Shown here in pieces: positions 1-42,965 of a stretch of DNA of 42,965 nt. The stretch's first letter is position 1. Each line of letters starts with the position of its first letter. The translations under genes were made by a program, and so were the position numbers. Under the pieces are notes generated by a model. That model was not told the origin of the DNA, searched no databases, and saw nothing but the letters and a program-made list of their open reading frames with translations. The stretch comes from Bacteroidota bacterium (GTDB lineage: Bacteria > Bacteroidota > Ignavibacteria > Ignavibacteriales > Ignavibacteriaceae): NCBI GenBank assembly GCA_021813585.1, contig JAKAJV010000107.1, positions 1 to 42,965 on the forward strand, written 5' to 3'.

Positions 1-1
1 C

Positions 2-418
2 GCAAAATTATTTTTAAATCATACAACCGGTCCGCTGCCGCTTAGGGAGAGGAAAGAAAGAGTGAATTCATTCAATCCGGAAATCTCGATAAGCATCCAC
101 AATAATGCTGTACCGCAGGGAGTGGATCCTATCAAACATAACGGATGCTCGGTATATTATTATTATCCGCAATCGCTGCCGCTGGCAGAACTGATTCACC
201 GGAATTTTGTTAAAGGTCTCGGCTTGAAAGATTTCGGGTTATACTGGGACAATCTTTACATGTCCAGAATCCCGGAATCTATTTCGCTTCTGGTTGAGCC
301 CGCATTCATGATTATTCCCGCACAGGAAAAATTATTGCTGACATACGAATTTAGAGAAAAGATAGCGCGATCTATATTTAATGCTCTTAAGGAATTTTAT
401 GAGGAATACAGCCAATGA
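2..418 (+). CDS. N-acetylmuramoyl-L-alanine amidase (Amidase_3), C-terminal part, cut by window edge
   Basis: The reading frame is open to the left edge, so this is the end of a longer gene; the GTG at 62 encodes an internal valine and is not the start. The zinc-ligand motif SIHNNA and the catalytic-glutamate region SLLVEPAFMI mark the second half of an Amidase_3 domain. This family cleaves the bond between MurNAc and the stem peptide of peptidoglycan, in the periplasm or at the cell surface. The earlier His and Glu zinc ligands lie outside the window. The stop codon overlaps the ATG of the next gene (ATGA), so the amidase and the histidine kinase are probably translated from one mRNA. Family assignment is fairly sure; the full domain layout cannot be seen. 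Confidence 0.85.
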   Translation, partial: AKLFLNHTTGPLPLRERKERVNSFNPEISISIHNNAVPQGVDPIKHNGCSVYYYYPQSLPLAELIHRNFVKGLGLKDFGLYWDNLYMSRIPESISLLVEPAFMIIPAQEKLLLTYEFREKIARSIFNALKEFYEEYSQ

Positions 419-1632
419 AAATGTCCGGCGGTCCTGCTTCGCTAAATATTAAAATTACTCTTCTTGTAATTGCCGTTTTAATAGCCGGCGGCACTCTTAT
501 ATACACTCAAAGCCTTGTTCAAAAGCTGCAGGAAAAGGAGAGGCAGATAGTTGAGCTTTACGCAAAAGGAATTGAATACGTAGCAAACTCTACCGGCACC
601 GATGCAGATATTACATTTTTATTTGAGAACATTCTTAAGCCTATCGACTTCCCGTTAATAAACAGCGGGCCGAACGACAAAATTAATATAGACAGTAAAT
701 ACGATATAAAAGACGTCAGGAATATTCCATACGATACTTCCTTAACCAAGACACAGCTGGAAAAGTTCTTCAGGGATAAAATTACCGAAATGGATAAACT
801 GCATAGACCGATTTATGTAACTTACAAGGATTCGATTGTTCTTCAGAAAATTCACTATGGAGACTCAGCCTCGATTACGCAGTTAAAATATTATCCTTAC
901 CTTCAAATATTAATTGCAGGATTATTTATTATTATAGGCTACATCGGCTTCAGCAATATTAAGAAGAATGAACAAAGCAACATCTGGGTGGGAATGGCCA
1001 AGGAAACGGCTCACCAATTCGGAACTCCTATTTCCAGCCTAATGGGCTGGCTGGAAATGCTAAAGCTGCATTATACAGATCCCGACAAAGTCCTCGATAT
1101 CTCGGATGAAATTGATAACGATGTTGAGAAGCTGAATAAGATAACTTACAGGTTCTCGAAGATAGGCGCTACACCGGAAATAAAAGTTCACCAGGTTTAT
1201 GATGAAATAAAAAAGATAGTGGATTATTTCCAACGGCGCCTGCCGCAAAGCGGAAGGAATATTAACCTTACGCTCGACGGCGACAAGGAGGTCTGCGCAG
1301 AAATAAATTCCGAGCTGTTCGGATGGGTAATAGAGAATCTTATTAAAAATTCACTGGATGCAATTGAACAGAAAGACGGTAAGATAACTATAACGGTAAG
1401 ATCGGCCAGGAAGCATGCGGAGATAGAAGTAACCGACAGCGGGAAAGGGATCGATTTAAAACGAAGGAAAGATGTTTTTAGGCCCGGTTACAGCACCAAG
1501 CGAAGAGGCTGGGGACTCGGATTGAGCTTATCAAAAAGAATTATTGAAACTTACCACCAGGGAAAAATTTTCGTAAAATCATCTGCCCCAGGCGAGGGAA
1601 CTACTTTTAAAATTCTGTTAAGGAGGGTCTGA
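415..1632 (+). CDS. Membrane sensor histidine kinase
   Basis: The 405-residue protein has a transmembrane helix at about 13-32, an extracytoplasmic sensor region of roughly 125 residues that I do not recognise, a second helix at about 161-181, then a kinase core. The H-box is TAHQFGTPISSLMGW with the phospho-accepting His at 200; the usual HELRTPL form is replaced by HQFGTP. The ATPase domain shows the N-box ENLIKNSLDAI, the G1 box DSGKGI and the G2 box GWGLGLSLSK. There is no receiver domain and no response regulator nearby, so the partner is encoded elsewhere. The start overlaps the amidase stop by 4 bp, and a second ATG lies two codons downstream. The coupling suggests an envelope-related signal (inference). 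Confidence 0.88.
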   Translation: MKMSGGPASLNIKITLLVIAVLIAGGTLIYTQSLVQKLQEKERQIVELYAKGIEYVANSTGTDADITFLFENILKPIDFPLINSGPNDKINIDSKYDIKDVRNIPYDTSLTKTQLEKFFRDKITEMDKLHRPIYVTYKDSIVLQKIHYGDSASITQLKYYPYLQILIAGLFIIIGYIGFSNIKKNEQSNIWVGMAKETAHQFGTPISSLMGWLEMLKLHYTDPDKVLDISDEIDNDVEKLNKITYRFSKIGATPEIKVHQVYDEIKKIVDYFQRRLPQSGRNINLTLDGDKEVCAEINSELFGWVIENLIKNSLDAIEQKDGKITITVRSARKHAEIEVTDSGKGIDLKRRKDVFRPGYSTKRRGWGLGLSLSKRIIETYHQGKIFVKSSAPGEGTTFKILLRRV

Positions 1633-1712
1633 TACCGGCAGAATTACCGTCACCTCTTATTAAGCAAAACGCATACAAACACGACATTCAGATAACTGAG
1701 TTCAGGTCCCAT

Positions 1713-2657
1713 CTAACTCATCTCAAGCATTTTTTCTATCGGTTTTAATGCACCGGCAAGAGTTGCATTATCCAAGCTTATTTCCGGCCATTTATTCTTC
1801 ATACAGAGATGTAATTTCTCCATAGTATTCAGCCTCATATAAGGGCATTCGTTACACTCGCAATTCTTTTCGGGAGGAGCCGCAATAAAATTCTTTTCCG
1901 GAGACTGCTTCTTCATCTGATGAATAATTCCCGGCTCGGTTGCAACAATATAAACCTTCGACTCATCCTCCAAGGCAAACTTAAGCAGCTTGCTGGTTGA
2001 GCCGATGAAATCGGCATGTTTAAGTATTGTATCCTCGCATTCCGGGTGGGCAATTATTTTAGCGCCGGGGTACTGAGTTTTAAGATCAATAATTTTCCGT
2101 TCGCTAAAAGTTTCGTGCACTATGCAGGTGCCATCCCACAGCAGCATATCCCTTCCCGTTTTTTTCATCAAATACTTCCCGAGATTTCTGTCGGGACTGA
2201 ATAAAATAGGCTTATCCGGAGGAATCTGGTTTATAATTTTTTCGGCATTGCTCGAAGTGCAGATGATATCGCTTAATGCTTTTACGGATGCCGAGCAGTT
2301 TATATATGAGATAGCCAGGTGGCCCGGGTGCTTTTCCCTGAATGCCTTAAACAACGGTGCAGGGCAGCTATCTGCCAATGAGCAGCCGGCTTCAAGATCG
2401 GGTAATAACACAAGCTTATTCGGATTCAATATTTTTGCCGTTTCTGCCATAAAGTGAACGCCTGCAAAAATAATTACATCGGCGCTGGTGCTTTTTGCTT
2501 GTCTCGCCAATTCTAAACTGTCGCCAACAAAATCTGCTATGTCCTGTATCTCGGCTTCCTGGTAATAATGTGCTAATATAACTGCATTTAACTCTTTTTT
2601 CAGCTTTACTATTTCTTCTTTTAGATCCACGTCAACATCATCATTCAATTCGAACAT
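1713..2657 (-). CDS. nadA: Quinolinate synthase A
   Basis: NadA condenses iminoaspartate with dihydroxyacetone phosphate to make quinolinate, the precursor of NAD. It is cytoplasmic and needs a [4Fe-4S] cluster. The 314-residue protein has the family pattern: [14 protein letters not shown] near the N-terminus, [12 protein letters not shown], and the cluster-cysteine regions [10 protein letters not shown] (C92), WDGTCIVHE (C178) and CECNECPYM (C266, C268, C271, the last probably the ligand). Length is normal. A GGAG sequence lies 9 nt before the ATG. nadB and nadC are not in the window. The gene is convergent with the histidine kinase and separated from it by 80 bp. Confidence 0.95.
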
Positions 2658-2697
2658 ATTTGCTTCTCCGGAAAATTAAATTCTGAACTTCTACTTA

Positions 2698-2722
2698 AAT
2701 ATAACAATTTGTGTCTCAAATT
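2698..2722 (-). promoter_or_regulatory. Possible nadA promoter/operator
   Basis: About 40-65 nt upstream of the nadA ATG there is a TATATT on the minus strand (2703-2698) and, next to it, a 6-bp inverted repeat AATTTG-N5-CAAATT (2706-2722). The repeat would overlap the promoter spacer, which is where a repressor of NAD synthesis could bind. No good -35 is visible at the right distance, and AT-rich DNA gives such repeats by chance, so this is a weak call. Confidence 0.25.
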
Positions 2723-2823
2723 AATTAAAATTTATTACTCATCTTAAGATAGAACACAAAGGAACCAAAAAAATTTTGAAACGAGCGCTTTTCTCCGTGG
2801 CATATTAGTTGAACAATTATTTA

Positions 2824-2848
2824 TGAAAATAGAAAATAGTTTTAAGCA
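2824..2848 (+). repeat. 25-bp direct repeat, copy 1
   Basis: This 25-mer, beginning TGAAAATAGAAAATAG, recurs without mismatch at 3052-3076, 228 bp away. Both copies are followed by an AAC/CTCC-containing stretch and then a hairpin, so the repeat is probably part of a larger duplicated element whose hairpin stems have diverged. Confidence 0.8.
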
Positions 2849-2875
2849 AAACTCCCACGCAAAAAATTCAAAAAA

Positions 2876-2906
2876 TACTGACAGGCTTCTTTGAAGCCTG
2901 TCAGTA
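2876..2906 (+). repeat. Perfect 14-bp-stem hairpin after repeat copy 1
   Basis: TACTGACAGGCTTC, loop TTT, then the exact reverse complement. It is followed by CCTCCCTAAAAAAA. The stem is much longer than a typical terminator, no gene ends here on the plus strand, and the minus-strand gene upstream (aroB) ends about 470 bp away. A REP-like or structured non-coding element is more likely than a plain terminator. Confidence 0.65.
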
Positions 2907-3051
2907 CCTCCCTAAAAAAAATTCGACTAATGTAAAAAAGTAACTAACCGGTAATATTTACAGGTAAAAATTATCTTACTCTCTTTTGCAATTTCAAATT
3001 CAGCCGGAAAAACAAAAGATAATTTTGGCACGTCAATTGACACTTTAAATG

Positions 3052-3076
3052 TGAAAATAGAAAATAGTTTTAAGCA
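3052..3076 (+). repeat. 25-bp direct repeat, copy 2
   Basis: Exact second copy of the 25-mer at 2824-2848. It is followed by the hairpin at 3108-3138, matching the arrangement of copy 1. Confidence 0.8.
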
Positions 3077-3107
3077 TAACATCCCTCCACAAGAATGTCA
3101 CTCAAGT

Positions 3108-3138
3108 CTGCCGGATTTTTTTCCCTCAAATCCGGCAG
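3108..3138 (+). repeat. 11-bp-stem hairpin after repeat copy 2
   Basis: CTGCCGGATTT, a 9-nt loop, then AAATCCGGCAG. It is followed by TACTCCCCCCC, parallel to TACCTCCC after the first hairpin. The stem sequence differs from the first hairpin but the position and the flank CAGTAC-pyrimidine are shared. As a minus-strand structure it could also help end aroB transcription, about 240 bp downstream of the aroB stop. Confidence 0.6.
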
Positions 3139-3375
3139 TACTCCCCCCCAAAAAAGAGAATAAATTCCTTAAAAATAAAACATAAACGCTGAAAGTTATT
3201 AGGAGAAACGCATATATAATTTTACATTGAAAATTGAATGCCGTTCGGCCGGGAGATTTAAGTTTGGAATTTTAAACCTGCTTTGAAATTTAAAAGTTAA
3301 ATTTTATGGCCATTATTAACCATGTGCTCTTTATTGCCATCCCTTTTTAATTTTCGACCGATTCCTTTGAGGGTA

Positions 3376-4470
3376 TTAACAGGTAATATCCTTTTTCATT
3401 TTATCCAGCGCTTTAAAAACATATTTCTTGTCGGCTTCAACATCCAGCAGCAGATTGCCTACTTCAGATAGAAGAACGAATTTAATTTTGCCGTTTCTAT
3501 TCTTTTTATCGTGAAGCATTATTCTAAACAAATTTTCGTTATTCAAGCCTGTTAATTTACGCGGAAGTACTATTTTCTTCGGCAGCTGCAAAAGGTTATT
3601 CAAATGCCGCCCGGGAAGAAGATTTAATATATTCGATAAGTTTAATGCCGCAATAACACCGGCGGTAACAGCCTGGCCGTGCTTAATTTTAAAGTTCAGC
3701 TCGGTTTCAAGTGCATGAGCAAAAGTATGACCGAGATTTAATATTTTCCTCAGTCCCGACTCCTTTTCATCCTGAGAAACAACTGCGGCCTTAATTGCTA
3801 CGGAATTTAGTATTGCCTTCTCAAGCTGCTTATTACTGCCGCTTATTATACCGGATATGTTCTCCAGAATAAAGCTGTAGAAGTTTGAATCGGATAAATA
3901 AGCATACTTAACAATTTCTCCCGCACCCGAAACCATTTCATCTTTAGGAAGAGTTTCCAGGAATTCAGTATCAATTAAAACTAGTTCGGGCTGATAGAAA
4001 GACCCTATCATATTTTTTTTCTTTTCAAAATTTATCCCTGTTTTCCCGCCGATGGAACTATCAACTGCGGCGAGAAGAGTTGTGGGGATATGAACTAATT
4101 GAACTCCTCTCATAAATGTGGCGGCAGAATATCCTGCAAGATCGCCGGTAACCCCTCCGCCTACGGCAATTATTAAAGTATCACGGCCGTAATTATTATC
4201 CAGCAGGAAAGAGTATATTTTGTTAAGCTCGGTGTAAGACTTTGAGTTCTCGCCGGGCTTTAATAAATAAACGTTATGCTTATCCGCAGCGGCTGAAATT
4301 AATGTTTTTATCTTGCCTCGATTCAGCTTTTCAACATTGGCATCAACAACAACCAGAATGTTTTTATTTAATTTTTTTTGCGCTAAAATTTCAGGCAGCA
4401 AACTGAAGATGGAATGCCCCACAAAGATGGAATAAGAATTTGATTTTAAGTCAACATATATTTTTTTCAC
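3376..4470 (-). CDS. aroB: 3-dehydroquinate synthase
   Basis: AroB converts DAHP to 3-dehydroquinate, the second step of the shikimate pathway, in the cytoplasm with NAD and a metal ion. The 364-residue protein has all the family landmarks: PGENSKSY, GGGVTGDLAGYSAAT with FMRGV, IPTTLLAAVDSSIGGKTGIN, GAGEIVKYA, LNLGHTFAHALE and HGQAV, which include the metal-binding Glu and two His. Length is typical. It lies 29 nt downstream of aroK and is probably co-transcribed with it, a common pairing in bacteria. Confidence 0.96.
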   Translation of the reverse strand: MKKIYVDLKSNSYSIFVGHSIFSLLPEILAQKKLNKNILVVVDANVEKLNRGKIKTLISAAADKHNVYLLKPGENSKSYTELNKIYSFLLDNNYGRDTLIIAVGGGVTGDLAGYSAATFMRGVQLVHIPTTLLAAVDSSIGGKTGINFEKKKNMIGSFYQPELVLIDTEFLETLPKDEMVSGAGEIVKYAYLSDSNFYSFILENISGIISGSNKQLEKAILNSVAIKAAVVSQDEKESGLRKILNLGHTFAHALETELNFKIKHGQAVTAGVIAALNLSNILNLLPGRHLNNLLQLPKKIVLPRKLTGLNNENLFRIMLHDKKNRNGKIKFVLLSEVGNLLLDVEADKKYVFKALDKMKKDITC

Positions 4471-4499
4471 AGAGTTAAAGTCCCTAAATTAATTTCGAA

Positions 4500-5036
4500 T
4501 TACATTTCGTATTGAATTATTCTGGCAATCTTGTCTACGGTTTTACCAATTGCGGTGTCATCGGTATCTATAGTTATATCGGCCTGCTCGTAATATTTTT
4601 TTCTAGATTCAATAAGACGGTTTAATTTATTAATAAATTCTTCCTTGCCAAGGTTAACTGTGCCGTCGCGGGTAAGAACCGGTCTGTCTCTTTTAAAACG
4701 AAGCCTTAAATAGGCGGACTCCGGTGAAACTTTAAGATAAATAAGTTTGCCGGTCTTCTTTATTAACTTGATGTTTTCCTGGCTCGTTACTGTTCCGCCG
4801 CCCAGAGATATAATTGCCTTCTCGTTAGATGCCAATCGTGATAAAGTTTTCCGCTCCAGATCCCTAAAATATTCTTCCCCATGTTTTTCAAAAATTGCCG
4901 ATACTTTTATTCCGGTTTCTTGTTCAATAACCTGGTCCAGGTCATAAAACTCCCACCCGATAGTATTCGCTAAAATCGGGCCGATAGTGCTTTTCCCCGA
5001 TCCCATAAATCCGGTTATATAAATTATCTTGTTCAT
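4500..5036 (-). CDS. aroK: Shikimate kinase
   Basis: Shikimate kinase phosphorylates shikimate at the 3-hydroxyl with ATP. The 178-residue protein shows the P-loop GFMGSGKST (9-17), the shikimate-binding DLD at 32-34, FRDLE with R58, SLGGGTV (78-83) and the lid motif RDRPVL (116-121). Its size is normal for a monofunctional enzyme. It precedes aroB on the same strand with a 29-nt gap, so the two consecutive-pathway genes form an aroKB unit. Confidence 0.95.
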   Translation of the reverse strand: MNKIIYITGFMGSGKSTIGPILANTIGWEFYDLDQVIEQETGIKVSAIFEKHGEEYFRDLERKTLSRLASNEKAIISLGGGTVTSQENIKLIKKTGKLIYLKVSPESAYLRLRFKRDRPVLTRDGTVNLGKEEFINKLNRLIESRKKYYEQADITIDTDDTAIGKTVDKIARIIQYEM

Positions 5037-5112
5037 TAAAGTAAAAAAATTTCTAAAATCAAATTAATAGATTGGCAGGCTAAAATACAAATGAGAAGAA
5101 CCAGTCAGGATA

Positions 5113-5829
5113 TCAAAACGAATAAGCTGCGCCTAGCTGGAATGTAACGCCGTCAACATTTACCTTGGATACAAATGAGCTTTGAGCCAGGTTTAGCGTA
5201 GTGCCGTTGTAATTAACGATGCTTTTATTATACTTGTTTTCAACCGTAAACTGGGGATCTCTAAACTTCATTCCGCAGTGGATTATAAAATTGTCCGGCA
5301 AAAGATAGTCCATGGAAATTGACACTTGGATACCGTAAGCAATTTGTGTCTCCGAGCTGGAAATACCGGCATCCCCGAAGTTCCGAATCTGTTTGCCGTA
5401 ATAATATGCCCCGCCGCCGCCCATTAAAAATTTAAATTTCTCGGTAGAGAAAGGCAGCAGGTAATAAATAGATAATTCGAACGGAATCATCTTAAACCCG
5501 TCCTGCACATCAATCGTTACAGTCTGATTGTTGGAGAATACCGTTAAATTTTTGCCGGTTGCAGTTTTAGTCATATACTCAGTACTAAATCCCATTAAGA
5601 TATCATCGCTCAGCCTGTACCGGAAATAAATCCCTGCATCGTAAATATCCGAAAGAGGGAATGAAGTATTTCTTAAAACCTCATCTGAAGAATTAGGATA
5701 CAGATAAATTTTTGCCGAGGTTGTATAGATGCCGTTTATACCTACCAGAAATGAATTGCCGTTGTACTGCGAATAAGCAGCATTGCAAAAGACGAAAAGA
5801 TATAAAAGGAGTATAATTACCTTTTTCAT
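5113..5829 (-). CDS. Outer-membrane beta-barrel protein (small porin-like)
   Basis: The 238-residue protein has a clear signal peptide (MKK, a hydrophobic run, then cleavage near AAYSQ). The rest is made of alternating hydrophobic/polar strands rich in Tyr, Phe and Gly, and it ends in GAAYSF, the terminal aromatic residue expected of a BAM-assembled barrel. This is an eight- to ten-strand OMP_b-brl-like protein. No substrate can be inferred. It lies between the ppiD terminator and aroK, so it probably has its own promoter. Confidence 0.75.
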   Translation of the reverse strand: MKKVIILLLYLFVFCNAAYSQYNGNSFLVGINGIYTTSAKIYLYPNSSDEVLRNTSFPLSDIYDAGIYFRYRLSDDILMGFSTEYMTKTATGKNLTVFSNNQTVTIDVQDGFKMIPFELSIYYLLPFSTEKFKFLMGGGGAYYYGKQIRNFGDAGISSSETQIAYGIQVSISMDYLLPDNFIIHCGMKFRDPQFTVENKYNKSIVNYNGTTLNLAQSSFVSKVNVDGVTFQLGAAYSF

Positions 5830-5863
5830 TTTACAGTTAAATATATATGCTTTTAAAATATAA

Positions 5864-5892
5864 AACCCCCAATCTTTTTAAGACCGGGGGTT
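5864..5892 (-). terminator. Rho-independent terminator of the ppiD-like gene
   Basis: On the minus strand, 23 nt after the ppiD-like stop codon, AACCCCC pairs with GGGGGTT around a second 4-bp stem (TCTT/AAGA) and a 3-nt loop, followed by TTTTATATTTT. This separates the chaperone gene from the barrel gene downstream. Confidence 0.8.
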
Positions 5893-5915
5893 AATAATAA
5901 TTAAAAAAAATCTAT

Positions 5916-7997
5916 TTATAAACCGAAAAACTGGCTTCTATGATCTACGATATTAGCATCCTTCTTAAGCTGTGCTAGCCACTCGGAAAAGAACATGCTC
6001 TTCTTTTGCTGAAGAATATTCTCGCGAATATTATTTTCCTGAACGGCGTATGCTGAAGAATCAAACGGCGTTCTAGAGAGTACCTTAATAATATAATAAC
6101 CGTTTTGACCCTTAACCGGTTCGGAGATTTTATTAAGAGGAAGCTTCAAGGAATTTTCAATAAAATTGAAATCCGATCCGATACCCGGTATTGAGCTGTT
6201 GGCGCCGAATTCGCCGGTCTCATTTACCGTTACCTGAGGATCAATTGTATTAGCCTTTGTCAGGTCGCCGTTAATTTTACTTTCGATGTTCTGCGCTTTC
6301 TTTAGCGCCAGTTCAAATTTCTTCTCTCTTATAACAAGCGGCTTCAAAGTATTTTTTACTTCGTCAAAAGATTTAACACCTTCGTTAATAACTCCGGAAA
6401 CCATAGCAACAACGTATCCGCTGGTTGATGATATCGGATCGCTTATAGTGTTTATGCTGTTATCGAATGCCCACGTAATCAGGTTTTTGCTTACACCAAT
6501 ACCGGGCACGTAATAAGCGTCTTTGGTAAACGGCTCGGTTTCCCGCACAGTATAGCTCATAAGGTTGGCTTCCTTCTCAAATCCGTCCTTATTGGAGATA
6601 TAAGAAAAATCCTTGGCGTTGCTGAGCAGCTGATCTTTGGTAGAAGATGAAGCTTTTATAGGATTAACTAATTTTTCAACGATATATTTCTTATCGCTTC
6701 TGCCGGTAACCTTAATAATATGGTAGCCGTAATTTGTTTTAATCGGTTTTTGGACGACGCCGAGTTTACCGCTGAATGCAGCCTTTTCGAATTCCGGAAC
6801 CATTTGTCCTTTGCCAAACCAGCCCAGGTCGCCGCCGCGCATAGCGCTACCGGGGTCTTTTGAATACTGCTTTGCCAGTTGAGCAAAGCTTGCACCGCTC
6901 TGCAGCTGATTATAAATCTTCATAGCCTCTTCAAGGTTCTTTGCGTCGTCCCCGTATTGATTGATTAGAATATGGGACGCCCTTACGACAGGTTCCTTGG
7001 AAGGCACCGATCCGATGAAATGGTACAGATAATAATTTTGGCCTGCTGCAACAGGTCCGATTACAGCACCGGGGGCGGCATTCATTATTGAATCTGCAGC
7101 AGCACCGGGAAATGAATTAACTGTAAGAGTATCTTCTGAATACGGCTGAGATGAATAGATTTCAACAAGCTTTTTAAAAGTCATCGTATCCTCTTTCATC
7201 TGCCCTGCTATATCTTCCAAAGTAAGCCTTACATTTTCGGAATCCGAAGCGGACGGAACCGTAGGAAATAAAACATATTTTACTTTTCTCTGGGCCTTAA
7301 TTTCGTACTGGTCAAGATGAGCATTATAATAATCTTTAAGATCCGCATCCGTAACTTTTATTGAGTTGTCCGGAAATTCATTTAGGCCGATCAAAGCATA
7401 TTGGGTATTCATCTTTGTATTCTGCTCAATAAATCTCCTTTTAACTTCCGCGTCGCTTACGGTTATAGAAGCTAAGAGCATGCTTTGCAGTTTTTGGTTT
7501 AACAGGTTTTGCCTTACATATTCTTCTGCCTGAAGCAAGGGCTGAGAATTGCGCGGGTCGTACAATGCGCTGATGTAAAGCTGTCTGTTGAATTTACCGG
7601 TTGAATCGATAAAGTTCTTCTTTAAGAAATCCGGAGGGTTATTTCCCAGTATTACATTCCTTATTTCTTCGTTAGAGACGCTAATGCCTAACTTTTTAAT
7701 CTGTTGTGATAAAAGTGTTTGAGTTACCAGAGCATCCCAAACCTGATCCCTGAATTGCGAATTTTCATCTACATCCTTACCAGTTTGCTGCTTCTGCGCT
7801 TCCATCTCGTTGTTCATGGCTTTCATAAACTCCTGGTAAGTAATTTGTACCCCGTTTATCGAGCCGATGTTGTTAGTCCTAAATCCAAAAACTTCCATTA
7901 CATTTGAATCGGAAATGATCATAAAGAGGACAAAAATTACGCCGACACTAATTATAAAGGCCGGGGCTAAACTTCTCATCTTGGCCATCATAGCCAT
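5916..7997 (-). CDS. ppiD: PpiD/SurA-type peptidyl-prolyl isomerase, membrane-anchored
   Basis: The 693-residue protein has one N-terminal membrane helix (about 12-31) and an otherwise periplasmic body. A SurA_N-like chaperone region (about 40-190) begins [15 protein letters not shown] parvulin-type rotamase domain follows at about 340-445, with [45 protein letters not shown] and [11 protein letters not shown] second, weaker rotamase-like segment is near 520-680 ([12 protein letters not shown]). This is the PpiD architecture, which helps newly exported proteins fold near the Sec translocon. The first ATG has a GGAG about 13 nt upstream; three in-frame ATGs occur within seven codons. The many outer-membrane proteins in this window are plausible clients (inference). 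Confidence 0.9.
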
Positions 7998-8042
7998 AGC
8001 TTATATCACTCCAGAATTTGATTAAAAAATTTTTCAAGAGCA

Positions 8043-8073
8043 CAAAAATAGACACATAAGGTTAAAAAAGCAA
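8043..8073 (-). promoter_or_regulatory. Candidate promoter for the ppiD-like gene
   Basis: On the minus strand TTGCTT (8073-8068) is followed after 17 nt by TATTTTTG (8050-8043). The latter fits TAnnTTTG, the -7 element known for the Bacteroidota primary sigma factor. It lies about 45 nt upstream of the ATG. Confidence 0.45.
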
Positions 8074-8121
8074 TGAATTTTCAGGGGCTATGGCAAATTA
8101 AAAAATCAATATTTCATCTGC

Positions 8122-8157
8122 TTTCACCTAATTTTCACCTAATAATTTCAATTGAAA
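8122..8157. promoter_or_regulatory. Tandem 11-mers plus palindrome, possible operator
   Basis: Two adjacent identical 11-mers TTTCACCTAAT put the same bases on the same face of the helix, and a 12-bp palindrome begins 2 bp later. The cluster lies between the two divergent promoters and could bind a shared regulator. The binding protein is unknown. TTTCAATTGAAA does not match the classical CRP site. Confidence 0.35.
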
Positions 8158-8266
8158 ATATGCTTATCAGAAAAAGCTACAGGATTGAATGAACCTGCAA
8201 GCCGAAATATTTTTATATTAAAAGAAATTTTGTTTATAACATAATCATTTACAGGATTCACTATCG

Positions 8267-8296
8267 TTTGACTTTCTAATGCTTCCACTATATATT
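8267..8296 (+). promoter_or_regulatory. Candidate promoter for the Crp/Fnr gene
   Basis: TTTGAC (8267-8272) is followed by the overlapping boxes TATATA (8289, spacer 16) and TATATT (8291, spacer 18), ending about 35 nt before the ATG. GAGGG just before the start could serve as the ribosome binding site. Confidence 0.5.
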
Positions 8297-8330
8297 TCAA
8301 ACCAAACTATTTATGAAAGAGGGTTAAAAA

Positions 8331-9014
8331 ATGCAAGAAAATAATGATTTTCTAAAGTATGTGCCTATCTTTTCAGAATTAGATGACAATACTTTGGAAC
8401 AAATTTCAAAATTAGGTATTCGTAAAGCCTTTTCGAAAGATTCGGTTGTTTTATTCGAGCACGAGACCGGGTCTGCTCTTTTCGTCATTGTTAACGGTAA
8501 AGTAAAAGTTTCCCGCGTAAGCGACGACGGAAAAGAAGTAATACTTACAATCTTAGGCGAATCGGATTTCTTTGGCGAAATGGCTATACTCGACGGTCTT
8601 TCCAGATCTGCCAATGTTACGGCAATGGAAGATTCCGAATTGTTCATTATCCAAAGGAGCGATTTCTTAAATATGCTCAAGTCCCATCCGGAAATCGCGA
8701 TCGCTCTGCTGCAGGAACTAACTCAAAGACTTAGAGCGGCAGATATGAAAATAAAGTCTCTTTCATTAAAAGATGCCGAAGGCAAGGTGGCTACCGTTAT
8801 TCTTCAACTGGCAGACGATATAGGCAAGATTAAACAAGGCACTGTTGAGATAGAAAAGCTTCCTTTCCAGCACGACCTTGCGAACATGGCCGGGACTTCC
8901 AGAGAAACTATCTCCAGAACTCTTCATTCATTCGCTAAGAAAGGCATGGTTGAACTCGACGGCTCGAGACTAAGAATTCTGGACTACGAGAAATTCAAAG
9001 AACTTTACAGCTAA
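8331..9014 (+). CDS. Crp/Fnr-family transcriptional regulator
   Basis: The 227-residue protein has an N-terminal cyclic-nucleotide-binding fold (about 8-125) containing ESDFFGEMAILDGLSRSANV. This matches the phosphate-binding cassette of CRP-like proteins, including the FGE and RS residues, so a nucleotide ligand is possible. A dimerisation helix follows, then a C-terminal winged helix with HDLANMAGTSRETISRTLHSF as the recognition region. There is no Fnr-type cysteine set. The first ATG is preceded by GAGGG. A PHP phosphoesterase follows after 22 nt. The target genes cannot be told from sequence. Confidence 0.92.
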   Translation: MQENNDFLKYVPIFSELDDNTLEQISKLGIRKAFSKDSVVLFEHETGSALFVIVNGKVKVSRVSDDGKEVILTILGESDFFGEMAILDGLSRSANVTAMEDSELFIIQRSDFLNMLKSHPEIAIALLQELTQRLRAADMKIKSLSLKDAEGKVATVILQLADDIGKIKQGTVEIEKLPFQHDLANMAGTSRETISRTLHSFAKKGMVELDGSRLRILDYEKFKELYS

Positions 9015-9036
9015 CACCTAAATCGAAATAAATCAG

Positions 9037-9870
9037 ATGATGAACGGGAAAGTAGATTTACATACTCATACTTCATATTCAGACGGATTTTACTCTCCCA
9101 GGGAACTCATTCTGAATGCTAAGCAAGCAGGTATAGAAGTAATAAGCATATGCGACCACGATAATATAGCTGGGATTATCGAGGCAACCGAGGTTGGAAA
9201 ATCCATTGGTGTTGAAGTTATTCCGGGGTTGGAAATAAGTTCGGATATTAAGGATAAAGAGATTCACATACTGGCTTATTTTTTTGAGCCCGAAAACGAG
9301 GAACTGGAAAGATACCTTTTATTCTTTAGAGAAGAGCGGCTAAAGCGTGCAGATAGAATAGTGAAAAAGCTTAAGTCGCTCGGCTTGTATTTAACCATTG
9401 AAGACGTGATGGATAAAGCGAAGAATTCTGCTGTGGGCAGACCGCATATTGCGCAGGCTATGCTAGAGAAAGGATTGACTTCATCTTATTACGAGGCTTT
9501 TAATAAATACATCGGTAACGGCTGCCCGGCTTATGAAAAGAAAGTTCATCTCTCGCCGCAAAGTGCTTTTAAAATTATAAGCGATGCCGGCGGTCTTAGC
9601 TTTATTGCGCATCCGGGTTATATGCCGGAGTCTCTCCTTAAAGAATTAATTACTGCCGGAGTAGACGGTATTGAAGTTATCCATCCTTCGCATTCACCGA
9701 ACCAGATTAGATTTTACCGCGGTATTGTTAATGAATATTTTCTGCTGGAGTCTGGAGGTTCGGATTTCCACGGTGGAAAAAGAGAGGACGAAAACAACCT
9801 CGGCAAGTATTATGTTAACCGTACTGTGGTTGAGGCAATGAGGCAGAGGCTGCTAAAAAATTCGGCCTAA
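9037..9870 (+). CDS. PHP-domain phosphoesterase (TrpH / RNase AM-like)
   Basis: The 277-residue protein carries the PHP metal-binding set: DLHTHTSYSDG (7-17), CDHDNIAG, GRPHIAQAM, SFIAHPGY and GGSDFHG. This matches the stand-alone PHP enzymes related to E. coli YciV/TrpH, which act as 3',5'-nucleoside bisphosphate phosphatases and 5'-to-3' exonucleases trimming small RNA fragments. The metal ligands appear intact. It starts with two consecutive ATG codons, 22 nt after the crp-type gene, and is followed by ribH after 30 nt. Substrate is assigned by family only. Confidence 0.85.
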   Translation: MMNGKVDLHTHTSYSDGFYSPRELILNAKQAGIEVISICDHDNIAGIIEATEVGKSIGVEVIPGLEISSDIKDKEIHILAYFFEPENEELERYLLFFREERLKRADRIVKKLKSLGLYLTIEDVMDKAKNSAVGRPHIAQAMLEKGLTSSYYEAFNKYIGNGCPAYEKKVHLSPQSAFKIISDAGGLSFIAHPGYMPESLLKELITAGVDGIEVIHPSHSPNQIRFYRGIVNEYFLLESGGSDFHGGKREDENNLGKYYVNRTVVEAMRQRLLKNSA

Positions 9871-9900
9871 AAAATTTTTAATTAAACAAGAAAAAGAAGA

Positions 9901-10362
9901 ATGAAAATAATAGAAGGTAATTTTAGCTGCGACAACACAAAATTTGCAATTGTGGTAAGCAGGTTTAACGAATTTATAGGGCAGAGGCTGCTTGAGGGCG
10001 CTCTGGAATGCTTGAAGCGCCACAATTGCCCGGAAGACAATATCGATATTATAAAAGTACCCGGTGCATTCGAAATACCGCTGGCTGCTTCCAAGCTGGC
10101 CGAGTCTAAAAAATACGATGCAGTAATATGCCTTGGAGCTGTTATCCGAGGCGCTACACCTCATTTCGATTATGTGGCCGGCTCAGCCAGCAGCGGCGTA
10201 GCGCAGGCCTCGCTAAAATATAATATCCCGGTTGCGTTCGGTGTTCTTACAACCGATACGGTTGAGCAGGCAATCGAAAGAGCAGGATCAAAATCCGGAA
10301 ATAAAGGCTGGGATGCCGCTTTAACGGCAATAGAAATGGCGGACCTGGTAAAAAAGATTTAA
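9901..10362 (+). CDS. ribH: 6,7-dimethyl-8-ribityllumazine synthase
   Basis: RibH joins 5-amino-6-ribitylaminouracil to dihydroxybutanone phosphate, the penultimate step of riboflavin synthesis, usually as a large cytoplasmic shell. The 153-residue protein has [29 protein letters not shown] with the catalytic His at 88, and [16 protein letters not shown] with Arg127, the same numbering as the B. subtilis enzyme. No other classical rib gene is adjacent; a RibD-C-like reductase lies about 17 kb away on the other strand. It sits 30 nt after the PHP gene and 23 nt before the GT-C gene, so all three may share an mRNA. Confidence 0.96.
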
Positions 10363-10385
10363 TCTTTATTATTTATCTCCCCCGA

Positions 10386-11963
10386 ATGTCATTAAAAACT
10401 AAATTGATAGGAAAGCAGAATCTTTTTTCTGCAGTATTCATTTTTCTATTTGCCGCTTCGTTATATCTGCCTACAACCAATATCCCGTTTATAAATGACG
10501 AAATCTATTTCATTCAAAGGAACAAGGTTCAGTCGTTAACCGGTCTTTACACATTGTTCAATAAAAAAGATTACGACGGTTATTATTACCGTCCGCTGCC
10601 GGATTTTATTTCCGGTCTTATCACTTACTTTTTTAAATATGATTCCCGATATTACAGAGTCTTTAACCTGCTGCTTCATTCAGCAGCAGCCGTGCTGGTT
10701 TATTTTCTTATTAGCATGCTGCTCAAAATACCGGACAAAAATTATATTGCTTTGTTTGCAGCCTTGTTCTTTGCAGCCTTCCCCATCCACGATTATGCTG
10801 TAATCTGGCAAACCGATCTCTTCGACAGGATAATGATGCTATTTTATATTGCCGGGCTTATTGCATACACCCGAAATAATTTTAAGCCGGCACTATCTTC
10901 AATCGCATTTTTCATACTGTCTTTACTCTCAAAAGAAATGGCGTTCAGCTTCCCTTTAATAATTGCGCTGATATACTTTTTCTTCTGCGAACCGAAATTC
11001 AATATTAAGCGAAGCCTTGCTTCAGCAGCTCCTTATGCAGCGGTAGCGGTACTTTTTATCATCGCCAGAATTATTCTTTTTAACAACGATCTGTTCACCG
11101 CCAAAGATGCACATTCAACTGCGGGAGTAATGGACGTAATTAAAAATTATTTTCTTTTTTCGGGAATAACTGTTTTCCCTTTCTTTATAAGAGAAGTACA
11201 AAATTTTATTTCAACAGATAAGCTTCCGTCGCTTCTGTCGGCCGGAATAGCTATGATCGTTTTTATTGCCTATCTAATCAGGTATAGGAAGAAAGATTAC
11301 ATTTTGTATTTTTTTATTTTGTTCTTCATCTTTGCGCTGGCGCCGGCAAGCAGACTTTTGATGCGCTGGTATTTATACCTTCCGTCAATCGGCTTTACAG
11401 CAGCGTTATCCTATTTCATATTTACAATACCTTCAAAAGGATTGAAGGTGAAGCTTACAGCCGCGATATTAATTTTAGTTGTCTATTCTGCTGCTCTTGC
11501 ACAAAGGGAATCGTTATGGATAAAATATTCAAACAAATCCGTAAAGGCTTTGAAATCATTTATTGAAAAAAACAGAAATGAAATTTCCAATAACAGGGAA
11601 GCGGTATTTTTAACAATACCGGCAAAGGTAGATGATATACCGGTGTTCCAGCTCGGCTTCGATTATCTTTTCAATTATTACATGGGAAGCAACGACAGCA
11701 TACATGTTGATGTGTTATCAAAGAGTTACGTAAACCATCTGGAAGATACTGTTAATGCGGAGCTAGCTGACGGCAAAATTATAATGAGCCAGACAGATAG
11801 AAATTATTTTATACTTTTTAATAATGAAAAAAATATTAAATTTGAGCCGTTAAAAATTAGAAATGGAAATCTTAGTTCACTCTCAATCAACCTATCGGAG
11901 GTAAAGAATAAGGTACTTTATACTTTTTCAAACGGAATATTTTATAAATTAGAAGGCTTGTGA
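10386..11963 (+). CDS. Polytopic membrane protein, GT-C glycosyltransferase-like
   Basis: The 525-residue protein begins with a membrane helix followed by FINDEIYF. The Asp-Glu (D38/E39) at the end of the first helix is the acidic pair typical of GT-C glycosyltransferases, which use polyprenyl-phosphate sugars. About ten hydrophobic segments follow up to residue 370, then a soluble C-terminal domain of about 150 residues on one side of the membrane. The layout fits the PMT/ArnT-like or tetratricopeptide-free Bacteroidota GT-C proteins of unknown substrate. Its stop overlaps the ATG of the next gene (TGATG), so it is translationally coupled to a secreted propeller protein, which could be the target or just a neighbour. 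Family call moderate. Confidence 0.6.
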   Translation: MSLKTKLIGKQNLFSAVFIFLFAASLYLPTTNIPFINDEIYFIQRNKVQSLTGLYTLFNKKDYDGYYYRPLPDFISGLITYFFKYDSRYYRVFNLLLHSAAAVLVYFLISMLLKIPDKNYIALFAALFFAAFPIHDYAVIWQTDLFDRIMMLFYIAGLIAYTRNNFKPALSSIAFFILSLLSKEMAFSFPLIIALIYFFFCEPKFNIKRSLASAAPYAAVAVLFIIARIILFNNDLFTAKDAHSTAGVMDVIKNYFLFSGITVFPFFIREVQNFISTDKLPSLLSAGIAMIVFIAYLIRYRKKDYILYFFILFFIFALAPASRLLMRWYLYLPSIGFTAALSYFIFTIPSKGLKVKLTAAILILVVYSAALAQRESLWIKYSNKSVKALKSFIEKNRNEISNNREAVFLTIPAKVDDIPVFQLGFDYLFNYYMGSNDSIHVDVLSKSYVNHLEDTVNAELADGKIIMSQTDRNYFILFNNEKNIKFEPLKIRNGNLSSLSINLSEVKNKVLYTFSNGIFYKLEGL

Positions 11964-14221
11964 TGAAAATTTTACAGGGTATCTTATTCATCATTTTTTT
12001 TATTATTCCATTATACTCTCAAACAGCAGAAAACTGGAAAAACTACACCAACATGCAGGATGTGAATGCCGTTGCTGCTGCAGGCAACAGCCTATGGGCT
12101 GCAACCAGCGGCGGAGGATTTTTATATGACAACTCTTCCGGAACTTATAAAACACTTCACAAAGCAGACGGCTTGAACGGGCAGGACCTTACCGCCGTTA
12201 CAATAGACAAGTACGGCAAAATTTGGTTCGGCAGTGCGGAAGGCATAATTGATGTTTACAATCCCGCCGACAATTCGGTTAAATCGATACTAGATATTTA
12301 CAATTCGGATAAAGACTCCAAGCAGATAAACCAGCTGGTAACCTCCGGCGATACTATTATTGTCTCCACTGCCTTCGGTATCTCATTAATCGATTCGAAA
12401 AACTTGGTCTTTTACGATACGTTTTTTAAGCTCGGCAGCTTGCTTTCAAATTCAATTGTTAACAGCACTTTAAAAAATAACCTGATGTACGCCTGCACGC
12501 CTTACGGACTTGCAATTCAAAAGGCGGGCGCCACCAACCTTTCCGCACCCGAATCGTGGAACGTTTACACTTCCAATGACGGCCTGCCTTCCGATAACGT
12601 AAGCAAGGCAGTGTTCTACCAGGGTAATCTAATTATCGCAACGTCAAACGGGCTGGCGGAATTAAACAACTCAACCTGGCAGACATTTGTTCCGCAGCTG
12701 CTCGGCTCAAATGTTTCGGACATGTTGATTGCAGGCGATACGCTTTTTATTGCTTCCGGAAGTAATATAGATACGTATGTAAACGGAAACTTTTCACAGA
12801 AGTATACTCTCAATTCTGTTTCAACCCAGCTGGCATATTCAAGCAGCCTTGGTTTGCTGGCTGCAACCGCTGCGGGTGTTGTACAGGTTTATAAGTCTGC
12901 GGCAAAATACCTTGTTCCCAACGGGCCGGAAACTAACTTGTTCCCTTCTATGGCAGTGGATAACAACGGAGTTCTTTGGTGCGCAAGCGGAACCGATGCT
13001 TCCGGGAAAGGTTTCTATTCTTACGACGGAAGTAAATGGACTAATTACAATATTGAAAACGATTCAACACTTGTTACCAATTTCTATTATTCCGTCTATG
13101 CAGCGCCTTCCAATACTGTATATTTTGGAAACTGGGGAGATGCCAACAACGCGGGAAGTTGTTTTATAAGAATTCGCAACAATAAAATTGCAAACTTTAA
13201 CATGCAAAACTCAGGAATGGTAGGTATTAATACTAATCCTAATTTTGTTGTAATTACCGGCTTTGCTGTAGACTCAAGAAATAATTTATGGGTGCTGAAC
13301 TACGGCGATGTGAACGAAAAGCCGCTGAATATGCTCTCTGCCGACAGCCTCTGGTACCATTATACTATGCCGGATGCGCCGCATCAGTATGTAGATCAGT
13401 ATTTCAATCTTGCAATAGACCAGTTCGATACAAAATGGTTCAGTACATACAACGAAAACAAGCCGGGCGTTTATTATTTTAATGAGAACAAGACTTACGA
13501 TAACCTGAACGACGACGAGTACGGTTACCTTTCAACTTCAGACGGACTTACAAGTAATACGGTTAACTGCATAGTTGTAGACCAGAGGGGCGATGTTTGG
13601 GTGGGCACCAGCCTAGGCGCTAACATTATAAGCAACACCGAGTCGATTCTTTCTAGCGGCGGACCGCAGTTTTCAATCTCAAGCGTATTCTCCCTACGGC
13701 AGCAATCAATTAATTGTATTGCAGTAGACCCGATAAACCAAAAATGGGTGGGAACCGATCAGGGATTGCTGCTAGTTAACTCCGACGGCTCTAGCCTGCT
13801 AGCCGCATACAACACTCAGAACAGCCCGCTGCTTAGCGATCAAATAACCAGTATAACAATCAACCCGAACACAGGCACCGTCTACGTGGGTACCAATCAG
13901 GGATTAACGTCGTTCCAAACATCCGCCATAAAGCCGCAGGAAAGCTTTACCAGTCTTTTAATGTATCCCAGCCCGTTTGTATTGACAAACGGAATAAACA
14001 AATTAACCATCGATGGACTGATTAGGGACTCGGAAATTAAAATTCTTTCCGTTACAGGCAGACTGGTTAAAAAGTTCTCGTCTCCGGGCGGAAGAGTTGC
14101 CTACTGGGACGGCACAGACGAAAACGGCAACCTGGTTAATTCCGGAATATACTTTGTTGTTGCGTACGACAGCAACGGCAACAATGTATTCACCGGTAAG
14201 ATTGCGGTTTTAAAGAAGTGA
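11963..14221 (+). CDS. Secreted beta-propeller protein with T9SS-type C-terminal sorting domain
   Basis: A signal peptide (ILFIIFFIIPLYSQ) is followed by repeated propeller blades resembling the two-component-regulator propeller (Reg_prop) type: repeats such as DGLNGQDLTAVTIDKYGKIW, DGLPSDNVSKAVF and DGLTSNTVNCIVVDQRGDVW. The last ~85 residues form a type A sorting domain: MYPSPFV, SVTGRLVKKF, WDGTDENGNLVNSGIYFV, ending KIAVLKK. Such proteins cross the outer membrane by the type IX secretion system and are anchored or released. I chose the ATG at 11963 over the GTG one codon earlier, because the ATG overlaps the preceding TGA and is the better start codon. There is no histidine kinase part, so it is not a sensor kinase itself. 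Confidence 0.85.
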   Translation: MKILQGILFIIFFIIPLYSQTAENWKNYTNMQDVNAVAAAGNSLWAATSGGGFLYDNSSGTYKTLHKADGLNGQDLTAVTIDKYGKIWFGSAEGIIDVYNPADNSVKSILDIYNSDKDSKQINQLVTSGDTIIVSTAFGISLIDSKNLVFYDTFFKLGSLLSNSIVNSTLKNNLMYACTPYGLAIQKAGATNLSAPESWNVYTSNDGLPSDNVSKAVFYQGNLIIATSNGLAELNNSTWQTFVPQLLGSNVSDMLIAGDTLFIASGSNIDTYVNGNFSQKYTLNSVSTQLAYSSSLGLLAATAAGVVQVYKSAAKYLVPNGPETNLFPSMAVDNNGVLWCASGTDASGKGFYSYDGSKWTNYNIENDSTLVTNFYYSVYAAPSNTVYFGNWGDANNAGSCFIRIRNNKIANFNMQNSGMVGINTNPNFVVITGFAVDSRNNLWVLNYGDVNEKPLNMLSADSLWYHYTMPDAPHQYVDQYFNLAIDQFDTKWFSTYNENKPGVYYFNENKTYDNLNDDEYGYLSTSDGLTSNTVNCIVVDQRGDVWVGTSLGANIISNTESILSSGGPQFSISSVFSLRQQSINCIAVDPINQKWVGTDQGLLLVNSDGSSLLAAYNTQNSPLLSDQITSITINPNTGTVYVGTNQGLTSFQTSAIKPQESFTSLLMYPSPFVLTNGINKLTIDGLIRDSEIKILSVTGRLVKKFSSPGGRVAYWDGTDENGNLVNSGIYFVVAYDSNGNNVFTGKIAVLKK

Positions 14222-14261
14222 ACCACATAGTATGTTTAAGTAAACCGGCTTTCGATTACAA

Positions 14262-16211
14262 ATGATAGACCTTTCCAATATTTCATTACAATTTAACGGC
14301 AAGTATCTTTTCCAGGAAATAAACTACAAAATTAATTCGGGTGATAAGATTTCATTAGTCGGTGCAAACGGAACGGGCAAGTCTTCCCTTCTAAAAATTA
14401 TAACAGGCATACTACAACCGGAATCAGGGAAAATCTTAAAACAGAAAAACATAAGTATCGGCTATCTTCCGCAGGAAAACGTAACCCATAAAGGCAGGAA
14501 GTTAATCGACGAAACAAGCTCGGCATTAACCGGCATCGTTTCACTTCAGGAAAAAGAAAAGCAAATTACGGATGAGCTGAGTGAACCGGGCTTAACCGGG
14601 GAAAAAAGAGATGACCTTGTAAGCACTCTGGGCGAAGTGCACCACCGGCTTGAAGAACTCGACTCGTACAGCCAGACCTCAAGAATAGAAAAAATACTGC
14701 TGGGACTAGGTTTTGAGGAGAATGACTTTGAAAGGCCCACCGAAGAATTTTCCAGCGGCTGGCAGATGAGAATTGCACTGGCAAAAATTCTTATCTCCCA
14801 AAACGACCTGCTGCTTATGGACGAGCCGACAAACCATCTCGATCTTGATTCGCTTGATTGGCTGATTAAGTTTATGAAAAGCTACAAGGGCGCCGTTATC
14901 GTAGTCTCGCACGATAAGCGATTCATTAACGAAGTTACAAATAAAACTCTGGAAATTTATCTCGGCAAGTTCAATACATACAACGGAGACTACGACAGCT
15001 ACCTTAAATATAAGGATGAGCGCGACAGGCTTGCCGTAAACCAGTACATTCAGCAGCAGAAAAAGATAAAGGAGACCGAGCGCTTTATCGAGCGGTTTAG
15101 GTACAAAGCTACTAAAGCCAAACAGGTTCAAAGCAGAATTAAGCAGCTCGAAAAAATAAACCGGGAAGAGCTGCCCGAGTTTAACGAAGACATAAATATT
15201 AAATTCCCCTCCCCTCCGCCCAGCGGAAGGCTGAACATAGAATTGATCTCAGTTTCAAAATCCTATGGTGAAAAAGAAATTTTCAACAGCTTAAGCCTGC
15301 AGATTGAGCGCGGTGATAAAATAGCGTTTGTAGGCCCGAACGGCGCAGGTAAATCCACCCTTGCAAAAATTATAGCCGGAGTAATTGATTTTAACAGCGG
15401 TAAAAGGATAGCCGGCCATAATACTTTTATCTCTTATTATGCGCAGGATGTTGCCGATAACCTGGAGCCGGACCTGGATATACTCGAGACTCTGGACGGC
15501 ATTGCCGAGGATAAGACCATAGGCCAGCTGCGCTCCCTGCTCGGCTCTTTCCTCTTTTCCGGCGACGACGTGTTTAAGAAAGTCGGCGTACTTTCCGGCG
15601 GAGAAAAAAGCAGGGTGGCTCTCTGCAAAATCTTACTTACAAAATCCAACTTAATTATTCTGGATGAACCGACAAACCATCTGGATATTTCATCAAAGCA
15701 GGTTCTGCAGGCAGCGCTTACGGATTTTACAGGCTCGCTGGTGCTGGTCTCTCACGATGTGGATTTTCTTTCGCCTATCGTTAACAAGGTTATGGAAATC
15801 CGCAGGAAGCAGTTTAAAGTGTTCGACGGCGGAATAAATTACTATTTGCAAAAGCGGGATGAGAGCCTGGCTGAGAAGCCTTTGGAGGAACGTGCAAACG
15901 GCGATCAAAAAGATCAGGTTTCCCGGAAGGACCAAAAAAGAATTGAGGCCGAACTGCGCAAAAAGAAGTATGACGCAACCAAGGACATCGTAAAAAAAAT
16001 TAAGGCTTTGGAAGAAGAGATTGAAAGCCTCGAACAGAGATACAAGAAACTAGAGCTTGACTTAACCGACCCTAATATTTTCGGCAATCCGGTAAAGGCT
16101 AAAGAAACCACCGTTAATTATAATTCAGCAAAGGCAACACTAAATAAAAAAATTAGCGAGTGGGAAAAACTATCCGAAAACCTCTCCGATATAGAAAGTA
16201 AGTTTACTTAA
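14262..16211 (+). CDS. ABC-F family ATPase (ribosome-associated type)
   Basis: The 649-residue protein has two ABC domains with no membrane segment. Domain 1: GANGTGKSS, signature EFSSGWQMR, LLLMDEPTNHLD. Domain 2: GPNGAGKST, signature LSGGEKSR, LIILDEPTNHLD. A charged linker between them (about 245-310, YIQQQKKIKETERFIERF) is the ABC-F interdomain helix. The C-terminal ~100 residues are a Lys/Glu-rich coiled coil as in Uup/YdiF. ABC-F proteins act on translating ribosomes, as translation factors or in antibiotic protection; which one applies here cannot be read from sequence. The first signature has Ser where LSGG has Gly. Its TAA overlaps the opposite-strand ROK stop codon in a shared TTAA. 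Confidence 0.93.
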   Translation: MIDLSNISLQFNGKYLFQEINYKINSGDKISLVGANGTGKSSLLKIITGILQPESGKILKQKNISIGYLPQENVTHKGRKLIDETSSALTGIVSLQEKEKQITDELSEPGLTGEKRDDLVSTLGEVHHRLEELDSYSQTSRIEKILLGLGFEENDFERPTEEFSSGWQMRIALAKILISQNDLLLMDEPTNHLDLDSLDWLIKFMKSYKGAVIVVSHDKRFINEVTNKTLEIYLGKFNTYNGDYDSYLKYKDERDRLAVNQYIQQQKKIKETERFIERFRYKATKAKQVQSRIKQLEKINREELPEFNEDINIKFPSPPPSGRLNIELISVSKSYGEKEIFNSLSLQIERGDKIAFVGPNGAGKSTLAKIIAGVIDFNSGKRIAGHNTFISYYAQDVADNLEPDLDILETLDGIAEDKTIGQLRSLLGSFLFSGDDVFKKVGVLSGGEKSRVALCKILLTKSNLIILDEPTNHLDISSKQVLQAALTDFTGSLVLVSHDVDFLSPIVNKVMEIRRKQFKVFDGGINYYLQKRDESLAEKPLEERANGDQKDQVSRKDQKRIEAELRKKKYDATKDIVKKIKALEEEIESLEQRYKKLELDLTDPNIFGNPVKAKETTVNYNSAKATLNKKISEWEKLSENLSDIESKFT

Positions 16212-17182
16212 ATTTTAATACCAAGGAATTCTTCTGCGAGTGCAATTCCGCCGTACAGCGCCGCATCATCGCCCAGTTTGGAAGCCAATATTTTTATCCC
16301 TTTGGCCGAATCTTTTAAAACATATTTATCGAAAGATTCTGTAATTTGTCCAACCATAAAATGTTTTAGCGCTTCAATAAGTCCGCCACCAAGCACAATC
16401 AAATCGAAGTTCATCAGATTGGTAACGCTTGCAAGAACTCTTCCTATAACCTGGCAAGCCGCGGACAAATGTTTAATAACCAATTTGTCGTTTGCGCTAA
16501 CGGCTTCTGCAAGCATCCTGCTCTTTATCTGCTTGTTTGCGGTCGTTAATTTATTCAGAACCGTTTTTTTCTTTGCCTTCATATCTTTCTGGATATTTCT
16601 TGCGATAGCAGTTCTGCTGGCAACGGCTTCGAAGCAGCCTTTTTTACCGCATCCGCAAACCGGTCCGTCCTTTTCTACAGATACGTGCCCGATCTCGCCG
16701 GCTACAAAATTAGAGCCTCTGTAAATTTTGCCGTCGATTATAATCGCACCGCCTATGCCGGTGCCGATAAACATAACCAGCATATTCCTTGCATTCTTTC
16801 CCACGCCGAAATTCTTTACACCCAGAGCTCCGAGGTTAACGTCGTTCTCAATAAGCACCGGCAATTTAATTTTCTCCTGAAGCTTAGTTTTAACAGCGAA
16901 ATTCTTTAAGCCCAAGTTTGGCGCCAACCACACAACTCCTTTATAAGGATCCACTGAGCCGGGTATGCCCAGGCATACGGCTTTTATATTTGATGGCTTT
17001 AATTCTGCCTTGTCAATAAGTTCATCTACTATGCCGGCAAGGTCTTTAATGTAGGATTTTTGAGAAGAGCCGCTCTTAGTAGGCCTTTTAACCCTGGCAA
17101 TAATCCCTTCTTTAGAATTTATTACCGCACCTAAAGTCTTAGTTCCCCCCATGTCAATGCTTATAATATAATTCTTCTCCAG
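16208..17182 (-). CDS. ROK-family sugar kinase (glucokinase-like), apparent CTG start
   Basis: ROK kinases phosphorylate glucose or related sugars in the cytoplasm. The protein has the ATP-phosphate motif SIDMGGTKT, IENDVNLGALG, FIGTGIGGAIIIDG, GEIGHVSV and the zinc motif VCGCGKKGCFEAVAS. The first ATG (17152) would begin at MGGTKT and cut the phosphate-binding strand. Upstream in frame the sequence reads LEKNYIISIDMGGTK, a normal ROK N-terminus, beginning at a CTG (17182-17180) that lies 5 nt after a perfect AAGGAGG. No ATG, GTG or TTG is available there, so I place the start at the CTG, giving 324 residues. A sequencing error or a mutated ATG is the alternative. There is no DNA-binding domain, so a kinase is likelier than a NagC-type repressor. 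Confidence 0.85.
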   Translation of the reverse strand: MEKNYIISIDMGGTKTLGAVINSKEGIIARVKRPTKSGSSQKSYIKDLAGIVDELIDKAELKPSNIKAVCLGIPGSVDPYKGVVWLAPNLGLKNFAVKTKLQEKIKLPVLIENDVNLGALGVKNFGVGKNARNMLVMFIGTGIGGAIIIDGKIYRGSNFVAGEIGHVSVEKDGPVCGCGKKGCFEAVASRTAIARNIQKDMKAKKKTVLNKLTTANKQIKSRMLAEAVSANDKLVIKHLSAACQVIGRVLASVTNLMNFDLIVLGGGLIEALKHFMVGQITESFDKYVLKDSAKGIKILASKLGDDAALYGGIALAEEFLGIKI

Positions 17183-17187
17183 AAATT

Positions 17188-17194
17188 CCTCCTT
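17188..17194 (-). promoter_or_regulatory. Strong ribosome binding site deciding the ROK start
   Basis: AAGGAGG on the minus strand is an exact match to the anti-Shine-Dalgarno partner. It is 5 nt from the CTG codon and 35 nt from the first in-frame ATG, too far to serve the ATG. Such strong sites are uncommon in this window. Confidence 0.75.
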
Positions 17195-17344
17195 GATAAA
17201 ATGAGTATTTTAAACTAAGCATTTTGTTAAAATGAATTTAATAAGAATTGCGCAGTTTTCAAAAATTGGGAAATATTTTGAGTTTAATTTTTCACCCGGT
17301 TTAAAACTAATTGTAAATAACGGTGTTTATAAATAATTTTAGCC

Positions 17345-18157
17345 ATGCTAAATATTAAGCCCCTAAAAAGATTCGGACAAAATTATTTAACCGACAACAA
17401 CATCGTTAATAAGATTATAGATGAAGTAGCTCCCAAGCCGGATGAAAGTATCGTTGAGATAGGACCGGGCCGGGGGATTCTTACAAAGAAAATTTTTGAT
17501 CTTAATCCTAATTTAATATCCGTTGAGATTGATAGAAGGGTGAAGGAAGAATTAACCGCAGCCCTCCCCGGCTTAAGGCTTATAAACGGCGATTTTTTAG
17601 ATTTGGACCTTAACCGTCTGCGCAAAGATCAAAAAAAATTGAGAATTGTCGGCAACATTCCTTACAACCTTACCTCGCCTATTTTGTTTAAGATGATAGG
17701 ATCGAACAAAATCATTCAAGACTCCGTCTTAATGGTTCAGATGGAAGTAGCGCAAAGGATGACCGGAAAAAAAGGCACCAAGGATTACGGCATTCTAGCA
17801 GTGCTTCTGCAGTATTTTGCCGATGTAAAAATATGTTTTAAAGTGTCGCCCAATGTTTTTTACCCCAAGCCGAAAGTATTTTCGGCCGTTATTCATATTT
17901 TCTTTAAGGATTTGGATTCCGGAGACGAGGAAAATGACTTGTTTGTAAAGATTGTGAAGTCCTCGTTCGGCAATAGAAGAAAAACTTTAAAAAATTCACT
18001 TTCAAATAGTATATTTAGCCCGATAAATTTTTTTGACTCTGGAATCGATCTATCTTTAAGAGCGGAACAATTGGAGCCAGGTGATTTTGTCAAGCTCACA
18101 AAATTTGCCCTCAATAAAATTCGGCATGAAAATATATTGTTAAATAGTTCTCAATAA
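17345..18157 (+). CDS. rsmA: 16S rRNA adenine N6,N6-dimethyltransferase
   Basis: RsmA (KsgA) dimethylates A1518 and A1519 of 16S rRNA during small-subunit maturation. The 270-residue protein has RFGQNYLTDNNIVNKI, the SAM-binding motif IVEIGPGRGILTKKI, the acidic VEIDRRV, and the catalytic NIPYNLTSPILFKM (NLPYN-type). PNVFYPKPKVFSAVI and NRRKTLKNSL complete the family signature. Length is normal. It is followed at 17 nt by the PAP2-like gene. It is divergent from the ROK gene across 160 bp that must hold both promoters; I see no convincing promoter box there. Confidence 0.95.
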   Translation: MLNIKPLKRFGQNYLTDNNIVNKIIDEVAPKPDESIVEIGPGRGILTKKIFDLNPNLISVEIDRRVKEELTAALPGLRLINGDFLDLDLNRLRKDQKKLRIVGNIPYNLTSPILFKMIGSNKIIQDSVLMVQMEVAQRMTGKKGTKDYGILAVLLQYFADVKICFKVSPNVFYPKPKVFSAVIHIFFKDLDSGDEENDLFVKIVKSSFGNRRKTLKNSLSNSIFSPINFFDSGIDLSLRAEQLEPGDFVKLTKFALNKIRHENILLNSSQ

Positions 18158-18174
18158 CTGCAGCAAATTTACAA

Positions 18175-19125
18175 ATGGATATAATCAAGTCTTTCTTAAT
18201 AAAACTTAAAGCCTATGATCTGGTAGTAGTTGTCTTTTATGTTTTCCTTAATTCTATAATTTTAACTTATAACGGCAGGGTAACCCACTGGCAGGTTTGG
18301 TGCATTGTTAATACCGGCATCATCGCCGTAACGTTTTCAATAGCATATTTCGAGAACAAGCATAACAGCAAGCTTTGGAGGATCATTCACTACTGGTACA
18401 TTGCGCCAATCATCCTTTTTACTTTTAAGGAGCTTTATTATTTAATCGAGCCGATAAGGCAGCACGACTACGATTGGCTGTTCATCCAAATCGACCGGTG
18501 GATGTTCGGTACCGATCCGACAAGAGTGCTGTTAAAATATTCCTTCCCCCTGCTTACGGAAATACTGCAGATAATTTACAGCAGCTTCTATTTGCTTCCT
18601 ATAATTCTTGCGCTGGTTCTATTAAAGCATCGCAGATATGTTGCTTTGGACTTTACGGTGTTTTCAATTATCTACGGCTTTTATTTATCCTACCTCGGCT
18701 ACTTCGCTCTGCCGGGTATAGGGCCGCGGTTTACACTGCTTAACTTCGCCACTTTAGGTAAGCAGCTGCCGGGGCTTTTGCTTACTAAATACCTACGCGA
18801 ATTTATCGATCTGGGTGAATCGATACCTGCAGGCACTGTTAATCCGGCTTCCTTGGTTCAGAGAGATGTTTTCCCCAGCGGGCATACTATGATTACGCTA
18901 ATTGTAATGTTCTTATCGGTAAGATTAAAAAGCCGGTCGAGATACTTTTTCGTACCCATCGGCGCGCTATTAATTTTTTCAACCGTTTACCTTTGGTACC
19001 ATTACGTGATAGACCTTTTCGGCGGACTGGTATTTATGATTTTTGCAATGTGGTCCGGTTTTTATATTTTTAACTGGTGGCGGAAGATTCAGGGATTGGA
19101 AGAATTCGACTACAACAAGTTTTGA
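18175..19125 (+). CDS. PAP2-superfamily membrane phosphatase (PAP2_3-like)
   Basis: The 316-residue protein has about six to eight membrane helices. Two catalytic motifs of the PAP2 superfamily are clear: FPSGHTM with H237, and STVYLWYHYVIDLFGG with H276 and D280. The first motif (KxxxxxxRP) is not in its usual form; GIGPRFTL just before the PSGH loop sits where the Aur1/Ipt1-like PAP2_3 subfamily keeps conserved residues. Members dephosphorylate lipid phosphates such as phosphatidate or undecaprenyl diphosphate, or transfer phospho-alcohols. Substrate is unknown here. It lies between rsmA and ubiE with gaps of 17 and 14 nt, so a shared transcript is likely. Confidence 0.8.
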   Translation: MDIIKSFLIKLKAYDLVVVVFYVFLNSIILTYNGRVTHWQVWCIVNTGIIAVTFSIAYFENKHNSKLWRIIHYWYIAPIILFTFKELYYLIEPIRQHDYDWLFIQIDRWMFGTDPTRVLLKYSFPLLTEILQIIYSSFYLLPIILALVLLKHRRYVALDFTVFSIIYGFYLSYLGYFALPGIGPRFTLLNFATLGKQLPGLLLTKYLREFIDLGESIPAGTVNPASLVQRDVFPSGHTMITLIVMFLSVRLKSRSRYFFVPIGALLIFSTVYLWYHYVIDLFGGLVFMIFAMWSGFYIFNWWRKIQGLEEFDYNKF

Positions 19126-19139
19126 AAGATGCGGCAACT

Positions 19140-19823
19140 ATGACTGATAAAAAGACACAAGTAAAAAGGATGTTCGATTCAATCGCGTTTCGTTATGATC
19201 TTTTGAACCACCTGCTCAGCTTCGGTACCGATATTTACTGGCGGAACAAGGCTCTTAAAATTTCAGGCGTAAACAAGTATTCCATACTTCTGGATGTAGC
19301 CTGCGGCACCGGAGATTTTGCCATAGCTGCTAAAAAATTCGGCGTCGAAAAAATTTTCGGCGCAGACTTTTCATTCAACATGCTGAAGCTGTTTAATAAG
19401 AAAAGCCCGTGGATAGCCGGCCGGAGCGTTCAAATGGTTGCTGAAAGAATGCCTGTAAAGAATGATTCTGTAACCAACATAACGGTAGCTTTCGGAGTTA
19501 GAAATTTTTACGATATCAGAGAAGGCTTTAATTCGTTTTTCAACGTCCTAAAGAAAAACGGCAAGGCTACCATTTTGGAATTTAGGATGCCCGGAAATTT
19601 TATTTTAAGAGGTCTGTATAAATTTTATTTTAAGAATATCCTGCCGGTAGTAGGCGGCTTAATATCGGGGGACAAGGCAGCTTACAAATATCTACCGAGC
19701 TCGGTTGAAGAATTCGATGAAAAAATAAATCTTCCCGAAATGCTTAAGAATGCAGGCTTCAGCAAAATTGAAAAATACAGTCTGACGCTGGGGATTGTTC
19801 AGCTTATAGTTGCAACAAAATAA
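19140..19823 (+). CDS. ubiE: Demethylmenaquinone methyltransferase (UbiE/MenG)
   Basis: This SAM-dependent enzyme performs the C-methylation that completes menaquinone (or ubiquinone) synthesis. The 227-residue protein has RMFDSIAFRYDLLNHLLSFG, the SAM motif LDVACGTGDFAIAA, GADFSFNML, the diagnostic FGVRNF, and YKYLPSSVEEF. An in-frame ATG at 19077 exists but lies inside the preceding gene and adds 21 residues without family similarity; MTDKKTQVKRMFDSIA at 19140 is the usual N-terminus. In this group menaquinone is the expected product. Confidence 0.94.
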   Translation: MTDKKTQVKRMFDSIAFRYDLLNHLLSFGTDIYWRNKALKISGVNKYSILLDVACGTGDFAIAAKKFGVEKIFGADFSFNMLKLFNKKSPWIAGRSVQMVAERMPVKNDSVTNITVAFGVRNFYDIREGFNSFFNVLKKNGKATILEFRMPGNFILRGLYKFYFKNILPVVGGLISGDKAAYKYLPSSVEEFDEKINLPEMLKNAGFSKIEKYSLTLGIVQLIVATK

Positions 19824-19869
19824 AATACAAATCATGTTACTGGGGCAGGTCTGGCATCCGCATAAAACC

Positions 19870-19902
19870 CGGCCGGAAGATCTTAGTAAAACCATCCGGC
19901 CG
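19870..19902. terminator. Hairpin between convergent ubiE and lipoprotein genes
   Basis: CGGCCGGA and TCCGGCCG form an 8-bp GC-rich stem with a 17-nt loop, 46 nt after ubiE and 26 nt after the lipoprotein gene on the opposite strand. It is placed for a bidirectional terminator, but neither side has a good T-run, so it may only be a pause or mRNA-end structure. Confidence 0.4.
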
Positions 19903-19927
19903 TTCAAAGTAAGAATGTTTCTGAAAT

Positions 19928-20719
19928 TTATTTGATGTTATAAGAAACGAGACTTTGCATTACCGTTGCCGTAGTATCGCTGAAATGAATTCCGCCGCCG
20001 GTAAATGCGTCCATAATTGTTCCGTTGCCTTGCATCTGAACCACGCCTATATTGTTAACAAGCCATGCAAATGCGGTATAAGTGTAGGTCTTTGGTGTTG
20101 CCAGTGGGTTTGTTAAATCCGGTACCGTAAGCGTAAGTACATACTTAACTTTTGCGGCGTTGTCGGTAACTGTCCCGCTGGTTAAATTCAAAGTAACAGG
20201 CTCCATACCCTGGTAATAAGCAGTAACACTTACCAGGTTGAATGATATTGCACCGAACTTTAACGACATATTAAATACGGGCCACGATTGTCCGTCCTGG
20301 AACGGGAACTGAAAAACTTTTAAGGCGGCGTCTAGCTGGATGTATTGCTTCATAGAATCGGGTATCGTTTCCGAAAGACCGGCGGTATCAATTGCAAACT
20401 CAACGCCGGAAGCGGTCTTTAAAAACAGCGAGGTGGATGAAGCGGAAAAATTCCCGAATGAGATAGTATCTATCTCGTTCTGGTAGGTTACTCCCGCTAA
20501 AACGGTAGTACCCAGAAAAGTAGTACTTCTTGTTCCCGAGGCGGTGTTGCCTGTAGAATCCGTTTTGGTTACACTGTATTTGTAATTAGTACCATCGCCG
20601 TTTGGGAAATAATTCCCGGAGCTTGCAGGCGGTTGCGGCGAAGTGCTGTTGCTTTTGCAAGCATTAAAAAGAATTGCCGAGACCAACAAAATTAAAACGA
20701 ACGAAATGCTTCTTCTCAT
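19928..20719 (-). CDS. Lipoprotein of unknown function
   Basis: The 263-residue protein starts with a lipoprotein signal peptide ending in the lipobox FNAC (Cys21), followed by a Ser/Thr/Pro-rich linker (KSNSTSPQPPASSG). The mature part is rich in Thr, Ser and Tyr and looks all-beta, with no motif I recognise. It should be anchored to the outer membrane by its lipid. Its ATG overlaps the rdgB stop (ATGA, 4 bp), so it is translated from the rdgB mRNA; no functional link to nucleotide cleaning is evident. Confidence 0.7.
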   Translation of the reverse strand: MRRSISFVLILLVSAILFNACKSNSTSPQPPASSGNYFPNGDGTNYKYSVTKTDSTGNTASGTRSTTFLGTTVLAGVTYQNEIDTISFGNFSASSTSLFLKTASGVEFAIDTAGLSETIPDSMKQYIQLDAALKVFQFPFQDGQSWPVFNMSLKFGAISFNLVSVTAYYQGMEPVTLNLTSGTVTDNAAKVKYVLTLTVPDLTNPLATPKTYTYTAFAWLVNNIGVVQMQGNGTIMDAFTGGGIHFSDTTATVMQSLVSYNIK

Positions 20720-21312
20720 ATTTTCTCCGATGATTTGATTATTAAATTTCCCAGTTGTCTAAATGCGATTGCTCTGTGGCTTATTTTATTTTTCTCTTCC
20801 ATGCTTAATTCCGCGCTTGTTACATCATAACCGTCAGGCATGAACAAAGGATCGTACCCGAAGCCGTTGCTGCCTCTTGCATGTTTTATTATTCTGCCGT
20901 TAACTTCACCGCGTGTACCGATAAAATTTTTACCGTCGTAATAAACCGCAGAACAAATGAACCTGGCTTTATGCGGCTCCGGCATGCCGCTCAACTCAAA
21001 TAAAAGTTTTCGGTTGTTGTCCTGGTCGGTTGCATAGTCGCCTGCATATCTGGCAGAATAAACACCCGGTTTTCCGTCAAGCTGGTCGACGGATAACCCG
21101 GAATCATCGGCGATAACAGGAACACGAAATGCGCCGTATACAGCTTCGGCTTTTATTTTTGCATTCTCCTCGAAAGTCAATCCGCTTTCAACTATATTCA
21201 GGCCGTTTCCTAAACCAAGCAAAGAAACGATCTGAATACCGGAGTCTTTAAGCAGGCTGCTTACTTCAACAACCTTACCGTTATTTTTAGTAGCAAAAAT
21301 TAATTTCAACAT
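20716..21312 (-). CDS. rdgB: XTP/dITP diphosphatase
   Basis: This HAM1/RdgB enzyme hydrolyses non-canonical purine triphosphates (ITP, dITP, XTP) to monophosphates and keeps them out of DNA and RNA. The 198-residue protein has FATKNNGKVVEV, LTFEENAKIKAEA, IADDSGLSVDQLDGKPGVYS, ARYAG, NGFGYDPLF and KISHRAIAFRQL, all diagnostic. Length is normal. It is the first gene of a two-gene unit with the overlapping lipoprotein gene. Confidence 0.95.
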   Translation of the reverse strand: MLKLIFATKNNGKVVEVSSLLKDSGIQIVSLLGLGNGLNIVESGLTFEENAKIKAEAVYGAFRVPVIADDSGLSVDQLDGKPGVYSARYAGDYATDQDNNRKLLFELSGMPEPHKARFICSAVYYDGKNFIGTRGEVNGRIIKHARGSNGFGYDPLFMPDGYDVTSAELSMEEKNKISHRAIAFRQLGNLIIKSSEKI

Positions 21313-21479
21313 CGGTTATAATTTACCTTTATCAGCTATGGAAAAATAACTATAACAATTCGTATGTAACAACGCCGTGGAATGAAAATACGTTTGTAGA
21401 GCTCAAAAATTATTTTATATCACAATTTAAATTTATAGCAAAACTGTGTTGGCCGGTGAAAATTTAATCCGCTTAACTG

Positions 21480-21848
21480 TCAATCTTCGGGTTTTATATT
21501 ATTCCTCTCATTAAATATTTCATCCATCATTTCAAATGCATACCTTAGATGAGGAATTACAATTGAACCGCCGACGATTAAAGCAATGTTAAAGCTCTCG
21601 GTTAATTCTTCTTTACTAGCGCCGTCCTGGATTGAGCGGTCTATGTGGTAAAAAATACAATCGTTGCAGCGCAGCACCATAGAAGCTACCAATCCCATAA
21701 GCTCCTTGGTCTTTGCCGGCAAGGCGCCGTTAATGTAAGCCTTGTTATCAAGGGCAAAGAATTTATTGAAATCTCTGAATCCCGAGCTGAGGATTTTTTC
21801 ATTCATGTCAAGCCGGTACTTCCTGGTTTCCGTGATTGTTTTCTTCAT
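21480..21848 (-). CDS. Carboxymuconolactone decarboxylase / AhpD-like family protein
   Basis: The 122-residue protein is a single small helical domain with LRCNDCIFYHID, that is Cys61-x2-Cys64 and His68, the redox-active pattern of AhpD-type proteins. MGLVASMV precedes it and GASKEELTESFNIALIVGGS follows, as in the family. AhpD-like proteins reduce peroxidase partners or act as general thiol oxidoreductases. No peroxiredoxin gene is adjacent. It appears to be a single gene with a 98-bp gap to its downstream neighbour (21313-21479 holds no gene). Confidence 0.85.
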   Translation of the reverse strand: MKKTITETRKYRLDMNEKILSSGFRDFNKFFALDNKAYINGALPAKTKELMGLVASMVLRCNDCIFYHIDRSIQDGASKEELTESFNIALIVGGSIVIPHLRYAFEMMDEIFNERNNIKPED

Positions 21849-21947
21849 TATAATTCCTTTTAAAATTATGATTCTTAATTTTTATTAAACACAGACGGGT
21901 TTAGAATTAATAGTTGAAATCTTATCTGCCAACCGCAAGGCGATAAA

Positions 21948-22214
21948 TCAAATCCCTATATTACTTAGGCTGTTGATTACGATATTTATTGCGCCGGCTA
22001 ATTCCGGGTGCGACAGCTCAAACTTCCGGGCCGAATCTTTAAGATCTTCGATTATGCTGTGCTTGCTTTTATGAGGCGTTTCAGCATCGCTGTCCAGCAG
22101 TCTTTGGATATCGGCCATTATACCCCGCAATAATTCTTTCGAATTATCATCTATCTTTTCGGCTTTTATAAGCTCCCTATGTAAATTCTCTAGCGAATCT
22201 TTCAGTCTTTCCAT
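21948..22214 (-). CDS. DUF4404-family small protein
   Basis: The 88-residue helical protein begins MERLKDSLENLHRELIKAE and ends FELSHPELAGAINIVINSL then SNIGI. The paired features LxxLHxxL at the start and (F/V)ExxHPxLAGxLxxIxxxLxxxGI at the end match the DUF4404 family as I remember it. The first half is a likely coiled coil. There is no signal peptide or membrane segment. Function is unknown in the family. It stands between the AhpD-like gene and a 339-bp gene-free region. Confidence 0.75.
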   Translation of the reverse strand: MERLKDSLENLHRELIKAEKIDDNSKELLRGIMADIQRLLDSDAETPHKSKHSIIEDLKDSARKFELSHPELAGAINIVINSLSNIGI

Positions 22215-22553
22215 TTGCTTTTGCCTCTATTAGATTTTTTTATCTTAATAAATTTATTATCATTTTATACGGATGATAAACTATAAAACCGGCTTTAAAA
22301 TAAGAAAAATCCTCTTTATAAATAAGATGAATTTAAAGTTAGGGGAATCACATTTTCAGTTAAACTTTTACTGCCATCTAACAGTCAAAAGACACGGTTA
22401 AAAAGTGATTATATAATTCAAAAAAATTATATGGTGACTTTTATCAATGTGTGATACTTCTAATGATTAATAAAAAACTTTAACCCTACCTTAGAAAGGT
22501 AAATATGATTTTAAATTCTATTTACTAACAACCAAAGTAACCGGAAAATTAAA
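22215..22553. other. Divergent 339-bp intergenic region
   Basis: No gene. It lies between two divergent genes, so both promoters should be here. Visible structure is limited to an 8-bp inverted repeat ATATAATT-N6-AATTATAT (22411-22432) and a 7-bp one, TTATCAT-N9-ATGATAA (22257-22279). Both are AT-rich and could be chance. Confidence 0.4.
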
Positions 22554-25500
22554 ATGTTGGATCTAATATTAAAAAAAGTTTACGGAATAATATTTATACC
22601 GTTATTATGTTTTATCCTTTTTGCAGCGAATGCTAATGCTCAGTACTTCGGCAGGAACAAAGTACTGTACGACAACTTCCATTTTAAAATTCTTCATACA
22701 AAACATTTTAAAATATATTACTATCCCGAAGAAGAAAAAGCTGTAAGGGTTGCAGCACGCATGGCAGAGCGGTGGTACAAACGGCATTCGGAAATACTTG
22801 ACGATACGCTTAAAGGCCCGCAGGTGCTTATTCTTTACGACGGCTTTCCACAGTTTACCGAAACTAACGTAACTCAGGAACAGATAGGCCAGGGAACCGG
22901 CGGTTTTACAGAGCCGCTTGAAAGAAGAATAGTCCTGCCGTTTGCCGGACCTCTGGCAGAGACGAACCATGTTATCGGGCACGAACTTGTACATGCCTTT
23001 CAATTCGATATTACGAACAAGAACAACTTAAGCAAGGACGGTATGCCTGCAGCCTCTCAGATGCCGCTCTGGTTTATTGAAGGCATGGCAGAATATTTTT
23101 CTCTAGGCCCCAACGACCCGAATACCGCTATGTGGATGCGGGAAGCCACATTAAAAAAGCTTCCGGATATTTCCGATCTTGAAGACCCGAAATACTTCCC
23201 GTACAGGTACGGCCAATCGCTCCTCGCATTTATCGGGGGAACATACGGCAATAAAAAGATAGGTGAGCTGTTAAGAGAATGGGCATTCAAACGGGATTTT
23301 AAAAACGCTCTTAAAACTGTACTTAACATGACGCCGGATTCGCTTTCTAAACTATGGCACACCTCGCTGCACACCGCCTACGATTCCCTTGCGAAGATAA
23401 CCGATAAGCCTGAAAAGTACGGACCTGTCCTCATCTCCGATAAAAAGAACGGCGGCGATATGAACATATCACCCGTACTCAGCCCCAACGGCAAGAAATT
23501 AATTTTCTTCTCCTCAAAGGACCTGTTCGGCATAGACCTTTATTTGGCCGATGCTAAGACCGGGAAAATAATTAAGAATATCTATAAGACTGAGTTGGAC
23601 ACTCATCTGCAGAACCTTGAGTTTATTAATTCTGCGGGTGCCTGGGATCCGGAGGGAGACAAATTCGTCTTTTCCGCCGTTAAAAACGGAAGGCCCGAGC
23701 TTACAATTATCGACGTTAATACGGGAGACATAAAGGAAGAAAAAAGATTCCCTAAGCTTGCAGAAATTTTCGATCCGGCCTGGTCGCCCGACGGAAGGTA
23801 CATTGCTTTCTCAGCCCTGGCTAACGGGTTCTCTAACCTGTTTATGTACGATTTGAATACCGACAGCTTAAAGCAATTAACAAACGATGAGTACGCCGAA
23901 CTACAGCCGGCCTGGTCGCCCGACGGTAAAGATATCGCGTTTGTAACGGACAGATATACAACCAAGCTTTCGGACCTCGACTTTGGGAATTACAGCCTTG
24001 CTTTAATGGACGTCTCTACCGGTGATATTAAAAAGCTACACGATTTCAGCAAAGGGAAGAATATCAATCCGCAATGGTCGCCGGACGGAAAGAGTATATA
24101 TTTTATTTCCGATCAAAACGGAATTGATGATATCTACAGGCTGAATCTGGCAGCCGGCAAGATTGATCAGATTACAAATTTATTCGGCGGGGTAAGCGGC
24201 ATTACTGCTTTAAGCCCGGCGCTTTCAGTAGCTGCCAATTCAAACAAGCTTGTTTACAGCGTTTTTCAAAACGATAAGTATTTAATTTATTCGATCGACT
24301 CAACAAAGATTCTTGAAGGTAAAAAGCCTAATCCCGAATTCGCCACCGGGAATCCTTCGCTATTGCCCCCGGCTAAAAGAATAGGGAATAAATTCCTTGC
24401 AAACCTTGATAATCCGAAACTAGGATTACCTGCCGATACCGTAAATTATAAGGTAACAGATTACAGCCCCGGGCTGCGAATAATTGGAGTCGGCCAGCCA
24501 TCGCTTGCAGCAGGCGTCGATGAATTCGGGACGTACCTAGGCGGAGGCGTTGCGCTCTTTTGGAGTGATATGCTGGGGAATTATAACCTGGCCACTGCAC
24601 TGCAGGTTCAATCGGGCAACGGATTCACGGATATATCCGGGCTTGTAGGATATATGAATACAGCTCATCGCCTAAACTGGGGCGGAGCTATACAGCAGGT
24701 GCCGTATTATATTGGCGGGTACCTTGCAGGCTACGATTCAGTTAATAACCAGCTCGCTTACGTAGAGCAGCAATATCTCTACAGGGAAACCGACAGGGAA
24801 ATTACAGGCATCCTATCATATCCTTTCAGCGAAGAGATGAGAATCGAATTCTCAGCCGGTTATAGGAATATTTCTTTTGCAAACCAGGTTACTACTCATG
24901 CAATCTCTTTAAACGACGGCTCCGTACTAATAAACAGCACCCAAAGCCTTCCGTCTGCATCGGCATTAAATTTGGGTACAACGAGCCTTGCCCTTGTTTA
25001 CGACAACAGTTTTTACGGCGCAACCGGGCCTTTGCTCGGCTCCAGATACAGATTCGAGGTATCGCCCGTTATAGGAACATTAAGCTGGATTGAAACGCTT
25101 GCAGATTACCGCCAATACTGGATACCGATAAGACCGTTTACTATTGCCGCAAGAATTCTCCAGGCCGGCAGATACGGCAAAAGCGCGGATGATTACAGGC
25201 TAACGCCAGAATACCTGGGGTACCCGGGTCTTGTGAGAGGTTATGAATACTCTTCATTTAATTCTTACGATCCTGTTTTTGATAGATTGTTCGGCAGCAA
25301 AATTCTCGTCGGTAATGTAGAACTGCGGTTCCCGCTGCTCGGAGTATTTCACATAGGCCCCGGATATTACGGCTACTTTCCTATAGATATGGCGCTCTTT
25401 TACGATGAAGGAGTAGCATGGTCAAACGATCAAAAGATCTGGCTATTCGGAGGCTCGAATCAGCCTGTTAGAAGCTACGGCGTTGCATTAAGAGCTAACT

Positions 25501-25598
25501 TATTCGGCTATGCTGTCGGCGAAGTCGACTATGTACGTCCTATTGATAGGAGCGATGTAAACTGGATATGGCAGTTCGATTTAACGGAAGGATTTTAA
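22554..25598 (+). CDS. Secreted metallopeptidase / TolB-like propeller / outer-membrane barrel fusion
   Basis: The 1014-residue protein has a signal peptide ending near ANANAQ. Residues about 35-280 form a zinc peptidase-like domain with the HExxH motif GHELVHAFQF (143-147) and downstream WFIEGMAEYF, whose Glu176 is the likely third ligand (gluzincin, peptidase MA-like). Residues about 290-610 hold PD40/TolB-type blades: AWSPDGRYIAF, AWSPDGKDIAF and QWSPDGKSIYF. The last ~350 residues alternate like membrane strands, include YPGLVRGYEYSSF as in BamA/surface-antigen barrels, and end in EGF. The peptidase and propeller would sit in the periplasm, tethered to an outer-membrane barrel. Zinc residues look intact. 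Such fusions occur in Bacteroidota but I know of no characterised one. Confidence 0.82.
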   Translation: MLDLILKKVYGIIFIPLLCFILFAANANAQYFGRNKVLYDNFHFKILHTKHFKIYYYPEEEKAVRVAARMAERWYKRHSEILDDTLKGPQVLILYDGFPQFTETNVTQEQIGQGTGGFTEPLERRIVLPFAGPLAETNHVIGHELVHAFQFDITNKNNLSKDGMPAASQMPLWFIEGMAEYFSLGPNDPNTAMWMREATLKKLPDISDLEDPKYFPYRYGQSLLAFIGGTYGNKKIGELLREWAFKRDFKNALKTVLNMTPDSLSKLWHTSLHTAYDSLAKITDKPEKYGPVLISDKKNGGDMNISPVLSPNGKKLIFFSSKDLFGIDLYLADAKTGKIIKNIYKTELDTHLQNLEFINSAGAWDPEGDKFVFSAVKNGRPELTIIDVNTGDIKEEKRFPKLAEIFDPAWSPDGRYIAFSALANGFSNLFMYDLNTDSLKQLTNDEYAELQPAWSPDGKDIAFVTDRYTTKLSDLDFGNYSLALMDVSTGDIKKLHDFSKGKNINPQWSPDGKSIYFISDQNGIDDIYRLNLAAGKIDQITNLFGGVSGITALSPALSVAANSNKLVYSVFQNDKYLIYSIDSTKILEGKKPNPEFATGNPSLLPPAKRIGNKFLANLDNPKLGLPADTVNYKVTDYSPGLRIIGVGQPSLAAGVDEFGTYLGGGVALFWSDMLGNYNLATALQVQSGNGFTDISGLVGYMNTAHRLNWGGAIQQVPYYIGGYLAGYDSVNNQLAYVEQQYLYRETDREITGILSYPFSEEMRIEFSAGYRNISFANQVTTHAISLNDGSVLINSTQSLPSASALNLGTTSLALVYDNSFYGATGPLLGSRYRFEVSPVIGTLSWIETLADYRQYWIPIRPFTIAARILQAGRYGKSADDYRLTPEYLGYPGLVRGYEYSSFNSYDPVFDRLFGSKILVGNVELRFPLLGVFHIGPGYYGYFPIDMALFYDEGVAWSNDQKIWLFGGSNQPVRSYGVALRANLFGYAVGEVDYVRPIDRSDVNWIWQFDLTEGF

Positions 25599-25606
25599 TT
25601 AAAGTT

Positions 25607-26737
25607 CTATTCCAGTACAAAGATATTTTTCTTCCGGCACATTTCTTTTAAAATATCCGGCCAGACCGTAACACTCACCTCGCCAAGGTGGGCTTTCTTA
25701 AGAAGCAGCATATATGTTCTTGACTGCCCAATTCCTCCGCCGATGCTGAGCGGAAGCTGGTTGTTTAATATTCCTTTGTGGTAAGGAAGATTTAGAAAGT
25801 CCTGCTGCCCGGTAATGTTAAGCTGAATTTTAAGAGTCTCCGCATTAACACGAATACCCATCGAAGACAGCTCATGCCGCCGCTTGGTAACCGGATTCCA
25901 TACAAGTATATCGCCGTTCAGGCCGTGCATCGTCTTATCATTTGCGGAAAGAGTTTCAGTAACCCAATCATCATAGTCGGCCGCTCTTAATTCGTGCGGG
26001 TAGCCGTCGCTAAGAGTCCAGCCTATACCGATAATAAATACCGCCGGGTAAATTTGCAGTATGGCAGTTTCGCGCTGCTTGCGCGGCATATCGGGGAATC
26101 TTTCCAGAATTTCTTCCGCATGAATAAAGGTTAATTCATCCGGGAGGTTCGGATACTTTTCTGTCTTCAATTTAGGGAAAAGACTCTGCACATAAATTTC
26201 TGCGCCTTTAAGCACCTTCCAAATTCTGCGGACTACATCCTTAAGGAAATCAAGATTTCTTTGCCCATCGGTTATTATTCTTTCCCAATCCCACTGGTCT
26301 ACATAAACGCTGTGGTCGTGATCTAGGAAATAATCTTTTCGCACCGCCCTCATATCGGTGCATATGCCTTCGCCGGTATTCAGTCCTAACTGTTTAAGCG
26401 CTACTCTTTTCCATTTTGTAGCAGCTTGAACCACCTGGGCATCGACCGGATTTTTATCATGATCGTTGGAGATATGAAATTGAATCGGAGTCCTGGATCC
26501 GTCCCTGTCCAGAAAGTCATTTACCCCGCTTTTCACATCGACAATTAAAGGAACCTGGACCATCATCAGGTTGAGCTCTTTGCACAGGTTTTCTTCAATG
26601 TAGTTTTTAACCGCAAATATTGCATGCTGAGTCTCCTTAGGGTTAAGCAGTGAAGAATAATTATCGGGAAGGATTTTTTCCAGCTCTTCGTAACTGCCAA
26701 TACCCGGGCCGGCTAAATCGGCTTTCTTATCCGTCAT
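25607..26737 (-). CDS. asnA: Aspartate-ammonia ligase (asparagine synthetase A)
   Basis: AsnA makes asparagine from aspartate, ammonia and ATP; it is structurally related to class II aminoacyl-tRNA synthetases. The 376-residue protein has KETQHAIFAVKNYIEE, VQVPLIVD, ATKWKRVAL, HSVYVDQWDWERII, GLNGDILVWNP, ELSSMGIRV and IGGGIGQSR, close to E. coli AsnA along its length. It has about 26 more residues at the N-terminus than the E. coli enzyme. The start is supported by GGAGG 8 nt upstream, and the extra segment ends in ILPDNYSSLLNPKETQ. It converges on the peptidase-barrel gene with only 8 bp between stops. Confidence 0.95.
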   Translation of the reverse strand: MTDKKADLAGPGIGSYEELEKILPDNYSSLLNPKETQHAIFAVKNYIEENLCKELNLMMVQVPLIVDVKSGVNDFLDRDGSRTPIQFHISNDHDKNPVDAQVVQAATKWKRVALKQLGLNTGEGICTDMRAVRKDYFLDHDHSVYVDQWDWERIITDGQRNLDFLKDVVRRIWKVLKGAEIYVQSLFPKLKTEKYPNLPDELTFIHAEEILERFPDMPRKQRETAILQIYPAVFIIGIGWTLSDGYPHELRAADYDDWVTETLSANDKTMHGLNGDILVWNPVTKRRHELSSMGIRVNAETLKIQLNITGQQDFLNLPYHKGILNNQLPLSIGGGIGQSRTYMLLLKKAHLGEVSVTVWPDILKEMCRKKNIFVLE

Positions 26738-26830
26738 TTTTATATCCTCCTTTTCCGGATGTATTAATTAATTTATAACGAAGATACCCGAATGCCGCAA
26801 CCTGCATCTTCTATTTTATTATGGGCGCAC

Positions 26831-27502
26831 CTATAATTTTTTTTCTACTTCATATTGCAGCCAGACTAAATCGTTCTTTATTACTTCAAATTTTTTAAGC
26901 TTCAAATGAATAACATCTTCTTTCCTACTTAGGTCAGCAGCTTTAAAAAAAGATTTAGGCGAAGCTCCGCCCACAAGGCAAGGATGAACAAGCAGGCTTA
27001 TTTCATCGGCTAGTCCGCTCCTTAACAGCACGCCGTTAAGAACTCCGCCGCTGTCAACCCGAACAACTCTTACATTAAAGCGCTCATAAAGTTCTTCCAA
27101 AGCGGCTCTTAAATCTACGCGGTTGGTTCCGGCAACAATATATTGAATATGTTTCTCGTCCAAAAACTCAAAATAATTTTCCGGGGTGGAGAGTGAGCAA
27201 AGAACAATTATATCCCGCCAGTACGGCTGCCTTCTCCAGTAATTCCAATTCCTCATTCTGCCCTGGCTGTCGGGCACTACAAGCAGCGGCCGGTTTTCAT
27301 CAAATTCTTTTTTAATTTCTTCCTGGCTTCCTTCATCTGTAAAGGGGCTCTCGGTAGCGTTGAATATGGTTTCACTACCTGCAAGCGTAGCATCTTCTTT
27401 CCATTCTGAAATTAAGGCATAGAATTGTTCGACATCCGGCGTAAACCAATCTATCCTTCCATCAAGGCTAACTGCATTATGTAATATTACTTTGGGTAAC
27501 AT
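26831..27502 (-). CDS. RibD C-terminal-domain (pyrimidine/dihydrofolate reductase-like) protein
   Basis: The 223-residue protein consists of a single RibD_C domain: PKVILHNAVSLDGRID at the start, ATLAGSETIF, RPLLVVPDSQGRM, and VRVVRVDSGGVLNGVLLRSG with LADEISLLVHPCLVGG. There is no RibD deaminase domain. Stand-alone members include archaeal diaminoribosylaminopyrimidine reductases (MJ0671 type) and uncharacterised NADPH reductases. It could serve riboflavin synthesis together with distant ribH, but this is inference. It lies 93 bp upstream of asnA on the same strand. Confidence 0.82.
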   Translation of the reverse strand: MLPKVILHNAVSLDGRIDWFTPDVEQFYALISEWKEDATLAGSETIFNATESPFTDEGSQEEIKKEFDENRPLLVVPDSQGRMRNWNYWRRQPYWRDIIVLCSLSTPENYFEFLDEKHIQYIVAGTNRVDLRAALEELYERFNVRVVRVDSGGVLNGVLLRSGLADEISLLVHPCLVGGASPKSFFKAADLSRKEDVIHLKLKKFEVIKNDLVWLQYEVEKKL

Positions 27503-27996
27503 AAAATGCCTTTATTCAGATAATTAAAATAGGGTGGTGAAAAAAAATTCTTTCTACATTTCTTCTTTCGGTATTTTCTTTTTGTCGAAAAATTTTTCCC
27601 CACCGGATGAGTTGGTTAAGAACGCAAAGCTGTAGTATTAATCGTAAAGTAATTCTAAAGCAACTGTAATGAAAATATCGCCCGGGGCTTTAGGCAGGGG
27701 AGAACCTAATGCCCTTTATGTATTATCTCCTAATTTGCATGTTGAGCAAATGGGGGACCCAGCATGAAATCTCAGAGCGGGCGAAAAATTTCTTTAACTA
27801 TAATTCAACTATCTTTTTTATTAAGAACACTCTTTGTTACAGTTAATACGCAAATGTATCTTAATGACCAGGCAGCTTTTACAAAAGCTTTAATTAGAAT
27901 CTATCCCGTTTGCATAGGTAACTTAAAAAAAATATTTAAACAATCAAATAACCGTGAAAAATATTTTTGGGCCAATTATTTTCAGCCTTTAATTTT
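27503..27996. other. 494-bp gene-free region with two hairpins
   Basis: It separates the end of the efflux operon from the start of the RibD-like gene (both minus strand). I see no coding sequence I would defend. A GC-richer island at about 27680-27760 stands out from AT-rich surroundings. It holds a 10-bp stem with one mismatch, GGGCTTTAGG-N10-CCTAATGCCC (27685-27714), and a 6-bp stem ATTTGC-N7-GCAAAT (27733-27751). This could be the operon terminator region or a structured leader of the reductase gene. Confidence 0.5.
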
Positions 27997-29127
27997 TTAT
28001 TCTAATCTTTTTCTGAATCTTAACGCGCTGGCAAAAAGTATAACCACGCCGATTAATAACAATATCAGGAACTCGGGCATCAGCTCTGCAAAGGAAGCGC
28101 CCTTAAGAATAACGCCGCGCAGAATAATAATAAAATATCTTACGGGAACAAGGTATGAAATATACTGCAGTATTACCGGCATATTCTCTATGGGGAATGC
28201 AAAGCCGGAGAGGTAAAGCATAGGCATCATAATACCGAACTGCGCAACCATCATTGCCTGCTGCTGGGTCTTGGAGATTGTAGAGATAAAGAGGCCAATA
28301 CCTAAAGTAGAAAGGACAAAGACAAATGATGCAGCCAGCAGAAAGACAAAGCTGCCTCTAATCCCGATCCCGAACCAAAAGACCATTACTCCGAGAACAA
28401 TCAGCGCATCCATAAATCCTATTATAACAAAAGGGATCATCTTACCAACGACAAGCTGCATAGGTTTAATAGGAGTTACAATCAACTGCTCTAGAGTTCC
28501 CACCTCCCGTTCTTTAACAATTGCCATCGACATGAGTATGGTAGTGATTATTGCGAGTATTAACCCCGTGATGCTCGGAACCATGAATACTCTTGTCTTT
28601 AATTCCGGGTTATACCAGACGCGCACTTCCGGAACAAGGCTGCCTGCTGGGGAAATCTTTCTCCCGGTTTTATCTGCAAGCTGCAGCATAATATTTTTGG
28701 AATAGTTGGAAATAATACCCTGTACGTAACCCATAGCTATCGATGCTTTGTTTCCGTCCGAGCCGTCAAAAATTGCCTGTACCTGTGCGGTTTGCATACG
28801 GTTGATATTTTTCTCAAAGTCTTTTGGAATAACCAACGCCCAGAGCACCTTGTTATCGTTTATGTCGGTATTAACCTGCCGGTAATTATCAACGTAGTCG
28901 TCAATTTTAAAATAGCCGGAATGCTCAAACCTCTGAATCAAATTCCTGCTTGCAGCCGATTTGTCTTGATCGTATACTGCCGTATGAACGGTATTAACAT
29001 CCATGTTGGCTGCATATCCCAGAATAATAAGCTGGAACACCGGTGCAATAAAAACCACTGCGAAAAGCCGCGGGTCTCTCTTCAACTGAAGAAATTCTTT
29101 TACTATTATGCTTAATATTATTTTCAT
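27997..29127 (-). CDS. ABC-2 type efflux permease (YbhR-like), last gene of operon
   Basis: The 376-residue protein has an N-terminal membrane helix (about 20-38), a periplasmic domain of about 130 residues, and five or six helices from residue 175. The intracellular coupling segment MAIVKEREVGTLEQLIVTP is the hallmark of ABC-2 permeases of the YhhJ/YbhR/YbhS group. It shares length, layout and motifs with the upstream gene, so the two permeases probably form the heterodimeric membrane channel. The gap to the upstream permease is 29 nt. Substrate is unknown; the group exports drugs or other hydrophobic molecules. Confidence 0.9.
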   Translation of the reverse strand: MKIILSIIVKEFLQLKRDPRLFAVVFIAPVFQLIILGYAANMDVNTVHTAVYDQDKSAASRNLIQRFEHSGYFKIDDYVDNYRQVNTDINDNKVLWALVIPKDFEKNINRMQTAQVQAIFDGSDGNKASIAMGYVQGIISNYSKNIMLQLADKTGRKISPAGSLVPEVRVWYNPELKTRVFMVPSITGLILAIITTILMSMAIVKEREVGTLEQLIVTPIKPMQLVVGKMIPFVIIGFMDALIVLGVMVFWFGIGIRGSFVFLLAASFVFVLSTLGIGLFISTISKTQQQAMMVAQFGIMMPMLYLSGFAFPIENMPVILQYISYLVPVRYFIIILRGVILKGASFAELMPEFLILLLIGVVILFASALRFRKRLE

Positions 29128-29156
29128 GTTCGTCCTGAGAATAAGTTACTGCTGCG

Positions 29157-30287
29157 TTATGCTGTCCTAGAACGTTTATTAATAATAGCCGAGAGCAAGA
29201 GTAAAACCAGGGAAAAGATTATTAGGTAAACCAACTGTGGCCAGAACGCATCTATGCCGACTCCCTTCAGAAGTATATCCCTGAGAATAATCATAAAGAA
29301 TTTTGCCGGAGTAATATTTGTTATTATTTGTATTGCTCGCGGCATGCTTTCGATTGGGAAAACGAATCCCGACAAGAGCATTGAAGGAAGCATCGATATA
29401 AGAGTAGCCATCTGGAATGCGACCTGCTGGGTATCTGCAATGCTTGAGACAATTATTCCAATGTTCAGCGATGCGAACAAAAACAAAAGCATAGAAAAGA
29501 ATAAGAGTATGATGCTGCCTTTAATTACTATACCGAACAACACATAGCCGGCTACTAAAATAAAGGCAGCTATTATAAGCGAGATAATTACGTACGGTAT
29601 AGTCTTACCGATCAGCATTTCCAGCGACGTAAGAGGCGATACGTTCAATTGCTCAATTGTGCCTCTTTCCTTTTCTCTTACGATCGAAAGTGAAATTGAA
29701 ACAACAGCGGTAATTATTAATATCATTACTATTAGTCCCGGCACAAGAAAGAAAGACGATACGAGCTCCGGATTAAACCAGAAGGTCGGGTGAACCTCAA
29801 TCGGTATATAGGCGTTCCTTCCTCTTAGAGCAAGTACTTTGCTCTGCACCTGCTGGGAATAAGAGGCAACCGCCAAAGTAAGGTAGCTGTTTATTATCGA
29901 GGCAGTGTTTGCATCAACACCGTCTATTAAAATTTGTACCGGTGCATTTTGGTTGGAATAAAGCAGCTGCGACATGTTGTGCGGAAATACTACTACGCAT
30001 TGTGCTTTCTTTGTATCCAGGATGTCTCTTATATCGCTTTGATTATTTATATAACCGACGAGATCGAAATACTCCGAACTGGTTAAAGCATTAATAAATT
30101 TTCTGCTGTCGGGAGATTTGTCCTGGTCGTACACCGCCATTTTAATATGGTGTACATCGAAGTTAATTGCATAGCCGAAGATGACAAGTAGAATTACAGG
30201 GAAAATAAAAAGCACATAGAGCATCCTCTTGTCTCTCTTTAGCTGCCTAATTTCTTTTTTAGCTACCGCCTTAATTCTGTTAAGCAT
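29157..30287 (-). CDS. ABC-2 type efflux permease (YbhS-like)
   Basis: This is a paralogue of the following gene, also 376 residues: N-terminal helix (about 24-43), periplasmic domain with VYDQDKSPDSRKFIN, then five or six helices. SIVREKERGTIEQLNVSP is the ABC-2 coupling helix. Its start overlaps the end of the upstream ATPase gene by 8 bp, which suggests coupled, balanced synthesis of ATPase and permease. Confidence 0.9.
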   Translation of the reverse strand: MLNRIKAVAKKEIRQLKRDKRMLYVLFIFPVILLVIFGYAINFDVHHIKMAVYDQDKSPDSRKFINALTSSEYFDLVGYINNQSDIRDILDTKKAQCVVVFPHNMSQLLYSNQNAPVQILIDGVDANTASIINSYLTLAVASYSQQVQSKVLALRGRNAYIPIEVHPTFWFNPELVSSFFLVPGLIVMILIITAVVSISLSIVREKERGTIEQLNVSPLTSLEMLIGKTIPYVIISLIIAAFILVAGYVLFGIVIKGSIILLFFSMLLFLFASLNIGIIVSSIADTQQVAFQMATLISMLPSMLLSGFVFPIESMPRAIQIITNITPAKFFMIILRDILLKGVGIDAFWPQLVYLIIFSLVLLLLSAIINKRSRTA

Positions 30288-31218
30288 TTTTTTTCAAATC
30301 CTTTTCGAGCAAATAAATAAAAACGTCCTCCAGTGTTGGAATTATTTTATCGATCCTTAATACATTAACCGAATTATCTTCGGTAAGAACTTTTTTGATA
30401 AGCGCCCGGCCCTGGCTTTCATCTTTAACGTTAACGTGGATATAATTCCCGAAGATGGATGTCTCTTCAATCCATTTCTCCCTTGATAGTATATCTAGTG
30501 AGTCAACAACCCGGTCGCATTCAACTTCCAGAATTGTATTGGTAAGGTACTTAGTCTTTAATTCTTTCGAGCTTCCGCTTGCAATAATATTGCCTGCATT
30601 TATAAGAGTAATGTTATTGCAGAACTCCGCTTCGTCCAGGTAGTGTGTTGTAACAAAAACGGTAACACCGTTCTGAGAAAGCTCATTTATAAGGTCCCAG
30701 AAATTCCTTCTGGAAATCGGGTCAACACCGCCCGTAGGCTCATCTAGAAAGACAATTTTAGGCTCGTGTATAACGGCTATGGCCAAAGCAAGGCGCTGCT
30801 TTATTCCTCCGGGCAAGGAGGCTGTCAGCAGCTTCTCCTTCCCTTCCAGGTAAGCAACTTTAAGCACCCACTTCTTTCTTTCCTTAAGCTTTGAGTTGTA
30901 CAGGCCGTACACTCCGCCGAAAAAATTTATATTCTCCTCTACTGTTAAATCGTTATATAGAGAGAAGCGCTGGGACATATATCCGATATTGGCTTTAACT
31001 TTGTCCGGCTCGTTCATAACGCTAAAGCCGCCCACCAGTGCGTCGCCGGCAGTAGGCTCAAGAATTCCGCAAAGCATTTTTATCGCGGTCGATTTACCGG
31101 CTCCGTTCGCACCGAGGAACCCGAATATCTCACCCTGGTTAACATTGAATGAAATTCCGTTTACCGCAGTAAAGCCGCCGAATTTCTTTACAAGATTATT
31201 TACTTCAATTGAGTACAT
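30280..31218 (-). CDS. ABC transporter ATPase with LPGG signature (second of operon)
   Basis: The 312-residue ATPase has Walker A GANGAGKST (36-44), Q-loop Gln83, signature LPGGIKQR (135-142), Walker B FLDEP with Glu160, and the H-loop VTTHYLDEAE with His192. The signature has Pro in place of the usual Ser, as in the C-terminal ATPase of E. coli YbhF. The rest of the catalytic set is complete. Residues 215-312 form the C-terminal extension of drug-export ATPases. It should pair with the ATPase encoded at 32681-33601 and energise the two permeases. Confidence 0.92.
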   Translation of the reverse strand: MYSIEVNNLVKKFGGFTAVNGISFNVNQGEIFGFLGANGAGKSTAIKMLCGILEPTAGDALVGGFSVMNEPDKVKANIGYMSQRFSLYNDLTVEENINFFGGVYGLYNSKLKERKKWVLKVAYLEGKEKLLTASLPGGIKQRLALAIAVIHEPKIVFLDEPTGGVDPISRRNFWDLINELSQNGVTVFVTTHYLDEAEFCNNITLINAGNIIASGSSKELKTKYLTNTILEVECDRVVDSLDILSREKWIEETSIFGNYIHVNVKDESQGRALIKKVLTEDNSVNVLRIDKIIPTLEDVFIYLLEKDLKKNA

Positions 31219-31293
31219 TATGCACCGAATAATTAACAGTATGATTATTGATTAATCTCTTAACAGTATCTTTTCCACCGGCTTCATAAAAAA

Positions 31294-32607
31294 TCAATAG
31301 ATTTTCTTTCCGACCGATTTATCAAGCCGGACCTTTGCCAATTCATATTCGACAAGTGAATTGTTGTAGTTTGTTTTAGCCTGCAGAAGCGCCGTTTCCG
31401 CATCGATTAAATCGGTGCTGGAAGCAACCTGCGTATCGTATTTCTCTTTTATAGTGCGGTAGTTTTCTTCGGCCTGCTCTACACCAAGCTTTGCTACGTT
31501 TACTTTATCATACCCTCTGTTAAAGGCCAGATAGTTTTGATAAACCTCTATCTCAATAGCATCCTTAAGCTGGGCCAATGAAGTTTCTGCCTGGACTTTA
31601 TTTTGTTCCGCTATTGTCGTCTGCGAAGAAGTATAGCCCCAGTTCCACAGGCTCCACTGCAGGGTTACTCCTAAATCCCACGTATCTTTAAACTCATTAA
31701 CTGCGGGGATAATCCTTGAGTTCGGCTTGTTGTAATAATAATCGCCGATTAGATATACCGAAGGGAACCAGCCGGACCTGGCCGCTGTAATTCCGTCGTC
31801 GCTTGCCATTACCCGGAACTTTAACGATTTGTATTCGTTCCTATTGTTCTTGGCTTCGCTTATCAAATCGTTCAAGTTGTAGGTCGATTTTTCCGCACGG
31901 ATTTCCTTGACTTCAATTCCCGTTGCGGCCTCTAGAGGCAGGCCGATAGCCTGGTTGAAGGCGGCCCTGGCAATATCCAGATTATTTTCCGCTTCAATCT
32001 TCTGGAGCTTTATACTGGAAGCTTGCACTTCGAGCTTCAGCAAATCATTTTCAGTTGCCAGCCCGTTTGCTAAAAAATTCTTCGTGTCTTCTAGATGCTG
32101 GTTTATCTGCTGCAGATTCTCGTTAATTACTTTTTCATTTAACTCGGCCCTGTAATAGTTCCAAAACGCATTTTGAATCTTTAATGCCGCGTCGTTCATA
32201 GCGCTGCTTAAATCCGATTGAGATGCGTCGTAATTCCAATTAGCGGCATTTTTAAGCGATACCAGCCTTAGCCCCGTAAATATGGGCTGCTGAAGAGACA
32301 GCTTAAGAGAATAGTTATCCAGAATTACCGGCGATATCTGGATAGGTTTTGGAAAAATGGGCAATGAGACTTCGAACGGAGGGATATTGCTGAGCCTTAT
32401 GTAGCTGGCACTAAAACCAAGCTGGGGCATAAGCTGCGAGCCGGCAGAAGTAATCTGTGCTTCCGCGCCGATTACCTTTGACCGGGAAATTTTAAGCTCG
32501 TTGCTGTTCCTTAATCCTATCTCAAGACTTTCGGATAACGTAAGCTTTTTAGTTTGTCCGTACAGCCCGGCCGCTGCCAAAAGTACAACCAATATTAATT
32601 TTCTCAT
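31294..32607 (-). CDS. TolC-family outer-membrane efflux channel
   Basis: The 437-residue protein has a signal peptide (MRKLILVVLLAAAGLYGQ) and two repeats of the outer-membrane efflux protein fold: LTLSESLEIGLRNSNELKIS at the start of repeat 1 and a corresponding NLNDLISEAKNNRNEYKSLK before repeat 2. Long coiled-coil helices are seen at about 150-215 and 330-425. It forms a trimeric channel through the outer membrane and its periplasmic tunnel. Its position between the two ATPase genes of one exporter makes it the dedicated exit duct (inference). Gaps are 75 nt downstream and 73 nt upstream. Confidence 0.92.
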   Translation of the reverse strand: MRKLILVVLLAAAGLYGQTKKLTLSESLEIGLRNSNELKISRSKVIGAEAQITSAGSQLMPQLGFSASYIRLSNIPPFEVSLPIFPKPIQISPVILDNYSLKLSLQQPIFTGLRLVSLKNAANWNYDASQSDLSSAMNDAALKIQNAFWNYYRAELNEKVINENLQQINQHLEDTKNFLANGLATENDLLKLEVQASSIKLQKIEAENNLDIARAAFNQAIGLPLEAATGIEVKEIRAEKSTYNLNDLISEAKNNRNEYKSLKFRVMASDDGITAARSGWFPSVYLIGDYYYNKPNSRIIPAVNEFKDTWDLGVTLQWSLWNWGYTSSQTTIAEQNKVQAETSLAQLKDAIEIEVYQNYLAFNRGYDKVNVAKLGVEQAEENYRTIKEKYDTQVASSTDLIDAETALLQAKTNYNNSLVEYELAKVRLDKSVGKKIY

Positions 32608-32680
32608 TTCAAATCCTCTGTGTTTTACCAGTTAAAAGAAACTTCGTTCGGTTTATTTTGAAATTTACTTACATGCCGTT

Positions 32681-33601
32681 TTATTTCGACGATGATTCGT
32701 TAATCAAATGAATAAAAACATTTTCAAGTGAAATAGGTATTACCCTGTGGTCCGCAAGCTGAATTCCGTTTTCGGCCAGCAGTCTAACTATAACATCAAT
32801 GTCGTTCTGATAATCGCTTACGGCAACATTAAGCCGGTCGCCGAACATCTGGACTTCATAATTGCTTTTTTCTTTAAGCAAGTTATATGCGCTTATAATA
32901 GGCGCACACACAATTTCAACTATGGTTGTTTGAACCGAGGCTTTTATATTTTTAGGAGTATCGAAGCTCATAACTTTGCCGTTGTTCAGCAGGGCAACCC
33001 TATTGCACCGCTCAGCCTCATCCAGGTAAGGCGTCGACATGAATATCGTTACTCCGTCTTTAATAAGATTGGACAGAATCTTCCAGAAGTCCCGGCGAGA
33101 AACCGGATCAACCCCGGTAGTCGGCTCGTCAAGAAAAATAATCTTCGGCTTGTGAATAAGCGTGCATGCAAGGGCTAGCTTCTGCTTCATTCCGCCGGAG
33201 AGATTATCTGCAAGCCTTGTTCTAAACGGAGTAAGCCTTGTGAACTCTAGTAATTCGTTCCTGCGGGTTTTATAATCTTTAACTCCGTGCAGGTCTGCAA
33301 AGAACTCTATATTCTCATCAATGGTTAAATCGCCGTACAAACTGAATTTTTGCGAAAGGTAGCCGATCTGCTTTTGTATTTTTACTTTTTCCTTCACTAG
33401 ATCCATGCCGAATATTTCTGCGCTTCCTTCCGTAGGAGAAAGAAGTCCGCAGAGTAATCTTATCGTAGTAGTCTTGCCTGCACCGTCGGGGCCTACCAGC
33501 CCGAACATTTCCGCAGGCTTTACATCAAAGGAAATCCCGTTCAGCGCTCTTACCTCACCGTAGTCCTTAACTATTCCGTTAGCCTTTATTGCCGTTTCCA
33601 T
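32681..33601 (-). CDS. ABC transporter ATPase with H-loop proline (first of operon)
   Basis: The 306-residue ATPase has Walker A GPDGAGKTT (37-45), Q-loop Gln84, a canonical LSGGMKQK signature (134-141) and Walker B FLDEP with Glu159. The H-loop reads FMSTPYLDEAE, with Pro191 where active ATPases have His. It corresponds to the N-terminal half of E. coli YbhF. The defect is complementary to the LPGG signature of the other ATPase, so both defects fall in the same composite ATP site of the heterodimer. Confidence 0.92.
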   Translation of the reverse strand: METAIKANGIVKDYGEVRALNGISFDVKPAEMFGLVGPDGAGKTTTIRLLCGLLSPTEGSAEIFGMDLVKEKVKIQKQIGYLSQKFSLYGDLTIDENIEFFADLHGVKDYKTRRNELLEFTRLTPFRTRLADNLSGGMKQKLALACTLIHKPKIIFLDEPTTGVDPVSRRDFWKILSNLIKDGVTIFMSTPYLDEAERCNRVALLNNGKVMSFDTPKNIKASVQTTIVEIVCAPIISAYNLLKEKSNYEVQMFGDRLNVAVSDYQNDIDVIVRLLAENGIQLADHRVIPISLENVFIHLINESSSK

Positions 33602-33663
33602 TTCTTCCCGATGAAAAATTGATGTTGTATTTTTTAAAATTTAAGATTTATTTCTTCTATCAA

Positions 33664-33694
33664 CATCGCTGAAATTATAATTCAGCATCGCTGA
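33664..33694. repeat. CATCGCTGA direct repeat upstream of the first ATPase gene
   Basis: CATCGCTGA occurs at 33664-33672 and 33686-33694, a 22-bp period (about two helical turns). Between them AATTATAATT makes a partial inverted repeat with the first copy. It sits in the 105-bp gap between the fusion-protein gene and the ATPase gene, the widest gap of the operon, and could be an operator or an RNA processing site. Confidence 0.4.
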
Positions 33695-33706
33695 TAATTT
33701 TTTAAA

Positions 33707-34672
33707 TTACAATTTTATAACGGCGTCCGCAGGCATGCCGTCTTTAAGATCGAAATTAGGATTATGTATATGAATTTTTACCGCGTATACAAGCTTAGTC
33801 CTTTCGTCCTTGGTTTGAATATTCTTCGGCGTAAACTCTGCTGAAGGCGAAATATAAATTACCCTGCCGTTGTATGTTTTATCCTTAAATGAATCTACGG
33901 TAACAACTGCTTGCTGGCCAAGCTTAATTTTTCCAAGCTGAGTTTCAGGAATGTATATTTCAAGATCGACGTAACTTAAATTCGACAGTATTACAAGCGA
34001 AGACAACGGGGCAACGCTTTCGCCGGCCTCAACAATCTTTTTAACTACAAAACCGCTTATCGGCGCAGTTACGTAGGAATCGCTTATGTTCTTCTTCAAC
34101 AGATCCACTGCCGCAGCCTGCCGGTTGTAATTCGCTTCCGCCTGCTTAATCTCTTCGGGCCTGGCAAGATTTTTAAGCTTCTTTAAATTTTCCTGTGCGG
34201 AATTCAATTGAGCTTTGGCTATATCATATTTTGCCGCAGCGTCATCGTATTGCTGCTTTGTAATAGACTTGGCTTTATAAAGCCGTTCTATCCTCTCGTT
34301 GTTAGTAGATGCAAGATCGAAATTCGCCTTGGCCTGTATCACCGCGTCCTGAGCCTGCCTTAAATCTTCTTTCCGCGCACCCTGTATTAACAGAGCGAGC
34401 TGTGCTTTAGCCGCTTCCGCGCCCGCCTCAGCCTGTTTAAGCTGAATTGACAGCAGGTCGTGGTCAATCGTCATTAAAGTATCGCCTGCCTTTACAAGAT
34501 CGCCTTCGTGAAAAAATAATTTTGTTACCTGACCGCTAACTTTAGAACTCACCGTTACGTTAGTCGCATCAATTGTACCCGATGCCTCTATTTTATTTTT
34601 ATTATTTCCGTTTCCGCAGCCAATTATAAAACCGATAACCAAAAGGGAAAGGAACACATTTAATGCTCTCAT
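33707..34672 (-). CDS. HlyD-family membrane-fusion lipoprotein (YbhG-like)
   Basis: The 321-residue protein has a lipoprotein signal with lipobox IIGC (Cys19). It then shows the biotinyl-lipoyl half GTIDATNVTVSSKVSGQV, a long helical hairpin (about 75-195, rich in Ala, Gln and Lys), the second lipoyl half VTAPISGFVVKKIVEAGESV, and a beta-barrel region to residue 300. It bridges the inner-membrane ABC exporter and the TolC-type channel. The lipid anchor replaces the transmembrane helix of E. coli YbhG. Its start overlaps the stop of the TetR gene by 4 bp. Confidence 0.93.
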   Translation of the reverse strand: MRALNVFLSLLVIGFIIGCGNGNNKNKIEASGTIDATNVTVSSKVSGQVTKLFFHEGDLVKAGDTLMTIDHDLLSIQLKQAEAGAEAAKAQLALLIQGARKEDLRQAQDAVIQAKANFDLASTNNERIERLYKAKSITKQQYDDAAAKYDIAKAQLNSAQENLKKLKNLARPEEIKQAEANYNRQAAAVDLLKKNISDSYVTAPISGFVVKKIVEAGESVAPLSSLVILSNLSYVDLEIYIPETQLGKIKLGQQAVVTVDSFKDKTYNGRVIYISPSAEFTPKNIQTKDERTKLVYAVKIHIHNPNFDLKDGMPADAVIKL

Positions 34673-35280
34673 TTGTCAGCTCCGTAATTAAGTTTATTAA
34701 AAATCTTTTTGCCTTTTTCCGTTAATATGCCGTTCATTAAAATTTTAATAGCGCCCTTTAATGCCTCCAGCATAGTAAAGCGATTATTGATAATAAAGTC
34801 GGGATTAACTACCGCCCTAACAGAAGCAATGAACACAGTGATTAGGATTTCCGGCCTGTCTTTCAAAAAGTAACCTTCCTTCTGGCCCTGCGTAATTATA
34901 TTCGTAAGGAAGGATGTCATCTTCTTTGTCCTGTAATCATCTATTTCTTTCCAGCGCTCTGGGGAGTAATGGTGAATGTCGCTCAGCATCCTGTCGTTAA
35001 CCCTAGACACTATACCGCCTACAACCTCGAATATTCTTACAAGCTTCTCGACTGCATTACATTTAACATTTATAACTTCCTCAATCCTCCGGGCGTTTTC
35101 GTTCAAGAAACATTTTGCAACAGCTTTTACAAGCTCTTCTTTAGAAGAAAAGTTCCTATAGATTGTTTTTTTGCTAACATGCATCTCGGCGGCAATTTCG
35201 TCAATGGTAGTCTTATAGAAACCTCCCAGTAGAAATTTTTGCGAAGCAAAGCTTATAATCTTTTCTTTTTCTTCATTCAT
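34669..35280 (-). CDS. TetR/AcrR-family regulator, probable repressor of the efflux operon
   Basis: The N-terminal DNA-binding domain reads FLLGGFYKTTIDEIAAEMHV then SKKTIYRNFSSKEELVKAV, a classic TetR helix-turn-helix. The C-terminal ~140 residues form a helical ligand-binding domain. The frame is open to a TTG at 35322, but that codon overlaps the -10 region of a strong promoter candidate and would lie upstream of the RNA start, so translation must begin later. I choose ATG 35280 (203 residues); ATG 35292 (207 residues) is nearly as good. It overlaps the fusion-protein gene by 4 bp and leads the operon. In E. coli the related TetR protein CecR controls ybhGFSR, so autoregulation of this exporter is likely. 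Confidence 0.9.
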   Translation of the reverse strand: MNEEKEKIISFASQKFLLGGFYKTTIDEIAAEMHVSKKTIYRNFSSKEELVKAVAKCFLNENARRIEEVINVKCNAVEKLVRIFEVVGGIVSRVNDRMLSDIHHYSPERWKEIDDYRTKKMTSFLTNIITQGQKEGYFLKDRPEILITVFIASVRAVVNPDFIINNRFTMLEALKGAIKILMNGILTEKGKKIFNKLNYGADK

Positions 35281-35292
35281 ATTGAGTACCAT

Positions 35293-35370
35293 GGAAACTA
35301 TTATTGTACTTTTCGTTTCCAAACATAATGCATGGATACTCTTTTGTCAAGTCATAGTTTCCGGGGAAAC
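35293..35370. promoter_or_regulatory. Four GTTTCC/GGAAAC half-sites around the tetR promoter (putative operator)
   Basis: GTTTCC-GG-GGAAAC (35357-35370) lies just upstream of the -35 box. A second pair, GGAAAC (35293-35298) and GTTTCC (35315-35320), lies at and after the expected RNA start. Three of the four carry the longer TAGTTTCC or AGTTTCC form. TetR proteins bind inverted repeats over their own promoters, so this is the expected place for autoregulation. Confidence 0.6.
35320..35350 (-). promoter_or_regulatory. Promoter of the tetR-efflux operon
   Basis: On the minus strand a perfect TTGACA (35350-35345) is followed after exactly 17 nt by TATGTTTG (35327-35320). This fits both a sigma-70-type -10 and the Bacteroidota TAnnTTTG element. 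Transcription would start near 35313-35316. Confidence 0.75.
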
Positions 35371-35431
35371 AATACCTGCCGGTTAAATTGCGGCAGCCGG
35401 TGAGATAAAACACCAGCCGGCTAATGCCTGC

Positions 35432-36397
35432 TTATTTTGCAATTGAAGAGATAATATCGGAAAGGTTACCTTCGCTGCCTTCGTTAAACCAGCTTTCAAC
35501 AAGACGGAATGAGATTGACACACTGAACGGGAGTTTTAAAGAATTTTCCTTAAGTCCGGAGATAATTTCTTTTCTAGTAAACCACCGGGCATCTTCAAGC
35601 TCGTTATCGTGTAGAGTTATATTCATGCTCTTTGCAGTTGCCCTGAAGCCGAGCATAATAGCTGATGGAAACGGCCAGGGCTGAGACGAAAGGTACCTTA
35701 TCTTATCAAGCTCTACGCCTGTTTCTTCATGCACCTCCCGGGCAACGGCCTGTTCTAAGCTTTCGCCCGGTTCTACAAATCCCGCGATTGTTGCATATTG
35801 CCGGGGTACCCACTTAGCCTGCCTGGCAAGAAGACATTTATCGCCGATGCTTACCAGCACTATAATTGCCGGGTCGGTCCTCGGGAAATGTTCGGTGCCG
35901 CATTGCTTATTGCTGCAAATTAGTTTATGGCCGGCTTCGCCGGAAACAGTAGAACTACCACATACACCACAGTAGCGATTATTATCATGCCAGATTATCA
36001 TCGCTCTTGCATAAGCCAGCAGAGCCGCATCCTTCCGGCTTAGCAACGGGGCAATTCCCCTCAGTTCCATAAATTCTCCGTAAGCAGCCAGCAAGTTCTT
36101 TTTTATATCCTCTTCGTTCATCTTAACACAAAAATAGTTTTCTCCTTCAACTTCGCCGAGATATATAAAGTTATCTTGCAGGGCAAGGATGCTGCTAAAT
36201 AACTCCGGTCTAAAAAAAGCAACTTCACCTGAATCTTCTTTTGATATAGGAAATTTTTGTTTATAAACCGGAATTATAAATGCTTCGTTCCCACATAAAC
36301 TGTTTTTTATCCACGTACTGTCCGAACGTTTTAAGCTGTTTCGGTTAAGCTTTTCGTAAATAAAAAAATTGTTAAGGGATAAATTTTTGTCATCCAT
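35432..36397 (-). CDS. nudC: NAD+ diphosphatase / RNA deNADding enzyme
   Basis: NudC splits NAD(H) to NMN(H) and AMP and removes NAD caps from RNA 5' ends. The 321-residue protein has an N-terminal domain, a zinc ribbon (CGVCGSSTV ... CSNKQCG), PRTDPAIIVLV, the Nudix box GFVEPGESLEQAVAREVHEE, and the NudC-specific SQPWPFPSAIMLGF. All catalytic Glu residues are present. Length is somewhat above E. coli NudC owing to a longer N-terminus. It follows the chagasin-like gene by 14 nt on the same strand, and the tetR promoter region lies about 60 bp beyond its end. Confidence 0.95.
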   Translation of the reverse strand: MDDKNLSLNNFFIYEKLNRNSLKRSDSTWIKNSLCGNEAFIIPVYKQKFPISKEDSGEVAFFRPELFSSILALQDNFIYLGEVEGENYFCVKMNEEDIKKNLLAAYGEFMELRGIAPLLSRKDAALLAYARAMIIWHDNNRYCGVCGSSTVSGEAGHKLICSNKQCGTEHFPRTDPAIIVLVSIGDKCLLARQAKWVPRQYATIAGFVEPGESLEQAVAREVHEETGVELDKIRYLSSQPWPFPSAIMLGFRATAKSMNITLHDNELEDARWFTRKEIISGLKENSLKLPFSVSISFRLVESWFNEGSEGNLSDIISSIAK

Positions 36398-36411
36398 TTT
36401 AAATTACTTTA

Positions 36412-37422
36412 TTAATAAACAACTATTTTAAATTCAATTTTCTTTGCAGGCTGTTTATCTTTTTCCCAGGGTCTTACATATTCTAAGGCTACCGCAGTTT
36501 CGCCTTTGCTTAGCGTAATAAAATTCCAGTTCTCGGTTCCGCCGGAACCCGGCAAATTAGAATTGCCCGGCAAGTATTGTTTTGACAGCAGGCGAATAAT
36601 CCGATCGTTAAACGAATTTGCCGGTTCCCATTCATAGCCTGTCGTCCTATTCGAGCTAAGCGAAATCGAAAAGCTTTTTCCGGCTTTCACTTTAATTTCT
36701 TTCGAACCGTTTGTATAAGCGTTTTCAATCGCCTCTCCGCTGTTCGTATCTTTTGTTTTTATAACATTTACAACTTTAGAGCCAATGTATCTTCCATCCT
36801 TATTAAAATAAAAATCAACATTAGCCAGTCCAAGTAACATGCAAGCATGGCAGCCGTTCCTAAGCCGGTAAACAAACGTAAATATCTGGCCGCCGCCCGT
36901 ACCTGAATTTACAACCGGGTAATCGGTACCCGACCTGTCGCCCGGCCAAATGCTGATATCGGAATATTTATTTTTTAATTCTTTGTATGTTTCGTTTTTT
37001 TCCAGCGCAAATGTCTTCATTATTTTGTAATCGTCTACGTCAATCATATCTGGACTGCCGTTAACAAGAAAGCAGAGTTGATTTTCATTGGCTCTAAAAG
37101 GATAAAACGCATAAGCAACATCCACCCTGCCGGTTTCTTTAAAGTCCCTTAAATAGCCGTCGTTCTTTGTCATCTTAATAAAAGCAAGAGCATCTGCAGA
37201 TGCGCCGGCTTTTTTTGCTTCGGCCCAAAAGCATTCTCCAAAGTCGGGATATTCCTTCTTGCCGCATTCGTTGCGAATATCCTGCATAATAGACATACCG
37301 GGTTCCCACACGGCCTTTGAGCTAATCCGGAAAATCTTATTTGGCTCTTCATTATTAGTTTGAGCTTTGGCTACAAAGGAAAAACAAATTAAGAAGTATA
37401 TTATTGCGTTAGCTTGTTTCAT
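36412..37422 (-). CDS. Secreted two-domain protein: unknown five-Cys domain + chagasin-like inhibitor (I42)
   Basis: The 336-residue protein has a signal peptide (to about AKAQ, residue 21). Residues 30-225 form a domain I do not recognise, with Cys53, 64, 117, 191 and 194, the last two in NGCHACMLLG. Residues 245-336 match the chagasin family of cysteine-peptidase inhibitors: loop NRTTGY (258-263, consensus NPTTGY), GSGG (292-295, consensus GxGG) and RPW (317-319). All three inhibitory loops are intact. The protein should be periplasmic or exported. It is a paralogue of the next gene upstream (gap 62 nt) and precedes nudC by 14 nt. Its peptidase target, if any, is unknown. Confidence 0.78.
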   Translation of the reverse strand: MKQANAIIYFLICFSFVAKAQTNNEEPNKIFRISSKAVWEPGMSIMQDIRNECGKKEYPDFGECFWAEAKKAGASADALAFIKMTKNDGYLRDFKETGRVDVAYAFYPFRANENQLCFLVNGSPDMIDVDDYKIMKTFALEKNETYKELKNKYSDISIWPGDRSGTDYPVVNSGTGGGQIFTFVYRLRNGCHACMLLGLANVDFYFNKDGRYIGSKVVNVIKTKDTNSGEAIENAYTNGSKEIKVKAGKSFSISLSSNRTTGYEWEPANSFNDRIIRLLSKQYLPGNSNLPGSGGTENWNFITLSKGETAVALEYVRPWEKDKQPAKKIEFKIVVY

Positions 37423-37484
37423 AATTGCCTTGTTAAAAAAAATTCAAACAACCGGTTAACGATCCCGGAAACTCTCCGGGCCTG

Positions 37485-38507
37485 CTATTTAACGTTTACA
37501 GTGAAAGAATATTTTTCAAAGCTTTTTAATCCTTCGCCAAAGCTTTGTACGTAATTAAATTCTATTTTGGTTGTGCCTCTGCCTGCGGCTTTGAAATACC
37601 AGACTTCCTTGCCCGGCGCATTCGGCAGGGTTTCAACCGGTCTTACAAAGTCAGTCCCGGTTAAAGAAACTATTTGATTATCCAGCGGTGCGGCCATGTT
37701 CCATTTAAATCCGGCCGAATGATTTGAGATCAATACGATTGAAAATTTATCCCCGGTTCTAACTTCTACCGGCTGGGAAGGATCGCTGTAATAATTTGTA
37801 CTATAACCGCCCGTTGCAGCTTGTTCGCCTGTATCAACTGTTTTTTTAAGACTTAGGAACTTGCATCCCAGAAAATTTCCCGTGCTGTCAAAATCAAAAC
37901 CGAACTCGGCAAAGCCCAAAAGCTCGCAAGTGCTGCAGCCGTTTTTCAGGCCGTAGTTAACCACTACCCGGTTCTCTTTTTTAGGAAGCTCAATGTTATA
38001 CGGATATACGGTATTTTTCCTTTCATCGGGGAACAGCGCCACGTTAGTGTATGTCTTTATTAATTCCATATACCCTTTGTCGGATTCCAAATCGTTTAAC
38101 GGAAGCAAACTGAAATCGTCAATGTTTATAAGGCCGGGATTGCCGTTTACTATTAAACAGCCCTCATGGTTATTGCCCCGCAAAGGATAATAAACGAAGG
38201 CGGCATCTACGCTGCCCAGATTTTTAAAGCCGTTCATATAAGCATCATTATTCATTTGCGCGGTAAATTCTAGAGCTTGCTGAGAAGCTCCGGACTCTTG
38301 CATAACCTTGATAAAGCAATTCTTCAAATCGGTACCTGTGTAGCTGCCGCAATTTTCACTCAGCTTTTCCATTACAGCCATATCCGGGTTCCAGATAGAC
38401 TTGGCTGTTATAATTTTAGCTGCGGTTTGGGAATAAGTAAGCTGAGAAGATAAAAAAGACACCGCTAAACAGATTAAAACAAACGAAACGATTCTCTGCT
38501 TTTTCAT
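37485..38507 (-). CDS. Paralogue of the chagasin-like two-domain protein, inhibitor loops eroded
   Basis: The 340-residue protein has a signal peptide (to about TYSQ, residue 27). The N-terminal domain aligns with the downstream paralogue without drift: Cys53, 64, 117, 191 and 194 have identical residue numbers, and shared segments include SIWNPDM, CLIVNGNPGLINIDDF and NGCSTCELLGFA. There is an extra Cys215. The C-terminal domain keeps the fold pattern, but the loops read NHSAGF for NPTTGY, NAPGK for GxGG and VQSFGEG for the RPW region, so cysteine-peptidase inhibition is doubtful. The gap to the oligopeptidase B gene upstream on the plus-coordinate side is 62 nt. Confidence 0.75.
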   Translation of the reverse strand: MKKQRIVSFVLICLAVSFLSSQLTYSQTAAKIITAKSIWNPDMAVMEKLSENCGSYTGTDLKNCFIKVMQESGASQQALEFTAQMNNDAYMNGFKNLGSVDAAFVYYPLRGNNHEGCLIVNGNPGLINIDDFSLLPLNDLESDKGYMELIKTYTNVALFPDERKNTVYPYNIELPKKENRVVVNYGLKNGCSTCELLGFAEFGFDFDSTGNFLGCKFLSLKKTVDTGEQAATGGYSTNYYSDPSQPVEVRTGDKFSIVLISNHSAGFKWNMAAPLDNQIVSLTGTDFVRPVETLPNAPGKEVWYFKAAGRGTTKIEFNYVQSFGEGLKSFEKYSFTVNVK

Positions 38508-38569
38508 GTTAGTACCTCAGATGAAATATTGCCGTACCTAAATTTTAAATTTAATATTAAAATTTCCAA

Positions 38570-40603
38570 CTATTTGTTTATCCCAAGCTGATCTAAGATA
38601 AAGCTGTATTCAAGCGCGATGAGTTTAAACTGCTCGAACCTTCCCGAAGCGCCGCCATGCCCTGCGGACATATTGGTATTTAAGATCAGAAGATTATTAT
38701 TCGTTTTCATTTCGCGCAGCTTAGCTACCCACTTTGCCGGCTCCCAGTATTGAACCTGGGAATCGTTCAGAGCTGTCGACACAAACATCGCGGGATAATC
38801 CTGCTTCGAAACATTGTCATAGGGAGAATACGAAAGGATGTAATCATAATAAATCTTTTCGTTCGGATTGCCCCACTCATCATATTCGCCGGTTGTAAGA
38901 GGAATATTTTCGTCGAGCATTGTAGTAAGCACATCAACGAAAGGAACAGCAGCAATAATTCCTTTGAATAAATCCGGCCGCATATTAGATACAGCGCCCA
39001 TAAGCAAGCCGCCCGCGCTGCCTCCTATCGCGAACAATTTTTCCTTTGCGGTATAATTGTTTTCGATCAGGAACTCGGCGCAAGCTATAAAATCGGTGAA
39101 TGTATTTCTCTTCCTTAGCAGCTTTCCGTCCTCGTACCATCGTCTTCCCATTTCCTGTCCGCCCCTTATATGGGCAATTGCAAATACAACGCCTCTATCC
39201 AGCAGACTGAGTCTTGCGGAATTAAAGCCGGGGTCGTTGCTTATTCCGTACGCGCCGTACCCGTTCAGCAGAAAGGGATTCGGCTTGTTTTTTTCAATAC
39301 CTTTCTTATAGACGATCGAGATCGGAATTCTCGTGCCGTCCGGTGCTACTGCATATACTCTTTCTGAATGATATTCATTTTGGTTAAACCCGCCGAGAAC
39401 TTCCTCACGCTTTAATAATTTTTCTTTACGCCCGGCCATATCGTAATCATACGTGGAAACCGGAGTTGTTAACGAGTTGTAAACGAACCGCAGCTCGCGG
39501 GAATTAAATTCCGGATTTTTAGAAACGTAGATTGTATATGTATCTTCACTGAACTTTATATACTCTCCGGCGAAATCATTCCAGTTGACAATCTTCAGTT
39601 TTTTTAGTCCGTCTTCCCTTTCCTGAATTACGAGGTAGTCTTTAAATATTTCAATTCCCTCAAGCAGAATATTTTCCCTGTGCGGAATTACTTCTTCCCA
39701 ATTATCTTTTGTAGTCCGCTCAACCGGGGTTCTCATAAGCCGGAAATTTTTTGCTTTGAAATTTGTAGTTATGTAGAAGTGATCTTCGAAATGATCGATG
39801 TAATATTCCAAGTCCTTTTCGCGTTCGTGAAATATTATAAATTCACCCGAAGGCCGACCGGCATCTAAAAATCTGTATTCGTTCGATAAAGTGTTGTAAG
39901 AACCAATGATTATAAATCTGGACGACTTGGTTTTGAAAACGTATGTTCCGAAAGTTTCGTCATCCTCATGATATACCTCTTCGTCGTTAGCTGCGCCAAG
40001 GGTATGCTTAAATATTTTATAAGGACGCAGAGTCCGGTCTTTCTGAGAATAAAAGATAGTCCGGCAATCATTTGCCCAGACGAGATTGCCGGAGGTTCCG
40101 GGAATTTTATCGGGCAAAAGTATATTGTCTGCTAAGTCCTTAAAATAAATTTCGTACTGCCTTCTTCCGTTTGTATCAACGCAATAAGCCAGAATTTTGT
40201 TATCGGGACTTACATTTAAACCTATCACATTAAAAAATTCAAATCCTTCTGCAATCTCATTTACATTAAGGATAATCTCTTCACTGGCTTCAAGACTTTC
40301 TTTCTTGCGGCAATATAAAGGGTACTCGTTTCCCTTTTCAAACCGGTGATAATAATAATATCCGTTTTCAAGATAAGGCACCGAGCTGTCCTCCTGCTTT
40401 ATACGGCCAACCATTTCATCATACAAAGCTCCCCGCAGATTTTCAGTATGCTTCATTGCAGAGGCAGTGTATTTGTTTTCGGCATTTAAATATTCAATTA
40501 CCCCGGGATCTGTCTTATCGCTTAACCAGAAATAATTATCTATCCTTACGTGGTTATGACTCTTTAATTCTTTTTTTATTCTATTGGCTTTGGGAGGCTT
40601 CAT
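38570..40603 (-). CDS. ptrB: Oligopeptidase B (prolyl-oligopeptidase family S9)
   Basis: Oligopeptidase B cleaves short peptides after Lys or Arg. The 677-residue protein has the N-terminal segment RIKKELKSHNHVRIDNYFWL of the family, a seven-bladed propeller (about 75-400), and a C-terminal alpha/beta hydrolase with nucleophile GGSAGG (Ser529), Asp614 in LNDSQVQYWEP and His649 in SAGHGG. LNGYGAYGIS and HIRGGQEMGRRWYEDGK are also typical. There is no signal peptide, so it is cytoplasmic like E. coli PtrB. It lies upstream of the two secreted chagasin-like genes on the same strand, but a physical interaction is unlikely because of location and mechanism. Confidence 0.93.
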   Translation of the reverse strand: MKPPKANRIKKELKSHNHVRIDNYFWLSDKTDPGVIEYLNAENKYTASAMKHTENLRGALYDEMVGRIKQEDSSVPYLENGYYYYHRFEKGNEYPLYCRKKESLEASEEIILNVNEIAEGFEFFNVIGLNVSPDNKILAYCVDTNGRRQYEIYFKDLADNILLPDKIPGTSGNLVWANDCRTIFYSQKDRTLRPYKIFKHTLGAANDEEVYHEDDETFGTYVFKTKSSRFIIIGSYNTLSNEYRFLDAGRPSGEFIIFHEREKDLEYYIDHFEDHFYITTNFKAKNFRLMRTPVERTTKDNWEEVIPHRENILLEGIEIFKDYLVIQEREDGLKKLKIVNWNDFAGEYIKFSEDTYTIYVSKNPEFNSRELRFVYNSLTTPVSTYDYDMAGRKEKLLKREEVLGGFNQNEYHSERVYAVAPDGTRIPISIVYKKGIEKNKPNPFLLNGYGAYGISNDPGFNSARLSLLDRGVVFAIAHIRGGQEMGRRWYEDGKLLRKRNTFTDFIACAEFLIENNYTAKEKLFAIGGSAGGLLMGAVSNMRPDLFKGIIAAVPFVDVLTTMLDENIPLTTGEYDEWGNPNEKIYYDYILSYSPYDNVSKQDYPAMFVSTALNDSQVQYWEPAKWVAKLREMKTNNNLLILNTNMSAGHGGASGRFEQFKLIALEYSFILDQLGINK

Positions 40604-40930
40604 AAGTATAATTATTTATTTATAAACAATTGAACTAAAGCTAAAAGTAGATTGAACATCATCTTCTTCATAGGGCGTTAAAGCGAAGTTCAGTTCAAGA
40701 TCAAGTTCAAGGAATGCAGATGATATATTTTGACACAAAAAAACATTTCAACTGCAAGACTATAAAGCGGTTGGATACGATCTACCGCAAAGTTATTAAC
40801 TTAATAAAGATACCTATTTATAAATTTATTGTAAGTGGCTTTAATCAAAAACTTAAATTTGTTCTTTCGCATGCGTTTAAAATTATCGCTGCATTAATCT
40901 CAGCAAACCGGAAAAGTTTATTTCTCAGCT
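40604..40930. other. 327-bp gene-free region
   Basis: It lies between the start of ptrB and the end of the decarboxylase gene (both minus strand). A plus-strand frame runs through it into the decarboxylase, but its last third is antisense to that gene and it has no recognisable content. TTCAGTTCAAG and ATCAAGTTCAAG near 40690-40712 make short direct repeats. No clear promoter or terminator is visible. Confidence 0.4.
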
Positions 40931-42391
40931 CTATTTTTCCGGTTGATCGGATACAAAACTATCACCGGTTATTTCTATTTTATCGAGCAGACCGAAAAGT
41001 TCGTTTTCGGTCGTAAACGGATTCATTAAGCAGGTCCTAAAATAAGTATCCCCGTTCACCTCGGTCTGCACTATAAAAAAATCGCCGTTTTCAATAACTG
41101 CTTGTCTAATTTTTTTATTCAACAAATTAAGCGATTTGCCGCCGGTAGAATCCGGTGCATATCTAAAGCAGACTATATTGCTCTCGGGCTCCACAGCCAG
41201 GTTAAAATTTTTTCTTTCTTTTATTAATTCCGCAAACCTTCTGCCGAGATTAAACAGCACTGTAACATTGTCGTCAAATAATTTTGTACCGTAGTTGCTT
41301 AAGGTAAAAAATACTTTTAAGCTCATCGCATTCTTGGTGCACTCCAAAGTTCTTTTCCCGGGGTTATACCAGTCTTTGTCACCACGGCTTTCCCAGAGAT
41401 ACTGCGCCTTCTGCGAGAAGGTAATATAAGAATCATCTTCATCTCTGAATAATACGGCTGTAATAAGAGACGGATGCAGAAGCATTTTATGGAAATCGAT
41501 AACAACGGAATCCGCCTTTTCAAGCCCGGATACAAGATGCTTATATTTTTCCGAGAAAACAGCCGGGCCTCCGTGGGCGGCATCAACATGGAACCAAATG
41601 TTTTTCTCTTTGCAAAAGCCGGCTAATTCCTCAAGAGGATCGAACAACCCGAGCGAGGTAGAGCATGCATTTGCAACCAATGAAATAATATTTCTTCCTT
41701 CACCGGCTGCTTCAGTAAAAATTCTTTCAACGGTTTTTACATCGAGCTTATGCTTTTTATTAACGGGGACTTTAATTATCCCTTCATCTCCAAGCCCCAT
41801 TATCCGAACAGCGCGCTCAACAGAGTAATGGGATTCTTCCGGCACTAAAAATACCGGGGCGTTCCCATCGGTGGTACCCATTTTCCAAACATTGTTTTTA
41901 GATTTACTTTGCCTTGCAGCCAGAAGAGCTGTAAGGTTGCCTATAGTTCCGCCCGAAGTAAGCACGCCGTCTGCTTTGTTTCCCAGCCCGATTGCCCCTG
42001 CTAAAATTTTTATAATAATTCTTTCCATCGCAATACCGGGGCTTCCCATTTCGTAAACCGCCAGTGAGTTATTTAGGAATGCGCTTAATAATTCTGCCAG
42101 CCCGGCCAGCGGCAAAGCGGGAGAAACCTGGTGCCCCATATATTTCGGACTATGAATGTGAATAGAATTATTTAAGACTTTTTTAAATAGATCATCCGGG
42201 CTGCCGTCACGGTTGTTAATTTCTCTTTCCCAGTATTCAAGTAATTTTTCCGGAGTTGAAAAAGGCAAAACCGGCAGACCGGAATTCCCGTTTTTTGTTG
42301 AGTCCAAGTAATCGGCAAGTAAATCTACCAGTTTATGCCCGCTGCTTCGAAATGAATCGGGATTAAAAGCATCATTTAAAAGTTCAGTCAT
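40931..42391 (-). CDS. Group II PLP-dependent amino-acid decarboxylase
   Basis: The 486-residue protein belongs to the group II decarboxylases (aromatic-amino-acid, glutamate, diaminobutyrate and related enzymes). It has LTSGGTIGNLTALLAAR (144-160), EESHYSVERAVRIMGLG (185-201), the cofactor-binding HVDAAHGG (268-275) and the Schiff-base Lys302 in DFHKMLLHPS. MGHQVSPALPL near residue 86 matches the substrate-pocket region of the group. Substrate cannot be decided: glutamate, aromatic amino acids and diaminobutyrate are all possible. A short palindrome GATTGGCAATC (42466-42476) lies about 75 bp upstream. It appears to be a single-gene unit. Confidence 0.9.
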   Translation of the reverse strand: MTELLNDAFNPDSFRSSGHKLVDLLADYLDSTKNGNSGLPVLPFSTPEKLLEYWEREINNRDGSPDDLFKKVLNNSIHIHSPKYMGHQVSPALPLAGLAELLSAFLNNSLAVYEMGSPGIAMERIIIKILAGAIGLGNKADGVLTSGGTIGNLTALLAARQSKSKNNVWKMGTTDGNAPVFLVPEESHYSVERAVRIMGLGDEGIIKVPVNKKHKLDVKTVERIFTEAAGEGRNIISLVANACSTSLGLFDPLEELAGFCKEKNIWFHVDAAHGGPAVFSEKYKHLVSGLEKADSVVIDFHKMLLHPSLITAVLFRDEDDSYITFSQKAQYLWESRGDKDWYNPGKRTLECTKNAMSLKVFFTLSNYGTKLFDDNVTVLFNLGRRFAELIKERKNFNLAVEPESNIVCFRYAPDSTGGKSLNLLNKKIRQAVIENGDFFIVQTEVNGDTYFRTCLMNPFTTENELFGLLDKIEITGDSFVSDQPEK

Positions 42392-42582
42392 TTGCTTTTC
42401 TCTTTTCTAAATTATTGAATTAAATTCTTCCGACGAGAAATATACTACTTTTGAATTAATTATCAGATTGGCAATCAGATTAAACCCCAAAGATTCATTA
42501 GAGATGAATTTTTTGCCGGACTAAATCATTTCGGCTGAGGTTAGTACTTATATTTTTGAGGCTTGAAAAAGACGGTCAGCCT

Positions 42583-42604
42583 GGGCTTCCCTTGCTGGAA
42601 GCCC
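42583..42604 (-). terminator. Terminator of the ferredoxin-like gene
   Basis: On the minus strand, 18 nt after the stop codon, GGGCTTCC pairs perfectly with GGAAGCCC around a 6-nt loop. A T-rich stretch (GTCTTTTTC) follows 11 nt later. It separates the ferredoxin-like gene from the decarboxylase. Confidence 0.65.
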
Positions 42605-42622
42605 TCATAATCACCAACAACA

Positions 42623-42814
42623 TTATACTGCTTTCTTTGTCTCCAGTCTGAATACATTGCAATAGTTTGTGCATTCGCCGCACTCGGTGCATAATTCTTC
42701 GTCAACTTTGGGTGGGCTGAAGATATCTTTTTGTGAAATTGCGCCGTAAGGGCATACGTTTACAACCGGGCACGGATGATTTTGAGGACAATAATCAGAC
42801 AGAATGTTTATCAT
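42623..42814 (-). CDS. Small ferredoxin-like [4Fe-4S] protein
   Basis: The 63-residue protein has Cys9, 15 and 21 in YCPQNHPCPVVNVCPYGAI (spacing C-x5-C-x5-CP), and Cys42, 45, 48 and 52 in CTECGECTNYC, a standard C-x2-C-x2-C-x3-C. With seven cysteines it can hold at least one conventional [4Fe-4S] cluster (42, 45, 48 with 21), and perhaps a second, irregular one from 9, 15 and 52. The C-terminal motif ends CN instead of CP. It probably acts as an electron carrier or the remnant Fe-S module of a larger system; no redox partner gene is visible. It lies alone between a terminator and a REPIN-like repeat. Confidence 0.8.
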   Translation of the reverse strand: MINILSDYCPQNHPCPVVNVCPYGAISQKDIFSPPKVDEELCTECGECTNYCNVFRLETKKAV

Positions 42815-42872
42815 AAAAAATCCCTGTGATTTTATTTTTTAACTCATGTTACGCAAAATTATAAAGCTTGAG

Positions 42873-42949
42873 TGTCATACCCGCGAAAGCGGGTATCCAA
42901 GATGCGAAAATATGATAAAAAATGGATTCCCACTTTCGTGGGAATGACA
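42873..42949. repeat. REPIN-like pair of inverted 27-bp palindromes
   Basis: Two imperfect copies of a 27-bp unit face each other (42873-42899 and 42923-42949) with a 23-bp spacer. Each contains a hairpin: TACCCGCGAAAGCGGGTA and ATTCCCACTTTCGTGGGAAT, flanked by TGTCAT and ATCCA. The units differ at a few stem positions that are compensated within the stem (C-G to A-T style changes). This is the layout of REP doublets (REPINs) moved by RAYT transposases. The repeat may continue past the window edge. Confidence 0.75.
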
Positions 42950-42965
42950 ATGCGGACATCAAAAT

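Follow-up and report, generated by a model that had tools for sequence, protein, structure and literature searches.

Chagasin and the related ICP proteins (Pfam PF09394) are inhibitors whose canonical loops L2, L4 and L6 carry the motifs NPTTG, GxGG and RPW. The solved chains matched in this work, among them T. cruzi chagasin (2nnr) and P. aeruginosa ICP (2wgn), consist of 105–132 residues. Wild-type chagasin inhibits cruzipain and cathepsin L with Ki values of 7.6 and 7.3 pM, respectively (PMC2607524 Table 2). A bacterial example is Cip1, a secreted chagasin-like protein of P. syringae that has a putative signal peptide, carries the motifs NPTTG, GxGG and RPW and inhibits papain-like proteases of tomato (PMC5014320). 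From the absence of C1A enzymes in most Pseudomonas genomes, the same article argues that Pseudomonas chagasins target foreign proteases, and its discussion states that a role for bacterial chagasins had yet to be elucidated (PMC5014320).

Here we describe a pair of genes from a 42,965-nucleotide stretch of an Ignavibacteriaceae genome (the window). The two proteins, UP (the 5′ copy) and DN (the 3′ copy), each have a domain of ~200 residues (the N-domain) preceding a chagasin-like inhibitor domain (I42). The matched solved chains are much shorter, and Cip1, which came from a screen of small secreted proteins, is described in the available part of PMC5014320 without an N-terminal domain. We propose, with a probability of roughly 60%, that UP and DN are exported inhibitors of C1A peptidases carried on an N-terminal module, and that the UP type is an old, divergent and maintained paralogue. 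What is new is the domain family joined to the inhibitor and the pair of paralogues, the inhibitor itself being of a known kind; among the papers listed in literature searches, no title or abstract beginning mentioned an N-domain fused to a chagasin. The pair presents a chagasin inhibitor as one of two domains, and the variants found in nature, which have the inhibitor, lack it or carry altered loops, make the role of each half directly testable. It also adds an uncatalogued, probably exported domain family whose members were seen in metagenome-assembled genomes (MAGs) from three or more phyla (Ignavibacteria/Bacteroidota, Acidobacteriota and Thermodesulfobacteriota).

Architecture of the gene pair

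Both genes are on the minus strand in the same orientation, with DN following UP after 62 bp (Table 1). Their products are 32% identical (108/341, E = 2e-68) over an alignment that covers nearly their full length, which bears out the preliminary description of the pair as tandem paralogues. A hydrophobic N-terminal stretch in each protein reads by eye as a signal peptide, and residues 2–19 of UP form a helix in the full-length UP model. Both proteins are probably secreted. UP and DN are the only matches in this genome to the I42 family and likewise the only matches to the N-domain.

Table 1 Features of the UP/DN locus, in coordinates of the window.
Feature	Position	Strand	Basis or remark
nudC-like gene (NUDIX, NUDIX-like, zinc ribbon)	35432..36397	(-)	14 bp after DN
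DN gene (3′ copy)	36412..37422	(-)	336 aa; signal-peptide-like start + N-domain + I42
DN I42 (chagasin) domain	36424..36690	(-)	Pfam; match to solved structures
DN loop L6, RPW	36466..36474	(-)	pairwise alignment, loop comparison
DN loop L4, GSGG	36538..36549	(-)	pairwise alignment, loop comparison
DN loop L2, NRTTGY	36634..36651	(-)	pairwise alignment, loop comparison
DN N-domain, ~residues 30–222	36757..37335	(-)	40-member alignment; model pLDDT 91.9
DN NGCHAC motif (Cys191, Cys194)	36841..36858	(-)	turn between two long strands of model
UP gene (5′ copy)	37485..38507	(-)	340 aa; signal-peptide-like start + N-domain + I42
UP I42 domain	37494..37763	(-)	Pfam; models as chagasin
UP loop L6, QSF	37539..37547	(-)	pairwise alignment, loop comparison
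UP loop L4, NAPG	37611..37622	(-)	pairwise alignment, loop comparison
UP loop L2, NHSAGF	37707..37724	(-)	pairwise alignment, loop comparison
UP N-domain, ~residues 28–222	37842..38426	(-)	40-member alignment; UP model
UP NGCSTC motif (Cys191, Cys194)	37926..37943	(-)	sequence, UP model, conservation
S9 prolyl-oligopeptidase-family gene	38570..40603	(-)	62 bp before UP

The Pfam family Inhibitor_I42 (PF09394) matches both C-termini, with E-values of 4.1e-25 and 7e-18; the scores, 88.3 and 65.2 bits, exceed the curated cut-off of 27.2. Among solved structures, the DN domain was matched by sequence to the ICP of P. aeruginosa (E = 1.3e-13) and to chagasin (E = 1.2e-9), and the best match of the UP domain to a solved inhibitor had an E-value of 1.3e-4. 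Structure prediction was carried out for full-length UP and for the DN N-domain. The UP model (pLDDT 89.2, pTM 0.71) placed residues 236–340 onto chagasin 2nnr with Z = 13.0 and an rmsd of 1.9 over 102 aligned residues, and the best Foldseek match of the UP model was EhICP2 (E = 6e-8). The chagasin fold that had been assigned to both C-termini by inspection is thus upheld by the model for UP, the divergent copy, and by sequence for DN. By analogy with chagasin, the C-terminal domain would be a reversible inhibitor of papain-type (C1A) peptidases that covers the active-site cleft with L2, L4 and L6 and is not itself cut.

The inhibitor loops of UP and DN

The loop motifs given in the preliminary description (NRTTGY, GSGG and RPW in DN; NHSAGF, APGK and QSFGEG in UP) are all present. 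Compared with the canonical NPTTG, GxGG and RPW, DN keeps every motif residue save for a P to R change in L2, whereas UP, which shares the predicted fold, has the altered loops NHSAG, NAPG and QSF. Four fusions of the DN type read N[R/P/A/T][T/S]TG[Y/F] in L2, G[S/A/R]GG in L4 and R[P/S]W in L6, and on these motifs DN would be a canonical C1A inhibitor. The four proteins of the UP type, from four genomes, read NHSAG[F/L] in L2, with its length unchanged, and NA[A/P]G in L4; their L6 sequences are QSF, RDW, YSW and YSW, so that only the UP protein of the window lacks the L6 tryptophan. The UP-type loops are thus a shared alternative set.

To compare the two halves of the proteins, we counted invariant alignment columns. 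In the UP type (n = 4), 38 of 94 I42 columns and 56 of 190 N-domain columns are invariant (Fisher p = 0.08), and mean pairwise identity is 57.6% in I42 against 50.4% in the N-domain. The corresponding counts in the DN type are 28/87 and 59/190 (p = 0.89). Values of pN are well below pS in all twelve pairs of the two types (0.14–0.33 against 0.68–0.86 in the six UP I42 pairs), pS being mostly saturated. This conservation, without sign of decay, suggests that the inhibitor parts of UP and DN are both maintained. The initial contrast between intact DN loops and eroded UP loops is not supported: erosion was rejected as the best reading of UP because L2 and a nearly identical L4 are common to four genomes and conservation in the I42 domain is no lower than in the N-domain. 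The same observations, together with the L6 tryptophan in three of the four proteins, make it improbable that UP is a decaying copy or a receptor form that no longer inhibits, although that account would explain the NAPG in place of GxGG, the QSF in place of RPW in the window's copy and the lower scores of the UP domain against solved inhibitors.

Chagasin variants give an indication of how such loops might behave. UP L2 carries S and A at the places of chagasin T31 and T32. The single substitutions T31S (Ki of 11 and 4.9 pM for cruzipain and cathepsin L, respectively) and T32A (16 and 14 pM) remain in the picomolar range (PMC2607524 Table 2). The T31A/T32A double variant loses 140-fold in affinity for cruzipain and nothing for cathepsin L, deletion of T31–T32 is severe for both enzymes, and W93A loses ~100-fold for cathepsin L and ~4-fold for cruzipain (PMC2607524). 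The variants in the available part of PMC2607524 include neither the UP-like S/A double change nor the L4 changes of UP, and for this reason activity of UP is a prediction. Because UP is an old paralogue whose distinct loops are conserved, it should still bind a peptidase, with a different specificity.

The N-domain is an uncatalogued family

The preliminary description could not assign the region of ~200 residues in front of the inhibitor. Profile searches now agree: neither UP and DN nor any of the 40 distinct members of the N-domain alignment passed a Pfam or NCBIfam cut-off in this region, and no match of any weight to a characterised family emerged from Pfam, NCBIfam or PDB sequences. The best Pfam E-value among the 40 members was 0.15, with each family matched in one member only. 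The best NCBIfam match (E = 0.0026, in L021_DN) scored 16.6 bits against a cut-off of 428, and the one nearest its own cut-off was the NMCC_0638 lipoprotein family in L051 (14.2 versus 28). The family profile found no match among PDB sequences, and a profile of two sequences only one, at E = 1.5. With 40 distinct members aligned, 29 of them lacking I42, the N-domain is a real family that also occurs alone. A PADLOC match to a type I specificity subunit model (E = 0.032; one match) was taken as chance, as was the similarity of DN residues 85–202 to a secreted cathepsin L (E = 0.22), which was absent with family profiles.

The family is sparsely distributed. It was found in 10 of 164 genomes of the order, all within one genus of 68; in 14 of 391 genomes and 3 of 190 genera of the class, one of the 14 being a 41-residue match only; and in 3 of 395 genomes of an evenly drawn phylum sample, one of them a 36-residue match only. 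In genome_contigs, 33 of 75 pattern-matched stretches encoded relatives, a lower bound as the scan requires a conserved peptide. By title, the records of the relatives are Bacteroidetes, Ignavibacteria, several Acidobacteriota, Geobacteraceae and Solidesulfovibrio, with a fragment in Planctomycetota; the titles also mark them as MAGs, so some placements may reflect binning errors. Among viral contigs, 148 pattern-matched stretches yielded no relatives and the viral model search gave no match at E ≤ 0.001, and the three plasmid records that matched did so through the I42 part only. Stand-alone N-domain genes in Sulfotelmatobacter MAGs (L049, L050 and L052–L056) lie near recurrent gene clusters; in L049, the cluster representatives that were scanned encode a sortase, a carbonic anhydrase, a bestrophin-like protein and a weakly DUF2911-like protein.

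Cysteines lie at positions 53, 64, 117, 191 and 194 in both UP and DN, as first noted. The accompanying proposal that all five are constrained was ruled out, since position 117 is a cysteine in only 16 of 40 members. Cys64 is kept in 39/40, and W39, C53, Y185, G190, C191, C194 and F206 are conserved in 40/40, indicating that the N-domain is really a four-cysteine and not a five-cysteine domain. In the predicted secondary structure, C53 and C64 are located in two successive helices and C191 and C194 in a turn between two long strands. Additional cysteines occur in the signal-peptide-like stretch of both proteins (Cys13) and in UP (Cys215). The member least like DN (L073 1465–2196; 25% identity) lacks Cys64 and has Cys53, 191 and 194.

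An AlphaFold2 model of the DN N-domain alone, built from 40 aligned sequences, had a mean pLDDT of 91.9 and a pTM of 0.87, and consists of helices followed by an α/β part with long strands. Foldseek against the PDB gave no match at E ≤ 0.001, the best being the SnoaL-like 3dxo at E = 0.021. SnoaL/NTF2-like and cystatin-like folds were compared as structural candidates. VIA gave Z ≤ 5.5, within the range that the tool's notes call common (for 4ccv, Z = 5.3 and an rmsd of 4.1 over 98 aligned residues), with residues 1–54 barely tested. Foldseek and VIA thus yield no family for this model, from which a new fold does not follow. The N-domain would be a compact, cysteine-bearing module with a function of its own, which would most likely be to bind a partner or a surface and thereby position the inhibitor. 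A bolder version, in which this undescribed exported family has a conserved four-cysteine CxxC core and the UP-type chagasin has been retuned beyond the usual C1A targets, for instance towards a peptidase of neighbouring microbes, appears rather improbable.

Origin of the two types

Two separate clades emerge in the N-domain tree, one of UP types from four genomes (support 100/99) and one of DN types from eight (99/94); their grouping as sisters is weakly supported (82/58). Both types stand in tandem in the window and in genome G012. It follows that UP and DN types predate the divergence of these species. The duplication proposed at the outset is the simplest source of the two types and fits their separate clades as an old event; the sister branch lends it little, the division into intact and eroded copies that went with it is not supported, and separate arrival of the two types is possible.

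The DN-clade proteins of G013, G014, G019 and G020 lack I42 and form a group (98/82) that adjoins one with I42, within a clade whose remaining members carry this domain. No I42 match was found genome-wide in these four genomes. A single loss of I42 in this group is the simplest reading; the I42 label requires four changes on the whole N-domain tree, and change counts cannot separate gain from loss. A split inhibitor gene was rejected as the explanation of the stand-alone N-domains, there being no I42 in the four genomes and no further I42 open reading frame in the scanned loci.

The fusion of N-domain and I42 recurs in a Pyrinomonadaceae MAG (L034) and in two Geobacteraceae MAGs (L037 and L038), the latter with two neighbouring gene clusters in common. 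When 21 I42 domains were placed in a tree, those from fusions fell to the same side of a weakly supported branch (61/29), so that a single origin of the fusion is possible. L034 has an insertion in the alignment around L6, where its sequence, as judged by eye, may be disturbed. G015, the genome with L024, also contains at a contig end the start of another DN-type gene of high similarity (L025 3608–4018), either an assembly artefact or a copy of recent origin.

Single-domain chagasins of the same order (L077, L084–L088, L091 and L092) share the I42 domain with UP and DN and have starts that look exported or lipoprotein-like by eye. They differ in being open frames of 132–160 aa from genomes in which no N-domain was found. 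Six of the eight form a clade of their own in the I42 tree. L2 of L085, L086, L087, L088, L091 and L092 reads ADAGY in four and LDAGC and GSAGY in the rest, and their L4 lacks GxGG; these small I42 proteins thus have a further divergent set of loops.

Putative targets and gene neighbourhood

The genome of the window has one C1-family match, an exported-looking papain-family protein with a Por_Secre_tail domain, that is, a type IX secretion tail (L100 1324–3615, contig C88 of G000). It is a possible endogenous target. Within the genus, a C1 match was present in 4 of 6 I42-bearing genomes and in 4 of 7 that lack I42 (Fisher p = 1.0), some assemblies being incomplete and G022, with a sub-cut-off C1 fragment, being counted as having no match. 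C1 matches thus do not track I42, a link between inhibitor and target by co-occurrence was rejected, and an endogenous target is possible but not indicated. Alternatively, UP and DN could act on foreign proteases, as argued for the Pseudomonas chagasins (PMC5014320). Inhibition by UP of the adjacent S9 peptidase was also considered and rejected: the S9 protein of the window starts without an evident signal peptide, as judged by eye, so the two proteins are probably in different compartments.

A survey of gene neighbourhoods across the family's loci revealed that the nudC-like gene directly follows in 6 of the 7 DN-clade loci whose next gene is visible, 20 bp after L024 and with a 1-bp overlap in the four stand-alone N-domain loci; the call rests on Pfam for the window's gene and on blastp clustering elsewhere. 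The S9 peptidase gene precedes UP in 3 of 4 UP loci. This arrangement bears on an account in which the N-domain is the working part, I42 is an accessory gained and lost by lineages, and the main role is not protease inhibition. The many members without I42, the four DN-clade genomes that keep the N-domain gene overlapping its nudC-like neighbour in the absence of any I42, and the recurrence of that neighbour all speak for it. Against it, the DN types that have I42 keep near-canonical L2, L4 and L6 in 4/4, and among the clustered loci the nudC-like neighbour is limited to this genus. We consider it unlikely, though the most serious competitor to exported inhibitors placed by their N-terminal module.

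Further downstream, the minus strand of the window carries a co-directional run at 27997–35322 that reads by eye as a TetR-type regulator, an HlyD-like protein, two ABC ATPases, a TolC-like protein and two ABC permeases, the TetR domain having been scanned only in the G012 homologue. Much of this run recurs beside N-domain genes in several genomes of the genus.
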